This document shows, in pieces, positions 1 through 64,000 of a DNA stretch of 64,000 bases. Position 1 is the stretch's first letter. Each line of letters starts with the position of its first letter. The position numbers were made by a program, and so were the translations under genes. Under the pieces are notes generated by a model. The model did no database searches. It had not been told where the DNA came from and was given only the letters and a program-made list of their open reading frames with translations. The DNA comes from an uncultured SAR86 cluster bacterium (lineage in GTDB: Bacteria; Pseudomonadota; Gammaproteobacteria; Magnimaribacterales; D2472), in contig CABWZP010000001.1 of NCBI GenBank assembly GCA_902509965.1, positions 1 through 64,000 on the forward strand, read 5' to 3'.

Positions 1-2
1 GG

Positions 3-356
3 AATGTTTTAAAAAGAACAGACGTTTCTAAAGAAGACATAGTTAAAATCTCTCAAACAGGCGATAGCGATCTGCACTTGCTGGAGAGGGCTATGGTAGA
101 AATCAAGTACAGCGGGTACATAGATAAGCAAAAAAGAGAGGTTACTAAAAATAAAAAACAAAACTTAAAAGAAATACCTTTAAACATAGACTATTCATTA
201 ATAAGCGGGCTTTCAAACGAGGTTAAAGAAAAATTAAACAAATCTCTTCCAACCACGATTGGAGCAGCTGCAAGAATTGAAGGGGTTACGCCGGCAGCAA
301 TTAACTTAATCCTTGTCCATATAAAAAAAACAGAAGCTCAACTGTTAAATGTTTGA
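3..356 (+). CDS. mnmG: tRNA uridine-5-carboxymethylaminomethyl(34) synthesis enzyme MnmG, C-terminal part (truncated by window edge)
   Basis: Frame open from base 3 (NVLKRTDVSKEDIVKISQTGD...); C-terminal motif YSGYIDKQKREV...LSNEVKEKLN...TIGAAARIEGVTPAAINLILVH typical of MnmG/GidA; followed by rsmG-parA-parB. Confidence 0.95.
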   Translation, partial: NVLKRTDVSKEDIVKISQTGDSDLHLLERAMVEIKYSGYIDKQKREVTKNKKQNLKEIPLNIDYSLISGLSNEVKEKLNKSLPTTIGAAARIEGVTPAAINLILVHIKKTEAQLLNV

Positions 357-942
357 CCCTCAACTAACACTAGATCAAAAAGAACAGCTAAACCGCTTTG
401 TAAAAGAGGCCTATAACTACAACAAAACACACAACCTTTTTGTTAGGGACTCAGAAGAAGCAATATACAACAAAGATATTAAAGATTGTTGGCCAGCCTT
501 GGAATACATAAAAAAAAACGAAAGCGTGCTAGACATTGGTACTGGTGCTGGTTTTCCAGGAATGATAATAGCAATAGCTAAACCAGACGCAAAAGTAACA
601 CTTGCCGAATCAAACAAAAAGAAAACATATTTTTTAAAAAAAACAATTAAAAAACTAGAACTTGTCAACGTAAGTGTTGAAGAAAATCACATAAAAAATA
701 CAACACCCATTGGGCCATTCGACGTAATTACAGCAAGAGCTTTTTCTCATACACAAAACATAATAAACATTTGCAACCCGATGCTTAAGCCAAACGGAAA
801 ATACCTGTTACTAAAAGGGAAGGCGACAAAAATAAACGAAGAGATAAAATCGATAAACAAAAAAGAACACAAGTGTGAAATAATCAGGGTTAAAAATAAA
901 TATGAAGAGAGACACATTCTCCTGATTAAAAAAATAAATTGA
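349..942 (+). CDS. rsmG: 16S rRNA (guanine(527)-N7)-methyltransferase RsmG
   Basis: SAM-binding motif VLDIGTGAGFPGMIIAIAKPDAKVTLAES; overlaps mnmG end; canonical gene order. Confidence 0.95.
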   Translation: MFDPQLTLDQKEQLNRFVKEAYNYNKTHNLFVRDSEEAIYNKDIKDCWPALEYIKKNESVLDIGTGAGFPGMIIAIAKPDAKVTLAESNKKKTYFLKKTIKKLELVNVSVEENHIKNTTPIGPFDVITARAFSHTQNIINICNPMLKPNGKYLLLKGKATKINEEIKSINKKEHKCEIIRVKNKYEERHILLIKKIN

Positions 943-1700
943 ATAAAGTCATAGCCATAGCCAACCAAAAAGGCGGAGTTGGTAAAACCACCACAGCTGT
1001 CAATCTTGCAGCAAGCCTTGCGGCCACAAAAAGAAAGGTTCTTCTCATAGACCTTGACCCCCAGGGCAACGCAACAACAGCGGCCGGCATCAAAGAAGAA
1101 AGTCCAAACACGCTATATGAAATATTTTTTGAAAAAATTTCCATCAATGAAAGCATCTATTCGAGCTCTAGCGGATACGAAATTCTTCCAGGCGGACAAG
1201 ACCTTTTAGCGCTAGAGGTGGGCATAAGAAATCAAAACCAGCAACAGTTTTTAGCCAAAACAATCAAAACACTAAAAACAGACTTTGATTACACTATAAT
1301 AGATACACCCCCAACCCTGAATCAATTAACAATAGAGGCTCTGTTTGCGGCATCAGGCACCCTGATACCATTACAGTGCGAATATTATTCACTTGAAGGA
1401 GTTTCTGGCCTTATAGACACCATCCAATCACTTTCAAACAAAAACCTTTCATCAAACAGAGTTTTAGGTATTATTAGAACAATGGTTGATATGCGTAACA
1501 ATTTGGCAAAAGAAGTGTCCGAGGAACTAGAGACCCACTTCCCAAGCGTATTGTTTAACACAATAATTCCAAGAAACATCAAACTTGCAGAGGCCCCAAG
1601 TCACGGGGTTGCAGCCCTCCAATATATGCCTAATTCATATGGAGCAAAATCTTATCTAGCCCTTGCCGGCGAGTTGATTAGAAGGGTCGAAAATGTCTGA
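939..1700 (+). CDS. parA: ParA family chromosome partitioning ATPase (TTG start)
   Basis: Deviant Walker A KVIAIANQKGGVGKTTTAVNLAASLA; TTG start overlaps the rsmG stop. Confidence 0.95.
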   Translation: MNKVIAIANQKGGVGKTTTAVNLAASLAATKRKVLLIDLDPQGNATTAAGIKEESPNTLYEIFFEKISINESIYSSSSGYEILPGGQDLLALEVGIRNQNQQQFLAKTIKTLKTDFDYTIIDTPPTLNQLTIEALFAASGTLIPLQCEYYSLEGVSGLIDTIQSLSNKNLSSNRVLGIIRTMVDMRNNLAKEVSEELETHFPSVLFNTIIPRNIKLAEAPSHGVAALQYMPNSYGAKSYLALAGELIRRVENV

Positions 1701-2523
1701 TAAAAAAGTTTTAAACAGAGGGCTTGACGCTCTGCTTGGTTCAGCACAAGGAACAACCCAGCGAACTGTAAAAGAAATACAAATTACAGAAATATCCCCA
1801 GGAAGATTTCAACCAAGACAAGATTTTAACGAAGAAAAAATAGCAGAACTTTCTAGCTCTATAAAAAAACACGGAGTTCTTTCTCCAATACTGGTTAGAG
1901 AGATTGGTTTAAATGCGTTTGAGGTTATTGCTGGGGAAAGACGACTTCGAGCTTCAAAAATTGCCGGCCTAAACTCAATCCCTTGCTTGGTTGATCAAAA
2001 AGAAGACCAAAATGCCCTTGAGGCAGCGCTTATAGAAAACCTGCAAAGGGAAGACCTTAATTCGGTAGAGGAAGCCCGAGGCTACGATAGACTTAAAAGA
2101 GAGTTTGGGCTAACCCAAGAGGAGGTTGCTGGAGCAACAGGCAAAGCAAGAAGCACAATTGCAAACTCGTTGCGACTTTTGGCGCTCCCAACCCCGGTTC
2201 TCGAGCTATTATCTCAAGGAAGCTTAGAAAAAGGACACGCCAAACTCCTAGTCTCTCTTGACCCCAACAAAGCTTTAAACCTTGCAAAACAAATTGTTAG
2301 CTCAAAATTAACTGTAAGAGAGGCGCAAAACCTGACCTCTAAAAAAACCACTAAAAATTCAACCAAAACCAAGTCCAAAGATCTTTTAAATATTGAACAA
2401 GAAATGTCAGAAGGCTTTGGGCACAAGGTTGAAATAGAAGCAAAAAACAAAAAAACAGGCAAAGTTTTAATACATTATTCAACAGCAGAAGAGTTGGAAA
2501 ACATTATTAGCAAATTAGTCTAA
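1693..2523 (+). CDS. parB: ParB/RepB/Spo0J family partition protein
   Basis: N-terminal LNRGLDALLG, GERRLRASKIAG and ENLQREDLN motifs; overlaps parA end. Confidence 0.95.
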   Translation: MSDKKVLNRGLDALLGSAQGTTQRTVKEIQITEISPGRFQPRQDFNEEKIAELSSSIKKHGVLSPILVREIGLNAFEVIAGERRLRASKIAGLNSIPCLVDQKEDQNALEAALIENLQREDLNSVEEARGYDRLKREFGLTQEEVAGATGKARSTIANSLRLLALPTPVLELLSQGSLEKGHAKLLVSLDPNKALNLAKQIVSSKLTVREAQNLTSKKTTKNSTKTKSKDLLNIEQEMSEGFGHKVEIEAKNKKTGKVLIHYSTAEELENIISKLV

Positions 2524-2541
2524 CTTAAAGACGCAAATAGC

Positions 2542-3857
<1,316 letters not shown>

Positions 3858-3869
3858 TCCTCAACTTAA

Positions 3870-4106
<237 letters not shown>

Positions 4107-4125
4107 TAGTAATAAAAGTTAAAGC

Positions 4126-4596
4126 ATGAATATAAACGCAACTTTACTTGCTCAAGCAATTGTCATGATTGTTTTTGTGGCCATTTGTTGGAGGTATATA
4201 TACCCACCCATCCTATCGGTAATGCAGGAAAGAGAGAAGAAAATATCTGATGGGCTTGAGGCGGCAAAAAAAGCTGATGATTCTTTGGAAGAGGCTCAGC
4301 TAGCATTTGATCAAGAGCTAGACAAAGCAAAAGCAGAAGCGGCTGAATTAATTGATAAAGCCAATCAAAGAGCCTCTCAAATTGTGGGTGATGCGAAAGG
4401 AAAGGCTCAAGATGAAGCTGAGAAAATATTAGCGTCTGCATCCAAGACTATAGAAAACGAAACCAACAAAGCAAAGGAAGAGCTAAAGTTGCAGATGTCA
4501 GAAATTATTATTGATACAACTCAAAAGATTTTGGATCAAGAAATTTCAACTGAAAAACATGACGATCTTCTTAAAAAAGCTGCAGCTGAATTATAA
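4126..4596 (+). CDS. atpF: F0F1 ATP synthase subunit b
   Basis: N-terminal TM followed by Ala/Glu/Lys-rich coiled coil; operon position. Confidence 0.95.
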   Translation: MNINATLLAQAIVMIVFVAICWRYIYPPILSVMQEREKKISDGLEAAKKADDSLEEAQLAFDQELDKAKAEAAELIDKANQRASQIVGDAKGKAQDEAEKILASASKTIENETNKAKEELKLQMSEIIIDTTQKILDQEISTEKHDDLLKKAAAEL

Positions 4597-4599
4597 ATA

Positions 4600-5136
4600 A
4601 TGATAGAACTTACCTCATTAGCCAGACCATACGCGAAAGCAATTTTTTCTGCTGCGCTTGAAGCGAATGAGGCCCCTTCTATAGAAAATGAATTAGATCT
4701 TCTTGGTCAAGCTATTCAAACAGATCAAATTAATAAGATTATAGAAGATCCTGAACTATCCAAAACAGACACAGCAGCAAAGCTTGCCGCAGTTTTTGAA
4801 GCAGAACTATCTGCTTTAACAAAACGCCTCATAGATGTACTAGCTGAAAATGGCAGATTAAATCTCCTCAATGCTATTTTTGAAATATATCAAGAGCTTT
4901 TACAAGAACACAACGATCAAAGCTCTATTGAGGTTGTTGTAGCCTCAAAACCAAGCGAAGAATCAAAAGAGAACATTATTAATAAACTTCAAGCCTTGCA
5001 TGGAGCAAGTGCAAACATTAACTTTAAAGAAGATGCCTCAATAATGGGCGGCATGTTTTTAAAGGTTGGTGATGAAACTTTAGACCTTTCTATAAAAGGA
5101 AGAGTTAAAAAACTAGTAAACCAATTAAATTTTTAA
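4600..5136 (+). CDS. atpH: F0F1 ATP synthase subunit delta
   Basis: LARPYAKAIFSAALE N-terminus; C-terminal GGMFLKVGDETLDLSIKGRVKKL. Confidence 0.96.
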   Translation: MIELTSLARPYAKAIFSAALEANEAPSIENELDLLGQAIQTDQINKIIEDPELSKTDTAAKLAAVFEAELSALTKRLIDVLAENGRLNLLNAIFEIYQELLQEHNDQSSIEVVVASKPSEESKENIINKLQALHGASANINFKEDASIMGGMFLKVGDETLDLSIKGRVKKLVNQLNF

Positions 5137-5145
5137 GGTGAAAAA

Positions 5146-6690
5146 ATGAGTCAACTAAATCCATCTGAAATCTCAAGCGTCCTAAAAGACAAAATAGCAG
5201 GCTTAGATTTATCTGCAGAAAGAAAAAATGAGGGCATTATCGTTAGTATTTCCGACGGTATTGTTCGAATACACGGCATGGGTGATGTCATGTACGGTGA
5301 ATTAATCGAATTTGAGAATGGCACACTGGGCTTAGCTCTTAACTTAGAGCAAGATTCAGTTGGTGCAGTTGTGCTTGGAGACTACCTTGAACTTATTGAG
5401 GGCCAAAAAGCAGTTTGTACTGGTAGGATTTTAGAGGTACCAGTAGGCGAGGCATTATTAGGAAGGGTGGTTAATACTCTTGGAGCGCCTATCGATGGAA
5501 AGGGCGAAATCAAAGCAGAAGCGACAGCGCCTGTTGAGGTTGTTGCTCCTGGTGTTATTGCCCGTCAATCTGTAGATCAACCTGTTCAAATTGGCTTAAA
5601 AGCTATTGATGCGATGGTGCCAATTGGAAGAGGCCAAAGAGAGCTTATTATTGGCGACAGACAAACAGGAAAAACAGCTGTAGCTATTGATGCAATAATC
5701 AACCAAAAAGGTACAGGCGTTAAGTGTATCTATGTTGCTATTGGCCAAAAACAATCGACTGTAGCCAACGTGGTTAAAAAGTTAGAAGAATATGGCGCCA
5801 TGGAGCACACCACAGTTGTTTCAGCCTCTGCGTCAGATCCAGCACCTATGCAATATCTGTCAGCCTATGCAGGCTGCTCAATGGGCGAATACTTTAGAGA
5901 CAAAGGCGAAGATGCTCTTATTGTTTATGATGACTTATCGAAGCAAGCGGTGGCATATAGACAAGTATCACTTCTTTTAAAACGTCCTCCCGGAAGAGAG
6001 GCTTACCCTGGAGATGTTTTCTATCTTCACTCAAGATTATTAGAAAGAGCAGCTAGAGTAAATGCAGATTATGTTGAAAAAGCAACAGGCGGAAAAGTTA
6101 AAGGCAAAACTGGATCATTAACTGCGCTGCCCATTATTGAGACTCAGGCTGGTGATGTTTCGGCTTTTGTTCCTACCAATGTGATTTCAATTACAGACGG
6201 CCAAATTTATCTTGAAACTGAATTATTTAACTCAGGCATTAGACCAGCCATTAACGCAGGATTATCTGTTTCCAGAGTTGGCGGCTCCGCACAAACCAAG
6301 ATTATGAAAAAATTAGCTGGTGGTGTAAGAACGGCTTTGGCTCAGTATCGTGAGTTAGCAGCCTTTTCTCAGTTCGCATCTGATTTAGATGATGCAACTA
6401 AACAGCAGCTTGCCAACGGAAGGGCCTTTACTGAGCTTTTAAAACAGAAGCAGTTTGCACCTATGTCAGTTGCACAACAAGCCTTATCTTTATTTGCTGC
6501 AGATAGAGGCTATTTAGCAGATGTTGAGGTGGATAAGATATTAGCTTTTGAAGAAGCTCTTCATGGTTATTTAACAGCAGAAAAGGGCGATCTAGAAAAA
6601 CAGATTAACGATACAGGTGACTGGGATGATGATATTGAAAAGCAGTTTACCGAACTCGTTGAGTCATTTAAAAAAACCCAAACTTTTTAA
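5146..6690 (+). CDS. atpA: F0F1 ATP synthase subunit alpha
   Basis: P-loop [15 protein letters not shown]; full-length 514 aa. Confidence 0.98.
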
Positions 6691-6701
6691 TTAGATAAAG
6701 C

Positions 6702-8973
<2,272 letters not shown>

Positions 8974-8975
8974 GT

Positions 8976-9389
8976 ATGAGCAATATTAAGATCAGCATAG
9001 TGTCCTCAAGTGAGGAAATATATTCAGGCGAAGCCACTATGGTCTTTGCTACTGGATCACTAGGCGAACTTGGTATAGCTCCAGGCCACACACCCCTGTT
9101 AACTGGTTTAGCTCCAGGGCCTGTAAGAGTTCAAAATGGATCAGAAGAAGAAACATTTTTTTGCTCGGGTGGTTTTGTTGAAGTGCAGCCTAATGCAGTA
9201 ACTATTTTATCTGATACAGCTGAAAGGGCCGACAGCTTAGACGAGTCGGAAGCCTTGAAAGCCAAAGAAGCTGCAGAACAAAGTTTAGCTGACCAGCAGT
9301 CAACAATTGATTATACAAAAGCCGCTGCTCAATTAGCAGAAGCAGTCGCAAGACTAAAAACTATTCAAAAACTGCGCAAAAACATTTAA
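8976..9389 (+). CDS. atpC: F0F1 ATP synthase subunit epsilon
   Basis: GELGIAPGHTPLLTGLAPGPVRV motif; last gene of atp operon. Confidence 0.96.
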   Translation: MSNIKISIVSSSEEIYSGEATMVFATGSLGELGIAPGHTPLLTGLAPGPVRVQNGSEEETFFCSGGFVEVQPNAVTILSDTAERADSLDESEALKAKEAAEQSLADQQSTIDYTKAAAQLAEAVARLKTIQKLRKNI

Positions 9390-9407
9390 GGTTAGTCTTT
9401 AACCTTA
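9387..9407 (+). terminator. Stem-loop between atpC and glmU (possible weak terminator or attenuator)
   Basis: AAGGTTA-gtct-TAACCTT-type inverted repeat overlapping the atpC stop; no strong U-tract follows. Confidence 0.35.
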
Positions 9408-9414
9408 AAATATT

Positions 9415-10770
9415 GTGAATATACATACTATTATTCTTGCAGCTGGGGCTGGCTCTAGAATGAAATCCAACCAAGCCAAAGTTCTTCAAAGAATTGGCGG
9501 CATGTCTATGTTGCAAAGAGTTTTGCAAACCACAACTAAACTCAACTCAAAATCAACCGTTGTTCTTGGTCACGATAAAGAAGGTGTCTTGCAACACCTT
9601 CAAGATATTGAAGGCAATATTTCTACAGCTATACAGGTCAATCAACTCGGCACTGCAGATGCTGTAAAAAGCGCCATGCATAATACAAAAAGCAGTGAAA
9701 CAATTCTGGTTCTCTATGGAGATGTTCCGCTTGTATCAGAAAAATCTCTTCAAGAACTTATTGATAAATCAGAAAATGGATTTTCAATTCTTACAACTCG
9801 CCTAGATGACCCTTTTGGGTATGGGAGGGTTATTACCGATGCTGATAATTTTGCTACAGCAATAGTTGAAGAAAAAGATGCATCAGAGGATGAAAAGCTA
9901 GTAAATGAAATTTTTACTGGAATTTTGTGCATAAGCCAAGAGCTTTTAGCTGCCGGGCTTCAAGAAATTACAAACGATAATGCGGCCAAAGAATTTTATT
10001 TAACCGACCTAGTTAAGATTATTTCTGCAAAAGGTATTAAAATAATACCTATTAGGGCAAATAATGATGAAGTAAGAGGGGCTAATAGTAAATCAGAGCT
10101 TGAAGCTTTAGAATCAATATTAAGAAATATGAACGCACAAGACTTATTAGACAAAGGTATAACGCTAGCTGACAAATCCAGAACAGATGTCAGAGGTAAT
10201 GTAGATGCGGGTAATGATTGCTCAATTGACGTTAATGTTATTCTTGAAGGAAGTATTAAGCTTGGTAATAGTGTTTCGATAGGGGCTAATAATTATTTAA
10301 AAGATGTCATTATTGGCGACAATACAACCATTGAGCCTTTTTCACACCTTTGTAATACAAGCGTGGGTTCAAATTGTAATGTTGGCCCTTATGCTCGTCT
10401 CAGAGAAGGCAGCACCATAGAAGATGGCGCAAAAGTTGGCAACTTTGTGGAAACTAAAAAAACAACTTTAGGTAAAGGAGCAAAGGCTAACCATTTCACA
10501 TATCTTGGCGATGCTGATATTGGAGAGAATACTAATATAGGCGCCGGAACCATTACATGTAATTATGATGGCACCAACAAACACCAAACAACCGTAGGCA
10601 GCGATAGCTTTATTGGCACTAATTCATCTTTGGTTGCACCAGTTGAGATTGGAAAAAATGCTTATGTTGGCGCAGGCTCAGTTATCACTAAAGATGTGCC
10701 AGATGATGCTCTTGCCGTTGGCAGAGGCAAACAAATTATCAAAGAAGATTGGTCTAAGGATAAGAAATAA
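9415..10770 (+). CDS. glmU: Bifunctional UDP-N-acetylglucosamine diphosphorylase / glucosamine-1-phosphate N-acetyltransferase (GTG start)
   Basis: ILAAGAGSRMKS nucleotidyltransferase motif; left-handed beta-helix C-terminus (GAGTITCNYDGTNKHQT). Confidence 0.97.
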   Translation: MNIHTIILAAGAGSRMKSNQAKVLQRIGGMSMLQRVLQTTTKLNSKSTVVLGHDKEGVLQHLQDIEGNISTAIQVNQLGTADAVKSAMHNTKSSETILVLYGDVPLVSEKSLQELIDKSENGFSILTTRLDDPFGYGRVITDADNFATAIVEEKDASEDEKLVNEIFTGILCISQELLAAGLQEITNDNAAKEFYLTDLVKIISAKGIKIIPIRANNDEVRGANSKSELEALESILRNMNAQDLLDKGITLADKSRTDVRGNVDAGNDCSIDVNVILEGSIKLGNSVSIGANNYLKDVIIGDNTTIEPFSHLCNTSVGSNCNVGPYARLREGSTIEDGAKVGNFVETKKTTLGKGAKANHFTYLGDADIGENTNIGAGTITCNYDGTNKHQTTVGSDSFIGTNSSLVAPVEIGKNAYVGAGSVITKDVPDDALAVGRGKQIIKEDWSKDKK

Positions 10771-12596
10771 TGTGTGGAATTATAGCAGCCGCATCAACAA
10801 GAAATGTTGGTAAGCTTTTAGTTCAAGGACTCCATAAAATGGAGTACCGAGGCTATGACTCTGCTGGAATAGCGCTCCATCAGCATGAATCAATAGCTCA
10901 CCTTAGAGCTCTTGGAAAAGTTCAGTTACTTGAAGACAAGATGGTTGCTGAAAAACCAAAGAGCAAATTAGGCATAGCTCATACAAGATGGGCTACCCAT
11001 GGTGAGCCATCAGAAGCAAATGCCCACCCTCATAAATCTAAAGACAGAGTTTATATTGTCCACAACGGCATTATTGAAAACTATATCGAATTAAGAGAAT
11101 CCTTAGTCAAGGATGGTTATGAATTCTCATCACAAACCGACTCAGAGCTTATAGCCCATTTGCTAGATTTATATCTCAATCAGGGCAATTGCATGATTGA
11201 TGCTATGTACTTAGCTAAAAAACAATTAGATGGAGCCTATGCTATTGCAGCTATAGATATTGAAAATGATGCAAGTTTAGTTGTAGCAAGAAATAAATCA
11301 CCTTTACTACTAGGCCTTGGCACAGATGAAATGCTTGCAGCATCTGATCCCCTGGCGATTGGTCAATTAACAAATGAGTTTATTTTTCTAGATGATGGCG
11401 ATGTAGCAGAAATATCAGCAGAGACTTATACAATTTTTGATGCAGATAAAAAAGAAGTTACCAGAGAAATCACTAATATTGATATCTCAAGCCAAGCAAC
11501 TTCAAAGGGCGAATTTAGACACTTCATGGAAAAAGAAATTTATGAGCAGCCAGAAGCTATTTTAAACACAATTAATGGCAGAGTGGGTGGAGACGATGTT
11601 CTTGATAATATTTTTGGTCTTGGCTCTACTGACTTATTTAAAAAAGTTAAACGTATTCAAATAGTAGCATGTGGCACTAGTTTGCATGCTGGCCGAGTAG
11701 CAGCCAGCTGGCTTTCATCCATTTCAGAACTTCCGTGTCAAATCGATTATGCAAGTGAGTATAGGTACAGAAATCCCCATGTTGACGAAAACTCTTTGCT
11801 AATTAATATTTCACAATCAGGTGAAACCGCAGATACTCTTGCAGCCCTAAGATATGCAAAAGAAAAAGATTATTTAGGCTCTGTTGGAATTTGCAATGTG
11901 CCAACAAGCTCCTTAGCAAGAGAGTCAGATTTTGTTTTATTTACCAATGCAGGCCCCGAGATTGGAGTTGCCTCTACTAAAGCATTTACTACTCAACTTG
12001 CCGGACTCATGCTCCTTGCATTATCTATAGCTAAAAGCAAAGGCGTAAATCCAAAACTTAGAACACGAGTAGTAACAGCACTAAGATCTTTGCCCGACAT
12101 TATTAATCAGACACTAGAGTTAAAAGACCAAATTTTAGAACTAGCACCTGCAATAGCAAGCAAGGACAATGCTTTATTTCTAGGCAGAGGAATTTTCTAT
12201 CCAATAGCAAAAGAGGGCGCCTTAAAGCTAAAAGAGATTTCATATATTCATGCCGAAGCCTACCCAGCAGGAGAACTTAAGCATGGACCATTAGCCCTTA
12301 TAGATGAAAAGATGCCAGTTATTGCATTAGCTCCAGAGAGTGAGATTGCAGAAAAGCTTGTATCTAACCTAGAAGAAGTAAAAGCCAGAGGCGGCACCCT
12401 ATATGTTTTTGCTGACCCATCTGTCACCATGGATGTTAATAATGGTGCTTTAGTTAGCATGCCTAAGTGCGATTTTCTATTAACACCTATTATTTATACT
12501 ATCCCCCTTCAACTTCTATCTTATGAAGTGGCTCTCTTAAGAGGAACGGACATTGACCAGCCAAGAAATCTAGCTAAGTCAGTCACAGTGGAGTAA
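10770..12596 (+). CDS. glmS: Glutamine-fructose-6-phosphate aminotransferase (isomerizing)
   Basis: MCGIIAA N-terminal GATase; two SIS domains; C-terminus DIDQPRNLAKSVTVE. Confidence 0.98.
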   Translation: MCGIIAAASTRNVGKLLVQGLHKMEYRGYDSAGIALHQHESIAHLRALGKVQLLEDKMVAEKPKSKLGIAHTRWATHGEPSEANAHPHKSKDRVYIVHNGIIENYIELRESLVKDGYEFSSQTDSELIAHLLDLYLNQGNCMIDAMYLAKKQLDGAYAIAAIDIENDASLVVARNKSPLLLGLGTDEMLAASDPLAIGQLTNEFIFLDDGDVAEISAETYTIFDADKKEVTREITNIDISSQATSKGEFRHFMEKEIYEQPEAILNTINGRVGGDDVLDNIFGLGSTDLFKKVKRIQIVACGTSLHAGRVAASWLSSISELPCQIDYASEYRYRNPHVDENSLLINISQSGETADTLAALRYAKEKDYLGSVGICNVPTSSLARESDFVLFTNAGPEIGVASTKAFTTQLAGLMLLALSIAKSKGVNPKLRTRVVTALRSLPDIINQTLELKDQILELAPAIASKDNALFLGRGIFYPIAKEGALKLKEISYIHAEAYPAGELKHGPLALIDEKMPVIALAPESEIAEKLVSNLEEVKARGGTLYVFADPSVTMDVNNGALVSMPKCDFLLTPIIYTIPLQLLSYEVALLRGTDIDQPRNLAKSVTVE

Positions 12597-12620
12597 GTTT
12601 GAAACGACTTTCGTTCAAAC
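12597..12620 (+). other. Hairpin immediately 3' of glmS, overlapping the left terminal repeat of cassette 1
   Basis: GTTTGAAaCGA-ctt-TCGTTCAAAC imperfect inverted repeat right after the glmS stop. Confidence 0.5.
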
Positions 12621-12795
12621 CTCGCATTCTGCCGGGGTTTTAAAAATCACTAAAAATAAATCCCTGTAAAAACTACCCTAAAATTTTCACCTATTTTTTC
12701 GTGTTAGCGGAAGTCATAAGGGATTGATATGACACGTTGCGGTCCTGTATGTATATTCATAGGACATTTATAAGGAGTTGTGGCAGAATTTATTA
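12600..12795 (+). repeat. Conserved left-end leader, copy 1
   Basis: About 195 nt (CATTCTGCCGGG...TCACTAAAA...AAAAACTACCCTAAAA...TTTCACCTATTTTTTCGT...TAGCGGAAGTCATAAGGG...ATATGAC...GTTGCGGTCC...ATAGGACATT) repeated at 13730-13928. Confidence 0.85.
12729..12773 (+). CDS. Conserved 14-aa micro-ORF MTRCGPVCIFIGHL in the leader (possible leader peptide or structured RNA)
   Basis: ATG...TAA with upstream AAGGGA; homologous micro-ORF MTCCGPLCVFIGHS at 13862-13906. Confidence 0.35.
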   Translation: MTRCGPVCIFIGHL

Positions 12796-13635
12796 ATGTC
12801 TAAAAATAAAACTCGATGGTACAAGCCAGTTCGAATTGGTTTGAGAAAAACCACCATATATATTGGTGATACCAAAGTTAAATTTTATAATGACAGAAAA
12901 ACATACAAAGAATATTTAGCCGATAGATTCAATCCTAATATCAATGATGGTAAACATTTTTTGGAACTCCACAAATATGTTAAAAATTATGTCTCCTTTG
13001 AGGGTATACCACTATTTGCTAATTTAGAAGCTGAAACATCAAAAATTGAGTTTCCAGAAATTTGGCGTACCAAAAAAAGTACCATAACAGGATTGGGTCG
13101 TGAGGTCTTTCCGAAGAATGTTGTTTATCTAAAATACTCAACTGAAAAACGTTATCTGCAACTAAAAAAAATACATAAACCAGAACTTCCTGTTGATTAT
13201 AAATTCCCAAAACATTTAGGTTGCAATGATCATTTATACAAAGACCTTAAAGAATATCATCCTGATGAAAGTAGAAAAGAAAAACGTTTAAGAATTAGAT
13301 CCTATGCAAAGAAACGAAGAGAAGAAAATAATATTTATATTACAAAAGAATATGGTTCTATAATTGCAGGAATAATATCCCTATCGATATCCCTATCGAT
13401 AACACTATTTGATGCTATAAAAACAATCATAGTTCTTGCCTTTAAGTTGCCTTTCTTTCCTTTCTGGCTACTAGGACTTTTTTATTGGAAATATCTTCGA
13501 GAGGTGACAGATGAGCTTGATTTGAAATATCAAAATGAGCTTGGATATTTTTTTATAGCAACTCTTGGAATTATACTTGTAGGCGGGTCAGTCGGTATTG
13601 TATTCGCTACTTTAGAAATATTAAGTTACTTATGA
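12796..13635 (+). CDS. Cassette C1 cargo: hypothetical protein with two C-terminal transmembrane segments
   Basis: Open frame of 279 aa from ATG 12796 (MSKNKTRWYKPVRIGLRKTTIYIGDTKVKF...), hydrophobic stretches near residues 190-220 and 250-275. Confidence 0.75.
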   Translation: MSKNKTRWYKPVRIGLRKTTIYIGDTKVKFYNDRKTYKEYLADRFNPNINDGKHFLELHKYVKNYVSFEGIPLFANLEAETSKIEFPEIWRTKKSTITGLGREVFPKNVVYLKYSTEKRYLQLKKIHKPELPVDYKFPKHLGCNDHLYKDLKEYHPDESRKEKRLRIRSYAKKRREENNIYITKEYGSIIAGIISLSISLSITLFDAIKTIIVLAFKLPFFPFWLLGLFYWKYLREVTDELDLKYQNELGYFFIATLGIILVGGSVGIVFATLEILSYL

Positions 13636-13711
13636 GTAATTCATGCAACCAAAACTCAACTCTTTCAAACACCACAGAAATAGCGGAGATAGAAAAGTCG
13701 TTTCGTACTAC
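13634..13711 (+). repeat. Conserved right-end segment, copy 1
   Basis: GAGTAATTCATGCAACCAAAACTCAA...TTTCAAAC..C.CAGAAATAGCGGAGATA..AAAGTCGTTTCGTACTA; near-identical segment at 14835-14912. Confidence 0.85.
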
Positions 13712-13729
13712 TCCGTCACGGTCGAGTAG
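13712..13729 (+). repeat. glmS-tail copy R1 (TCC GTC ACG GTC GAG TAG = SVTVE*)
   Basis: Same 5 aa plus stop as glmS end, different synonymous codons. Confidence 0.85.
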
Positions 13730-13928
13730 TTTCAAACTACTTTAGGTTTTAACCCCACATTCTGCCGGGATTTCAAGAATCACTAAAATTTAACCCCGGT
13801 AAAAACTACCCTAAAAATTTCACCTATTTTTTCGTAATAGCGGAAGTCATAAGGGGTGTATATGACTTGTTGCGGTCCCTTATGTGTATTTATAGGACAT
13901 TCATGATGAGTTATGGCAGAATAAATAT
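13730..13928 (+). repeat. Conserved left-end leader, copy 2
   Basis: Aligned by eye with 12600-12795 (see copy 1). Confidence 0.85.
13862..13906 (+). CDS. Conserved 14-aa micro-ORF MTCCGPLCVFIGHS in the leader
   Basis: ATG...TGA, preceded by AAGGGG; paralogous to 12729-12773. Confidence 0.35.
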   Translation: MTCCGPLCVFIGHS

Positions 13929-14300
13929 ATGAAAAATTTATTATTTATATTTGCTCTATGTTCGTTTTCATTGCTTTCTTTTGCTGAAGATAACCCAGAA
14001 GGTATTGCCTGCGCAATTTACGTTGACGATAAATCAAACACAAAAGAACAAATCTTAAGTATGGGATGTGAAAAAGGAGACCCTTTGTTATTTTATAACT
14101 ATGCAAATAAGGCAAAATGGAACTTAATGTATTCTTTAAGAATTTCAGCACTTTCAACTTGTGACATGACTCTTCCTATTACCGACAGTGGTGTAATAGG
14201 GGCGCAACCATATCAATCTATTTTTTGCACTTTTTCTGGTAAATTTAGAGATGTAAAGGCAGATCCTAAATATTTAAAGGGTTGGAATTGGAAACTGTAA
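13929..14300 (+). CDS. Cassette C2 cargo: small secreted hypothetical protein
   Basis: Signal-peptide-like MKNLLFIFALCSFSLLSFAED. Confidence 0.75.
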   Translation: MKNLLFIFALCSFSLLSFAEDNPEGIACAIYVDDKSNTKEQILSMGCEKGDPLLFYNYANKAKWNLMYSLRISALSTCDMTLPITDSGVIGAQPYQSIFCTFSGKFRDVKADPKYLKGWNWKL

Positions 14301-14318
14301 TCATTTTGTATACAAATT

Positions 14319-14798
14319 ATGTATAAATTCTCCACTTTTTTTATTCTTGCAACTTTGTCCACATTCTCTTTTAGTAAGGAGTTGAATTTAACCTGCGTTA
14401 TAGACAACGATGTGTCATTTGATATTTTTTTAAATATTAATAATACATTTTCAACCAATCCAGGTGCATATGCAGGTCATGTTACCTTGGTTTCAGATAA
14501 ATTATTTCATCCGTTCAAGGCGTATCAAGAGGAAGACCTTAAATTATGGTCGGACGTATCAATTAGGGCAATGCCTCTCGTTGTTGCTATTTTTAAAGAT
14601 ACATATGACCTAAAAGCACCACATTCTCTTCCCCTTTCTGGAATAGGAGGCGCTTTTAATATGTCGCTAAACAGAAAAACTCTTTTGGGAGAGGGATCAT
14701 ATAATAGTGGAAGAAAGAAGTGGGGAATGAGAAAAAAAATTGATTTTAAAGACGCTCCATGTAATTTAATTGACCTAGAAGAAGAAAATGTTATCTAG
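14319..14798 (+). CDS. Cassette C2 cargo: small secreted hypothetical protein
   Basis: Signal-peptide-like MYKFSTFFILATLSTFSFSKELN. Confidence 0.75.
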   Translation: MYKFSTFFILATLSTFSFSKELNLTCVIDNDVSFDIFLNINNTFSTNPGAYAGHVTLVSDKLFHPFKAYQEEDLKLWSDVSIRAMPLVVAIFKDTYDLKAPHSLPLSGIGGAFNMSLNRKTLLGEGSYNSGRKKWGMRKKIDFKDAPCNLIDLEEENVI

Positions 14799-14834
14799 AT
14801 TAGTAAATTTTCTGATGGAACATTAGCAACTTGT

Positions 14835-14912
14835 GAGTTATTCATGCAACCAAACCTCAATACTTTCAAACTCCGCAGAAATAGTGGAGATAAGAAAGTC
14901 GTTTCGTACTAC
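14835..14912 (+). repeat. Conserved right-end segment, copy 2
   Basis: See 13634-13711. Confidence 0.85.
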
Positions 14913-14930
14913 TCCGTTACTGTAGAGTAA
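14913..14930 (+). repeat. glmS-tail copy R2 (TCC GTT ACT GTA GAG TAA = SVTVE*)
   Basis: Synonymous variant of the glmS end. Confidence 0.85.
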
Positions 14931-14961
14931 GTTTAAACAGTGATTTATAAAGGAGATAATT

Positions 14962-15336
14962 ATCAATATTAAAGAATCATTTATTTCAGTTTTTACTAAT
15001 TGGAAAAATTTTCATGGAAGAGCATGCAGAAGCGAGTATTGGTATTTTGTTCTTTCAGTGTCTCTAATTGCATTCGTATTGGGATTTGTAGAAGTATTTT
15101 TAGGAATATTTAATGAAGAAATTGGTTATGGACCATTTGCAGCATTATTTCAAATCATAACTTTTATTCCTAGCGTTTCAGTCACATCAAGAAGATTGCA
15201 AGACAGAAGCATTTCTGGTTGGTGGCAACTATCCTACATCACAATTGTTGGGATATTTGTAATTTTAATTTTACTAATGCTTCCAGCAAAAGAAGATGAA
15301 AATAAATGGGGAAGGAATCCACTTCTAGATATGTAA
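14962..15336 (+). CDS. DUF805 family membrane protein; start codon apparently ATC where the paralogue has ATG
   Basis: INIKESFISVFTNWKNFHGRACRSEYWYFVL...SVTSRRLQDRSISGWWQLSYI...PAKEDENKWGRNPL; closely similar to 17111-17488. ORF track only opens at 15058. Confidence 0.75.
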   Translation: MNIKESFISVFTNWKNFHGRACRSEYWYFVLSVSLIAFVLGFVEVFLGIFNEEIGYGPFAALFQIITFIPSVSVTSRRLQDRSISGWWQLSYITIVGIFVILILLMLPAKEDENKWGRNPLLDM

Positions 15337-15354
15337 ATCACTGTTTTGTTCAAG

Positions 15355-15372
15355 TCAGTAACCGTTGAATAG
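15355..15372 (+). repeat. glmS-tail copy R3 (TCA GTA ACC GTT GAA TAG; with preceding AAG = KSVTVE*)
   Basis: Synonymous variant of the glmS end. Confidence 0.85.
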
Positions 15373-15413
15373 ATTTGAATGGTGATTAAATTTTTTTAAA
15401 TGCAATATAATTT

Positions 15414-15728
15414 ATGAATTCTCAAAATCCTAAACGTTGGATTCCTGGTGGGATAACCCTAGTAGCATCACTTATTGTGAAGAACAATGCACCGGCACTG
15501 ATTGCTTCAGAAAGTTTTAGATACTTTTCATTGTTTATACTTCTTTCCGGATTATCTTCAATAATGTTAATGATTTTAATTTCTCAAATTCAGAAACCCC
15601 AGAGTAACGAACAATCAGAAAAAACGTTCGCAATATTCTACTTTTACACCATGCCAACAATGTTTTATAGCATGGTATTTATTGGTGATGATTTTGACAA
15701 TATAAAATTCATAATGTCTTTTTTTTAA
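15414..15728 (+). CDS. Cassette C4 cargo: small membrane hypothetical protein
   Basis: 104 aa with predicted TM segments by hydropathy. Confidence 0.6.
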   Translation: MNSQNPKRWIPGGITLVASLIVKNNAPALIASESFRYFSLFILLSGLSSIMLMILISQIQKPQSNEQSEKTFAIFYFYTMPTMFYSMVFIGDDFDNIKFIMSFF

Positions 15729-15783
15729 ATGTGATACATTTAAGGTAATGAACACGATAAACGAAATCACTACTCGCACTTAC

Positions 15784-15801
15784 TCTGCAACTGTAGAATA
15801 G
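15784..15801 (+). repeat. glmS-tail copy R4 (TCT GCA ACT GTA GAA TAG = SATVE*)
   Basis: Same position and orientation logic; one V-to-A replacement. Confidence 0.65.
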
Positions 15802-15807
15802 TTTCCA

Positions 15808-16905
15808 ATGAGAATATTTTTCTTTATAGCAATTTTCTTTAGTCAACTAATTTTAAGTTCTGATAGCAATTATGTATTTGGATGGACCCAATTAGATAAT
15901 CCAGACTTGATGACACCAAGAGGAGGGACTTCCTCAGGTCCAGATGTTGACTTAGATAAAACTCCCAACCCTTTATGGAAGGAAATACAAAATGATGAAT
16001 TGACCAAATTTGAAAAAGATAGGTTAGCAATTCTTGCAATGCAAGGTGAACATAAAATTAATTTTGATTTCATGGAGACAATGGGTTTCACTAAGGACTA
16101 CATACCGTCAAAACCTTATCAGTCATGGGGAACAGAATTTGTAATCGCGGTTGAAGATGAAAAGGATTTCATAAGTCTGCAACACATAATGGTAATGTTC
16201 TTTGAACAAGATGATGGGACGACCTCAGATCCTATTGTTGTTAAACACTGGAGACAAGATTGGAAATACCAAGATAATTCAATTAATGAGTTTGTTGGAG
16301 AAAATACATGGGAAAGAAAAAATCTATCCTACAGTGAGAGAAGAGGAACTTGGTCACAAACGGTCTATCAAGTAGATGACTCACCAAGATACGAGGGTTT
16401 TGGGGAGTGGAAACATTTTGCAAACTCATCATCATGGACAAGCAATGAAACAAAAAGACCTCTTCCAAGAAGGGAGGCGACCATAAGAGATGATTACGAT
16501 ATTGTTATTGGAACCAACATACACACAATTACCCCGAACGGATGGGTTCATGAGCAAAACAATAATAAAGCGACACTAGATAATAAAGTTATTGCAAAAG
16601 AAATTGGTTTAGCAAGATATCAAAGAATAGAAAACTTTGATTGGTCAGCAGGATATACCTATTGGGATAAAACTTCAGACTTTTGGAAAAAAGTAAGAGA
16701 GGTTTGGAGTGAAAAGATAGAAAAACAAAAAAAAATTAAGGTTAATTCTGATGTTGAAGGTAATATCTTATTCGCACGATTGTTTGGATTAGCAGATGAT
16801 TATAAGAACGGCAATTTAGATGCAATTGAAAAGATAGAAACCACAATTGATGAACATATTGAAAAAAGAAAATTTGGTTATGGTTACTCCGTTACGGTTG
16901 AGTAG
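15808..16905 (+). CDS. Cassette C5 cargo: secreted hypothetical protein whose C-terminus is the glmS tail (…GYSVTVE*)
   Basis: Signal-like MRIFFFIAIFFSQLILSSDS; 365 aa; ends in-frame in copy R5. Confidence 0.75.
   Translation: MRIFFFIAIFFSQLILSSDSNYVFGWTQLDNPDLMTPRGGTSSGPDVDLDKTPNPLWKEIQNDELTKFEKDRLAILAMQGEHKINFDFMETMGFTKDYIPSKPYQSWGTEFVIAVEDEKDFISLQHIMVMFFEQDDGTTSDPIVVKHWRQDWKYQDNSINEFVGENTWERKNLSYSERRGTWSQTVYQVDDSPRYEGFGEWKHFANSSSWTSNETKRPLPRREATIRDDYDIVIGTNIHTITPNGWVHEQNNNKATLDNKVIAKEIGLARYQRIENFDWSAGYTYWDKTSDFWKKVREVWSEKIEKQKKIKVNSDVEGNILFARLFGLADDYKNGNLDAIEKIETTIDEHIEKRKFGYGYSVTVE
16888..16905 (+). repeat. glmS-tail copy R5 (TCC GTT ACG GTT GAG TAG = SVTVE*)
   Basis: In-frame as the C-terminus of the 365-aa ORF. 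Confidence 0.85.
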
Positions 16906-16923
16906 ATTTGAAAAGATAATTAA

Positions 16924-17019
16924 ATGAGTAAAAAAATAAATTTTGATAGAAAAGCACTCTTTTGGACATTAATAGGTTTTAACCTTGGATGGATATTTAT
17001 GCTTCTTATGGTTGGGTAG
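16924..17019 (+). CDS. 31-aa single-TM micro-protein MSKKINFDRKALFWTLIGFNLGWIFMLLMVG
   Basis: ATG to TAG; hydrophobic C-terminal half; sole ORF of cassette C6. Confidence 0.5.
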   Translation: MSKKINFDRKALFWTLIGFNLGWIFMLLMVG

Positions 17020-17060
17020 TTTTTAATAAAATAAAAAATGAGAAACCTTGCTACGGACAC

Positions 17061-17078
17061 TCTGTTACCGTGGAGTAG
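17061..17078 (+). repeat. glmS-tail copy R6 (TCT GTT ACC GTG GAG TAG = SVTVE*)
   Basis: Synonymous variant of the glmS end. Confidence 0.85.
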
Positions 17079-17110
17079 AACAAAACAGATAATTAAAAAG
17101 GAGAATTATT

Positions 17111-17488
17111 ATGAATATGAAAGAGGCAGTCGTTTCAGTTTTAACAAATTGGGACAATTTTAGTGGTAGAGCATGCAGAAGTGAGTATTGGTATTTTGTT
17201 TTAGCATCTATCTTGCTCTACACATTGGTTTTCTTTTTAGAGATTGCAACAGGCATAGTTGAAATTGAAAGTGATGAGATGGGCAAATTAAGTATAATTT
17301 CACAGTTAGTTTTAGCAATACCAACTTTTTCGGTTACCTCAAGACGACTTCAAGATAGGGGATACTCCGGTTGGTGGCAACTATCCTACCTAATCATCAT
17401 TGGTGTTTTTGTGATCCCTTTATTGTGTATATTTCCAGCAAAAGAAGATGAAAATAAATGGGGAAGGAACCCCCTTGTAGAAAATTAA
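17111..17488 (+). CDS. DUF805 family membrane protein
   Basis: NWDNFSGRACRSEYWYFVLAS...SVTSRRLQDRGYSGWWQLSYL; RBS AAAGGAG. Confidence 0.85.
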   Translation: MNMKEAVVSVLTNWDNFSGRACRSEYWYFVLASILLYTLVFFLEIATGIVEIESDEMGKLSIISQLVLAIPTFSVTSRRLQDRGYSGWWQLSYLIIIGVFVIPLLCIFPAKEDENKWGRNPLVEN

Positions 17489-17492
17489 ATCA

Positions 17493-17510
17493 CTGTTTAA
17501 ACTTAAACAG
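17493..17510 (+). repeat. Perfect short palindrome CTGTTTAA-ac-TTAAACAG at right end of C7
   Basis: 8-nt arms, 2-nt spacer, abutting copy R7. Confidence 0.7.
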
Positions 17511-17524
17511 TCACAGTAGAGTAG
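17507..17524 (+). repeat. glmS-tail copy R7 (ACA GTC ACA GTA GAG TAG = TVTVE*)
   Basis: One S-to-T replacement, otherwise same tail. Confidence 0.75.
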
Positions 17525-17537
17525 TTTATGATTCGTA

Positions 17538-17918
17538 TTGATAAAAAGTAAAATGGATTATTGGTTTCTGATGATTGCGGCCTTCCTTTCTCTGGCAGGA
17601 ATGTTGTTTCATGGGTTCATCGGGGGAAAAATTTATATTAGCAATGTAAATGATAGCGATATGGAGGCATTAACAAAATCGTTAAGCATTGTTTCTTGGC
17701 ACGTGTTCACCATCTTTCTTTTTATAAGTGCTTTAACTTTAATTTATATAGCCTATAACCCAGAATTTGCTATAGCTGCATATCCGGTAATTGGCATTAA
17801 CCTTTTAGGCTCACTTTTATTTATTTTTCTTAGTTTGGGAAGACATAGAGCTTTATTAAGAATGCCAGGTGCTCTTCTAATGGGTATTACGGCATTGCTT
17901 GCTTGGCTGGGAATATGA
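17538..17918 (+). CDS. Cassette C8 cargo: multi-TM hypothetical membrane protein
   Basis: 126 aa, about 4 hydrophobic segments. Confidence 0.7.
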   Translation: MIKSKMDYWFLMIAAFLSLAGMLFHGFIGGKIYISNVNDSDMEALTKSLSIVSWHVFTIFLFISALTLIYIAYNPEFAIAAYPVIGINLLGSLLFIFLSLGRHRALLRMPGALLMGITALLAWLGI

Positions 17919-17974
17919 TAGAGCTCAAAGGGTTATATCTATTGGAAAATCCCCCAATACGAATTATAAACAAC

Positions 17975-17992
17975 TCCGTAACGGTCGAATGA
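17975..17992 (+). repeat. glmS-tail copy R8 (TCC GTA ACG GTC GAA TGA = SVTVE*)
   Basis: Synonymous variant with TGA stop. Confidence 0.8.
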
Positions 17993-18018
17993 TCGACGGC
18001 GCACTAGGGAGTTGACGT

Positions 18019-18822
18019 CTGTTTAAGCACATTCACATTGTTGCCTGCTCGCCGCGATCCGGTACTACTCTCTTGCACGAGGCGATGGTCACCTGTTTTC
18101 GGACAAACAAGCATTATGACCATGAGATTCGCTTTCACCTCGTAACCGCAAAAAACAACGATGTGGTTATCACGAAACGACCCAAAGATACGTTGTACAT
18201 GCCAGGAGTCATCGACGATCCTAATCTCTATGTCATTTACGTAACGCGCGATCCGCGTGATGTCATCGTTAGCCGGCACGGTAAGAGCGAGGATATGTAC
18301 TACTCGAACATTAGGCTTTGGCGTGAATTGCATGCCTGTGCACGCTCATTGTTCGGCCACGATCGTTTTCTCAATATCCGGTACGAGGATTTCGTAAATA
18401 ACCCTGACGCCACACAAAGCCAAATCACTGCAAAATTTCCATGGCTTGAGAAACAACACAAATTTTCTGAGTACCATGAACACGCGCAAGTGTCTGAAAA
18501 GTCAAAGGTTGCAATGCGTGGCGTCCGTCCTATTGGACCGACCAGTGTCGGTGTCTGGCGAAAACATCTCGGTCGCATCGTTCAACAGCAGGCAATCCAC
18601 GGCACAATGACACCAGATCTGGTCGGTTGTGGATACGAATCATCGCCGGATTGGGAAGTTGTTCTGGACGGCATTTTACCGGATAAATCTAACAGTTGGT
18701 ATCCGGAGAAAAAACGTTTTTGGCAGAGAATTTCGCAATCCATTGATGCTTCGAGAAAAATAGCTATCTATCGGCGCAAGAAAGGACTTAGTCGAATCAG
18801 CAGAGCAACCAATGATCGTTAG
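18019..18822 (+). CDS. P-loop sulfotransferase family protein, start codon unclear (frame open from 18016)
   Basis: HIHIVACSPRSGTTLLHEAMVTC 5'-PSB-like motif lies upstream of the ORF-track start at 18073; YVIYVTRDPRDVIVSRHG is a 3'-PB-like motif. Confidence 0.8.
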   Translation: MFKHIHIVACSPRSGTTLLHEAMVTCFRTNKHYDHEIRFHLVTAKNNDVVITKRPKDTLYMPGVIDDPNLYVIYVTRDPRDVIVSRHGKSEDMYYSNIRLWRELHACARSLFGHDRFLNIRYEDFVNNPDATQSQITAKFPWLEKQHKFSEYHEHAQVSEKSKVAMRGVRPIGPTSVGVWRKHLGRIVQQQAIHGTMTPDLVGCGYESSPDWEVVLDGILPDKSNSWYPEKKRFWQRISQSIDASRKIAIYRRKKGLSRISRATNDR

Positions 18823-19510
18823 CCATGCAAAGAAGTTTATTTTCGTAAAGACCCGTAAAACCTCGGGCACAAGCATGGAGGTTAGTCTGAGCCAAGTCTG
18901 TGGTCCCGATGACATCATCACTCCGATATCGTTTGAAGACGAACTCGTCAGGCTGGACATGGGCGGCACGTTACCTCAGAACTACGCTGGTCTTGGAGAG
19001 CAGCGATATCGCGATATGATAAAGGCACGCAAGATGAAATTTTTACGCGCCAGACGCCGTGGCAAGTGTTTCAATCATATGCCGGCTGTTGCGATTCGCG
19101 AGTACGTCGGCAAAAAAACTTACGATGATTACTTCACTTTTTCGATCGAAAGGCATCCGTACGAAAAGGTTGTATCACATATCTATTATCATACGCGCGG
19201 AAAAAAGAACTGGAGTTTTGACAAGGAGCTTGAGCGTGTCCTGAAGAAGAAGCATTACGTCAGTTACCCAATCTATTCAGACGGTGAAAAACCTATTGTC
19301 GATTTCATTGTCAATTTTGACAATATGCAGGAAGACCTCACGACCCTCGGCGACAGGCTTGAATTTGATATTGTCGCGCACTATCCACAAACCAAACACG
19401 AATTCCGAACTAACAGAAGGCCTGCATCCGAGCTGTTGTCGCAGAAAGTAAAGGACCAAATATATAAGAACTGCAGGATCGAGTTCGATGCAATGGGTTA
19501 CGAGCGTTAG
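18812..19510 (+). CDS. Sulfotransferase family 2-like protein
   Basis: KKFIFVKTRKTSGTSMEVSLS P-loop-like motif; FTFSIERHPYEKVVSHIYY. Confidence 0.75.
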   Translation: MIVSHAKKFIFVKTRKTSGTSMEVSLSQVCGPDDIITPISFEDELVRLDMGGTLPQNYAGLGEQRYRDMIKARKMKFLRARRRGKCFNHMPAVAIREYVGKKTYDDYFTFSIERHPYEKVVSHIYYHTRGKKNWSFDKELERVLKKKHYVSYPIYSDGEKPIVDFIVNFDNMQEDLTTLGDRLEFDIVAHYPQTKHEFRTNRRPASELLSQKVKDQIYKNCRIEFDAMGYER

Positions 19511-19535
19511 CATGATCACGACACGACGAAAACAA

Positions 19536-19553
19536 TCCGTCACTGTGGAGTAG
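19536..19553 (+). repeat. glmS-tail copy R9 (TCC GTC ACT GTG GAG TAG = SVTVE*)
   Basis: Synonymous variant; followed by left-end consensus ATTTGAACAGTGATTTAA. Confidence 0.85.
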
Positions 19554-19578
19554 ATTTGAACAGTGATTTAAAAAAAGT

Positions 19579-19905
19579 ATGCATATATACATAATTCTTT
19601 TTTTTGCAATTGCATTAGAAGTTCTTGGAACAATGCTATTGCCTGCATCACAAAATTTCTCAAAACCACTTCCAACTTCAATTTTGTTAGCATCTTATGG
19701 TGCGTCTTTTTATTTTTTGGCGCTAGTATCTCAAAAACTGCCACTTGCAATCATTTATGCATCATGGGCAGGACTGGGTGTTTTCTCAGTAGCAATGCTA
19801 AGTTACCTCTTTTATAAACAAACACTTAACTGGCAGACCATTATTGGGTTGTTTTTGATTATTATCGGGGTAATCATAGTAAATTTGTATAAAACAAAAC
19901 TATGA
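19579..19905 (+). CDS. SMR family small multidrug-resistance-like transporter
   Basis: 108 aa, 4 TM, IYASWAGLGVFSVAMLSYLFYKQTLNWQTIIGLFLIIIGVIIVNL. Confidence 0.85.
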   Translation: MHIYIILFFAIALEVLGTMLLPASQNFSKPLPTSILLASYGASFYFLALVSQKLPLAIIYASWAGLGVFSVAMLSYLFYKQTLNWQTIIGLFLIIIGVIIVNLYKTKL

Positions 19906-19938
19906 AGAGATTGAATCGCAGAACATAAGCAAGAATAA

Positions 19939-20520
19939 TTATTTACTTGATTCTCTTATCATCGGAAAGGCAGGCGGAGAGTCCTCAAATTGCACCCTTC
20001 CAATTTCTACAAAACCATGTCTTTCATACAATGCTTTATTTGATTCATTAGATGCTTCTAGATATGCTCTATCTCCTTTTTCATCGATCATTTTAAGAGC
20101 TTCTTTTAGTAAAAAAGACCCTATACCTTTTCTTTGTTGTGAGGGGTCAACAGCAATAAATGGTAAATACCAGGCATCATCTGGATGGTATTTTTCAAAT
20201 TCTTCAAAAAATTTAATAACAACCTCTATTCGATCTGCAGGAATATATTCAAATGTTGATTCCAGAACGGAATTATCAAACTCAACTCCAGGAGGGTGCC
20301 AAAGAGATGAACCGAAAAGATTTTCTTCTGAGTAAACAATATTATTTTCAAAAGCTATTTTTGAATACTCTTCCATCCAAACATCGAAGCATTTAAGGTA
20401 AGAAGATGCATCAGGGAATACCCATCTTAATAAGGCATCAGATGAAAAACCTAACGTAAGAACTGACTTCACCGGCTCTAAATCTGCCGCAGGTGATTTA
20501 ACTATTGTGGGCGTATTCAT
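19939..20520 (-). CDS. GNAT family N-acetyltransferase
   Basis: VDPSQQRKGIGSFLLKEALK...YLEASNESNKALYERHGFVEIG. Confidence 0.88.
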   Translation of the reverse strand: MNTPTIVKSPAADLEPVKSVLTLGFSSDALLRWVFPDASSYLKCFDVWMEEYSKIAFENNIVYSEENLFGSSLWHPPGVEFDNSVLESTFEYIPADRIEVVIKFFEEFEKYHPDDAWYLPFIAVDPSQQRKGIGSFLLKEALKMIDEKGDRAYLEASNESNKALYERHGFVEIGRVQFEDSPPAFPMIRESSK

Positions 20521-20654
20521 AAGTATTATATTAAGCTATAAAGTTTAATAAAAATAGAAAGCTTAATCTAGTAAGTAAATTTGTAATAATTTCTAATTGT
20601 ATCCAATAAAAAGAGCGGATACATCGTTTTTAAAAATGGGATATCATTACGATA

Positions 20655-20759
20655 ATGAAAATGAAGTCAATTTTTAGTAATCCTAACAGTGAAGGTAAAG
20701 AAACCCCATTATTGCCGAAATTCGTCAACGGCGAAGCAGTTTTGTTTGCCAAAAAATAG
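20655..20759 (+). CDS. 34-aa hypothetical micro-protein
   Basis: MKMKSIFSNPNSEGKETPLLPKFVNGEAVLFAKK, isolated small ORF. Confidence 0.3.
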   Translation: MKMKSIFSNPNSEGKETPLLPKFVNGEAVLFAKK

Positions 20760-20770
20760 ATATAAGCTAA

Positions 20771-21022
20771 ATGATAAAAACTCTTCGTAAAATATTAGAT
20801 CTAAGCATCTCTTTAGCAGTAACTTTAATTGCACTGGGGCTAATTCTTTCCCCAGTCATTAGAATTAAAATATCATTTATTTTTTCTACATTATTAAATG
20901 GCTCATTGTATCAACAAGTTTTTTTATTTTTTTTGCTATGGGGTTTTTGGACTTTTCTTCAAACAACAAGGAAACTGTATAAATCAAAAGGTTTTAATTA
21001 TAGTTTTTGGAATGATTTGTAA
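20771..21022 (+). CDS. Small membrane hypothetical protein
   Basis: 83 aa, 2 TM. Confidence 0.55.
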   Translation: MIKTLRKILDLSISLAVTLIALGLILSPVIRIKISFIFSTLLNGSLYQQVFLFFLLWGFWTFLQTTRKLYKSKGFNYSFWNDL

Positions 21023-21056
21023 TAACTAAAAAGGACTAAAAACTTATTAAATTTAA

Positions 21057-21161
21057 ATGATTGAGATATTGTTTTGGAGTTTGATCGTAGTAACATGGGC
21101 AACAGTTGGCATGCATGTCATTAAAGAGTTTATAAGATTCAATAGGAGAAGTGATGATTGA
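21057..21161 (+). CDS. 34-aa single-TM micro-protein
   Basis: MIEILFWSLIVVTWATVGMHVIKEFIRFNRRSDD; overlaps start of next ORF. Confidence 0.4.
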   Translation: MIEILFWSLIVVTWATVGMHVIKEFIRFNRRSDD

Positions 21162-21564
21162 ACAAAATGAAGTAAAGTCTAGTCTATTCAGAAGAACAAT
21201 AATGTCTTTTGTGAATGGTTGGAGAAGAGTAATGGATGTGAGGTATAACCCTCTTAAGTACATACCCGATCCAAGTCTACAGACTTACTTTATGTTAGTA
21301 CTGTTCACTATATGGAGCGTCTTCTTTGGATTTTTGGCAGCAAACTACTTAGGATTCTTTAACTACAATACAGTTGCAAGTATAGTGATTCACGTTGCAA
21401 TTCTATTGCCTTTAGCATTTACCAATGCAATCTTTGTTGATGCAGAGAGAGATGGTGCTGAATGGTTAAAGGAATGGAAGGAAGAACAATCAAGATACAA
21501 ATTAGTAGTTAATAGACTTAAGACCAAGAATTTAGTTCTGTGGGACCCAAATAAAGAAGCATAA
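21154..21564 (+). CDS. Membrane hypothetical protein
   Basis: 2 TM segments; ATG 21154. Confidence 0.65.
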   Translation: MIEQNEVKSSLFRRTIMSFVNGWRRVMDVRYNPLKYIPDPSLQTYFMLVLFTIWSVFFGFLAANYLGFFNYNTVASIVIHVAILLPLAFTNAIFVDAERDGAEWLKEWKEEQSRYKLVVNRLKTKNLVLWDPNKEA

Positions 21565-21567
21565 TTC

Positions 21568-22104
21568 ATGCATCAGTTTAAAAACCTAATTGTTTTAGGC
21601 CCTTTGATATATGCAATACATCATTTTGAAGAGCATATAATTTTTAATTTTAGGGACTGGAGATTGACTTATTTTTCTGACAATAACTCTATTCCCACAG
21701 AAGCAGTTCTCATAATACTTATTTCACAATTATTAATATTTATTTTTGTACATTTAATAAAGAATAATAGAGGTAGCGCACATCTAGTCCTATTCTTTTT
21801 AATGACAACCCAGGTTGTGAATGCTTTTTTCCATGTTTTCTTTAGTTTTTATTTTAATGACTTTAGTCCAGGAGCCATAACAGCAGTAATTCTTTATCTG
21901 CCTGTTAATTATTTGATTATTAGGGCTGCCTTTCAAGAAGGGTACCTCAAAAGTTATGCAGAATTATTGATTCTCTTTCTTGCAGGAATTACCTGCTTTA
22001 CTTTTTTTGAGCTGATAGGTGCCAAGGTTCTAGGTTACGCATTGATACTGACGCCTTTTTATTACTTCTTTATCAATAAGTACGAAAAGCAGAAGGTAAC
22101 TTAA
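21568..22104 (+). CDS. HXXEE domain-containing membrane protein
   Basis: IHHFEEHIIFNFRDW (HxxEE) with multiple TM segments. Confidence 0.7.
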   Translation: MHQFKNLIVLGPLIYAIHHFEEHIIFNFRDWRLTYFSDNNSIPTEAVLIILISQLLIFIFVHLIKNNRGSAHLVLFFLMTTQVVNAFFHVFFSFYFNDFSPGAITAVILYLPVNYLIIRAAFQEGYLKSYAELLILFLAGITCFTFFELIGAKVLGYALILTPFYYFFINKYEKQKVT

Positions 22105-22110
22105 TTAATT

Positions 22111-22506
22111 CTATTCAGCCTCATTTGCTATAACAGCTTTGATTCCCTCAATAGAAACTAACATACCTTGATGGATAGCTTCAGCAAACATTTCAGGATC
22201 AATTTCAGTAGACCATTTTAGTTGGCAGCTAGATTCATTAATTTTTAATACCTGCATTGTTGCCAAGTGCTCAATTGGCATTTTTGTTTCAACTGCGGAG
22301 TATTGCAATTTCATTGATTCATTATCTAAATGTAATATTTTTTCTTTAACTGACCCCATGCCTTCCATTTCAAATATTCGACAGTCTCCCTCAAGACGAA
22401 TTTCATCTACTGTTGGGACCCAATCACACCTGCTGACGTCAGACAAAATATTCCATAAGCTCTCAGCTGAGCAATTAAAAATAGGTTCCTCTTTGAGGGT
22501 TTTCAT
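22111..22506 (-). CDS. SRPBCC (START-like) family protein
   Basis: MKTLKEEPIFNCSAESLWNILSDVSRCDWVPTVDEIRLEGD. Confidence 0.75.
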   Translation of the reverse strand: MKTLKEEPIFNCSAESLWNILSDVSRCDWVPTVDEIRLEGDCRIFEMEGMGSVKEKILHLDNESMKLQYSAVETKMPIEHLATMQVLKINESSCQLKWSTEIDPEMFAEAIHQGMLVSIEGIKAVIANEAE

Positions 22507-23280
22507 CTAAGACTTTTTAAATAGAAGGGTCATTCTGTCACTTTCACCGATTTCAAGATATTTTTCTCTGTCTTTATCTTTTAATCTTAAGCTTGGAGGC
22601 AAAGTCCAAACCCCACCAGGATGGCTAGCACTATCTTTGGGATTTGAATTTACTTCTGATCTGGCAACCAAGGTAAAGCCATGCTTTTTTGCCACCGCTA
22701 TTGCATGCTCTTCAGTGACATAGCCACTTTTCTTCATCATTTCCATTGTAGTGCCTGGCTTAGCTCTATGCTCAACCACTCCAAACAATCCGCCTGGTTT
22801 AAGCGCTTTAGAACTGTTAGCAAAGATTGCATCCATTTGAGGTCCAAGCCAGTTGTGGAGATTTCTAAATGTCAAAACAGCATCTACACTTCCAGGCTCT
22901 GCTAAGCTTGAGCTCAGGTCAACAATTTCAATATCTTTAAACAAAGGATCTTCATCAATTCTCTTTTCAAAACTTGCTCTGCTTCTTTGAAAGTAGGCTC
23001 TTTGTGAGTCTTTATCAAAGTGGGCAGCTATGAGCTGGCCTGGTTTGTGAATATAGTTAGCTAGGATTTCTGTATACCAACCTCCGCCTGGAGATAGCTC
23101 AACAACTTTCATGTTTGGCTTGATCTCAAAAAAAGTAAGAGTCTCATAAGGATGTCTTGAAGAATCTCTAGTGATGTTTTTTGGACTTCTTTGCTCACTG
23201 CTTATTGCAGCCTCAAGATTATGAGAATTTAGTGATGGTAGAAAGGACATAAGAAAAACAAATGCTATTATTTTTTTCAT
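22507..23280 (-). CDS. Secreted class I SAM-dependent methyltransferase-like protein
   Basis: Signal peptide; MKVVELSPGGGWYTEILANYI; FRNLHNWLG. Confidence 0.85.
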   Translation of the reverse strand: MKKIIAFVFLMSFLPSLNSHNLEAAISSEQRSPKNITRDSSRHPYETLTFFEIKPNMKVVELSPGGGWYTEILANYIHKPGQLIAAHFDKDSQRAYFQRSRASFEKRIDEDPLFKDIEIVDLSSSLAEPGSVDAVLTFRNLHNWLGPQMDAIFANSSKALKPGGLFGVVEHRAKPGTTMEMMKKSGYVTEEHAIAVAKKHGFTLVARSEVNSNPKDSASHPGGVWTLPPSLRLKDKDREKYLEIGESDRMTLLFKKS

Positions 23281-23426
23281 TTAAGGCGCTCCAATTTATA
23301 GTAAATTAATTATATATGTTTTTTATTTTCCAAGAGGTCGCCAACTAATTTTTGGCAAGACTAATCAATGGATTTAAAAATCCTCGCAAAAGAGTAAGTT
23401 AACTAGATTAAAGATAATAGATATTT

Positions 23427-23573
23427 CTATCGCTTTACTTGGCTAAGTGCTGCACCCAATGCAACACCCACTGCGATCCATACTGGCTCATTTGTGGCAG
23501 CAAAAATCGCTGCTCCTATCGCGGTCCCGATACCCAACATGGAACCTAAATTCTTAGATTTTTTATTTTTCAT
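23427..23573 (-). CDS. 48-aa glycine-zipper-like small membrane protein
   Basis: MKNKKSKNLGSMLGIGTAIGAAIFAATNEPVWIAVGVALGAALSQVKR*. Confidence 0.6.
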   Translation of the reverse strand: MKNKKSKNLGSMLGIGTAIGAAIFAATNEPVWIAVGVALGAALSQVKR

Positions 23574-23616
23574 TTTATATCCTTTTTTAAACTAGTTATT
23601 TTTAGTTAGTCCATCA

Positions 23617-23829
23617 TTATGGAAGTTTAAATATATCTTCTACTTTTTGCTCTAAAGTCTTTGCAATTTTTAATGCTAGAACAGTGGAGGGCACATAAAC
23701 CCCATTTTCTATTGCATTGATGCTTTTTCTTGAAACCTCTGCGCTTTCAGACAGCTCTTGTTGAGTTAGACCAGATTTTTTTCTTAGCTCTTCAAGATTA
23801 TTAAAAAGTTTTTTGTGATGTTTGCCCAA
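23617..23829 (-). CDS. XRE-family HTH regulator, short
   Basis: LRKKSGLTQQELSESAEVSRKSINAIENGVYVPSTVLALKIAKTL. Confidence 0.88.
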   Translation of the reverse strand: MGKHHKKLFNNLEELRKKSGLTQQELSESAEVSRKSINAIENGVYVPSTVLALKIAKTLEQKVEDIFKLP

Positions 23830-23838
23830 AATTAAAGC

Positions 23839-24228
23839 CTATCTTTTCTCAAAATCTTCAACCGCTTTATTGATTTCGCCGCTAGTATTTGGGTATAGAT
23901 AACCAGCAATCACCATTCCAACACCAATAGCGCTAACAAGCGCTCCAACTCCTTTAAGAATTGAGCCAAGAAAAAATACACCAAATAAAAACAAGCCTAA
24001 TCCGGTAAACATAGTTACTACACCGTTTCTTCTATAATCTAATGGCTCTTGCTTCTTTTCACCAAAAACAGCCATCAACTCTTCAATTTTTCCAGGATCA
24101 TCTAAGTTTTTTGATATTTCTAACATAGTTCTATTTTTATCTTTCTCTTGGTAATAAAGCCAGACAAAAACTGATACAGGTACGACACATCCTGCTAATA
24201 TTCCGACAATTCCGACTAAATGCTCCAT
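23839..24228 (-). CDS. DUF6249-like membrane protein
   Basis: MEHLVGIVGILAGCVVPVSVFVWLYYQEKDKNRTMLEIS; N-terminal TM plus two C-terminal TMs. Confidence 0.6.
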   Translation of the reverse strand: MEHLVGIVGILAGCVVPVSVFVWLYYQEKDKNRTMLEISKNLDDPGKIEELMAVFGEKKQEPLDYRRNGVVTMFTGLGLFLFGVFFLGSILKGVGALVSAIGVGMVIAGYLYPNTSGEINKAVEDFEKR

Positions 24229-24348
24229 AAAAAACTCCTTAAAATATTTAATTTCTTTCAAAATGTAACGCAAAGGTAACATCATTATAATAGGAAGTAA
24301 AGGTTACATATTAAGTAATTTAATGATTATATGGTTTATACTATTTAG

Positions 24349-24396
24349 ATGTGTGATTGTTGTAGTTGCTGCGAATGCGCTTGTTGCGCAAAGTAG
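24349..24396 (+). CDS. 15-aa Cys-rich micro-ORF MCDCCSCCECACCAK
   Basis: ATG to TAG, 8 of 15 codons are Cys. Confidence 0.3.
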   Translation: MCDCCSCCECACCAK

Positions 24397-24499
24397 AAAG
24401 CTAAAAAAAAATATAAACTCTGTTAGTTGCAGTTTTTGCAATAGCAGCTTGCTGTTCTAGAAATATTAATCATTTAGCACCCTTATCTAAAAGTCTTGT

Positions 24500-25333
24500 A
24501 TGAAAATTTTTTTAATATTATCGTTACTTTTTCCTTTCATAGCCTTTTCGGAAGAACCCTTATATTCAAGTGAAATTTCATATGGAAGCAATGAGAAGCA
24601 AAAAATTGATTTGTATGAAGGTTCTTCAGACAAAGTTCTAATATGGATTCATGGGGGCGGATGGCTTTTTGGAGATAAACGTTCTGAAAGATGGATTAAA
24701 AGGTTCCACAATCATTTTATAGATCATGAAAAGCTCAATGTTTACATGATTGGTTATAGGGTTGGAGAAGATACAGCCCCAAGCGCAGTCGATGATGTTA
24801 TATGCGCATATAAAAAAATTGTTGATGATGCAGTTGCAAAAAATCTTTCCGTTAAAGATATTGTGGTATCTGGTGCTAGCGCAGGCGGACATCTGGCTTT
24901 AATGGTTGGATTATCTAATGAATATAATCTTGAAACTTCTTGTAATACTTTGATAAAGCCTAAAGCAGTCATTAACCTATTTGGTATTACTGAAATTGAA
25001 AAAAATTCACAATTTCTCGATGAGGAAAAATTCTTTTCTTTTTCAAATTACATTAAGACATGGTTACCTGAAAGTTTAGCCCTTGAAGAAGCATCAGAAA
25101 AATTTTCACCTATTAATTTAGTAGGTCCAAACTCTCCACAGGTTTTAACTATTCATGGAACCAAAGATGATTGGGTGCCATATGATCAGGCTATTCTTTT
25201 AGGCAAGAAACTTAAAGCTAAGCATCAATTACTAACAATTGAAAATGGTGGCCACTATGGTTTTTCTGATGAGGAAGATCAAATTATCAGACAAAATATT
25301 GCAGAATTCTTAAGAGATACATACAAAGATTAG
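24500..25333 (+). CDS. Alpha/beta hydrolase (BD-FAE/carboxylesterase-like), secreted
   Basis: WIHGGGW, VSGASAGGHLALM, HGTKDDWVPY. Confidence 0.85.
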   Translation: MKIFLILSLLFPFIAFSEEPLYSSEISYGSNEKQKIDLYEGSSDKVLIWIHGGGWLFGDKRSERWIKRFHNHFIDHEKLNVYMIGYRVGEDTAPSAVDDVICAYKKIVDDAVAKNLSVKDIVVSGASAGGHLALMVGLSNEYNLETSCNTLIKPKAVINLFGITEIEKNSQFLDEEKFFSFSNYIKTWLPESLALEEASEKFSPINLVGPNSPQVLTIHGTKDDWVPYDQAILLGKKLKAKHQLLTIENGGHYGFSDEEDQIIRQNIAEFLRDTYKD

Positions 25334-25418
25334 CGTTGTATTTAGTAAATAATATGTAAAAATAATATTAATGACGACTAACTTTTTTAGTCTTAATATT
25401 TCAAGACAGGAGCAAAGG

Positions 25419-25787
25419 ATGAGTGACAAAGAACAAATAAAAAGCGTAGTTCAGCTATATATAGATAGCATGGATGAATCAAGTGCGGATAAAGTTAAAG
25501 AGGCATTTCACCCTAATGCGTCTGTAGTTGGCTATCTTCATGGCGACTTCATGGAAATGTCGGTAGATGACTTTGCAGGCTTTGTATCCTCTCAGCAACC
25601 ATCACCAAGTACTGTTGGAGAAAATGTAGTTTTTGAAATATTTGTTTGCGAAGTTGAAGGAACAACAGCGCTTGTTAAATTAAGAGATAAATATTTAGGA
25701 ATAACTTTTTTTGACACCCTGTCTTTTATTAAGCAAGAGGGAGAGTGGAAAATCTATAATAAGTTATTTAATGTCGAGAGCGAATAA
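25419..25787 (+). CDS. NTF2-like / lumazine-binding-like fold protein
   Basis: SDKEQIKSVVQLYIDSMDESSADKVKEAFHPNASVVGYLHGDF; ATG 25419 with AGGAG upstream. Confidence 0.75.
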   Translation: MSDKEQIKSVVQLYIDSMDESSADKVKEAFHPNASVVGYLHGDFMEMSVDDFAGFVSSQQPSPSTVGENVVFEIFVCEVEGTTALVKLRDKYLGITFFDTLSFIKQEGEWKIYNKLFNVESE

Positions 25788-25802
25788 TCATTTAGTAGAG
25801 AC

Positions 25803-26642
25803 ATGATTAGTACATTAGATCATTTAATCATTGCTGTAAAAGATCTAGATGAAGCTGAGAAAGACTACACAAAAATATTTGGTATACCTCCTGTATGGCG
25901 AGGCGAGCACAAAGAGTTAGGCACAATAAATTCAATATTTAGTTTTGAGAATACTTATTTTGAATTACTAGCTAGCAAAGGTGCTGGACTTGGAGCTGAT
26001 CTAGTAAATAGCGCTCTTAAACAAGACGGAGAAGGACTAACCGGCATAGTTCTTGGAACAGATAACATAAAAGATGCTCATGCTTCGATAAGCTCAGCAG
26101 GCTATGGAATAGGTGAAATATCAGACGGTGAGAGAAGTAATTCTGATAATGTAAACATTAGAAGGTGGCAAAATCTCTTTTTACCACCAGAACTTACTAG
26201 AGGGCTATTCTCATTTGTTATTGAACATACTGATGGCGAACTGCCTTCTTCAAACTATCAAACTTCATCTATAAGTAAATTAGACCATGTAGTGATTAAC
26301 ACCAATGATGCAGATGGCTTCATTAGCGTTTACCAAGATATTTTTAAAATAAGACTAGCTTTAGATAAAGTCATTGAGCATTGGAAAAAAAGAATGCTAT
26401 TTTTTAGGCTTAATAAAACCACCATAGAGGTTATTGAAAGCAAGGATGGTCAGCCAGCAAATGATAAATTATGGGGATTAGCCTGGGAGGTGAAGAATAT
26501 TGAAGTTGTTTATCAAAGGCTTATTGGTGTGGGTATAGATGTTTTGCCTGTGCAGAAGGGCATAAAAGAGAATACATTAGTGGCAACTATTAAATCACAT
26601 ACACATAACGTGCCCACTTTATTAATTGAGCATGTTGAATGA
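25803..26642 (+). CDS. VOC family protein (two glyoxalase-like halves)
   Basis: STLDHLIIAVKDLDEAEKDYTKIFG and SKLDHVVINTNDADGFISVYQDIFKI. Confidence 0.88.
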   Translation: MISTLDHLIIAVKDLDEAEKDYTKIFGIPPVWRGEHKELGTINSIFSFENTYFELLASKGAGLGADLVNSALKQDGEGLTGIVLGTDNIKDAHASISSAGYGIGEISDGERSNSDNVNIRRWQNLFLPPELTRGLFSFVIEHTDGELPSSNYQTSSISKLDHVVINTNDADGFISVYQDIFKIRLALDKVIEHWKKRMLFFRLNKTTIEVIESKDGQPANDKLWGLAWEVKNIEVVYQRLIGVGIDVLPVQKGIKENTLVATIKSHTHNVPTLLIEHVE

Positions 26643-26998
26643 AGAAAATTAATTTTAAATCTAAGTTTGAGAAGTTTAATGACCATTGGTCGCCCAAGCT
26701 CATTGCCGAGATGAATGACTATCAATTTAAGCTGGCAAAAATCAAACATGATTTTATATGGCATGAGCATAAAGATACAGATGAGGTTTTTATTGTTATT
26801 AGCGGAGTGATTTGGATCGAATTCAAAGACGAGACAATTCAAATCAATGCAGGCGAAATGATTGTTGTGCCTAAGGGAACCAAACATAGACCTTATGCAA
26901 TAGAAGAAGCCCAAATAATGTTAATTGAACCAAAAGGAGTTATTAATACTGGAGATATTGAGAGCGATCTGACCGCCCCCAATGACCAATGGATATAA
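26639..26998 (+). CDS. Cupin domain protein
   Basis: WHEHKDTDEVFIVISGVIWIEFKDETIQINAGEMIVVPKGTKHRPYA. Confidence 0.9.
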   Translation: MKKINFKSKFEKFNDHWSPKLIAEMNDYQFKLAKIKHDFIWHEHKDTDEVFIVISGVIWIEFKDETIQINAGEMIVVPKGTKHRPYAIEEAQIMLIEPKGVINTGDIESDLTAPNDQWI

Positions 26999-27016
26999 AA
27001 AAAGCCTTCTAAGATA

Positions 27017-27454
27017 TCAGAGCATACACCATCTATTTTGAGCAACCACTTTTGTATTTTCATTATATTTTGCTACAAAAGCATCATATTCTTTTTGTTG
27101 AGCTTTGCGCTTTAAATCTGACATTGTATCCAATCTAGATCTCCAAGATTCCCACTCCTTTAAACTTTTCCATACAACCATAGTTGATGTTCTATGAAGC
27201 TTTTCTTCAGTTCCGCCACCCTCTTTTCGCATATATTGTAATGCTGGATAAACTTTAACTTTAGCTCCCCAAGTGTCATAAAACTTTTGGTGCATTTTTG
27301 TTGCTTCAATCATCCCGTCGACGCTTCCTGCTTGAGTGAGCTCAGCAACATAATAATTTACAAATTTCCCCTTACAGCCTGAGAACTCAGAAGAAATAGA
27401 ATGATCATCAGCAAAACCAATGACAGAAAAGAACATTAAGAATAAATACCGCAT
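27017..27454 (-). CDS. Secreted hypothetical protein
   Basis: MRYLFLMFFSVIGFADD signal peptide; AGGAG upstream of ATG 27454. Confidence 0.7.
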   Translation of the reverse strand: MRYLFLMFFSVIGFADDHSISSEFSGCKGKFVNYYVAELTQAGSVDGMIEATKMHQKFYDTWGAKVKVYPALQYMRKEGGGTEEKLHRTSTMVVWKSLKEWESWRSRLDTMSDLKRKAQQKEYDAFVAKYNENTKVVAQNRWCML

Positions 27455-27568
27455 AAACAATCTCCTAAAAACATTTGTTTTATCATTTGTATGTAATAAC
27501 AAAATACAATAATAAGAATTTATATGCTATCTAAAGTAGAATATATTTTTTTAAACTTAAACCCATAA

Positions 27569-28561
27569 ATGATCATATTGTTAAAAAACATTCCTAGCTC
27601 TACTTTTTTAGCCTTAATTTTTATCGCTGCTTGTGGAGGCGGAGGTGGAGGGAGTGTGACCACGTCTGATCAACCTGATCTAATTTCTACACCAGATTCA
27701 TCAGCTCCATCATGCTCAAATTACTCTTCAATAGAAAATACTCAATATTGTTCGTTTACTAAAGATGGATTAACAAGAGAATTTTATATATATGTTCCAA
27801 GCGGCTATTCAGAAAATATTTCTCCTGTTTCTGTTTTATTTAGTCTTCACGGCGGCGGTGACTATGCTGAAACCAATATGCAGTATTCTGGTTTCAAAGA
27901 ACATGCTGACACTGACACTTTTATTCTTATTTATCCGCAAGGATCTTATTATGAAGATAAGGGAACTACAGGGTGGAATACTGAAGAAGGTGGCGTCAAT
28001 GATGTAGCTTTCATAGAAAGCATTATTGATTGGACAGGTAATAACTACAATGTTCAGTTAAATGAGGTATATGCAGCAGGATTTTCTAATGGCGGCTTTA
28101 TGGCCTATCATTTAGCCTGTTATTTAAGCGCCAAAATTGCAGCCATAGCACCGGTTGCAGGCCTTATGGGCAATTATACCTACGATACATGTAGCCCACT
28201 TCACCCAACTCCGCTAGCTCATATTCATGGCCTACAAGATGATGTTATTTCTATTAATGGGGGTGATTATCACAGACCACTTGAAGACAACGGGGATACA
28301 ACAGGCGTTATTTCATACTGGCAAGATTACAACCAATGTACAGAATTTTCTCAAGAGGCTCTCTTTGATGGTGAGGAGAATATAGGCACACTTAATAAGT
28401 GGACAAATTGTTCTAATGGTGCAGATATTAACTATTGGATTATTTCCAATCAAGGACATGAATGGAATGAAGATGACAAGGGAGGAACAGGTAGCTTTGA
28501 CACTTCTCAAACTTTATGGAATTTTTTAAAACAGTTCGACATGAACGGCGCTAAAAGTTAA
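27569..28561 (+). CDS. PHB-depolymerase/LpqC-like esterase lipoprotein
   Basis: Lipobox-like IAACGGGGGG; GFSNGGFMAYHLAC serine motif; HGLQDDVISINGG. Confidence 0.85.
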   Translation: MIILLKNIPSSTFLALIFIAACGGGGGGSVTTSDQPDLISTPDSSAPSCSNYSSIENTQYCSFTKDGLTREFYIYVPSGYSENISPVSVLFSLHGGGDYAETNMQYSGFKEHADTDTFILIYPQGSYYEDKGTTGWNTEEGGVNDVAFIESIIDWTGNNYNVQLNEVYAAGFSNGGFMAYHLACYLSAKIAAIAPVAGLMGNYTYDTCSPLHPTPLAHIHGLQDDVISINGGDYHRPLEDNGDTTGVISYWQDYNQCTEFSQEALFDGEENIGTLNKWTNCSNGADINYWIISNQGHEWNEDDKGGTGSFDTSQTLWNFLKQFDMNGAKS

Positions 28562-28923
28562 TGAGCAAAGAATTTTATAAGATTCTTACCCCAGAGGAGT
28601 GGGAAAGAGCTTCCGAAATAGGCATTATAGAAACAGACCTAGATATCAAAGATGGATTTGTTCACCTATCAACCTCTAGACAGCTGGCAGCCACATTAGC
28701 CTTTTATTTTGCTGATCAAGATAGAGTAATCTTACTGCAGCCAAATTATGAAGCTGTTAAAGATAAACTTAAATACGAAAATACAAAACCCCAAGATAGG
28801 AGACAGAGTAAATTTCCACATTTATATGACAAGCTAAAAGTAAGTCAAATAAGCAAAATGTGGTCCCTTGACAGGGGAGCCTTTAAATTGCCTGATGAGA
28901 TCTTGCTACAATTAGAAAACTAG
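28561..28923 (+). CDS. DUF952 family protein
   Basis: KILTPEEWERASEIGIIETDLDIKDGFVHLSTSRQLAATLAFYFADQD. Confidence 0.85.
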   Translation: MSKEFYKILTPEEWERASEIGIIETDLDIKDGFVHLSTSRQLAATLAFYFADQDRVILLQPNYEAVKDKLKYENTKPQDRRQSKFPHLYDKLKVSQISKMWSLDRGAFKLPDEILLQLEN

Positions 28924-28925
28924 CA

Positions 28926-29402
28926 ATGAGTACAAGAAATAATTTGAGACATTTAAAGATAATTTTCATTCTTTTGATATCCATTGCATTGAACGCTTGT
29001 ATTTCTAATACAATAATAGATGAGCAGAGCAAAGATAATTATTTTAATGTAATTAATACTCCTATTTATGTTTCCAAAGCTGAAAATATAACGCAGGAAG
29101 CATTTGAAGATGAATTGTCTTCTTGCATTTCGTCCTCAGAAAACAAAGTTAATATCTCAAACAAAGTTGGAACAGGAACTGGAGCAATTATTTTAGCCAA
29201 TGGTTTGTATGGAGTAGCAACAGCAACAGGATTCCTTGCTCCAATAATCGTAGTGGGTGGCTCTGTATTGGCTCTTGTTGGCGGTGGCGCAATTTGGGCA
29301 ACTAAAGCAACTGGAGAGAATAGGATATATTTAAATATAGAAAACTGTCTAGAAAAAAGAGGCCATGATGTCATTTTTTATAATGAAAAAAGTAATAAAT
29401 GA
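28926..29402 (+). CDS. Hypothetical lipoprotein
   Basis: LLISIALNACISN lipobox; Gly/Ala-rich hydrophobic central region. Confidence 0.65.
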   Translation: MSTRNNLRHLKIIFILLISIALNACISNTIIDEQSKDNYFNVINTPIYVSKAENITQEAFEDELSSCISSSENKVNISNKVGTGTGAIILANGLYGVATATGFLAPIIVVGGSVLALVGGGAIWATKATGENRIYLNIENCLEKRGHDVIFYNEKSNK

Positions 29403-29959
29403 TAATTTTTACCTTAAAGAGAATATCTATCACTTTCATATTTTTTTTAACTGCCTGTGCTGAGCTAGAGCAAAATCAATACTTCTCCCCAAACGCACAG
29501 CCCTATAATGATTTTACTGCTACTATTAACCGCGATGTTGTATCTATTCGATCTGAAATATCAAAATTGCTCAGACAAGACTTTGCAATAAAAGATCTGT
29601 CTTCAGAAGGAAACACTATGTTTGGCCAGATCAACCTTGCAAATACCTCTTTGTATGTTGATTGTGGAATGATGAATAATGAAATATACGTTGATTACAT
29701 TGATAGGATTTTTGAATCTTCATTAAAAGCCAATTTAGTAATAAAACTTAAAGAAACTAATCAGAACGCTACTAGTGCCTCTTTGGATATTTCATATACT
29801 TTTATTTCACTTGAAAGTGGAACAACTTGGGAATTTTCCTCTAATAAGACTGCCTCAATATGGGTTGCAACTCCTGCAGAAGGCGCTTTACCTCAAAGAG
29901 AATGCTTATCTAAGCACATTCTTGAAGAGAGTTTAATTAGCAAAATAAGAGATCTATAA
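29399..29959 (+). CDS. Hypothetical lipoprotein
   Basis: ITFIFFLTACAELEQ lipobox. Confidence 0.65.
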   Translation: MIIFTLKRISITFIFFLTACAELEQNQYFSPNAQPYNDFTATINRDVVSIRSEISKLLRQDFAIKDLSSEGNTMFGQINLANTSLYVDCGMMNNEIYVDYIDRIFESSLKANLVIKLKETNQNATSASLDISYTFISLESGTTWEFSSNKTASIWVATPAEGALPQRECLSKHILEESLISKIRDL

Positions 29960-29978
29960 TTAATCAGGAAGCTACACG

Positions 29979-30860
29979 ATGATAAGTGAATCTATGCAGT
30001 ATGAAAAAAAGTTTGCCAGCATAGCTGGAAAACAAATAGCCTATGTGGAAGAAGGGTCTGGAGATCCCATTGTGCTTCTTCATGGAAATCCAACTTCGTC
30101 TTTTTTATGGCGTAATATTATTCCTGAGCTTACAGATATAGGAAGGGTTATAGTGCCCGATCTTATAGGCCAAGGAGACTCTGAAAAATTAGCAGCCAGT
30201 GAAGGTCCTGATAGGTATTCACTTGAAGTTGCATACAATTATGTAGATGGTTTGCTTGAGACTATTGGAGCAAATACAAATGTAACTCTTGTCATTCATG
30301 ATTGGGGGAGCGGAATTGGTTTTTTGTGGGCTATGCGTCATCCGGAACAAATCAAAGGCATCGCTTATATGGAAGCAATCGTCAAACCCATGACCTGGGA
30401 TGATTGGCATAAAGATGCTGTTGGAATTTTTAAAGGCTTTCGTTCCGATAAGGGTGAAGACTTAATACTTAATCGCAATATGTTTATAGAAGCCGTGCTT
30501 CCTTCATCAATTATGCGCAAGCTCAGCGATGAAGAGATGAATGCTTACCGTGCTCCGCATATAGAAAACGAGGATCGCCAACCTTTATTAAATTGGCCAC
30601 GTCAGATTCCTATTGAAGGGGAGCCAGAGGAGATAGTTAGTTTAGTTAATGACTATGGATCTTTTATGGCAACTAGCCAAATGCCTAAATTATTCATTAA
30701 TGCAGAACCCGGCTCAATCTTGATTGGAAGGCAGCGTGAATTCTGCAGAACATGGCCAAACCAGCAAGAAGTAACAGTGAAGGGACTTCACTTTATTCAA
30801 GAGGACTCGCCTATCGAAATAGGCCAAGCTATAGCAAAATGGTATAAAATATTTAAATAA
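29979..30860 (+). CDS. Haloalkane dehalogenase
   Basis: DPIVLLHGNPTSSFLWRNIIPEL, LVIHDWGSGIGFLWAMRHPE nucleophile elbow, KGLHFIQEDSP. Confidence 0.9.
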   Translation: MISESMQYEKKFASIAGKQIAYVEEGSGDPIVLLHGNPTSSFLWRNIIPELTDIGRVIVPDLIGQGDSEKLAASEGPDRYSLEVAYNYVDGLLETIGANTNVTLVIHDWGSGIGFLWAMRHPEQIKGIAYMEAIVKPMTWDDWHKDAVGIFKGFRSDKGEDLILNRNMFIEAVLPSSIMRKLSDEEMNAYRAPHIENEDRQPLLNWPRQIPIEGEPEEIVSLVNDYGSFMATSQMPKLFINAEPGSILIGRQREFCRTWPNQQEVTVKGLHFIQEDSPIEIGQAIAKWYKIFK

Positions 30861-30875
30861 TTAAGGAGAGATCGC

Positions 30876-31193
30876 ATGTCAGATACACCCGTTTATATGA
30901 TCGCTAATCTAGAAACTCATGAAGATCCGAGTGAATATAGAAAATATGAAAAGGGTTTTTTCCCTATCTTAAAGAAGCACGGCGGCTCTTTTATCACGTT
31001 TGATGACAATCCAAAACACTTAGAAGGCACAGAGCCAAGATCAGGCCGAATGATAATTTTTCAATTCCCAACAGAGGCTGCAGCAGATGCATGGTTTAAT
31101 GATCCAGAATATCAGGCCTTATCGGAATATCGCAGAGCAGGAGCTGACACAAAATCCATAACAATGGTTCATACTCTTCCACCTAGGAAGTAA
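30876..31193 (+). CDS. DUF1330 family protein
   Basis: VYMIANLETHEDPSEYRKYEKGFFPILKKHGGSFITFDDNPKHLEG...AADAWFNDPEYQAL. Confidence 0.9.
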   Translation: MSDTPVYMIANLETHEDPSEYRKYEKGFFPILKKHGGSFITFDDNPKHLEGTEPRSGRMIIFQFPTEAAADAWFNDPEYQALSEYRRAGADTKSITMVHTLPPRK

Positions 31194-31212
31194 CCTTTTT
31201 AACAAAAAGAAG

Positions 31213-31854
31213 ATGACTTGCATTGTTTGCAAAAGCAAATCAATAAGCTCCTTTATCACCAAAGATAAAAAGACCTATTGGCAATGCTCATGTTGCTCAG
31301 TGAAATTTCTAGATCAAGCTTTCTTTATAGATAAGGACACAGAAAAAGGAAGATACTTGGAGCATCAAAATGAAATAGGCGATCCAGCATATCTTAAATT
31401 CTTATCTAAATTATCAAAGCCTCTTAAGACCAAATTAAAATCCGATGACCGTGGTCTTGATTTTGGTTGTGGTCATGGGCCTGCATTAGCAGAGATGTTC
31501 AAAGAAGATGGATACAGTATCGACCTTTACGACCCATTCTTTTATCCCAATAAAGAAGTCTTTTCTAATAAATATAATTTTATAACCTGTACAGAAACTG
31601 CTGAACATTTTTTTAATCCCAATAGAGAATTTAAAACTTTAGATTCAATATTAGCTCCAGGTGGATGGCTTGGGGTCATGACTACTTTTTTAACTGAAGA
31701 TAAATCTTTTGAAAATTGGTACTACAGAAGGGATCCAACGCATGTTGTTTTCTATGCAGAAAAAACATTTGAAGTTATTGCAGAACAAAATAACTGGCAG
31801 CTAGAAATACCGGCAAAGGATATAGCTTTATTTTGTAAGAATAGAGATTCATAA
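31213..31854 (+). CDS. Class I SAM-dependent methyltransferase with N-terminal Zn-ribbon-like Cys motif
   Basis: CIVCKSKS...WQCSCCSVKF; GLDFGCGHGPALAEMF; TCTETAEHFFNP. Confidence 0.85.
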   Translation: MTCIVCKSKSISSFITKDKKTYWQCSCCSVKFLDQAFFIDKDTEKGRYLEHQNEIGDPAYLKFLSKLSKPLKTKLKSDDRGLDFGCGHGPALAEMFKEDGYSIDLYDPFFYPNKEVFSNKYNFITCTETAEHFFNPNREFKTLDSILAPGGWLGVMTTFLTEDKSFENWYYRRDPTHVVFYAEKTFEVIAEQNNWQLEIPAKDIALFCKNRDS

Positions 31855-31879
31855 TAGATTTAAAAAATAGGAGATATAA

Positions 31880-32284
31880 ATGTTTAGTCATGTAATGCTT
31901 GGAGCAAATGATATTGAGGAATCTAGAATATTTTACGATAAAACCATGCCACTACTTGGTGCGAGAGAAGGCAAGTTATCGATGAATCACGATGGACATA
32001 CAAGATATGTTTACTTTGTTAACAGAAACAATAGCTTTTTAATTTCACAGCCAATTAATGGCGAGGTTGCGACGCATGGAAACGGCAGCACTATAGGATT
32101 TAATGCCTCTAGCACAGAAATGATTGATGCATGGCATGCAGCAGGAATTGCGGCAGGCTCTAAAACACCAGAATTTTGTGAACCTCCTGGAATTAGAGAG
32201 GGCGGAGGCGTACAACTATACCTTGCTTATTTAGTTGATCCATCCGGCAATAAAATATGTGCAATGTATAGGATTCCTAAATGA
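31880..32284 (+). CDS. VOC family protein
   Basis: MFSHVMLGANDIEESRIFYDKTMPLLG...YLVDPSGNKICAMYR. Confidence 0.9.
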   Translation: MFSHVMLGANDIEESRIFYDKTMPLLGAREGKLSMNHDGHTRYVYFVNRNNSFLISQPINGEVATHGNGSTIGFNASSTEMIDAWHAAGIAAGSKTPEFCEPPGIREGGGVQLYLAYLVDPSGNKICAMYRIPK

Positions 32285-32772
32285 ATTTAATTTTATTTAA
32301 AGAAGCAATCCAGAATAGATCATTGTTTTTAGCTTTGGCTTTAACCTGTATGGTGTTTGTGCCCAAATCTTACGCCGAGGAATCAAATTTAAAAATAAAT
32401 TTAGTGAATTTAGATAAGCCGGGAGTTTTATTTATAAGTATATGTAGAAATGCAGCTGGATTTGAGAGTTCAGTTGAAAATGAATCTGAAGAAGAATCAT
32501 GTATTAACGATGCAGGCAAAGTAGATCTTCAAAACCATGAAATCAATGGAATACTTCCTCATGGGGAGTATGCTATAGCTATATTTGTTGATGCAAATGG
32601 GAATGGGAAAATGGATAAAAACTTTCTTGGTATTCCAAAAGAACAGTATGGATTTTCTAATAATGTAATGGGCAGGATGGCAGCACCATCATTTGAGCAA
32701 GCGAGATTTGAAGTAACAGGGCCTGCTACACAAAATATTATACTTAGGATTGGTATCCCTAAAAAAGACTAA
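32281..32772 (+). CDS. DUF2141 family protein
   Basis: GEYAIAIFVDANGNGKMDKNFLGIPKEQYGFSNN. Confidence 0.85.
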   Translation: MNLILFKEAIQNRSLFLALALTCMVFVPKSYAEESNLKINLVNLDKPGVLFISICRNAAGFESSVENESEEESCINDAGKVDLQNHEINGILPHGEYAIAIFVDANGNGKMDKNFLGIPKEQYGFSNNVMGRMAAPSFEQARFEVTGPATQNIILRIGIPKKD

Positions 32773-33371
32773 AAGTATTCTGGTATTTTGCCAATAAAAT
32801 CTTTGTAGTATTTTTTTAAGTACTCAATGTCTCTTTGATTATCTCCTGTTGGGTGGAAGAGCTCCCTAAAACTTATCTCTTTAGATGGGTAGTCTATGGC
32901 AACCAAAAGAATAGGACATTCCATGGATTGAGCTATTCGTAAAAAACCAGACTTCCATTTTTCAGCTTTCTTTCTAGTGCCTTCTGGAGATAGTCCAATA
33001 AGAATACCGCCTTCACGTTTAGCAATTTCTAAAACATCATTAATAGTATTTTTAGCATCTTCTCTATTAACTGGTATACCACCTAAACTTTTTAATAAAC
33101 GGGTAACACCTTTTTTGAAAATAGAGTGTTTGCCAAGCCAATAAATTTTTATCTTAAGACTAAGTATGAGGGCCATGCCATATACAAAATCCCAATTAGA
33201 GGTATGAGGCGCTAAAACAACCAGTAGCTTCTTCATATCAGGTATTTGGCCACTAACTTTCCAGCCTGTAATAGAAAGCAGACTTGTACCCACGAAAGAA
33301 AATAATCGGTTCCTCTGTGTTAAAAAACGCTCAGGAATAGTAACCAATGATTTAGATTTTTTATAGCGCAA
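32769..33371 (-). CDS. Lysophospholipid/1-acylglycerol-3-phosphate acyltransferase
   Basis: LAPHTSNWDFVYGMAL and GIPVNREDAKN...LSPEGTRKKAEKWKSG. Confidence 0.88.
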   Translation of the reverse strand: MRYKKSKSLVTIPERFLTQRNRLFSFVGTSLLSITGWKVSGQIPDMKKLLVVLAPHTSNWDFVYGMALILSLKIKIYWLGKHSIFKKGVTRLLKSLGGIPVNREDAKNTINDVLEIAKREGGILIGLSPEGTRKKAEKWKSGFLRIAQSMECPILLVAIDYPSKEISFRELFHPTGDNQRDIEYLKKYYKDFIGKIPEYF

Positions 33372-33474
33372 TTTAGTCCCTTAACTAAAGTTTATAAACA
33401 TATTTTAATGATAATAAGAAAAAATGGTATCTTCAGAACTAATTAACTATTTTGAAATATAATTCATAACTCAT

Positions 33475-34212
33475 ATGAAGTTATTAAAAGCTGATAATTA
33501 TCAAACTTGGCTTATAGAAGAAGCAGATATAGCTGTCTTAATAGATCCCTGGTTGAGTAAGCAGCTTCAGCCTGACAACTCTATCTTTATTCAGAGAAAA
33601 AAAAGTCAAGCAAGCCTCCTGAATGATGAAGATTATGAGAAAGTCCAAGCGATTATTATTACTGCTCCCTTTGAAGATCATTTACACATTGAATCAATTA
33701 AATCATTTCCAAAAAGCGTAAAGATATATACATCAAAATTTATAAAGAGACTTTTGCTTAGAGCAGGGGTTGCCAATGACATCTACATCATCAATGAAGA
33801 CGGAGTAGATATAGGATCAATAAATATCAGAGCCTTGCCTACTGGATTTCCATATCATCCAGCTACTTTTGCTTTACTGATTGAAGACAGCAAGGGTAAT
33901 AGAATTTTCCATGAAGGACATATAGCAAGATTTAAATACTTAATGAAAAATAACATTAAAGCTGACGTTGCTATTCTTACTGCAGAAGAAGTTAAACTTT
34001 TTGGGTTTCTAAGACTAGGAATGGATTATAAAAGGACCTTAAAGGCATGTGATATTCTCGGTGCAAAAGAATTATTTATAACGGGCTCCAATCCAGAAAA
34101 AACTACAGGCTTTATTAGTAAGTTTCTTTTAATAAGGTCAATAGAGCGAGAAAAAATTCAGGCAAAAATTAATTTACACGACCAAGCGGGCAATTTTATT
34201 AATCTGGACTAG
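33475..34212 (+). CDS. MBL-fold metal-dependent hydrolase-like protein
   Basis: AVLIDPWLSK; IITAPFEDHLHIESIKSFPKSVKIYTS. Confidence 0.7.
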   Translation: MKLLKADNYQTWLIEEADIAVLIDPWLSKQLQPDNSIFIQRKKSQASLLNDEDYEKVQAIIITAPFEDHLHIESIKSFPKSVKIYTSKFIKRLLLRAGVANDIYIINEDGVDIGSINIRALPTGFPYHPATFALLIEDSKGNRIFHEGHIARFKYLMKNNIKADVAILTAEEVKLFGFLRLGMDYKRTLKACDILGAKELFITGSNPEKTTGFISKFLLIRSIEREKIQAKINLHDQAGNFINLD

Positions 34213-34628
34213 CTCAATAAATAGATTCCTAAATCAACCATCAAATACATATTTGCGATGAAGCCTGTTGCCCAAAACAAGCTTCTTATACTTGGATTTT
34301 GATCTGTAGCTATTTTGTAGTAAAGAATCATATGAATAATTCTAACTACTGCATAAATCCAGATTACAACTGACAATTTTTGAGGGCTGTATCCAGACAT
34401 CATAGCAATTACAGCCATGCCAAATAACGGAACAATATTTTCTAATGAATTCCAAAAAGTTCTATAAGCTCTAAAGAAAAAAGAAGATTGACCAAGCGCA
34501 GGATCTATAACCCCGACCTTATAACCTTTCTGACGCCTGTGAACTCTTACAAGCACAATTGCTTGGATAATAATAATACTCAGCGTTAACCATAAACCCA
34601 ATAAAACCGATTGATAAACTTCAAACAT
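34209..34628 (-). CDS. MAPEG family protein
   Basis: RAYRTFWNSLENIVPLFGMAVIAM...VVRIIHMILYYKI. Confidence 0.85.
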   Translation of the reverse strand: MFEVYQSVLLGLWLTLSIIIIQAIVLVRVHRRQKGYKVGVIDPALGQSSFFFRAYRTFWNSLENIVPLFGMAVIAMMSGYSPQKLSVVIWIYAVVRIIHMILYYKIATDQNPSIRSLFWATGFIANMYLMVDLGIYLLS

Positions 34629-34639
34629 TTTGCTCTCCT

Positions 34640-35128
34640 TTAAACTATTTTATTATTTTTAATCCATACCATCTGTGCAATAACGAGAATTATATACGAT
34701 ACAAGAAATGCTAAATAGAAACTTAATATCAAAGGATCTTCAAAGCTTTTAGCAATTGGATCATTTACTGGAAGACGCCTCAAGGCATCTGTAATCGCTG
34801 GGATTAAGTGAAAAAGAAAAAGCGCGGAATAGCTTATAGCTTGAAAGTAGGGACACAGCCATCCAAAGATTAATCTTTTTTCCATCATCATTCCACCTGC
34901 TACAGCTAACAAAGCTACCACTGCAAGTAGATGAGCTATCCCAAAACTACCTTGTTTATAAATCATGAGAGCAGATACTGAAGTTATAACAGTTGTTAAG
35001 AGAAATATTTTTGCAGATACATTTTTTGATTCAACTATCTTATATCTAACTATTGTATAAGCGCCGCTTATCAAGGCAGCCATTCCCATAATTGTGTGGA
35101 ACCATCCAAATGGTGACATTTCTGGCAT
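34640..35128 (-). CDS. Multi-TM hypothetical membrane protein
   Basis: 162 aa, GWFHTIMGMAALISGAYTIVRYK, about 4-5 TM. Confidence 0.65.
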   Translation of the reverse strand: MPEMSPFGWFHTIMGMAALISGAYTIVRYKIVESKNVSAKIFLLTTVITSVSALMIYKQGSFGIAHLLAVVALLAVAGGMMMEKRLIFGWLCPYFQAISYSALFLFHLIPAITDALRRLPVNDPIAKSFEDPLILSFYLAFLVSYIILVIAQMVWIKNNKIV

Positions 35129-35199
35129 AAGAGTCTCCTATTACTTCTTATTTTATTAAGTATATTCCCTAGAGCTATCTCTAAGTCAATATGCTCAAT

Positions 35200-36432
35200 T
35201 TATTTTTCAAGTTCAGCAAACAAAGCGTCCATTATTTCATTAACAGTTTTGTATAAATTTTTTACTTCATGCATTTGATTGCATACAAAACCAAAGCCTA
35301 ATTGATTTTCGATATCTCCAAAAGCAACGCCTCCGCCAACACCTGCATGACCAAACATGGCATTTTTAAATTTTGGAGCAAAGTTTCCAACCGGCATAGA
35401 ATTTTTCCCTAATTCATAACCAAGACCAAATGTAATATTCGAACCAAATAATACCGAATCTGGTCCAGATGAAAGTGGGATTATTGCGTAGTCTAAAGTT
35501 TCAGGTTTCATGATTTGACGACCATCCCTTTGACAACCATTGCTTAGGATTCCATAGAGTTTTGCTAGACTATGAGCTGTACCGTGGCCATTTGCTGATG
35601 GGACTTGAGCCATACGCCAATCAGGTAAGTTATGATAGCCAATTGGATCTTCTTCTCTTCCCTCAAATGCAATCTTAAAGTCACCACCTTTAATTGCTTC
35701 TTTTAAATTCCAGTAGCGCTTGGGCAATATAAAATTAGGCACATATTTTATGAGCTCCATGTAATCTATTGAATTTTTCTTTCTACCAAAATCATCCAAC
35801 ATGATCATATCTGCACATCTTTCAAAATCACTTTGATTAAGCCCTATTTGGAAATCAATTCCAAAAGGTTCTGCAATTTCTTCCATGAAATATTGACCGG
35901 TATGCCTTCCATCAACTCTGCGTATAATTTCACCCACAAGCCACCCATATGTAAGGGCATGATAGCCTTGAGCTGAGCCTGGTTCCTTAAAGGGTTTTTG
36001 TGTTTCAAGAGCTTTAGTAAAAACTTCCCAATTCTGCCATGGGCCAGAAGGCATTCCATCTTGAAAACCAAACATTGCAGACCTATGACACAACAAATCA
36101 CTGACTCTAGTATTTTCTTTGCCGTTGCAGCCATACTCAGGCCAATAGAATGAAACCTTGTTATTAACATCAAGTTTTCCTTCATCAATAAGTTTAGCTA
36201 TACAAGTTGCAGCAACACCTTTTGTTACAGAAAATACATTTACGATAGTATTTTCTTCCCAAGGCTTAGTTCTTTTGATGTCCTTATGGCCACCAAACAT
36301 ATCTACCACTATCTTACCTTTATGCTCTATTGCAAGAGAGGCGCCTAATTCAAATTCTGACTCAATAGCTTTAGTGAATACATCACCTATTTTTGCAAAT
36401 GCAGGATCGCAATAGCCAGAAGCTTTTGACAT
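35200..36432 (-). CDS. Serine hydrolase (beta-lactamase/esterase EstB family)
   Basis: NVFSVTKGVAATC (SxxK), YHALTYGWLVGEIIRR, HAGVGGGVAFGD. Confidence 0.9.
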   Translation of the reverse strand: MSKASGYCDPAFAKIGDVFTKAIESEFELGASLAIEHKGKIVVDMFGGHKDIKRTKPWEENTIVNVFSVTKGVAATCIAKLIDEGKLDVNNKVSFYWPEYGCNGKENTRVSDLLCHRSAMFGFQDGMPSGPWQNWEVFTKALETQKPFKEPGSAQGYHALTYGWLVGEIIRRVDGRHTGQYFMEEIAEPFGIDFQIGLNQSDFERCADMIMLDDFGRKKNSIDYMELIKYVPNFILPKRYWNLKEAIKGGDFKIAFEGREEDPIGYHNLPDWRMAQVPSANGHGTAHSLAKLYGILSNGCQRDGRQIMKPETLDYAIIPLSSGPDSVLFGSNITFGLGYELGKNSMPVGNFAPKFKNAMFGHAGVGGGVAFGDIENQLGFGFVCNQMHEVKNLYKTVNEIMDALFAELEK

Positions 36433-36507
36433 TTAAATTCCCCCCTTCTTATTGGCATCAAGTGTGCCAATTATTATATTATAGTACTAAGACTAACAAG
36501 CATTACT

Positions 36508-37569
36508 ATGAAGATACTAAGAACACCTGATTCACAATTCTCTAACTTAAAAGATTACCCTTACGAACCTATTTATACAAATATTCAAACCCACGATGGC
36601 TCTGATTTAAGGATACATCATATTGATGAAGGCCCTAAAGAGGGTCCTATTCTATTGGCAATGCATGGGCAGCCTGTTTGGAGCTACCTCTATACCAAAA
36701 TGATTCCTTTTTTGACTTCAGCCGGCATCAGAGTTATTGCACCTGATTTGCCTGGTTATGGTAAGTCAGACAAGCCAGCAGCAAGAGAGGACTACAGTTA
36801 TGAAAAACAAGTTGATTGGATGACTCAATGGCTCAAAGCAAACAACTTTGAAAACTTAACTTTTTTTGGACAAGACTGGGGAGGTCTTATAGGCTTGAGA
36901 GTGGTTGCAAATGAACCTAACAGATTTGCTAAAGTTGCTATCGGTAATACTGGACTACCATACAATCCCGAGATTCCCAAAGAGGTGCTTGACCAAATAG
37001 AGGCATTTAGAGAAAGCAATATTCGCTTAACTCCACTTTCTATGATGCGTGAAATAAGACAAATGGATAAAGGGATCTCTCATCCGGCATTAAAATTTAT
37101 GTATTGGCAAAAGTTTTGTTGGGATACTGTTGATTTACCTCATGGGTTTTTAATGTCACAGAGTATGGAAAAGATGTCTAATATAAAAAGACTATTTTAT
37201 TATTTATTTGTTCGTCTTGGTTTAAAACAATATTTTCCATTTAAATCTAATCTTGCTAAGGCTTATGATGCCCCTTTTCCTGATCCTAGCTATCTCATGG
37301 GCACAAGAGCTATGCCCAGCCAAGTTCCAATGACTCCAGATAAATCAACCCAACAACAAAAAGAAGCAAGAGATTTCTTTTACACATGGGAAAAACCATT
37401 TTTAAGCGTTTTTGCAGGCGATGATCCGGTGACAAACGGGATAGAGGCTGATGTTTTAAAGATGTGTCCCAATGCTAGAAGCGCTCCACATATTGGCGGC
37501 GGTCATTTTTTTCAATGGACTAAAGCAAAAGAACTTTCTAATATATTAATAGATTTTATAAAGGAATAG
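36508..37569 (+). CDS. Haloalkane dehalogenase (DhlA/DmmA-like)
   Basis: [48 protein letters not shown]. Confidence 0.9.
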
Positions 37570-37570
37570 C

Positions 37571-38254
37571 ATGATAGATTTATATACTGCACCAACCCCC
37601 AATGGATACAAGGTATCTTGTACCCTAGAAGCTATGGACATGGATTACGAAGCCCATTTAGTTAATTTAGCTGAGGGTGAGCAAAAGAAACCAGAATTTT
37701 TAGCTATAAGTGCAAATGCAAGGATTCCAGCCATTGTTGATAGAGACAATGATAATCTTGCAATCTTCGAATCTGGCGCCATTATGATTTATCTTGCAGA
37801 AAAATCAGGCAAGCTTCTGCCTTCAGATAGCAAAGGGAGAGCTAAAGTCATTCAATGGTTGATGTTTCAAATGGGAGGAATTGGACCAATGATGGGACAA
37901 GCTAATGTATTCTTTCGTTATTTCCCTGAAAAAATTCAGCCCGCAATTGATCGTTATCAAAATGAGGGCAGAAGACTTTTTGAAGTTTTAGATACACAAC
38001 TGGCAAAAAGCGAGTGGCTGGCTGATGATTATTCAATTGCTGATATTGCAAATTGGTGTTGGACAAGAACACATAAATGGTCAGGTATTTCTGTTGAAGG
38101 ACTAGACAATTTAGCAAGATGGAATGATTCCATGTATAAGCAGTCAGGCATGCTAGAGGGAATCAAGGTACCAGTTTCTGTAGATAATATTTTAAGTGAT
38201 GATAAAAAGATGAAGGAATTTGCAGACAGAGCTCGCAAAAATCTTCAAACATAG
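37571..38254 (+). CDS. Glutathione S-transferase family protein
   Basis: [33 protein letters not shown]...[28 protein letters not shown]. Confidence 0.93.
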
Positions 38255-38263
38255 GAGCAAGTT

Positions 38264-38875
38264 ATGTTAAAAGTTCATTTTGTTGCAAATACTAGAGCAG
38301 GGAGGATAGTTTGGTTATTAGAGGAGCTGGGACTTGATTATGAGGTAAATATTATGCCTTTTACTAAAGAGGGCCTTAAGTCAGAGGAACACAGATCAAG
38401 ACATGCTCTTGGTAGAGTTCCAGTATTAGAAGATGGAGATGTTTCTATTTTTGAATCAGGAGCTATTATTGAATATATTCTAGCTAGGCATAAAGATGGC
38501 GGCTTAAAACCAGATGTTAATGCGCCAGAATTCCCTAATTATCTTCAATGGTTTCACTATTGTGAGGGGATGGTGATGCCGCCCATGAATCAGATTGTGG
38601 TTCAAACGATTTTATTACCACCTGATCGCAGAGATGAGAATGTTTTGTTGCAAGCACAAAAATTACTCTCAAAGTCTTTAGCTCCAGTTAATGAGGCCCT
38701 TGTCGGAAAGGATTACTTAGTTGGAGATTTTTCTGCTGCTGATGTAATGCTAGGCCATTCATGCTTTATGGCAAATAGATTAGGATGTGTCGGTGAAGAA
38801 ATGGAAAACATAAAAGCTTATGTTGCAAAAATTCAAGCAAGACCAGCTTTTATTAAAGCTATAGAAATGGAATAA
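38264..38875 (+). CDS. Glutathione S-transferase family protein
   Basis: VHFVANTRAGRIVWLLEELGLDYEVN...GRVPVLEDGDVSIFESGAIIEYIL. Confidence 0.93.
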   Translation: MLKVHFVANTRAGRIVWLLEELGLDYEVNIMPFTKEGLKSEEHRSRHALGRVPVLEDGDVSIFESGAIIEYILARHKDGGLKPDVNAPEFPNYLQWFHYCEGMVMPPMNQIVVQTILLPPDRRDENVLLQAQKLLSKSLAPVNEALVGKDYLVGDFSAADVMLGHSCFMANRLGCVGEEMENIKAYVAKIQARPAFIKAIEME

Positions 38876-38893
38876 GTTTAAAAGGAAGTAATT

Positions 38894-39295
38894 ATGAGAG
38901 TAAAAAATGCAGTCATACCAAATGAAGAGCAGATGGCAGGTTTTTTAGAGGGAGACACAGAAACGCCGATAAAAATGGTTAATCTTTTAAAATTTAAAGA
39001 TAAAGCAGATTATAAAGACGGAAGACAGACAAGTCTTTCAGGCAAGGAAGCCTATCAAATTTATGCAGATGAGGTTCAGGGGCACCTTGAAAAGGTTGGA
39101 GGACAATCTATTTTTTTTGGTGAGGTTGAAAGGTTAATGCTTGGTGAGGTAGAGGAACTATGGGACTGGGTTGCTATCGCAGAATATCCTAGTAGAAAAG
39201 CTATGCTAGAAATGGTCATGGACTCTGAATATCAAAAGAGCGAAGAGCATAGAAGTGCTGGTCTTGCAGGCCAGCTAAATATTGAAACTAAGTGA
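38894..39295 (+). CDS. DUF1330 family protein
   Basis: IKMVNLLKFKDKADYKDGRQTSLSGKEAYQIYADEV...YPSRKAMLEMVMDSEYQ. Confidence 0.88.
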   Translation: MRVKNAVIPNEEQMAGFLEGDTETPIKMVNLLKFKDKADYKDGRQTSLSGKEAYQIYADEVQGHLEKVGGQSIFFGEVERLMLGEVEELWDWVAIAEYPSRKAMLEMVMDSEYQKSEEHRSAGLAGQLNIETK

Positions 39296-39765
39296 TAAAT
39301 CTTAAAAATTTATTACCATCTGCTGCTGATAATAATTATCGCGGCCATCCAGTTGCATTATGGGCTTTCATTTTATTTGTTGCTCTTATGACTTGGCGAT
39401 CAATCATTCATATGTTGTTTGAAGAGGTGGGTATGCACAATATTGCTAATTTCATTATTCTTACTGGCGATCCTGATCCAATGCCTGTTATCTATCAATT
39501 CTTTTCTTTATGGGGCTTTGCCCAGCTCATTTTCTGTTTAGTTTGCTGGATTGTTATCTTTAGATATAAAGCCTTAGTTCCCTTAATGTATTTGTTTTGG
39601 TTATTTGAATGGAGCTTTAGAACTATTGGGTATTCTTTTATAAGAGATTCAATTACAGCTCAAGGAGTATACACAGTTGATGTGACCCCTGGTGTAGCCC
39701 TAGCTCCTTATGCATCTTTACTTTTAATCATTCTTTTAAGCCTTTCACTTTTACAAAAAAAATAA
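39292..39765 (+). CDS. Hypothetical membrane protein
   Basis: 157 aa, about 4 TM. Confidence 0.65.
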   Translation: MINLKNLLPSAADNNYRGHPVALWAFILFVALMTWRSIIHMLFEEVGMHNIANFIILTGDPDPMPVIYQFFSLWGFAQLIFCLVCWIVIFRYKALVPLMYLFWLFEWSFRTIGYSFIRDSITAQGVYTVDVTPGVALAPYASLLLIILLSLSLLQKK

Positions 39766-39780
39766 TCCAAGGATACCAAC

Positions 39781-40887
39781 GTGAAGCAATTCCAAACTTT
39801 AAAATCAGACTTAACCCAATCAAGAATCATAGACATTGATTCCACTTCAATTGGCGATGGTGAAATCGCAGTACAAGTTGAAAGTTATGCTTTTACCTCC
39901 AATAACGTCACTTATGGAGTAGCAGGGGATACTATTGGATATTGGAAGTTTTTCCCAACCGAAAAAGATGCAAATAATGAATGGGGCTGCATTCCTATGT
40001 GGGGATTTGCTGAGATCACTCATTCAGGCATTGAAGATCTAAATGTTGGTGAGAGGCTTTTCGGTTATTTCCCAGCTGCAGAATCATTAATTTTAAGCCC
40101 AGTAAAAATTTCTACTCAAAGTTTCAGTGATGGTAAAGATCATCGTAAAGATTTGCCCCCCGTTTATAATAATTATGTAAGGCTTAATGGAGATCAAAAT
40201 TATGATGCATCTATGGATGCAGTTAGAGCACTTTTATTTCCTCTCCATATTACGGCATTCTGCTTGTGTGACTCATTAGCGGAGGATGCATATCTTGAAG
40301 CATCACAGATAATTGTTGTTAGCGCATCTAGTAAAACCGCTATTGGCTTAGCTCAAGGTTTAGATGATGCCGAGAATGCACCCAAAACAATAGGATTAAC
40401 ATCTTCAGGCAACACTGAGTTTGTTAAAAGCCTTGGTTGTTATGATGAAGTGATTTCTTATGATGAGCTAAGTAATCTAGATTATTCGAAAGGCTCTGTC
40501 ATGGTTGATATGGCTGGCAATAGAGAGATTTTAGGTACTCTTCATGAAGAACTAGGAGATAACATGCTCAAGTGTCTTACTGTTGGTATGACTCATTGGG
40601 ATAATGAAACGACTGCAGAGGATGCTTTAGGGCAAGCAATGCTTAGAGATAGAACAGAATTCTTTTTTGCCCCAGCGCACATACAAAAAAGAATTGGAGA
40701 CTGGGGGCATGATGGTTATGCTGAAAAAACAAATTTATTCATGACTGCCAGAGCACTTCAAAGTAAAAATTGGATGCAGCTTAAAGAGATTCATGGGTTA
40801 GAGAGCTTTACTAGCACATACGAAGAAATGGTTGCAGGAAAAATCAATCCAAGCGAAGGAATTATTGTTAATCTCAAAAATATTTAA
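39781..40887 (+). CDS. DUF2855 family protein (GTG start)
   Basis: NNVTYGVAGDTIGYWKFFPTEKDANNEWGCIPMWGFAEI...MTHWDNET. Confidence 0.85.
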   Translation: MKQFQTLKSDLTQSRIIDIDSTSIGDGEIAVQVESYAFTSNNVTYGVAGDTIGYWKFFPTEKDANNEWGCIPMWGFAEITHSGIEDLNVGERLFGYFPAAESLILSPVKISTQSFSDGKDHRKDLPPVYNNYVRLNGDQNYDASMDAVRALLFPLHITAFCLCDSLAEDAYLEASQIIVVSASSKTAIGLAQGLDDAENAPKTIGLTSSGNTEFVKSLGCYDEVISYDELSNLDYSKGSVMVDMAGNREILGTLHEELGDNMLKCLTVGMTHWDNETTAEDALGQAMLRDRTEFFFAPAHIQKRIGDWGHDGYAEKTNLFMTARALQSKNWMQLKEIHGLESFTSTYEEMVAGKINPSEGIIVNLKNI

Positions 40888-40893
40888 AAAACT

Positions 40894-41931
40894 ATGACAG
40901 AAAGAATTAAAGTTTTTGGAGCCCCAGCTTCTCCTTATACTCAAAAAATGATTTCTATTATGAGGTATCGACATATAGCTTATGAATTTTATATAGGCGA
41001 TGTTTCAGGAAGATTGAGCAGAATAGAAGGTATAGAACCTCCTAAGCCAGTTTTACTCCCCACTCTGCTTTTAAAAGATGGCCAAGGTAATTTAAAGGCA
41101 ACTACAGACACTACTCCAATTATTAAAAGGTTTGAAAATGAGTATCCTGATAGAAAATTATTACCAGAGGATCCAGCTCTATCTTTCATCAATTACTTAC
41201 TAGAAGATTTTGGTGATGAGTGGGTGACTAAATACATGTTTCATTACAGATGGTATTTTGAAGAAGATGCCAATAATGCATCTACTATTCTTCCATTATC
41301 TGACTTAGCTACAGATATGGATGATGGGACATTAAAAGAAGTTAAAAAGATGATCCATGACAGGCAACACGGAAGGTTATGGGTCGTTGGTTCAAATGAC
41401 ACAACTGCTAAGCTAATTGATTCTAGCTATAGAAGATTTATAAAATTGATGGATGATCACTTATCAATAAGTCGATTTCTTTTTGGCGAAAAGCCTTCTT
41501 CTGCAGATTTTGCTATTTACGGACAGTTAACGCAGTTGATTGGTTTTGATCCAACATCCAGACGAATAGCAAGCGAGAACTCATTAAGGCTTGTTTCTTG
41601 GGTTGATGTAATGGCTGATCTCTCAGGGCACGATGTCAATAACAGTAATTGGACTTCTCTAGAAGATAGCCCACCATCACTTAAAGAAATTATGAAAGAG
41701 TTTGGGCAAATGTATGTTCCAGCATTGCTTGCAAACGCAAAAGCAATTATGGAAGGAGATGAAACATGGGAAACTGAAATTGATGGATCTACTTGGAAGC
41801 AAAAAGCATTTCCTTATCAGGCTAAATGTTTGAAATGGATTAAAGAAGAATTTAATACTTTAAGCAAAAATGATAAAACCAGAATTAAGACATTTCTTAA
41901 AGGAACTGGGTGCGAGGCAATACTAGATTAA
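40894..41931 (+). CDS. Glutathione S-transferase family protein, extended C-terminus
   Basis: IKVFGAPASPYTQKMISIMRYRHIAYEFYIGD...LPTLLLKDGQGNLKATTDTTPIIKRFE. Confidence 0.85.
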   Translation: MTERIKVFGAPASPYTQKMISIMRYRHIAYEFYIGDVSGRLSRIEGIEPPKPVLLPTLLLKDGQGNLKATTDTTPIIKRFENEYPDRKLLPEDPALSFINYLLEDFGDEWVTKYMFHYRWYFEEDANNASTILPLSDLATDMDDGTLKEVKKMIHDRQHGRLWVVGSNDTTAKLIDSSYRRFIKLMDDHLSISRFLFGEKPSSADFAIYGQLTQLIGFDPTSRRIASENSLRLVSWVDVMADLSGHDVNNSNWTSLEDSPPSLKEIMKEFGQMYVPALLANAKAIMEGDETWETEIDGSTWKQKAFPYQAKCLKWIKEEFNTLSKNDKTRIKTFLKGTGCEAILD

Positions 41932-41933
41932 CT

Positions 41934-42431
41934 ATGAGAGATGCGACTATCACTTTATTTAATGAGGATCTGAGTAAAGCAGATTTAGATAGTATTTATA
42001 ATCTCAATCAAGCGAACGTACCTGAGGTTGGATCAATAGCTAATATTTCAGAATTTCAAAAACTTCTTCACATGAGTAGCTATAACTTAATAGCTAAAAT
42101 AGATGATGAGGCTATAGGCTATATATTATGTTTTAGGGATAAATCAGCTTATGGCTCATTAAACTATAAATTTTTTAGTGAGAGCATTAGTAAATTTTTA
42201 TATATAGATAGAATAGCAATAAAAGATATATACAGGCATCAAGGCATAGGTAAGAAAATTTATGAGCAGGTATTTAATAAAGCCAATGAACTTGGTTTAC
42301 CTGTTGTTTGTGAAGTGAATACCAAGCCTCTTAATGAACCATCATTAAAATTCCATAGAAAATTAGGCTTTACAGAATGTGGCACAAATGAATTTTCATA
42401 TAATAGTGTTGTATATTTAAAAAAAGAATAG
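41934..42431 (+). CDS. GNAT family N-acetyltransferase
   Basis: LYIDRIAIKDIYRHQGIGKKIYEQVFNKANE; ATG 41934 preferred over GTG 41910. Confidence 0.88.
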   Translation: MRDATITLFNEDLSKADLDSIYNLNQANVPEVGSIANISEFQKLLHMSSYNLIAKIDDEAIGYILCFRDKSAYGSLNYKFFSESISKFLYIDRIAIKDIYRHQGIGKKIYEQVFNKANELGLPVVCEVNTKPLNEPSLKFHRKLGFTECGTNEFSYNSVVYLKKE

Positions 42432-42435
42432 CTAT

Positions 42436-42600
42436 ATGGCTTTAATTTTTATAGGTGTATGCTGTCATTTAGGCTATTTAATTGTTGGAAGCAGCATAGA
42501 TACAGATGGCTTTTTAATAGAGCCATTTGCACTTATTCCAATAGGGTATTTATTTTATTTGCTTGGGCTTATTAGGATAATCTACTTAAAGCTTTTTTAA
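42436..42600 (+). CDS. 54-aa membrane micro-protein
   Basis: MALIFIGVCCHLGYLIVGSSIDTDGFLIEPFALIPIGYLFYLLGLIRIIYLKLF; overlaps the convergent 42572-43750 gene end. Confidence 0.5.
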   Translation: MALIFIGVCCHLGYLIVGSSIDTDGFLIEPFALIPIGYLFYLLGLIRIIYLKLF

Positions 42601-43750
42601 CCTCTCTTACAGCATCATAACCCCAGATCTTTTTTGTTCGCATATTAACAACAGGAGTATATTTAAGTATTAGATTCCTCATATATATACCAAGAGGGTT
42701 TTTAATGTGATTAAGCTTTCCTTGCAGCATAGATGTCGCTTGAACATGATTATTGCGCTTTGATCTTATCTTTTGATAGAGAGTTTGCACTTTATTAAAA
42801 TCACAATCTAATGTGGCCGCAAGAGTTGCAAATGTATAGGCATCTTCAATTGCCATACAAGCACCTTGACCCAAAAAAGGGACCATTGGATGAGCCGCAT
42901 CTCCTATTAAAGTTATGTTCTGAACATACATGGATTTTAATGGTGGCCTTATAAATATTCCCCATTTAAAAATATCTTCGCTTGAATCAATCATATTAAA
43001 AATATCTGTATTAAAGGATTGGAAATCACTTAGCATCGCCTCTTTTGAACCTTTTAATTTCCAAGAGTCTTCATATACCTCTTTATTTTTAATAATACCC
43101 ACAAAGCTTGATCTGCCAGCTTTGTTAATAGGGTAAGTAACAATGTGCGCTCCTGGGCCAAAATGAAATTGAACAGTTTTTGACTCTGATCTGCCAATAC
43201 CTCGCCAGGCACTATAACCACTATAAAGAGGTTTACCAGATGCTGGAAAATGCATGTCTCGCACTTTTGATCTAATGCCATCACATGCAAGTATGTGACT
43301 AACTTTATATTTGGCATTATTTGAAAAAGTTATTTCACAAGAATTTATATCGATATTTACATGCTCGTGGGCATATAGTATTTCACCGTCAAGTCTCGAA
43401 TACTCCGAAAATAATACATGCAATACTTCTTTTCTGCTTGAGGTAACAAGAGATTCAATATCAAGCCTTTTGAGTATTGAATCTAAATACTGAAAGTTTG
43501 TTTCGGATGGAGCAAAGCTAGAACTAGTTAGAGCATTTGTTAGCCCCATTACATCAAATATTTTTAATCCATTTGCTGAAATAGAAATACCAGCACCATA
43601 CTCACTTATCTGCGATGCTTTTTCAAAAATAATGGTATTAATGCCATGAGATTTAAGAATACATCCTGCTGTAAGGCCAGCAATTCCGCCACCGATGATG
43701 CCTATATAAGAAGAAAAATCTTTCATGAAATCATTATCAACTTTATACAA
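42572..43750 (-). CDS. FAD-dependent monooxygenase
   Basis: IGIIGGGIAGLTAGCILKSHGINTIIFEKA; LACDGIRSKVR; LIGDAAHPMVPFLGQGACMAIEDAYTFA. Confidence 0.93.
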   Translation of the reverse strand: MYKVDNDFMKDFSSYIGIIGGGIAGLTAGCILKSHGINTIIFEKASQISEYGAGISISANGLKIFDVMGLTNALTSSSFAPSETNFQYLDSILKRLDIESLVTSSRKEVLHVLFSEYSRLDGEILYAHEHVNIDINSCEITFSNNAKYKVSHILACDGIRSKVRDMHFPASGKPLYSGYSAWRGIGRSESKTVQFHFGPGAHIVTYPINKAGRSSFVGIIKNKEVYEDSWKLKGSKEAMLSDFQSFNTDIFNMIDSSEDIFKWGIFIRPPLKSMYVQNITLIGDAAHPMVPFLGQGACMAIEDAYTFATLAATLDCDFNKVQTLYQKIRSKRNNHVQATSMLQGKLNHIKNPLGIYMRNLILKYTPVVNMRTKKIWGYDAVREVKKALSRLS

Positions 43751-43857
43751 ATCTTAATCAAAATTTAACCTTTTTAAGGGGCAGAAAAAATAGTGAAAAA
43801 AAGTATTTACTTTTAAAAAAAAGAGCAGATAATGGCTTGTTTTTTTTAGGAAGATAA

Positions 43858-44106
43858 GTGGATTCTTTGACTATTTTACAGATTGGCAGTGTATTTTTTG
43901 GAACAGTTTTAGCTGCACCTCTTATGATCTCAAAGAAAGTAAATAAGAGAATCATTGGTTATGGCGCAATGTCTACAGGCAGCTTTTTAGCTATATTAGT
44001 TCAACTGTATGTCGGTCTTTATGTCTTTGTATTTGCTAATCTATATTGGCTATTAAATTGCTGTGTTGCCCTTAGAAAAGATCTTAAAATTAGAAAGCTT
44101 AGATAG
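43858..44106 (+). CDS. Small membrane hypothetical protein (GTG start)
   Basis: 82 aa, hydrophobic. Confidence 0.5.
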   Translation: MDSLTILQIGSVFFGTVLAAPLMISKKVNKRIIGYGAMSTGSFLAILVQLYVGLYVFVFANLYWLLNCCVALRKDLKIRKLR

Positions 44107-45880
44107 ATTTTTTCCTCATTCTTATTGATGTTGGGGTTACCTCAACCAGTTCATCATCTTCTATAAATTCTAAAGCTTGTTCTAGAGTATGCTTTATATG
44201 TGGAACGAGAATTAAATTTTCATCAGTTCCCGCTGCACGAATATTAGTTAATTGTTTTGCTTTTGTTGGATTAACAGGTAAATCGTTATTTCTTGAATGC
44301 AATCCGACGATTTGTCCGACATATACATCCAGTGCATGGCCTACAAAAAGCTTGCCTCGATTTTGTAAATTAAATAAGGAGTAGGCCAATGTTTTGCCGG
44401 CCATCATTGAGTACATTACCCCATTATTTCTTCTTGCTAATTCCCCAACTTTTGCAAGACCATAATGATCAAACACGCTTGTCATTATTCCAGTTCCGCT
44501 TGTAATAGTTAGAAAATGAGATCTAAATCCAATTACACCTCTTGAAGGAGCCATAAATTCCAACTTTACTCTACCTTTACCATCTGGCTCAAGGCTTTTT
44601 AATTCAGCCTTTCTTGGGCCAAACTCTTCCATAATAGCGCCCTGATGCTGTTCTTCAACATCTATGACTATCATTTCATAAGGCTCGTGAATCTCACCAT
44701 CAACTTCTTTTTGGATTACTTGTGGCTTTGCTATTGCTAGCTCAAAACCCTCTCTGCGCATAGTCTCAATTAATACGGATAGATGTAGTTCACCTCTACC
44801 AGAAACGATAAATTTGTCAGGGCTATCTCCTTGCTCAACCCTTAAAGCAACATTTGAAATAAGCTCTTTTTCTAGCCTCTCTTTAATATTTCTTGAAGTT
44901 ACAAATTTACCTTCAAGTCCAGCAAAAGGAGAATCATTTACTTGAAATGTCATACGAACAGTTGGCTCATCCACCGAAAGGGCAGGCAAGGCAGCGACCT
45001 CTTCAGGATGGCAAATAGTGTCTGAAATATTTAGTTTATCTACACCGGTAATACAGACAATTGATCCAGCTTGAGCTTCTGGAACTTCAACTCTGTCTAA
45101 TCCTTCGTGACCCATGACTTGGAGAATTTTTGCCTTTCTTGTTTTACCATCTCTGTCTATAACAACTACTTGGTCATTAGGCTTAACGATACCTCTTTTT
45201 ATTCTTCCAATTCCAATTACTCCAACATAACTATTACTATCTAATGCACTTATTTGGAGCTGGAGAGGGCCATCGACATTAACTTCAGGTGCAGAAACTT
45301 TTTCTAAAATCATTTCAAGCAACGGCGTCATGTCTGTAGTCATTTGATCTGGCTCTAATCCAGCAATGCCTTGAATGGCTGAAGCATAAATTACAGGAAA
45401 GTCTAATTGTTCATCAGTAGCTCCAAGGCGATCAAATAAATCAAAAACTTGATCCAAAACCCAATGAGGTCGTGCGTCATCTCTATCAACTTTATTGATA
45501 ACAACAATAGGTTTTAAGCCTTTTTCAAATGCTTTTTGCGTAACAAATCTAGTTTGAGGCATTGGACCATCTACTGCATCTACTAAAAGAAGCACTGAAT
45601 CAACCATTGATAGAGCTCTTTCAACCTCTCCACCAAAGTCAGCATGACCTGGTGTATCTACAATATTTATTAAGTGATCTTGCCAAATGATAGAGGTATT
45701 CTTTGCAAGTATGGTGATGCCTCTTTCTTTTTCTTGGTCATTTGAATCCATAATTCTTTCTGAATCCATATTTTTTCTATCCAGAGTTCCGGATTGTTGT
45801 AACAGCTTATCAACAAGCGTAGTTTTCCCATGATCGACGTGAGCGATAATAGCTATATTTCTCAAGTTTTCTATTGACAT
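44099..45880 (-). CDS. typA: Translational GTPase TypA/BipA
   Basis: NIAIIAHVDHGKTTLVDKLLQQSGT; full EF-G-like domains; start set at ATG 45880 (MSIENLRN). Confidence 0.97.
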   Translation of the reverse strand: MSIENLRNIAIIAHVDHGKTTLVDKLLQQSGTLDRKNMDSERIMDSNDQEKERGITILAKNTSIIWQDHLINIVDTPGHADFGGEVERALSMVDSVLLLVDAVDGPMPQTRFVTQKAFEKGLKPIVVINKVDRDDARPHWVLDQVFDLFDRLGATDEQLDFPVIYASAIQGIAGLEPDQMTTDMTPLLEMILEKVSAPEVNVDGPLQLQISALDSNSYVGVIGIGRIKRGIVKPNDQVVVIDRDGKTRKAKILQVMGHEGLDRVEVPEAQAGSIVCITGVDKLNISDTICHPEEVAALPALSVDEPTVRMTFQVNDSPFAGLEGKFVTSRNIKERLEKELISNVALRVEQGDSPDKFIVSGRGELHLSVLIETMRREGFELAIAKPQVIQKEVDGEIHEPYEMIVIDVEEQHQGAIMEEFGPRKAELKSLEPDGKGRVKLEFMAPSRGVIGFRSHFLTITSGTGIMTSVFDHYGLAKVGELARRNNGVMYSMMAGKTLAYSLFNLQNRGKLFVGHALDVYVGQIVGLHSRNNDLPVNPTKAKQLTNIRAAGTDENLILVPHIKHTLEQALEFIEDDELVEVTPTSIRMRKKSI

Positions 45881-46020
45881 AATTTGGGGCGCTTCTAAAA
45901 AAGAAATGATTATACGAGAATCTAGCAAAAGTGCTATTAATCAGAGCATTTTATATATAATGGGTTTGACTTAGAGTAAACTCTAACCTGTACAATTTGC
46001 TGCAATTAAAGGAAATAAAT

Positions 46021-46845
46021 ATGTACATATACGATCAAAAAACCGTTTTGGTAACAGGAGCATCAACAGGCATAGGTTATGCATTAGCCCAAGAGCTTGC
46101 TAAAAAAGGCAGTAAACTAATATTAACAGCAACCGCTAGGTCAGAAGATAAACTGCATACCTTGGCAGATGAACTAAAGTCTTCTGGTACAGAGGCCCAT
46201 GTCTTTATTAAAGACCTATCTGAAATTGGTGCTGCTGAAGAACTTTTTAATGAAATTAAATCTAGCGGACTTGATATAGATCTTTTAATAAATAATGCTG
46301 GTTACGGAAGATGGGGAGAATTAACAAGTATTGATAAGGATGATTATGCGAGCATGATCCAGCTAAATGTAGTTGCTTTGACTGATTTATGTCATTTATG
46401 TATTCCGGATATGATTGCTAAAGGCGAAGGAGGCATCATTAATGTTGGTTCAATGGCTTCTTTGTCGCCTATTCCCTATGCTGGCATTTATTCATCTACT
46501 AAGGCATATGTATTAATGTTTTCTGAGGCAATTCGATATGAATATCAATCTAAAGGCATTCAGATCATGGCTTTGCTCCCAGGAGGGACTGAATCAGAGT
46601 TTGCAAAGGTGGCAACTGAAAAGTCTGAAAAGTTAACTCGTAGAAATGAAAAGCGGACTGGATCAACTATCGGCATGCAAACTTCAGCTGAGGTCGCTAT
46701 TGAGGGTTTAGCCGCATTTGAAAAAAATAAACAATATATTCTTTGCGGAAGAAATAATAGACTTTTATTTAGCTTGACCAAACTTATGTCCAGAAAAGGT
46801 GTCTTAAACTTTACTGGTAATATGTTTAAGAAAATTGCTGGCTAA
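46021..46845 (+). CDS. SDR family NAD(P)-dependent oxidoreductase
   Basis: TVLVTGASTGIGYALAQELA; YSSTKAYV. Confidence 0.92.
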   Translation: MYIYDQKTVLVTGASTGIGYALAQELAKKGSKLILTATARSEDKLHTLADELKSSGTEAHVFIKDLSEIGAAEELFNEIKSSGLDIDLLINNAGYGRWGELTSIDKDDYASMIQLNVVALTDLCHLCIPDMIAKGEGGIINVGSMASLSPIPYAGIYSSTKAYVLMFSEAIRYEYQSKGIQIMALLPGGTESEFAKVATEKSEKLTRRNEKRTGSTIGMQTSAEVAIEGLAAFEKNKQYILCGRNNRLLFSLTKLMSRKGVLNFTGNMFKKIAG

Positions 46846-46869
46846 TATTAAATTAGAGGAGTAAAAAAA

Positions 46870-47880
46870 ATGGAAAAAGTTTTAGTAACAGGCGGTTCAG
46901 GCTTTATTGGCTTGCATTGCATTCAACAATTATTAGATCAAGGTTATGATGTTAGATGTACCGTTAGATCTGAATCCAAAAGACAAGAAATTGTTGAATC
47001 AATGACCAAGCATTCATCAAATGCTAATAACCTTGAAGTAGTGATGACAGATTTATTAAAGGATGAAGGTTGGAATGAAGCTGTGTCAGGATGTGAATAT
47101 GTTTTACATGTAGCTTCACCTTTTATTTTAGAAGTTCCTAGTGACGAAAATGTTTTAATCAAACCTGCAGTGGAGGGCACTCTAAGAGTACTTAATGCAT
47201 GTAAAAATAATAAGGTTAAGAAGGTTGTCCTTACATCCTCAGTTGCAGCTGTTGCATATGGTCACAAAGAAGAAAAGATTTATGATGAAAATGATTGGTC
47301 AGATACCGGGCCAGGAATAACTCCCTATGCAAAAAGCAAGACTCTTGCTGAGAAGGCGGCATGGGATTTCGTAAGTGAGTTATCTAATGAAGATAAGTTT
47401 GCACTTACCGTAATTAATCCAGTTGCAGTGACAGGCCCCATGCTTACTAATGATATTGGCACTTCTAATGAATTATTAGTAAAGCTAGCCGGTGGGCAAC
47501 TGCCAGCGTGTCCCAGAACACACATGGGATTTATTGACGTTAGAGATGTAGCCAAGGCACATATATTTTCTATGAAATCTGAAAAAACGAATGGCGAGAG
47601 GATTATAGTGAGTGAAAAAGAAATGTTTTTTGTAGAAATGAGTCGAGCTCTTAACAATGCTGGCTTTAAAAAAGCGCCTAAAAGAGAAATGCCAAATTTC
47701 GTGGTAAAAGTAATGGCACTCTTTATTAAGGAATTAAGTGGTGTTGTAGCCAGTCTTGGTAAAAAAGTTACAACTGATAAATCTAAAGCTAAGAATTTAT
47801 TTGATTGGGAGTATATTTCTGCTGAAGATTCAGCAATAGAGGCAACAAATCAATTAATAGCCATGGGACTAATTAAGTAG
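46870..47880 (+). CDS. NAD-dependent epimerase/dehydratase (dihydroflavonol reductase-like extended SDR)
   Basis: VLVTGGSGFIGLHCIQQLLDQGYDVRCTVRS; YAKSKTLAEKAAWDF. Confidence 0.92.
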   Translation: MEKVLVTGGSGFIGLHCIQQLLDQGYDVRCTVRSESKRQEIVESMTKHSSNANNLEVVMTDLLKDEGWNEAVSGCEYVLHVASPFILEVPSDENVLIKPAVEGTLRVLNACKNNKVKKVVLTSSVAAVAYGHKEEKIYDENDWSDTGPGITPYAKSKTLAEKAAWDFVSELSNEDKFALTVINPVAVTGPMLTNDIGTSNELLVKLAGGQLPACPRTHMGFIDVRDVAKAHIFSMKSEKTNGERIIVSEKEMFFVEMSRALNNAGFKKAPKREMPNFVVKVMALFIKELSGVVASLGKKVTTDKSKAKNLFDWEYISAEDSAIEATNQLIAMGLIK

Positions 47881-47882
47881 CT

Positions 47883-48233
47883 ATGTACAACATTTCAGAA
47901 GCAGCAAAAGAGACAGGATTATCAAAACATACATTGCGTTATTATGAAAAGATTGAATTGCTTGCCATAACCAAAGATGAAAAAGGCCACAGAATATATA
48001 AGCAAGCAGACCTGGGCGCTTTAACTTTTATTAAGTGTTTAACAAAAACAGGCATGGCTTTAGACCAGATTAAAGAGATGAGCAGGCTTGCTTTAGTAAA
48101 ACCAGAAGAGAATGCTGAACGTATTCTATATTTACTACAAATGCATAAAGAAAAAATTCTATCAGACTTAAAAGAAAGTAAAGAAAGTTTAAAAATGATA
48201 GAAGCAAAAATTGAATTAGCTTTAAACCTATAA
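47883..48233 (+). CDS. MerR family transcriptional regulator
   Basis: MYNISEAAKETGLSKHTLRYYEKIELLAITKDEKGHRIY. Confidence 0.93.
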   Translation: MYNISEAAKETGLSKHTLRYYEKIELLAITKDEKGHRIYKQADLGALTFIKCLTKTGMALDQIKEMSRLALVKPEENAERILYLLQMHKEKILSDLKESKESLKMIEAKIELALNL

Positions 48234-48259
48234 TCAATAAGAGAAAACTTTACTAATTT

Positions 48260-48907
48260 ATGAATTCTATAAAAGCAGTTTTCTGGGATTTTGGTGGCGT
48301 TATAACCACCAGCCCTTTTGATTCATTTAATCTTTTCGAAGAAAAGCATGGTCTTGAAAAAGACTTTATTCGAAGAGTTAACTCTACTAATCCAGATAGC
48401 AATGCTTGGGCTAAGCTTGAGCGAAATCAAATAGATTTAAGTGAATTTGATGATCTATTTCTTAATGAGAGCACTAATCTTGGATATCCCATTCAAGGTG
48501 TCGATGTAATTAGTTTACTTCAAGGTCAAATCAGGCCTGAAATGATTCAAGCTCTTAAGGCAATCAAAGGTAATCTAATTCAGGCATGTCTTACCAATAA
48601 TATTGTTTCTCCTGAAACTCAGCTAAATGATCAGAATGTATCTATTGCTGGTAAGAATGAAGAAATTATGAGCTTATTTGATTTTGTAATAGCGTCTAGT
48701 GAACAAAATGTTAGAAAACCTGATCCTGCTTTTTATGATCTTGCTTTAAATCGTGCAGGTATAAAAGCTGAAGAAGCTGTATTTCTTGATGATCTTGGAA
48801 TTAACCTAAAACCAGCAAGGGAATTAGGTATGCATACTATTAAAGTAACCAACGCCAATGAGGCGCTCAGAGAACTCAATGCAGTTTTACCCATAAATAT
48901 AATCTAA
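48260..48907 (+). CDS. HAD-IA family hydrolase
   Basis: AVFWDFGGVITTSPFDSF; RKPDPAFYDLALNRAG; VFLDDLGINLKPARELGMHTIKV. Confidence 0.92.
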   Translation: MNSIKAVFWDFGGVITTSPFDSFNLFEEKHGLEKDFIRRVNSTNPDSNAWAKLERNQIDLSEFDDLFLNESTNLGYPIQGVDVISLLQGQIRPEMIQALKAIKGNLIQACLTNNIVSPETQLNDQNVSIAGKNEEIMSLFDFVIASSEQNVRKPDPAFYDLALNRAGIKAEEAVFLDDLGINLKPARELGMHTIKVTNANEALRELNAVLPINII

Positions 48908-48973
48908 GGTTTATACTTATACAATCTGGCACTCTCAATGTCATAAAAATGCCAGACAATATAAGGATAAAAA

Positions 48974-51076
48974 ATGCAGTTAAATATTAAATATGCTTTA
49001 GCAATATTTCTATTATGTGGCTTTAATGCAAATCTAATTTCTAATGAAGCTACTCCTCAATACAGTGCAACAATCACAAGAGATATATTTGGAGTTCCCC
49101 ATGTTCATGGAGCTACAGATGCTGATGCAGCTTTTGGTTTAGCATACGCTCAAGCCGATGACGATATAACTAACATCCTTTCAACAATTGACTTAGCAAG
49201 AGCCGGATCTGGTTTAAAAAACGGTCGTGATGGAGCTATAGCTGACTACCTCATTAAAGCTCTAGGAATTAGGGAGTTGGTAGAAGAAAGATATGAAGAA
49301 GATCTATCATCTGAAGTTAAGGCGGTATTAGAGGGTTTTGTTGCAGGACTTAATTATTGGATGTCTTTAAATCTTGATCGAAACATCAAAGACTATTATC
49401 CGGTCAATAAGGTTGATTTAGTTTCAAGTTTCGCGATTCAAAATCTTTTCTTTGCTGGAATAGATAGCGCTATTAAAGAACTAATGAATGCACCCAAAGA
49501 AGTAAGTGAAGCAGAGCTTGATAAAGGCGGTGAATCAAGAACAGTTGCAAGCTTAGTAGCAGGATCAAATGCTTTTGCCCTAAATTCTAATAAAACATCT
49601 GATGGCAAAACCAGACTTGTTATAAACTCTCATCAACCATTAGAAGGTCCTGTAGCCTGGTATGAAGCTCATATTTCAAGCGATGAGGGTTGGAATATGA
49701 TGGGTGGCTTATTTCCTGGAGCTCCTTTTGTTTTTGTTGGATTTAATGAAAGTCTTGGTTGGGGCATGACAGTTAATGGCCCAGATTTAACAGACGCCTT
49801 TAAGCTCTCAATAAACCCTGAAAATAAAAATCAATATCTGCTTGATGGCAAGTGGGAAAATTTCGATATAAAAAATATTAAATTACCAGTCAAGCTCTTA
49901 GGACCTATAAGTTGGACTTTTAATAGAGAAGCTAAGTTTTCTGAACATGGTTTAGTGCTGGAAACTGCATCCGGATCTTATGCACTAAAGTTTGCAGGTA
50001 TGAAAGAAATTCGTCAGCCTGATCAATGGTTTAGAATGAATAAAGCTCAAAACAAAGATCAATGGTTAGAGGCAATGAAGATGCGCGCAATCATTTCTTT
50101 TAATGCAGTTTATGCCGATAAAGAAGATAACATCATGTTGCTCCACAACACAGCAGGACCTATAAGAAATGAGGCATATAATTGGAAGCAACCCGTTGAT
50201 GGAACTAACTCAGCATTAATATGGAATGAAATCACTCCTTTTGATGAGATACCTCTTTTGATTAATCCAAATTCTGGATGGGTTGTTAGCGCCAATCAAG
50301 ATCCTTTTAGAGCCTCTTCAATAAAAGATAACTTAAAACGAAGCGATTTTTCTGAAACTCTAGGAATAGAAACTAAAATGACAAATCGTGCCTATAGAGT
50401 TATTGAGATTTTTGATAATGATAAGAAATTTACTGAACAAGACCTCTTGGATGCAAAGTTTGATAATGAATATTCGAGGCAATCACGATCCATAAAATAT
50501 CTTCAAAATGTTCTAGCACAAGAATATGAAGATAAAGAATTTCAAGAAGCCCAAGCAATCTTAAATGCCTGGGACCTAAAAACAGATAGGAATAATAGAT
50601 CAGCAGCACTTGGTGTTTGTATTCTCCAAGAAGAATGGAGAGCATTTATGAATAGGATAGATGCTCCTAGCTCAAAAGAAATGTTTAAAAAATGCATTGA
50701 TGAGCTTCAAGATTCATTTGGCCGAGTTGATCCACTATGGTCAGAAGTTAATATGCTAGTTCGAGGAGATATGGCGCTTCCCATTCAAGGTGGCCCTGAT
50801 ACCTTAAGAGCTGTTTACGGAAGGCCGCAAGATAACGGAACTCTCAAAGCTGTTGCTGGTGATGGTTTAGTTGTATCTTTATCATGGGATTCAGATGGTA
50901 ATCAAGAAAGTCAGAGTATTCATCAATATGGAAGTGCAACTCAAGACTCTTCTTCAAAGCATTATGATGATCAGGTCCAATTATTTGTAGATGAAAAAAT
51001 GAAACCAACATTTTTTGATAAGCTAGAGCTTAAAAAGAACACTGAAAGCGTTATTACAGTTCCATTCAAGAATTAG
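48974..51076 (+). CDS. Penicillin acylase family protein (Ntn hydrolase), secreted
   Basis: ITRDIFGVPHVHGATDADAAFGLAYAQADD; VAGSNAFALNSNKTSDGKTRLVINSHQPLEGP; signal peptide. Confidence 0.92.
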   Translation: MQLNIKYALAIFLLCGFNANLISNEATPQYSATITRDIFGVPHVHGATDADAAFGLAYAQADDDITNILSTIDLARAGSGLKNGRDGAIADYLIKALGIRELVEERYEEDLSSEVKAVLEGFVAGLNYWMSLNLDRNIKDYYPVNKVDLVSSFAIQNLFFAGIDSAIKELMNAPKEVSEAELDKGGESRTVASLVAGSNAFALNSNKTSDGKTRLVINSHQPLEGPVAWYEAHISSDEGWNMMGGLFPGAPFVFVGFNESLGWGMTVNGPDLTDAFKLSINPENKNQYLLDGKWENFDIKNIKLPVKLLGPISWTFNREAKFSEHGLVLETASGSYALKFAGMKEIRQPDQWFRMNKAQNKDQWLEAMKMRAIISFNAVYADKEDNIMLLHNTAGPIRNEAYNWKQPVDGTNSALIWNEITPFDEIPLLINPNSGWVVSANQDPFRASSIKDNLKRSDFSETLGIETKMTNRAYRVIEIFDNDKKFTEQDLLDAKFDNEYSRQSRSIKYLQNVLAQEYEDKEFQEAQAILNAWDLKTDRNNRSAALGVCILQEEWRAFMNRIDAPSSKEMFKKCIDELQDSFGRVDPLWSEVNMLVRGDMALPIQGGPDTLRAVYGRPQDNGTLKAVAGDGLVVSLSWDSDGNQESQSIHQYGSATQDSSSKHYDDQVQLFVDEKMKPTFFDKLELKKNTESVITVPFKN

Positions 51077-51092
51077 TTGTATAGGAGAGGAC

Positions 51093-52067
51093 ATGATATC
51101 AATAAATCAAAAACCCACAGGATCAAATTTTGGAGCTAAATCTGAACCAAGTGAAGTTCTTGCAGGCATAGAATTACATGGAAAAATTGCAATAGTGACT
51201 GGTGGCTATTCAGGCATTGGCCTTGAAACAACTAGAGCTTTAACAGAGTGTGGTGCAAGAGTAATTGTTCCTGCTAGAAGAAAAGACATAGCTAAAACTG
51301 CTTTAGAGGGAATTATTCCACTTGATGACATTGTTGAGATGGACTTAGCTGACATAAATTCAGTTCAAGATTTTGTAAATGGCTTCATCAGTCAAGACAT
51401 ATCTTTAGATTTACTAATAAACAATGCAGGAGTTATGGCATGCCCAGAAGGTCGTGTTGGAGATGGCTGGGAGCGCCAATTTGGCGTAAATCAAATAGGC
51501 CATTTTGTATTAACTAAAGGCCTTATGGGAGCAATGAAGAATGAGGGATCTAGGTTTGTGAGCCTCTCATCATCAGCTCACTCTCTAACAGGCATTTTAT
51601 GGGACGACATTCATTTTAATGAAAGCCCATATGATAAGTGGGTTGCCTATGGTCAATCAAAAACAGCCTCATCGCTTATAGCTATAGAGTTCGATAGGCT
51701 AATGAAAGACAAGGGGATAAGAGGTTATAGTGTTCATCCTGGAGGAATTATGACTCCATTGCAAAGACATCTTGATAATGAAGAAATGGTAGCCCTAGGC
51801 TGGCTAAAAGAAGACGGGTCACCCTCAGACATGGCCGCGTCATTCTTTAAATCTTCAACACAAGGAGCAACCACCTCTTTATGGTGCGCAACAAATAATG
51901 CACTGGATGACATAGGAGGAGTTTTTTGCGAAAATTGCGATGTCGCCGTCTTAAAAAAAGAGGTTGATGATTCCATGAAAAGATTCGTAGGCGTTGCAGA
52001 CTGGGCAATAGACTCTGAAGAGGCAACAAGGTTATGGGAAACAACAGAAAATATGCTAAATAGTTAA
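51093..52067 (+). CDS. SDR family oxidoreductase
   Basis: IAIVTGGYSGIGLETTRALTECGARVIVPAR; YGQSKTASS. Confidence 0.92.
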   Translation: MISINQKPTGSNFGAKSEPSEVLAGIELHGKIAIVTGGYSGIGLETTRALTECGARVIVPARRKDIAKTALEGIIPLDDIVEMDLADINSVQDFVNGFISQDISLDLLINNAGVMACPEGRVGDGWERQFGVNQIGHFVLTKGLMGAMKNEGSRFVSLSSSAHSLTGILWDDIHFNESPYDKWVAYGQSKTASSLIAIEFDRLMKDKGIRGYSVHPGGIMTPLQRHLDNEEMVALGWLKEDGSPSDMAASFFKSSTQGATTSLWCATNNALDDIGGVFCENCDVAVLKKEVDDSMKRFVGVADWAIDSEEATRLWETTENMLNS

Positions 52068-52073
52068 AGAATA

Positions 52074-53324
52074 ATGAGTTTTTTTCAAAATATAATTTCT
52101 TCTATTATGAGCGGAACGCTTAAGAATAACTTATTTGGCGGGGAAGACTTTGGAGTTTTACATAAAGATATAAATAAAGCACTTGAATCTGTCATGATTT
52201 CTAGTGGAGAAGTTTCATCCTTGGTCTATGCCGAACACCTTTTAACCTTAATTGAACAACTTAATGATAATGATCTTGTTATCTTTTTAAAAGAACTAGC
52301 AGAAAATTACGACATAGATCCATCAGTTTTATCTGAGGCATCAAAAGAATACGCAGCTAATAAGACACAAGCAAATTTAGAGAAGGTAGCTACTGCTTCA
52401 GAGCCTGGGTGGGTAGAACTTTTTAGAAGACTTAACACAACCCCAAATGGAACAGTCAGACTTGTCAGATTAAGAGAAACAATTAGAGGTCTTGTTAAAG
52501 ATAATCCGGAAATAGCATTTTTTAATTCAAGTTTACTTTGCCTCTTTAAAAGCTGGTTTAATCCATCTTTTCTTGTCTTAGAAAAAATAGACTGGTCAAC
52601 CCCCGCAAACATACTTGAAAAAATCATTGAATATGAGGCTGTTCATGAAATAAATTCTTGGGATGACTTGAGAGCGCGATTAGCTCCTGAAGATAGAAGA
52701 TGTTTTGCTTTTTTCCATCCGTTAATTCCCGATGAACCTCTTATTTTTGTTGAGGTCGCACTATGTGACAAAATGCCAGAATCAATTAATGAGGTAATCA
52801 AGATTGATAGAGAAATAACAGAATACAAAGATATTAATACTGCAGTATTTTATTCAATATCCAATTGCCAAGATGGCCTAGCAGGAATTTCATTTGGCAA
52901 CTTTCTTATAAAAAAAGTAGCTCATAAACTAAAACAAGAATTAGATGATTTAAGTAAATTTGTCACTCTTTCACCAATGCCCAGTTTTGTAAAATGGCTA
53001 GAAAAAAAATCAATTTATGAAGATATGGATGAAGACGGCCTTATGACCCAAGCAATTTTATATTTAACTGAATCTGAAAGAGAAGATAACTCACCAAATG
53101 ATCCAGTAGCTAAATTTCATTTAGGCAATGGAGCAATATTAGAAAAAATTAATCTGAATGCTGATTTGTCTGAGAAAGGCATAATGCAGTCAAAGGGTTT
53201 GATGGTAAATTATTTATATAATTTAGAGTTGCTTGAAAAAAACCATGAATTATTTTTCAAGACAAAAAATGTTCAGCAGTCTGATGGCATAAAGTCTTTG
53301 AAGAAAAAATTACAAATTCATTAA
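52074..53324 (+). CDS. Malonyl-CoA decarboxylase family protein
   Basis: VRLRETIRGLV; IEYEAVHEINSWDDLRARLAPEDRRCFAFFHPLIPDEPLIFVEVALC; NCQDGLAGISFGNFLIKKVAHKL. Confidence 0.93.
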   Translation: MSFFQNIISSIMSGTLKNNLFGGEDFGVLHKDINKALESVMISSGEVSSLVYAEHLLTLIEQLNDNDLVIFLKELAENYDIDPSVLSEASKEYAANKTQANLEKVATASEPGWVELFRRLNTTPNGTVRLVRLRETIRGLVKDNPEIAFFNSSLLCLFKSWFNPSFLVLEKIDWSTPANILEKIIEYEAVHEINSWDDLRARLAPEDRRCFAFFHPLIPDEPLIFVEVALCDKMPESINEVIKIDREITEYKDINTAVFYSISNCQDGLAGISFGNFLIKKVAHKLKQELDDLSKFVTLSPMPSFVKWLEKKSIYEDMDEDGLMTQAILYLTESEREDNSPNDPVAKFHLGNGAILEKINLNADLSEKGIMQSKGLMVNYLYNLELLEKNHELFFKTKNVQQSDGIKSLKKKLQIH

Positions 53325-53374
53325 TTATTTTGAGTTAGAATGTCGCTGTAAATAAAATAAATTAAAAACAAATC

Positions 53375-54346
53375 ATGTCATTACCAAAAATTCTTGAAGG
53401 CAATTTATCAATACCTGTTATAGGTTCTCCATTATTTTTAGTTTCAGGTCCTGAGCTTGTAATTGCTCAATGTAAAGCTGGAATAGTGGGCTCTTTCCCG
53501 GCACTTAATGCAAGACCTCAACACGTCTTGGGAGAGTGGATTGTTAGGATTAAAACTGAACTCGCTGAGTATCAAGCTGCAAATCCTGATGCAAAAGTTG
53601 CACCTTTTGCTGTAAATCAAATATGCCATGGCTCAAATGATCGCCTTATGGATGATATGCAGACTTGTGTAGAGCACGAAGTTCCAATCATTATTACTTC
53701 CTTAAGACCCCCAGCTGAGCTTGTTGAGGCTGCCCATAGTTATGGAGGATTGGTTTTTCATGATGTTATAAGTGTTAGGCATGCAAAGAAGGCAGCTGAA
53801 CAGGGAGTCGATGGTTTAATTTTAGTATGTGCAGGAGCAGGTGGGCATGCAGGAGCACTTTCACCATTCGCATTAGTAAGAGAAGTTAAAGAGTGGTTTG
53901 ATGGCACTATTATTCTTTCTGGGTCGATTGGAGATGGATACTCAGTTGCATCCTCTTTAGCCTTGGGTGCTGACCTTGCTTATATGGGGACTAGATTTAT
54001 TGCTACCGAAGAAGCTAATGCTGATATTGGGTATAAGAAGATGTTAGAAGAAAGTGCAGCAAGTGATATTGTTTATTCTTCATTATTTACAGGCGTACAT
54101 GGCAATTATTTAAAACCTTCAATTGATAAAGCTGGACTTGACTCAAATAATTTACCGGAAGCTGATAAAAGCAGCATGAACTTTGGTTCGGGTGGCAATA
54201 CTGATGCTAAAGCATGGAAAGATATATGGGGCTCAGGTCAGGGTATTGGTGGAATAGTTGACTCCCCACCAGTTCAAGAGCTTGTAGACAGAATCCAGTC
54301 TGAATATGAAGAAGCTTCTCAAGAATTTATAAGGAAGTCTTCATAA
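53375..54346 (+). CDS. Nitronate monooxygenase family protein
   Basis: IPVIGSPLFLVSGPELVIAQCKAGIVGSFPALNARP; LVCAGAGGHAG. Confidence 0.9.
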   Translation: MSLPKILEGNLSIPVIGSPLFLVSGPELVIAQCKAGIVGSFPALNARPQHVLGEWIVRIKTELAEYQAANPDAKVAPFAVNQICHGSNDRLMDDMQTCVEHEVPIIITSLRPPAELVEAAHSYGGLVFHDVISVRHAKKAAEQGVDGLILVCAGAGGHAGALSPFALVREVKEWFDGTIILSGSIGDGYSVASSLALGADLAYMGTRFIATEEANADIGYKKMLEESAASDIVYSSLFTGVHGNYLKPSIDKAGLDSNNLPEADKSSMNFGSGGNTDAKAWKDIWGSGQGIGGIVDSPPVQELVDRIQSEYEEASQEFIRKSS

Positions 54347-54364
54347 GGAATGCTAATAATTTAA

Positions 54365-55714
54365 ATGGAGTCTTTTAAAAAACTTCTTTATTTGTATTTA
54401 ATATTTTTTTTAGTTTCATGCGGGGGAGGTGGAAGCAGCCCTTTAGCTCCTGATCCGGTAGTTCCTAATCAATATCCAACACACCCCTTAGTCTGGGATG
54501 TTGTTACTCCTGAAAGTGCGGGAATGTCATCCTCAAAGTTAGATCAAGCTTTTGATTATGCATTTCAGGATGGCGCTTATACCCAAGCAGCTATTGTTAT
54601 CAAAGATGGCGAACTTGTGTATGAGAGATATAGAGGAATTTTAGCTGGCGAAAAAAATACGCTAAGAAATATAACTGGAATAAGCGAATCCCGTTTAGAA
54701 GATCTATATGGCAACAAAACTATTAACAGTTATGTTACTTCTTGGTCATCTTCAAAATCATTTGTAAGTTTTTTAATTGGTATTGCTGAAGAAAATCAAC
54801 TTATTGCATCTATCAATGATCCAGCATCTATTTTTATACAAGAGTGGGCTAATGATGAAAGATCATCTATCACCATAAAGAATTTATTAGATATGCGCTC
54901 GGGCCTTGATCCAATGTGCTTTGATAACAATTTAAATGATTTATATACATGTAAAAACACCTCTGATTCTTCCTCAGGTGGAAATTTAGTTTTCTCAGAT
55001 GATCAATTAACAAAATGTATTGATAGAAACTTTGCAGAAAGCGGGGTTATACAACCTTGGTACTCTGATACCGTAATTTACAATCGGGGGGATTTTAAAT
55101 ACTCAAATTGTGATACTCAGGTTTTAGGAGAAATTTTATTGAGAGCAACTGGTCAAGACCTCCAAACATATGCTGACTATCAGTTATTTTCAAAAATAGG
55201 AATTAATGCCACTTGGTGGAAAGATTTTGTTGATGCTGGCCAATCTAATGGTAATTATTTGGCTTACTGTTGTCTTGATTCCACAGCAAGGGATTATGCT
55301 AAATTTGGCCACATGTTATTACTGGGGGGCGTGTGGGAGGGCGATAAAGTTAGCTATAGAAATTATGTAGATTCTATTGCAAGTCTCAACTCCTACGGAC
55401 TTCAATTTTGGAATTTATGCTCAAGACCTTTGGATGAGAATAATAATTGTCCCAATGGGGATTGGATTACTTCAACTATTGGGTATGATGGCCAATACAT
55501 AATGATTGATTTTAATAGGAATATTGTTGTGGTTAGATCAAGCTTGTATGAACCAGTTTTGAATATCTCAAATGAGAGGAAAATGAAATTAGTTTCAAAT
55601 GATCTTACCCAATCAAATTGGGTATCAACAGTTCCTAATGGGGTGGGCGCGTTTATTCCTACATCCTTTTCACCAAATCAATTTTTTTACATGATAACTG
55701 AGGCTATAGAATAA
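54365..55714 (+). CDS. Serine hydrolase (beta-lactamase-like) lipoprotein
   Basis: FFLVSCGGGGSS lipobox; SWSSSKSFVSFLIG; YSNCDTQVLGEILLRATGQ. Confidence 0.9.
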   Translation: MESFKKLLYLYLIFFLVSCGGGGSSPLAPDPVVPNQYPTHPLVWDVVTPESAGMSSSKLDQAFDYAFQDGAYTQAAIVIKDGELVYERYRGILAGEKNTLRNITGISESRLEDLYGNKTINSYVTSWSSSKSFVSFLIGIAEENQLIASINDPASIFIQEWANDERSSITIKNLLDMRSGLDPMCFDNNLNDLYTCKNTSDSSSGGNLVFSDDQLTKCIDRNFAESGVIQPWYSDTVIYNRGDFKYSNCDTQVLGEILLRATGQDLQTYADYQLFSKIGINATWWKDFVDAGQSNGNYLAYCCLDSTARDYAKFGHMLLLGGVWEGDKVSYRNYVDSIASLNSYGLQFWNLCSRPLDENNNCPNGDWITSTIGYDGQYIMIDFNRNIVVVRSSLYEPVLNISNERKMKLVSNDLTQSNWVSTVPNGVGAFIPTSFSPNQFFYMITEAIE

Positions 55715-55716
55715 TT

Positions 55717-55890
55717 ATGAGTAATTTAATATTAACAATAATTGTAATTGCAGCTTTGAGCGCTGTAGTGATTTTACTAAATATGTCCAAAAAGGATAAA
55801 GCTGGCTCTAAAGGAATTACTAATGAATATACCTCAAAAGAAGGTATTACTAGAACAGCAAAGAAAGAAAGAGAGGACCATATAGTTTAG
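55717..55890 (+). CDS. 57-aa membrane micro-protein
   Basis: MSNLILTIIVIAALSAVVILLNMSKKDKAGSKGITNEYTSKEGITRTAKKEREDHIV. Confidence 0.5.
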   Translation: MSNLILTIIVIAALSAVVILLNMSKKDKAGSKGITNEYTSKEGITRTAKKEREDHIV

Positions 55891-55891
55891 T

Positions 55892-56041
55892 TTAAAAGTG
55901 AGGAGGTTTCTCGTAGTCAATTGGCGGAAATTTGGGTTTATCTGAAGATTTTTTAAATCTTTCATGTTTTGAGGTTACATCAGCACAGTCATCAGCTGCT
56001 GAAGGCAATTCTTCTTTAGGTTGTTTCTCTTTATTCTCCAT
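55892..56041 (-). CDS. 49-aa hypothetical protein
   Basis: MENKEKQPKEELPSAADDCADVTSKHERFKKSSDKPKFPPIDYEKPPHF; same strand and spacing as downstream gene. Confidence 0.4.
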   Translation of the reverse strand: MENKEKQPKEELPSAADDCADVTSKHERFKKSSDKPKFPPIDYEKPPHF

Positions 56042-56065
56042 TTTTATGAACAGCTATTCACTAAT

Positions 56066-56485
56066 TTACAAATCACCATCTTGTCTGACTTCGCTGCGAC
56101 CAACCTCAAACTTTTCACCATACCTAGCTTCCAGTTTCTTTTGGTTTTCGCTAATCACTTCATATGGATCTAATCCAAGAGAAGCACAAGCAGTAGTCCA
56201 ATACCACATAATATCACCAAGCTCTCTTTTCATATGAAAGATGTTGTCTTCTGAAGCAGGCTTGCCTTGTAAAAACATTTTTTTAACAATTTCTACAAAC
56301 TCACCTGTTTCGCTTCCAAGACCAAGGGCCGCAGTTAATAGTCTTGGGGTTTTAATCGGAGAATCTGCTTCGATTTCATCAAGACGCTCCTTTAGAGCAT
56401 CTAAGTCCAGACTCGGATCACTAGTAACTTTGGTTACGAAGTCAGTATAGGTTTTAAAAAAATCTCTTGTTTCTTCACTCATCAA
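56066..56485 (-). CDS. MazG-like nucleoside triphosphate pyrophosphohydrolase
   Basis: ALGLGSETGEFVEIVKKMFLQGKP...HMKRELGDIMWYWTTACASLGLDPYEVISENQKKLEARYG. Confidence 0.9.
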   Translation of the reverse strand: MMSEETRDFFKTYTDFVTKVTSDPSLDLDALKERLDEIEADSPIKTPRLLTAALGLGSETGEFVEIVKKMFLQGKPASEDNIFHMKRELGDIMWYWTTACASLGLDPYEVISENQKKLEARYGEKFEVGRSEVRQDGDL

Positions 56486-57404
56486 ATGTCTCCTTTGAAA
56501 GCTTTAAGCAGGTTGTATTAAATTCACTGATAGTTTCTTTAATTATAGTCTCTACAGATTTTACACTATCAATAAGGCCGACTGATTGACCAGATAATGC
56601 AGGCGCTGCCTCCATATCTCCACCAAAATATAAATCTTTAATATTCATTAGAGCTGTCATTTCCATAACACCTTCTTCATGTATTTTGCTTGTCATCTCA
56701 GACTTTAAAGCTCTTATACAAGGCTTTGATTTTTTATTTAAAATCCATGTACCGGCTTCATCTGAATCAATAATTTTATTTTTAAAGTTATCATGCACTG
56801 GGCTTTCTTTGCTTGAAACAAACCTAGTCCCCATTTGTATTCCTTCAGCTCCTGCAGCAAAAACTGCAGCCATACCAACTCCATCAACAATACCACCAGC
56901 AGCAATAATGGGTATATCAGATTGTTTTCTTATAGCTTGAATAAGAACAAGCAAGCCAATTTCTTCCATACCCTTAAATCCACCACCTTCAGTACCCTCA
57001 ACCACCAAGCCATCTACTCCAGCTGCAACAGCTTTCATAGCTCCTGCTACATTTGGTACAGCATGATAAACAGTAATACCTGCATCTTTTAAGACACCTA
57101 TATATTTTGAAGGGTCTCCAGCTGAAGTTGTTACAAACTTAACACCATGCTCAACAATAAAATTAACCATGCTGTCATCTTTTAAAAACAGTAAAGGAAG
57201 ATTGATACCAAAAGGTTTATCTGTAAGATTAGCCATCTTTTGTATTTCTTCTTTACAGTTTTCAACTTCACCAGATGAGGTCTCTATAATCCCAAAACCT
57301 CCAGCATTAGAAACCGCTGAAGCGAGCTGGCTCCTTGCTATCCATCCCATTGGCGCTTGAACGATTGGGTACTTGCACCCCAAATGCTCTAGAACTCTAT
57401 TCAT
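56475..57404 (-). CDS. Nitronate monooxygenase family protein
   Basis: LGCKYPIVQAPMGWIARSQLASAVSNAGGFGIIETSSG; IIAAGGIVDGVGMAAVFAAGAEGIQMGTRF. Confidence 0.93.
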   Translation of the reverse strand: MNRVLEHLGCKYPIVQAPMGWIARSQLASAVSNAGGFGIIETSSGEVENCKEEIQKMANLTDKPFGINLPLLFLKDDSMVNFIVEHGVKFVTTSAGDPSKYIGVLKDAGITVYHAVPNVAGAMKAVAAGVDGLVVEGTEGGGFKGMEEIGLLVLIQAIRKQSDIPIIAAGGIVDGVGMAAVFAAGAEGIQMGTRFVSSKESPVHDNFKNKIIDSDEAGTWILNKKSKPCIRALKSEMTSKIHEEGVMEMTALMNIKDLYFGGDMEAAPALSGQSVGLIDSVKSVETIIKETISEFNTTCLKLSKETFDE

Positions 57405-57421
57405 ATAATTCCCCTATAAAA

Positions 57422-58267
57422 TTAAGAATCTATTTTTAATGATCTTTGGCTATCAGCAATATTATATAAATGATCCTGTGCCTCAGGTCTCAATTGAGCC
57501 ACACCCATCGTTAAAACATCAATAACAGCTGTGTAGGCTAACCTTGATGTTAGAGGCATAGTTAATCTGTCATTGCTACCAACATTAATAGTTAAAGAAA
57601 GATCACAAATATCAGCCAATGGTGTATTGCCAGGCATTATTCCTATTACCTTTGCTCCTGATTCTCTTACAGTCTTAACACTGTCGACAATTGCGGTTGT
57701 TGTTCCAGACTGGGAAATAGCTACAACGACATCATTTTTACTTAAGGAATTTGCAGACATAAATTGAATATGCGGATCAGAGATACAAGAGGTAGGTATT
57801 TTTAATCTAAAAAACTTATGCTGCCCATCCATTGCAACTGGCGCTGAACCACCAAAAGCATAAAACTCGACCCTTCTAGCTTTTGCTAAAGCTTGAATGG
57901 CTTGCTCTAAGATATCTTGATCAATTTGCGATCTAACATTTAAGATTTCACTAACTGCAGTATCAAAAACTTTTTCACATAAATCATGTATTGAATCATC
58001 TGGGTATATCTCATAGATTTCAAAATAATCATCTGCCGCTAGTTGTTGAGATAAATTAATTTTAAGCTCCTGATAACCCGTAAAGCCCATAGCTTTACAA
58101 AATCTTATAAGAGTAGGCTCACTAATTCCCATAAGAGAAGAAGCATCTGCAGTTTTAAGAGTAATAATAGATTTGGGGTCTTTTAAAATATATTCAGCCA
58201 CAATCTTTTCAGATTTTCTTAATTCAGGAATAGTATTTTTAATCTTGCGTAATAATTTCGTTGACAT
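57422..58267 (-). CDS. MurR/RpiR family regulator (HexR-like)
   Basis: ISEPTLIRFCKAMGFTGYQELKINLSQQL HTH plus SIS domain FYAFGGSAPVAMDGQHKFFRL. Confidence 0.9.
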   Translation of the reverse strand: MSTKLLRKIKNTIPELRKSEKIVAEYILKDPKSIITLKTADASSLMGISEPTLIRFCKAMGFTGYQELKINLSQQLAADDYFEIYEIYPDDSIHDLCEKVFDTAVSEILNVRSQIDQDILEQAIQALAKARRVEFYAFGGSAPVAMDGQHKFFRLKIPTSCISDPHIQFMSANSLSKNDVVVAISQSGTTTAIVDSVKTVRESGAKVIGIMPGNTPLADICDLSLTINVGSNDRLTMPLTSRLAYTAVIDVLTMGVAQLRPEAQDHLYNIADSQRSLKIDS

Positions 58268-58309
58268 AAGGTTAGAATATCCTTCCTAAGCAAAAAAATG
58301 AATCCCTAA

Positions 58310-60493
58310 ATGGATGTATCTTACATATTAGACAACTTAAATGAAGAACAGCGTAAAGCTGTGACTTCGGAAAAGCAGCATCTTATGGTTCTTGCAGGTG
58401 CAGGTTCAGGAAAAACAAGAGTTCTTGTTCATAAAGTTGCATGGGAAGTAGAGGCGTTACAAAAAAATCCAGCAGCCATTATGGCAGTTACCTTTACCAA
58501 CAAAGCTGCGGCAGAAATGCGCTCTAGAATTGAAGAATTACTTCAATCTCCTGCAATGGATTTATGGTGTGGAACTTTTCATGGTTTATCTCACAGGATG
58601 TTAAAACGCTTCCATAAAGAAGCAGGACTTGAAAGTGGCTTTACTATTTTGGATTCTGACGATCAATTAAGAATTATTAAGAGAATTGCCAAAGAATTAA
58701 ATCTAGATGAAGCTTCATGGCCGTCTCGTCAAAGCCAGTGGCAAATTAATTCCTGGAAAGATGACGGTCTTAGATCCTCATCAGTACAAGACCATGGAGA
58801 TTTTTTCAAAGAAACCATCAAGAAGATTTACAAAGAGTATGAAGAGATTTGCACTCAAGATAATCTACTTGATTTTGGCGAACTCTTACTCAAGTCCTAT
58901 GAGGTTATAAAAAATAGTGAATCAGTCAGATCCTACTTTCATACAAGGTTTAAAACAATCTTAATTGATGAGTTCCAAGATACTAATGCGATTCAATATA
59001 AATGGTTATTAGAGATAGCTTCATCCCATGCCTCTATTGCCGCTGTAGGAGATGATGATCAGTCTATCTATGGATGGAGAGGTGCCAAAGTAGAGAATGT
59101 AGCTTCTTTTACAAAAACCTTTAAACAATCTGAAACAATAAGACTTGAACAAAATTATAGATCTACCAATATTATTCTTTCCGCAGCAAATGCATTAATT
59201 GAAAATAATAGTGATAGGCTTGGCAAGAATTTATGGACTGAGCAGCTTGAGGGCGAAAATATTATTTTGTACCAAGCCTATAACGAGCAAGACGAGGCTC
59301 GTTTCGTGGCTGATATCCTCAGAGAGTGGATGAACAAAGGTGAGTTATATGAAGATGCAGCTGTTTTATATAGATCAAATGCTCAATCACGTGCTCTAGA
59401 AGAGGCCTTATTAAGATCATCTATTCCATATAGAATATATGGTGGCCAAAGGTTTTATGAACGACTAGAAATTAAAAATGCTATTAGCTATCTAAAGATC
59501 ATTTTTAACCATTCAGACAATCCCTCTTTTGAAAGATCTATATCCAATCCAACCAGAGGCGTTGGCGAAAAAACTTTAAGTAAAATAAGAAGTGCTGCAA
59601 AAAAAGATAACATTTCATATATCAAAGCATCTGCAAAGTTAATTGATGAAGGAGTTATTTCAGGAAAGGGAGGCAGCGGGCTTAGATCTTATTTAGAATT
59701 AATTGCAACGTGTAGAGAATTAGCCGAAAGCAATTCTTTGTCTGAATTAATGGAATACATTATTCAAACATCAGGACTCTATGCCTACCATGGCAAAGAG
59801 CCAGGTGAAAAAGGAAAAACTAGAACCGAAAATTTAGAAGAGTTAATTACTGCCACTAAAAATTTCGAGCAAAGCACAAATGATGAAAAGAAAAATATTG
59901 AAATAGCAGAAGACTATTTAGATATGATTTCTCTTGATTCAGGAGACAGGCAAGCCAGCGAGCATGATGATGCAGCTCAACTCATGACACTCCACTCAGC
60001 TAAAGGTTTAGAGTTTAAATTGGTTTTGATGACTGGATTAGAGGAAAGTTTATTTCCTCATGGTCGCTCTATGGATAGTATTTCTCAATTAGAAGAAGAG
60101 AGAAGGTTATGTTATGTAGGCATAACAAGAGCAATGCAAAAGCTTTATATTACCTATGCTGAATCAAGAAGATTGCATGGATCAGATACTTTTAATCCTC
60201 CCTCAAGATTTATCCGAGAGATTCCTAAAGAATTAATGGATGAAATAAGGCCCCGTGCTCAGACTACAACTGCTTATACGAGAAGAGAATTCCCTGCTGC
60301 AAAAGAATCAAAATACAAGGTTGAGGATGAAATAGGTTTTGCATTAGGTCAAAAAGTCTTGCACCCATCATTTGGAGAGGGCATAGTTCTTAACTATGAG
60401 GGAACCGGAGAGGCAGCAAGAGTGCAAATCAACTTTGATAAATCAGGAACTAAATGGCTAGTCTTGTCTTTTGCAAAACTTGAGAAAATATAA
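58310..60493 (+). CDS. uvrD: DNA helicase II UvrD
   Basis: MDVSYILDNLNEEQRKAVTSEKQHLMVLAGAGSGKTRVLVHK; full UvrD/Rep helicase motifs; 727 aa. Confidence 0.95.
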   Translation: MDVSYILDNLNEEQRKAVTSEKQHLMVLAGAGSGKTRVLVHKVAWEVEALQKNPAAIMAVTFTNKAAAEMRSRIEELLQSPAMDLWCGTFHGLSHRMLKRFHKEAGLESGFTILDSDDQLRIIKRIAKELNLDEASWPSRQSQWQINSWKDDGLRSSSVQDHGDFFKETIKKIYKEYEEICTQDNLLDFGELLLKSYEVIKNSESVRSYFHTRFKTILIDEFQDTNAIQYKWLLEIASSHASIAAVGDDDQSIYGWRGAKVENVASFTKTFKQSETIRLEQNYRSTNIILSAANALIENNSDRLGKNLWTEQLEGENIILYQAYNEQDEARFVADILREWMNKGELYEDAAVLYRSNAQSRALEEALLRSSIPYRIYGGQRFYERLEIKNAISYLKIIFNHSDNPSFERSISNPTRGVGEKTLSKIRSAAKKDNISYIKASAKLIDEGVISGKGGSGLRSYLELIATCRELAESNSLSELMEYIIQTSGLYAYHGKEPGEKGKTRTENLEELITATKNFEQSTNDEKKNIEIAEDYLDMISLDSGDRQASEHDDAAQLMTLHSAKGLEFKLVLMTGLEESLFPHGRSMDSISQLEEERRLCYVGITRAMQKLYITYAESRRLHGSDTFNPPSRFIREIPKELMDEIRPRAQTTTAYTRREFPAAKESKYKVEDEIGFALGQKVLHPSFGEGIVLNYEGTGEAARVQINFDKSGTKWLVLSFAKLEKI

Positions 60494-61584
60494 TGAAACA
60501 TAAGCATTTATCCACTATCTTAGGACTCATCTTAATAGCTTCATGCTCTAATGATACTTCTGTAGATATGAGCGATGAATCTAAGATAGCAGAAACGTAT
60601 AATTGGCGATTAGTTACAGCATGGCCTAAAAATTACCCTGGTCTTGGTATGGCACCTGAAAAGATTGCAAATCTGGTAGAAGAAATGAGCAATGGCCAAA
60701 TGAAAATTACTGTTTATGGAGCTGGCGAACAAGTTCCAGCTTTTGGAGTTTTTGATGCAGTATCAAGCGGCTCTCATCAAATGGGACATAGTGGAAGTTA
60801 TTTTTGGAAGGGAAAAGTTCCAGCAGCTCAATTTTTTTCAGGCGTTCCTTTTGGATTTACCTCTGATGAAATAAATGCATGGGTATATAGAGGCGGAGGA
60901 CTTGAGATATGGAGAGAGATTTATGAGCCCTTTAATATTCATCCGATGCCTGCTGGCAATACTGGAACCCAGATGTTTGGTTGGTTTAACAAAGAGATTA
61001 ATTCTCTAGAAGATATTAAAGGCTTAAAAATGCGCATACCTGGAGTTGGTGGCGAGGTTTTTAAAAGAGCTGGTGGAATTCCTGTAACTCTGCCAGCCGG
61101 CGAACTCTTTACTGCCCTTCAAACCGGTGTAATTGATGCAACTGAGTGGGTCGGACCCTACAATGATCTAACTTTTGGTTTTCAACAAGCTGCTAAGTAC
61201 TATTACTATCCAGGTTGGCATGAACCAGGTTCAATGCTTGAGCTTTTAATTAATAAAGAAGCCTGGGAGTCTCTTCCAGAGCATCTTCAAGTTATTATCG
61301 AGACAGCTGCAAAAGCAGTTAACCAAGATACTCTAGATGAATACACTGCTAGAAACAATAGAGCTTTAAGAGAGCTAATAGATGTACATGGGGTGGAGTT
61401 AAGAAAATTACCAAATGATGTTATTGCTGAATTCAAGGTTATAGCTCATGAAATTATGGAAGAGAATGCGGCTGATGATCCAACTATTAATAAAGTCTAT
61501 CAATCCTACAAAAATTTCCATGACGAAGTTTCTGCATATCATGCAATCTCAGAGAATGCTTTTATTGAGGCTAGAAATAATTAG
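60493..61584 (+). CDS. TRAP transporter substrate-binding protein DctP-like lipoprotein
   Basis: GLILIASCSND lipobox; LVTAWPKNYPGLGMAPEKIANLVEEMSNGQMKITVYGAGE; LKMRIPGVGGEVFKRAGGIPVTLPAGELFTALQTGVIDATEWVGPYND. Confidence 0.93.
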   Translation: MKHKHLSTILGLILIASCSNDTSVDMSDESKIAETYNWRLVTAWPKNYPGLGMAPEKIANLVEEMSNGQMKITVYGAGEQVPAFGVFDAVSSGSHQMGHSGSYFWKGKVPAAQFFSGVPFGFTSDEINAWVYRGGGLEIWREIYEPFNIHPMPAGNTGTQMFGWFNKEINSLEDIKGLKMRIPGVGGEVFKRAGGIPVTLPAGELFTALQTGVIDATEWVGPYNDLTFGFQQAAKYYYYPGWHEPGSMLELLINKEAWESLPEHLQVIIETAAKAVNQDTLDEYTARNNRALRELIDVHGVELRKLPNDVIAEFKVIAHEIMEENAADDPTINKVYQSYKNFHDEVSAYHAISENAFIEARNN

Positions 61585-62186
61585 TGGAAAATGATTTAAC
61601 CTTTAAATCACTTGGACTTATCAATTACCAAGATTCATATGATGCTATGAAGGCGCATATAACAAAACCTAATTTTGAAAATCAGATTTGGTTATTAGAG
61701 CATCCACCAGTATTTACCCTTGGAACAGCTGCAAGCAAGGAACATATCCTTGATGCTAAAAATATTCCAGTCATACAAACCGATAGGGGTGGAGAGGTAA
61801 CCTATCATGGACCTGGTCAATTAGTAATTTACTTCCTACTTGATATTAAAACTTTAAAGTGGGGCCCAAAAGCGTTAGTAAAAAATTTAGAGGACTTTAT
61901 TCAAGATCTACTAAAGCAATATGGTATTGAAACTAATATAATAAGCGGCGCTCCTGGAGTTTATGTTCAGGATAAAAAGATTGCCTCAATTGGTTTAAGA
62001 ATATCAAGAGGCAAAACTTATCATGGTATTAGTTTGAATGTGGACATGGATACAAAACCATTTAAGCAAATTAATCCATGTGGATATGAGGGATTAAAGG
62101 TAACGCAAATAAAAGATTTTATTGATACTATAGACCTCAAAGAGGTTGAATCTTTAGCAATAAAAACATTAGGCAACCAATTATAA
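61584..62186 (+). CDS. lipB: Lipoyl(octanoyl) transferase (GTG start)
   Basis: [38 protein letters not shown]. Confidence 0.95.
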
Positions 62187-62188
62187 TT

Positions 62189-63163
62189 ATGGAAATTATT
62201 CCAACAGTAAAAATTGTAAATAGAGATGGCATTAAAGCTGTGAAGAATGGTCAGAAAGCTAACAAGTATTCAGACATTCCAAATACGCGAAAGCCAAATT
62301 GGATTCGTGTAAAAGCCACCTTTGATCCTCGCTACAATGCTGTTAAACAACAAGTCAAAGAAAAGCGCCTTAATACAGTATGTGAAGAAGGTATGTGTCC
62401 TAATATTTCTGAATGTTGGTCCAATGGAACTGCTACATTTATGTTAATGGGTTCTGTTTGTACAAGAGCATGTAAATTTTGCTCAGTAGATACTGGTAAT
62501 CCAAAAGGCTGGCTTGATCATGAGGAGCCAAAAAATACTGCTAAAGCTGTCTCAGTCATGGGGCTTAAGTATGTTGTTCTTACTTCAGTTAACAGAGATG
62601 ATTTAGCTGATGGTGGCGCAGAGCATTATGCTCAGACAGTAAAGGCCATTAAAGCAAGCAATCCAAATACTGCAGTAGAGGCGTTAACACCAGATTTTAA
62701 GGGCATTTACTCTTCTATTCAGACAATCGTAAATTCAGGAATTGAAGTATTTGCACAAAATATGGAAACTGTTGAAAGACTTACTCATCCTGTAAGAGAT
62801 ATTAGAGCAGGATATCAGCAAACCCTTGATGTCTTAGCTGAATCTAAGAGGATTAATCCAAATGTTTTAACAAAAACCAGTTTAATCCTTGGGCTTGGAG
62901 AGACTGACGATGAAATTGAAAAGACTATGGATGATTTAATTGCTAATAATGTTGATATCCTAACTCTTGGGCAATATCTAAGACCAACCTTAAACCATCT
63001 ACCTATTGAAAAATGGGTCACCCCAGAAGAATTTAATTATTATAGAGATCTAGGTTTAAGAAAAGGCTTCTTAGAAGTTGTATCAGGACCAATGGTGAGA
63101 TCAAGTTATAGAGCAGAAAGAGTTCTAGAAAAAAATAATGCCGGACTTGATCAGGTAATTTAG
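62189..63163 (+). CDS. lipA: Lipoyl synthase
   Basis: [41 protein letters not shown] radical SAM motif. Confidence 0.97.
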
Positions 63164-63182
63164 CTTATAAAGGGGATAAGTA

Positions 63183-64000
63183 ATGGCAAGTGATGCTCTT
63201 AAAGATTTTGTTTCAGGCTACTCAATTGAAGTAGTTCCTAATTCTGCTGCTAAGGTTGAAAGCTTTGCTGAAACTCTTCCTGCAAATACCAGAGTTTATA
63301 TCGCCCATTTATCTGAAAAAGAAGATATTAAGACCATGGTTGCTACTGCTAAAAGAATAAATGCTGAGGGTTTTTCAGTGATGCCGCATATTCCAGCAAG
63401 AATTATTAAAGATAAGAATATGTTAACTGAATGGTTATCTATGTATCAAAATGAAGCAAATGTTAGTGAGGCACTTTTGCTAGCAGGAGGCTCATCGCAA
63501 CCACTAGGAGAGTTTGACTCTTCTATGCAACTTATTGAAACAGGTGAATTTGATAAACTGGGTTTCACAAGGCTTCATGTGGCAGGCCATCCAGAGGGCA
63601 GCAAAGACATTGATCCAGATGGAGGAAAGAAAAATACCTCTAGTGCTCTTTCATGGAAGCAGGAATTTTCTAAGCGAACTGATGCAAAAATGGCTATAGC
63701 TACACAATTTTGTTTTGATGCTAATACAGTCATTTCATGGGCAGAGAATCTTAAAAAAGATGGTATTGATATTCCAATTCACATTGGTATTTCCGGTCCA
63801 GCAAAACTTCAAACTCTTTTAAAGTTCTCTATTCAATGTGGCATAGGACCATCAATGAAAGTACTTACCAAAAGAGCTAAAGATATCACAAAGCTCTTAT
63901 TGCCTTACAAGCCTACTGAGATTTTAGAGGGATTAGCCGCATATAAATTGAAAGATCCAGATCTGAATATTGAACAAGTTCACTTTTTTCCAATTGGTGG
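63183..64000 (+). CDS. Methylenetetrahydrofolate reductase-like protein (truncated by window edge)
   Basis: Translation MASDALKDFVSGYSIEVVPNSAAKVESFAETLPANTRVYIAHLS...LLLAGGSSQPLGEFDSSMQLIETGEF...HVAGHPEGSKDID...FCFDANTVISWAENLKKDGIDIPIHIGISGPA. Confidence 0.75.
   Translation, partial: MASDALKDFVSGYSIEVVPNSAAKVESFAETLPANTRVYIAHLSEKEDIKTMVATAKRINAEGFSVMPHIPARIIKDKNMLTEWLSMYQNEANVSEALLLAGGSSQPLGEFDSSMQLIETGEFDKLGFTRLHVAGHPEGSKDIDPDGGKKNTSSALSWKQEFSKRTDAKMAIATQFCFDANTVISWAENLKKDGIDIPIHIGISGPAKLQTLLKFSIQCGIGPSMKVLTKRAKDITKLLLPYKPTEILEGLAAYKLKDPDLNIEQVHFFPIG

Follow-up and report, generated by a model that had tools for sequence, protein, structure and literature searches.

The complementary ends of the gene cassettes that follow glmS in SAR86 genomes are very probably two inverted attP half-sites for large serine integrases, carried by cassettes that are themselves non-autonomous. 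The complementarity of the unit ends is real and was confirmed in SAR86 arrays. We favour the attP half-site reading because the crossover coincides with the dyad centre, no target site is duplicated, wobble mismatches show no bias, and elements encoding large serine recombinases (LSRs) with like ends are found at glmS. The window, the whole stretch of SAR86 DNA that was analysed, comprises 64,000 nucleotides.

In the window, glmS occupies positions 10770-12596 on the + strand and ends ...NLAKSVTVE, and units C1 to C9 form a cassette array that begins within its final codons. A copy of the SVTVE-stop 3' end of glmS stands at each unit boundary, and the boundary motif GTNACNGTNGARTAR corresponds to the codons VTVE-stop that terminate the gene. 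The exact motif occurs nine times genome-wide, always on the + strand and always in the glmS array; a fuzzy scan for the core added a tenth boundary. Core 0, GTCACAGTGGAGTAA, lies at the glmS/C1 boundary (12582-12596), and further motif matches lie at C1/C2 (13715-13729), C2/C3 (14916-14930), C3/C4 (15358-15372), C5/C6 (16891-16905), C6/C7 (17064-17078), C7/C8 (17510-17524), C8/C9 (17978-17992) and the end of C9 (19539-19553). The tenth, the degenerate core GCAACTGTAGAATAG at C4/C5 (15787-15801), also on the + strand, carries a single mismatch. The C5/C6 core also forms the final codons of the C5 ORF (15808-16905, 365 aa), which runs on into the core and terminates ...FGYGYSVTVE-stop, as happens in a few other units. 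C1 and C2 have in common a left end of 220 nt (12582-12798 and 13715-13931) and a right end of 110 nt (13628-13737 and 14829-14938), at 80-85% identity, and their genes differ; the sequences look as if cargo had been exchanged between common ends.

Most SAR86 genomes contain glmS-adjoining arrays of the same type. The 132 unique loci, all at glmS, hold 0 to 9 units apiece, and no such arrays were found among some 365 other Gammaproteobacteria sampled. Cores lay on the glmS strand 482 times and on the opposite strand 5 times, and 375 of 457 cores still encode VTVE-stop, with synonymous positions varying freely. Units are mostly single-gene, lack a recombinase and have a median length of about 650 bp; the unit set was limited to 4.5 kb, by which the LSR-encoding unit of locus L144 was at first left out. 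Cargo includes restriction-modification enzymes and methionine sulfoxide reductases, among others, and on reading of the sequences probably also sulfotransferase-like proteins. In the window, the cargo ORF of C8 (17538-17918, + strand) encodes a membrane-type protein of 126 aa, and other SAR86 genomes contain the unit at 94.6-97.5% identity. The C9 cargo (17993-19538, + strand) consists of two ORFs (18073-18822 and 18812-19510) that appear sulfotransferase-like from the reading of the sequence and not from a scan result, and its ends are unpaired. This unit is found in about 11 other arrays, with a constant right end CGACACGACGAAAACAATCC and no paired arms.

Paired ends are best seen in C8. 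Its left arm GTTTATGATTCGTATTG (17524-17540) and right arm CAATACGAATTATAAAC (17955-17971), both given on the + strand and both putative attP half-sites, are complementary at 16 of 17 positions in a core-centred register, as the original prediction had it, and the pair lengthens to 17519-17540 and 17955-17976 (22 nt, 91%). In another SAR86 family the unit is present at 97.5% identity with one arm mismatch fewer, and pairing is perfect in the homologous unit L266_0. The 11-mers predicted for C1 (12601-12611 and 13694-13704) and the 13-mers predicted for C3 (AAACAGTGATTTA at 14935-14947, and 15334-15346) were likewise found, all read on the + strand and each pair perfectly complementary; the left arm of C1 is one base out of register relative to its right arm, and that of C3 belongs to the largest arm family. 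Re-examination also agreed that C2 and C7 are imperfect and that C5, C6 and C9 have no paired ends. By end comparison the left arm of C7, AAAACAGATAATTAA (17082-17096, + strand), is imperfect; its right arm, TAAATCACTGTTTAAAC (17486-17502, + strand), is the perfect complement of the C3 left arm region at 14931-14947.

We scored pairing by aligning the left end with the reverse complement of the right end in one register, fixed on the core centre, and counting matches over 18 positions. For 235 units from 98 arrays the mean was 10.5 of 18, against 6.97 ± 0.15 with permuted left-right partners (z = 22.8). Moving the register by one base cut the score by half, to 5.5-5.7, so that the excess exists only in register 0. 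The comparison with shuffled ends that had been named as a test of the prediction was repeated with 271 dereplicated units from 132 arrays and again placed left-right complementarity far above permuted partners (10.18 vs 6.80 ± 0.14; maximum of 5000 permutations at most 7.29). The excess spans about +11 to +29 bases from the crossover centre. The distribution is bimodal, with 177 of 327 units pairing at 11 or more of 18 positions and the remainder close to background. About 46% of units lack the dyad; many of these start with GAATAA or GAATGA and have a second set of right ends.

The point of exchange was mapped by linkage across 457 junctions. Junctions with a common upstream unit agreed at N3 of the core GTNACN with a frequency of 0.85 (unrelated pairs, 0.27) and not at N6 (0.31 vs 0.33), and those with a common downstream unit agreed at N6 (0.59), N9 (0.70) and R12 (0.95) and not at N3 (0.29). 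Since N3 tracks the upstream unit and N6 the downstream unit, exchange takes place within A4-C5, which is the dyad centre; in the window the last codons of glmS are thus the receiving attachment site, with exchange at the AC of 12585-12586. A 10.5-kb LSR element inserted at glmS in three hosts gave the same point: host DNA continues through N3 and the element from AC onward, and at its other end the element continues through AC with target DNA beyond. By both lines of evidence the overlap is two bases long and central in the att site, as in large serine integrase att systems. Adjacent cores were identical in only 2 of 326 pairs, and core halves travel with the units; target-site duplication is therefore excluded. 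Inverted ends between flanking target repeats superficially suggest a DDE-type or Cas1-type transposon with terminal inverted repeats, aimed at glmS and duplicating it, but the flanking repeats are not duplications, and the units of the 25 commonest families listed contain no recombinase of another kind. We give such a transposon practically no credence.

Nearly all SAR86 genomes encode only two tyrosine recombinases, both of XerC/XerD size and neither at glmS. Their being the only kind in nearly all genomes would favour an Xer-like enzyme or phage integrase as the mover. However, the 6-8 bp overlap of such an enzyme must take in N3 or N6, two freely varying positions that end up on opposite sides of the exchange, and what is found near glmS is LSRs and no extra tyrosine integrases. 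A tyrosine recombinase is thus a highly improbable mover. No IntI-type integrase was found beside glmS. An IS110 or bridge-RNA recombinase was also considered and rejected, as the IS110 DEDD domain (PF02371) was absent from all 61 genomes searched, with control genomes positive.

In 61 genomes, a search with PF00239 returned two full serine recombinases (G009 and G015), both away from glmS. A PF07508 search of 203 SAR86 genomes gave matches within glmS arrays. A complete LSR lay inside the array of one of the 203 (L144), and further LSR elements at glmS were present in marine contigs. The first unit of L144 (6,047 bp) has paired ends and encodes a 551-aa LSR, a G2P-like Rep and an 84-aa protein. 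The LSR carries the expected set of domains, Resolvase (6e-24), Recombinase (1e-11) and zinc ribbon (3e-4), the last scoring 21.7 bits, below the Pfam curated cut-off of 25.3. A second LSR located at glmS in marine contigs (L302, L310 and L312) is 39% identical to the first, with element ends that match at 19 of 24 positions, and on L312 a SAR86-type cassette end comes after this element.

Searches by att pattern and by protein gave little beyond these loci. An attP-like pattern had no match in viral contigs, and looser patterns gave mostly chance-like matches, one of which (L297) pointed to the second LSR element. As a single query the 551-aa LSR matched nothing in viral contigs and, in a search of 350 genomes of the class run without a positive control, nothing at E ≤ 1e-40; an alignment of two LSR sequences found five loci. 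Two further LSRs of SAR86, not located at glmS, are far more distant in sequence (L276:9136-10713 and L277:322-1881; 525 and 519 aa). They end ...VELRGIEPRTPCLQSRCSPS and ...VELGGIEPPTSCVPRKRSPS, which we read as running into a putative tRNA gene, and they look unrelated to the glmS system. A third LSR contig, L314, has cores at 9729-9743 and 11629-11643 with the same following sequence inverted, 1.9 kb apart around the LSR; an inversion or a faulty assembly may explain this. Eight viral contigs (L286-L293) contain the motif ACTCCGTCACGGTAGAGTAG in an identical and non-palindromic context.

A small protein of 84-153 aa, with a weak PF07508 recombinase-type DNA-binding domain and no catalytic domain, is encoded in about 17 arrays (among them L047, L057, L077, L040, L174, L178, L208, L207, L264, L155 and L183), usually in the unit nearest glmS, and also in the two LSR elements at glmS (L144:11913-12167 and L297:13544-13939). 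Profile comparison with LSRs gave a weak resemblance. A fold search gave no significant match, with Bxb1 LSR chains among those listed. The protein may be an accessory or directionality factor.

The sequences of the arms differ between units while their pairing is kept, as predicted: the 135 dereplicated paired units formed 25 families by arm sequence, of which the largest numbered 64. A left-right covariation analysis, the other check named in advance, was made with units carrying AACAG in both arms (n = 56), a set not chosen for pairing and in which relatedness was only partly removed; five further positions covaried (p = 0.0002 each). Homologous cassettes differed by two-sided changes at two positions (L140_0 vs L154_0), eight (L041_0 vs L154_0) and one (L047_0 vs L077_0), and such concerted changes were seen between cassettes 91% identical. 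A change of helper integrase might lie behind them, or correction by template switching while the cassette is circular. Within families, arm sequences such as TTTGGTTGTACC and AACAG are kept across units with unrelated interiors, and 45 pairs of cassettes with unrelated flanks belong to common arm families. Asymmetric mismatches are kept as well: most members of one family have ACCAG on the left and ACCTG on the right. A strand bias of G.T wobble mismatches, considered as a sign of single-strand folding when 98 arrays were available (47 vs 27), vanished at 132 arrays (48 vs 34, p = 0.19).

These data bear on the interpretation given with the original prediction, that structure rather than sequence is selected. 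By that account the arms would fold as a single-strand hairpin or cruciform read by shape, like attC by the integron integrase, and complementarity maintained across 25 families, with both arms shifting together in related cassettes, would agree with it. Selection on base pairing, however, would let mismatches drift and be repaired and would favour wobbles on the folded strand; instead, arm sequences and asymmetric mismatches are conserved among unrelated cassettes, and wobbles show no strand bias. Moreover, the crossover at the dyad centre would fall in the hairpin loop, whereas the folded site of an integron lies at one cassette end, and LSRs with such ends are present at glmS. The pairing is real and family-specific, and the arms do change together, but structure as the selected property is very unlikely. 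Given that arm sequences and asymmetric mismatches are kept among unrelated cassettes and that wobbles are unbiased, we take the arms to be inverted half-sites for protein binding. Mutation might still have produced part of the symmetry, if template switching in circular cassettes perfects quasi-palindromes; this is compatible with attP half-sites and would account for concerted changes in closely related cassettes. However, pairing breaks off equally far out (about +29) in units that are unrelated, and conserved asymmetric mismatches stay uncorrected, so we consider this contribution unlikely.

A link between enzyme and arms was provided by the integrase-less cassette L251_1 and the L144 element, which come from separate genomes and have 17 of 17 identical bases in each arm, a G/A difference between their left and right arms included. 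By BLAST, the DNA common to both is confined to the outer 31 and 42 bp, and the interiors are unrelated. In a solved complex of a serine integrase with attP (PMC3783163), the half-site measures 25 bp, of which positions 16-24 are read by the zinc-ribbon domain. The SAR86 unit ends form dyad-symmetric half-sites of about 25 bp, as in that complex, and the covarying arms span its zinc-ribbon positions, 16-24 (PMC3783163).

Under the attP half-site reading, a free circular cassette would present, in order, right arm, core half, AC, core half and left arm. An LSR dimer would bind this symmetric site and recombine it, at the central AC, with the 3' end of glmS. The incoming unit would thereby be placed beside glmS, and its own core half would restore SVTVE-stop. 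All units would have the inner half-site in common; farther out, at about +12 to +26 from the crossover, the sequence would vary by family because, we propose, each helper integrase reads its own motif, presumably through the zinc ribbon. Helper LSR elements would mobilise the cassettes in trans. Since only one of 203 genomes has a complete LSR in its array, helpers should be rare or transient. That rarity counts against the attP half-site reading, as do the dyad-less units and the low zinc-ribbon score. That integrases with different outer motifs would all have to use one glmS half-site also counts against it. In large serine integrase systems the zinc-ribbon motif lies 5 bp further inward in attB than in attP; viewed by eye, the glmS half-site does not seem to hold an inward-shifted copy of the L144 arm motif.

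SAR86 is among the most abundant surface-ocean lineages and has small genomes, and to our knowledge it is not known for gene-capture systems. We found no published account of SAR86 or glmS arrays, or of serine-integrase cassette arrays, in the literature covered, which left out most subscription papers. The arrays give SAR86 a standing intake of foreign genes, restriction-modification genes included, and the arms would serve as a bar code of which helper moved which cassette. An integron-like layout with serine integrases and many arm specificities at one target could supply new integrase/att pairs.

Among known systems, Tn7 and its relatives at attTn7 also use the conserved glmS 3' end as a safe insertion site. 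Tn7 goes in beyond the glmS stop and leaves a short duplication; in SAR86, exchange falls within the Thr codon of SVTVE, leaves no duplication and involves a serine recombinase. Streamlined ocean bacteria also carry tycheposons and other tRNA-end elements, small and with or without an integrase, at gene ends, but these use tRNA genes and tyrosine recombinases in place of glmS and a serine recombinase. With the phage LSRs of A118, Bxb1 and phiC31 the SAR86 enzymes share Resolvase, Recombinase and zinc-ribbon domains, half-sites of about 25 bp and a two-base overlap at the dyad centre. Unlike in those phages, many integrase-less cassettes with common attP half-sites pile up in arrays, and identity to solved LSRs is low.

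Tandem and recombinase-less forms of SCC are known. In SCC a Ccr-type large serine recombinase directs insertion at a conserved gene 3' end whose sequence is restored, with a dyad-symmetric att site of about 50 bp and variable cargo (PMC6222049). SCCmec and the enterococcal ECC (Ccr, rlmH 3' end) thus resemble the SAR86 arrays in having an LSR, a restored gene end, a dyad att site and variable cargo, although, for the LSR, the likeness is one of enzyme class. The SAR86 arrays differ in that all lie at glmS and none at rlmH, in their mostly single-gene, recombinase-less cassettes of about 650 bp in ordered arrays, in about 25 arm families at one site, in a Gram-negative marine host, and in the glmS-proximal PF07508-like protein.

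Integrons (IntI, attI x attC) likewise have ordered, one-orientation arrays of promoterless-size cassettes at one receiving site, new units beside the anchor, unit-specific palindromic sites, and defence and accessory cargo. In SAR86, unlike in integrons, the crossover is the palindrome centre, so that the dyad spans both cassette ends and no attC-like folded site lies wholly at one; the recombinase is a serine and not a tyrosine enzyme; the array is anchored on the end of a housekeeping gene; and nearly all genomes have no integrase gene beside that anchor. We put about even weight on a fuller proposal, that SAR86 has a serine-recombinase counterpart of the integron in which integrase-less cassettes with attP half-sites tuned to many helpers are ordered at the glmS end in most members, the small recombinase-domain protein being part of the machinery. 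The SAR86 system likely joins SCC-like enzyme chemistry to an integron-like layout.
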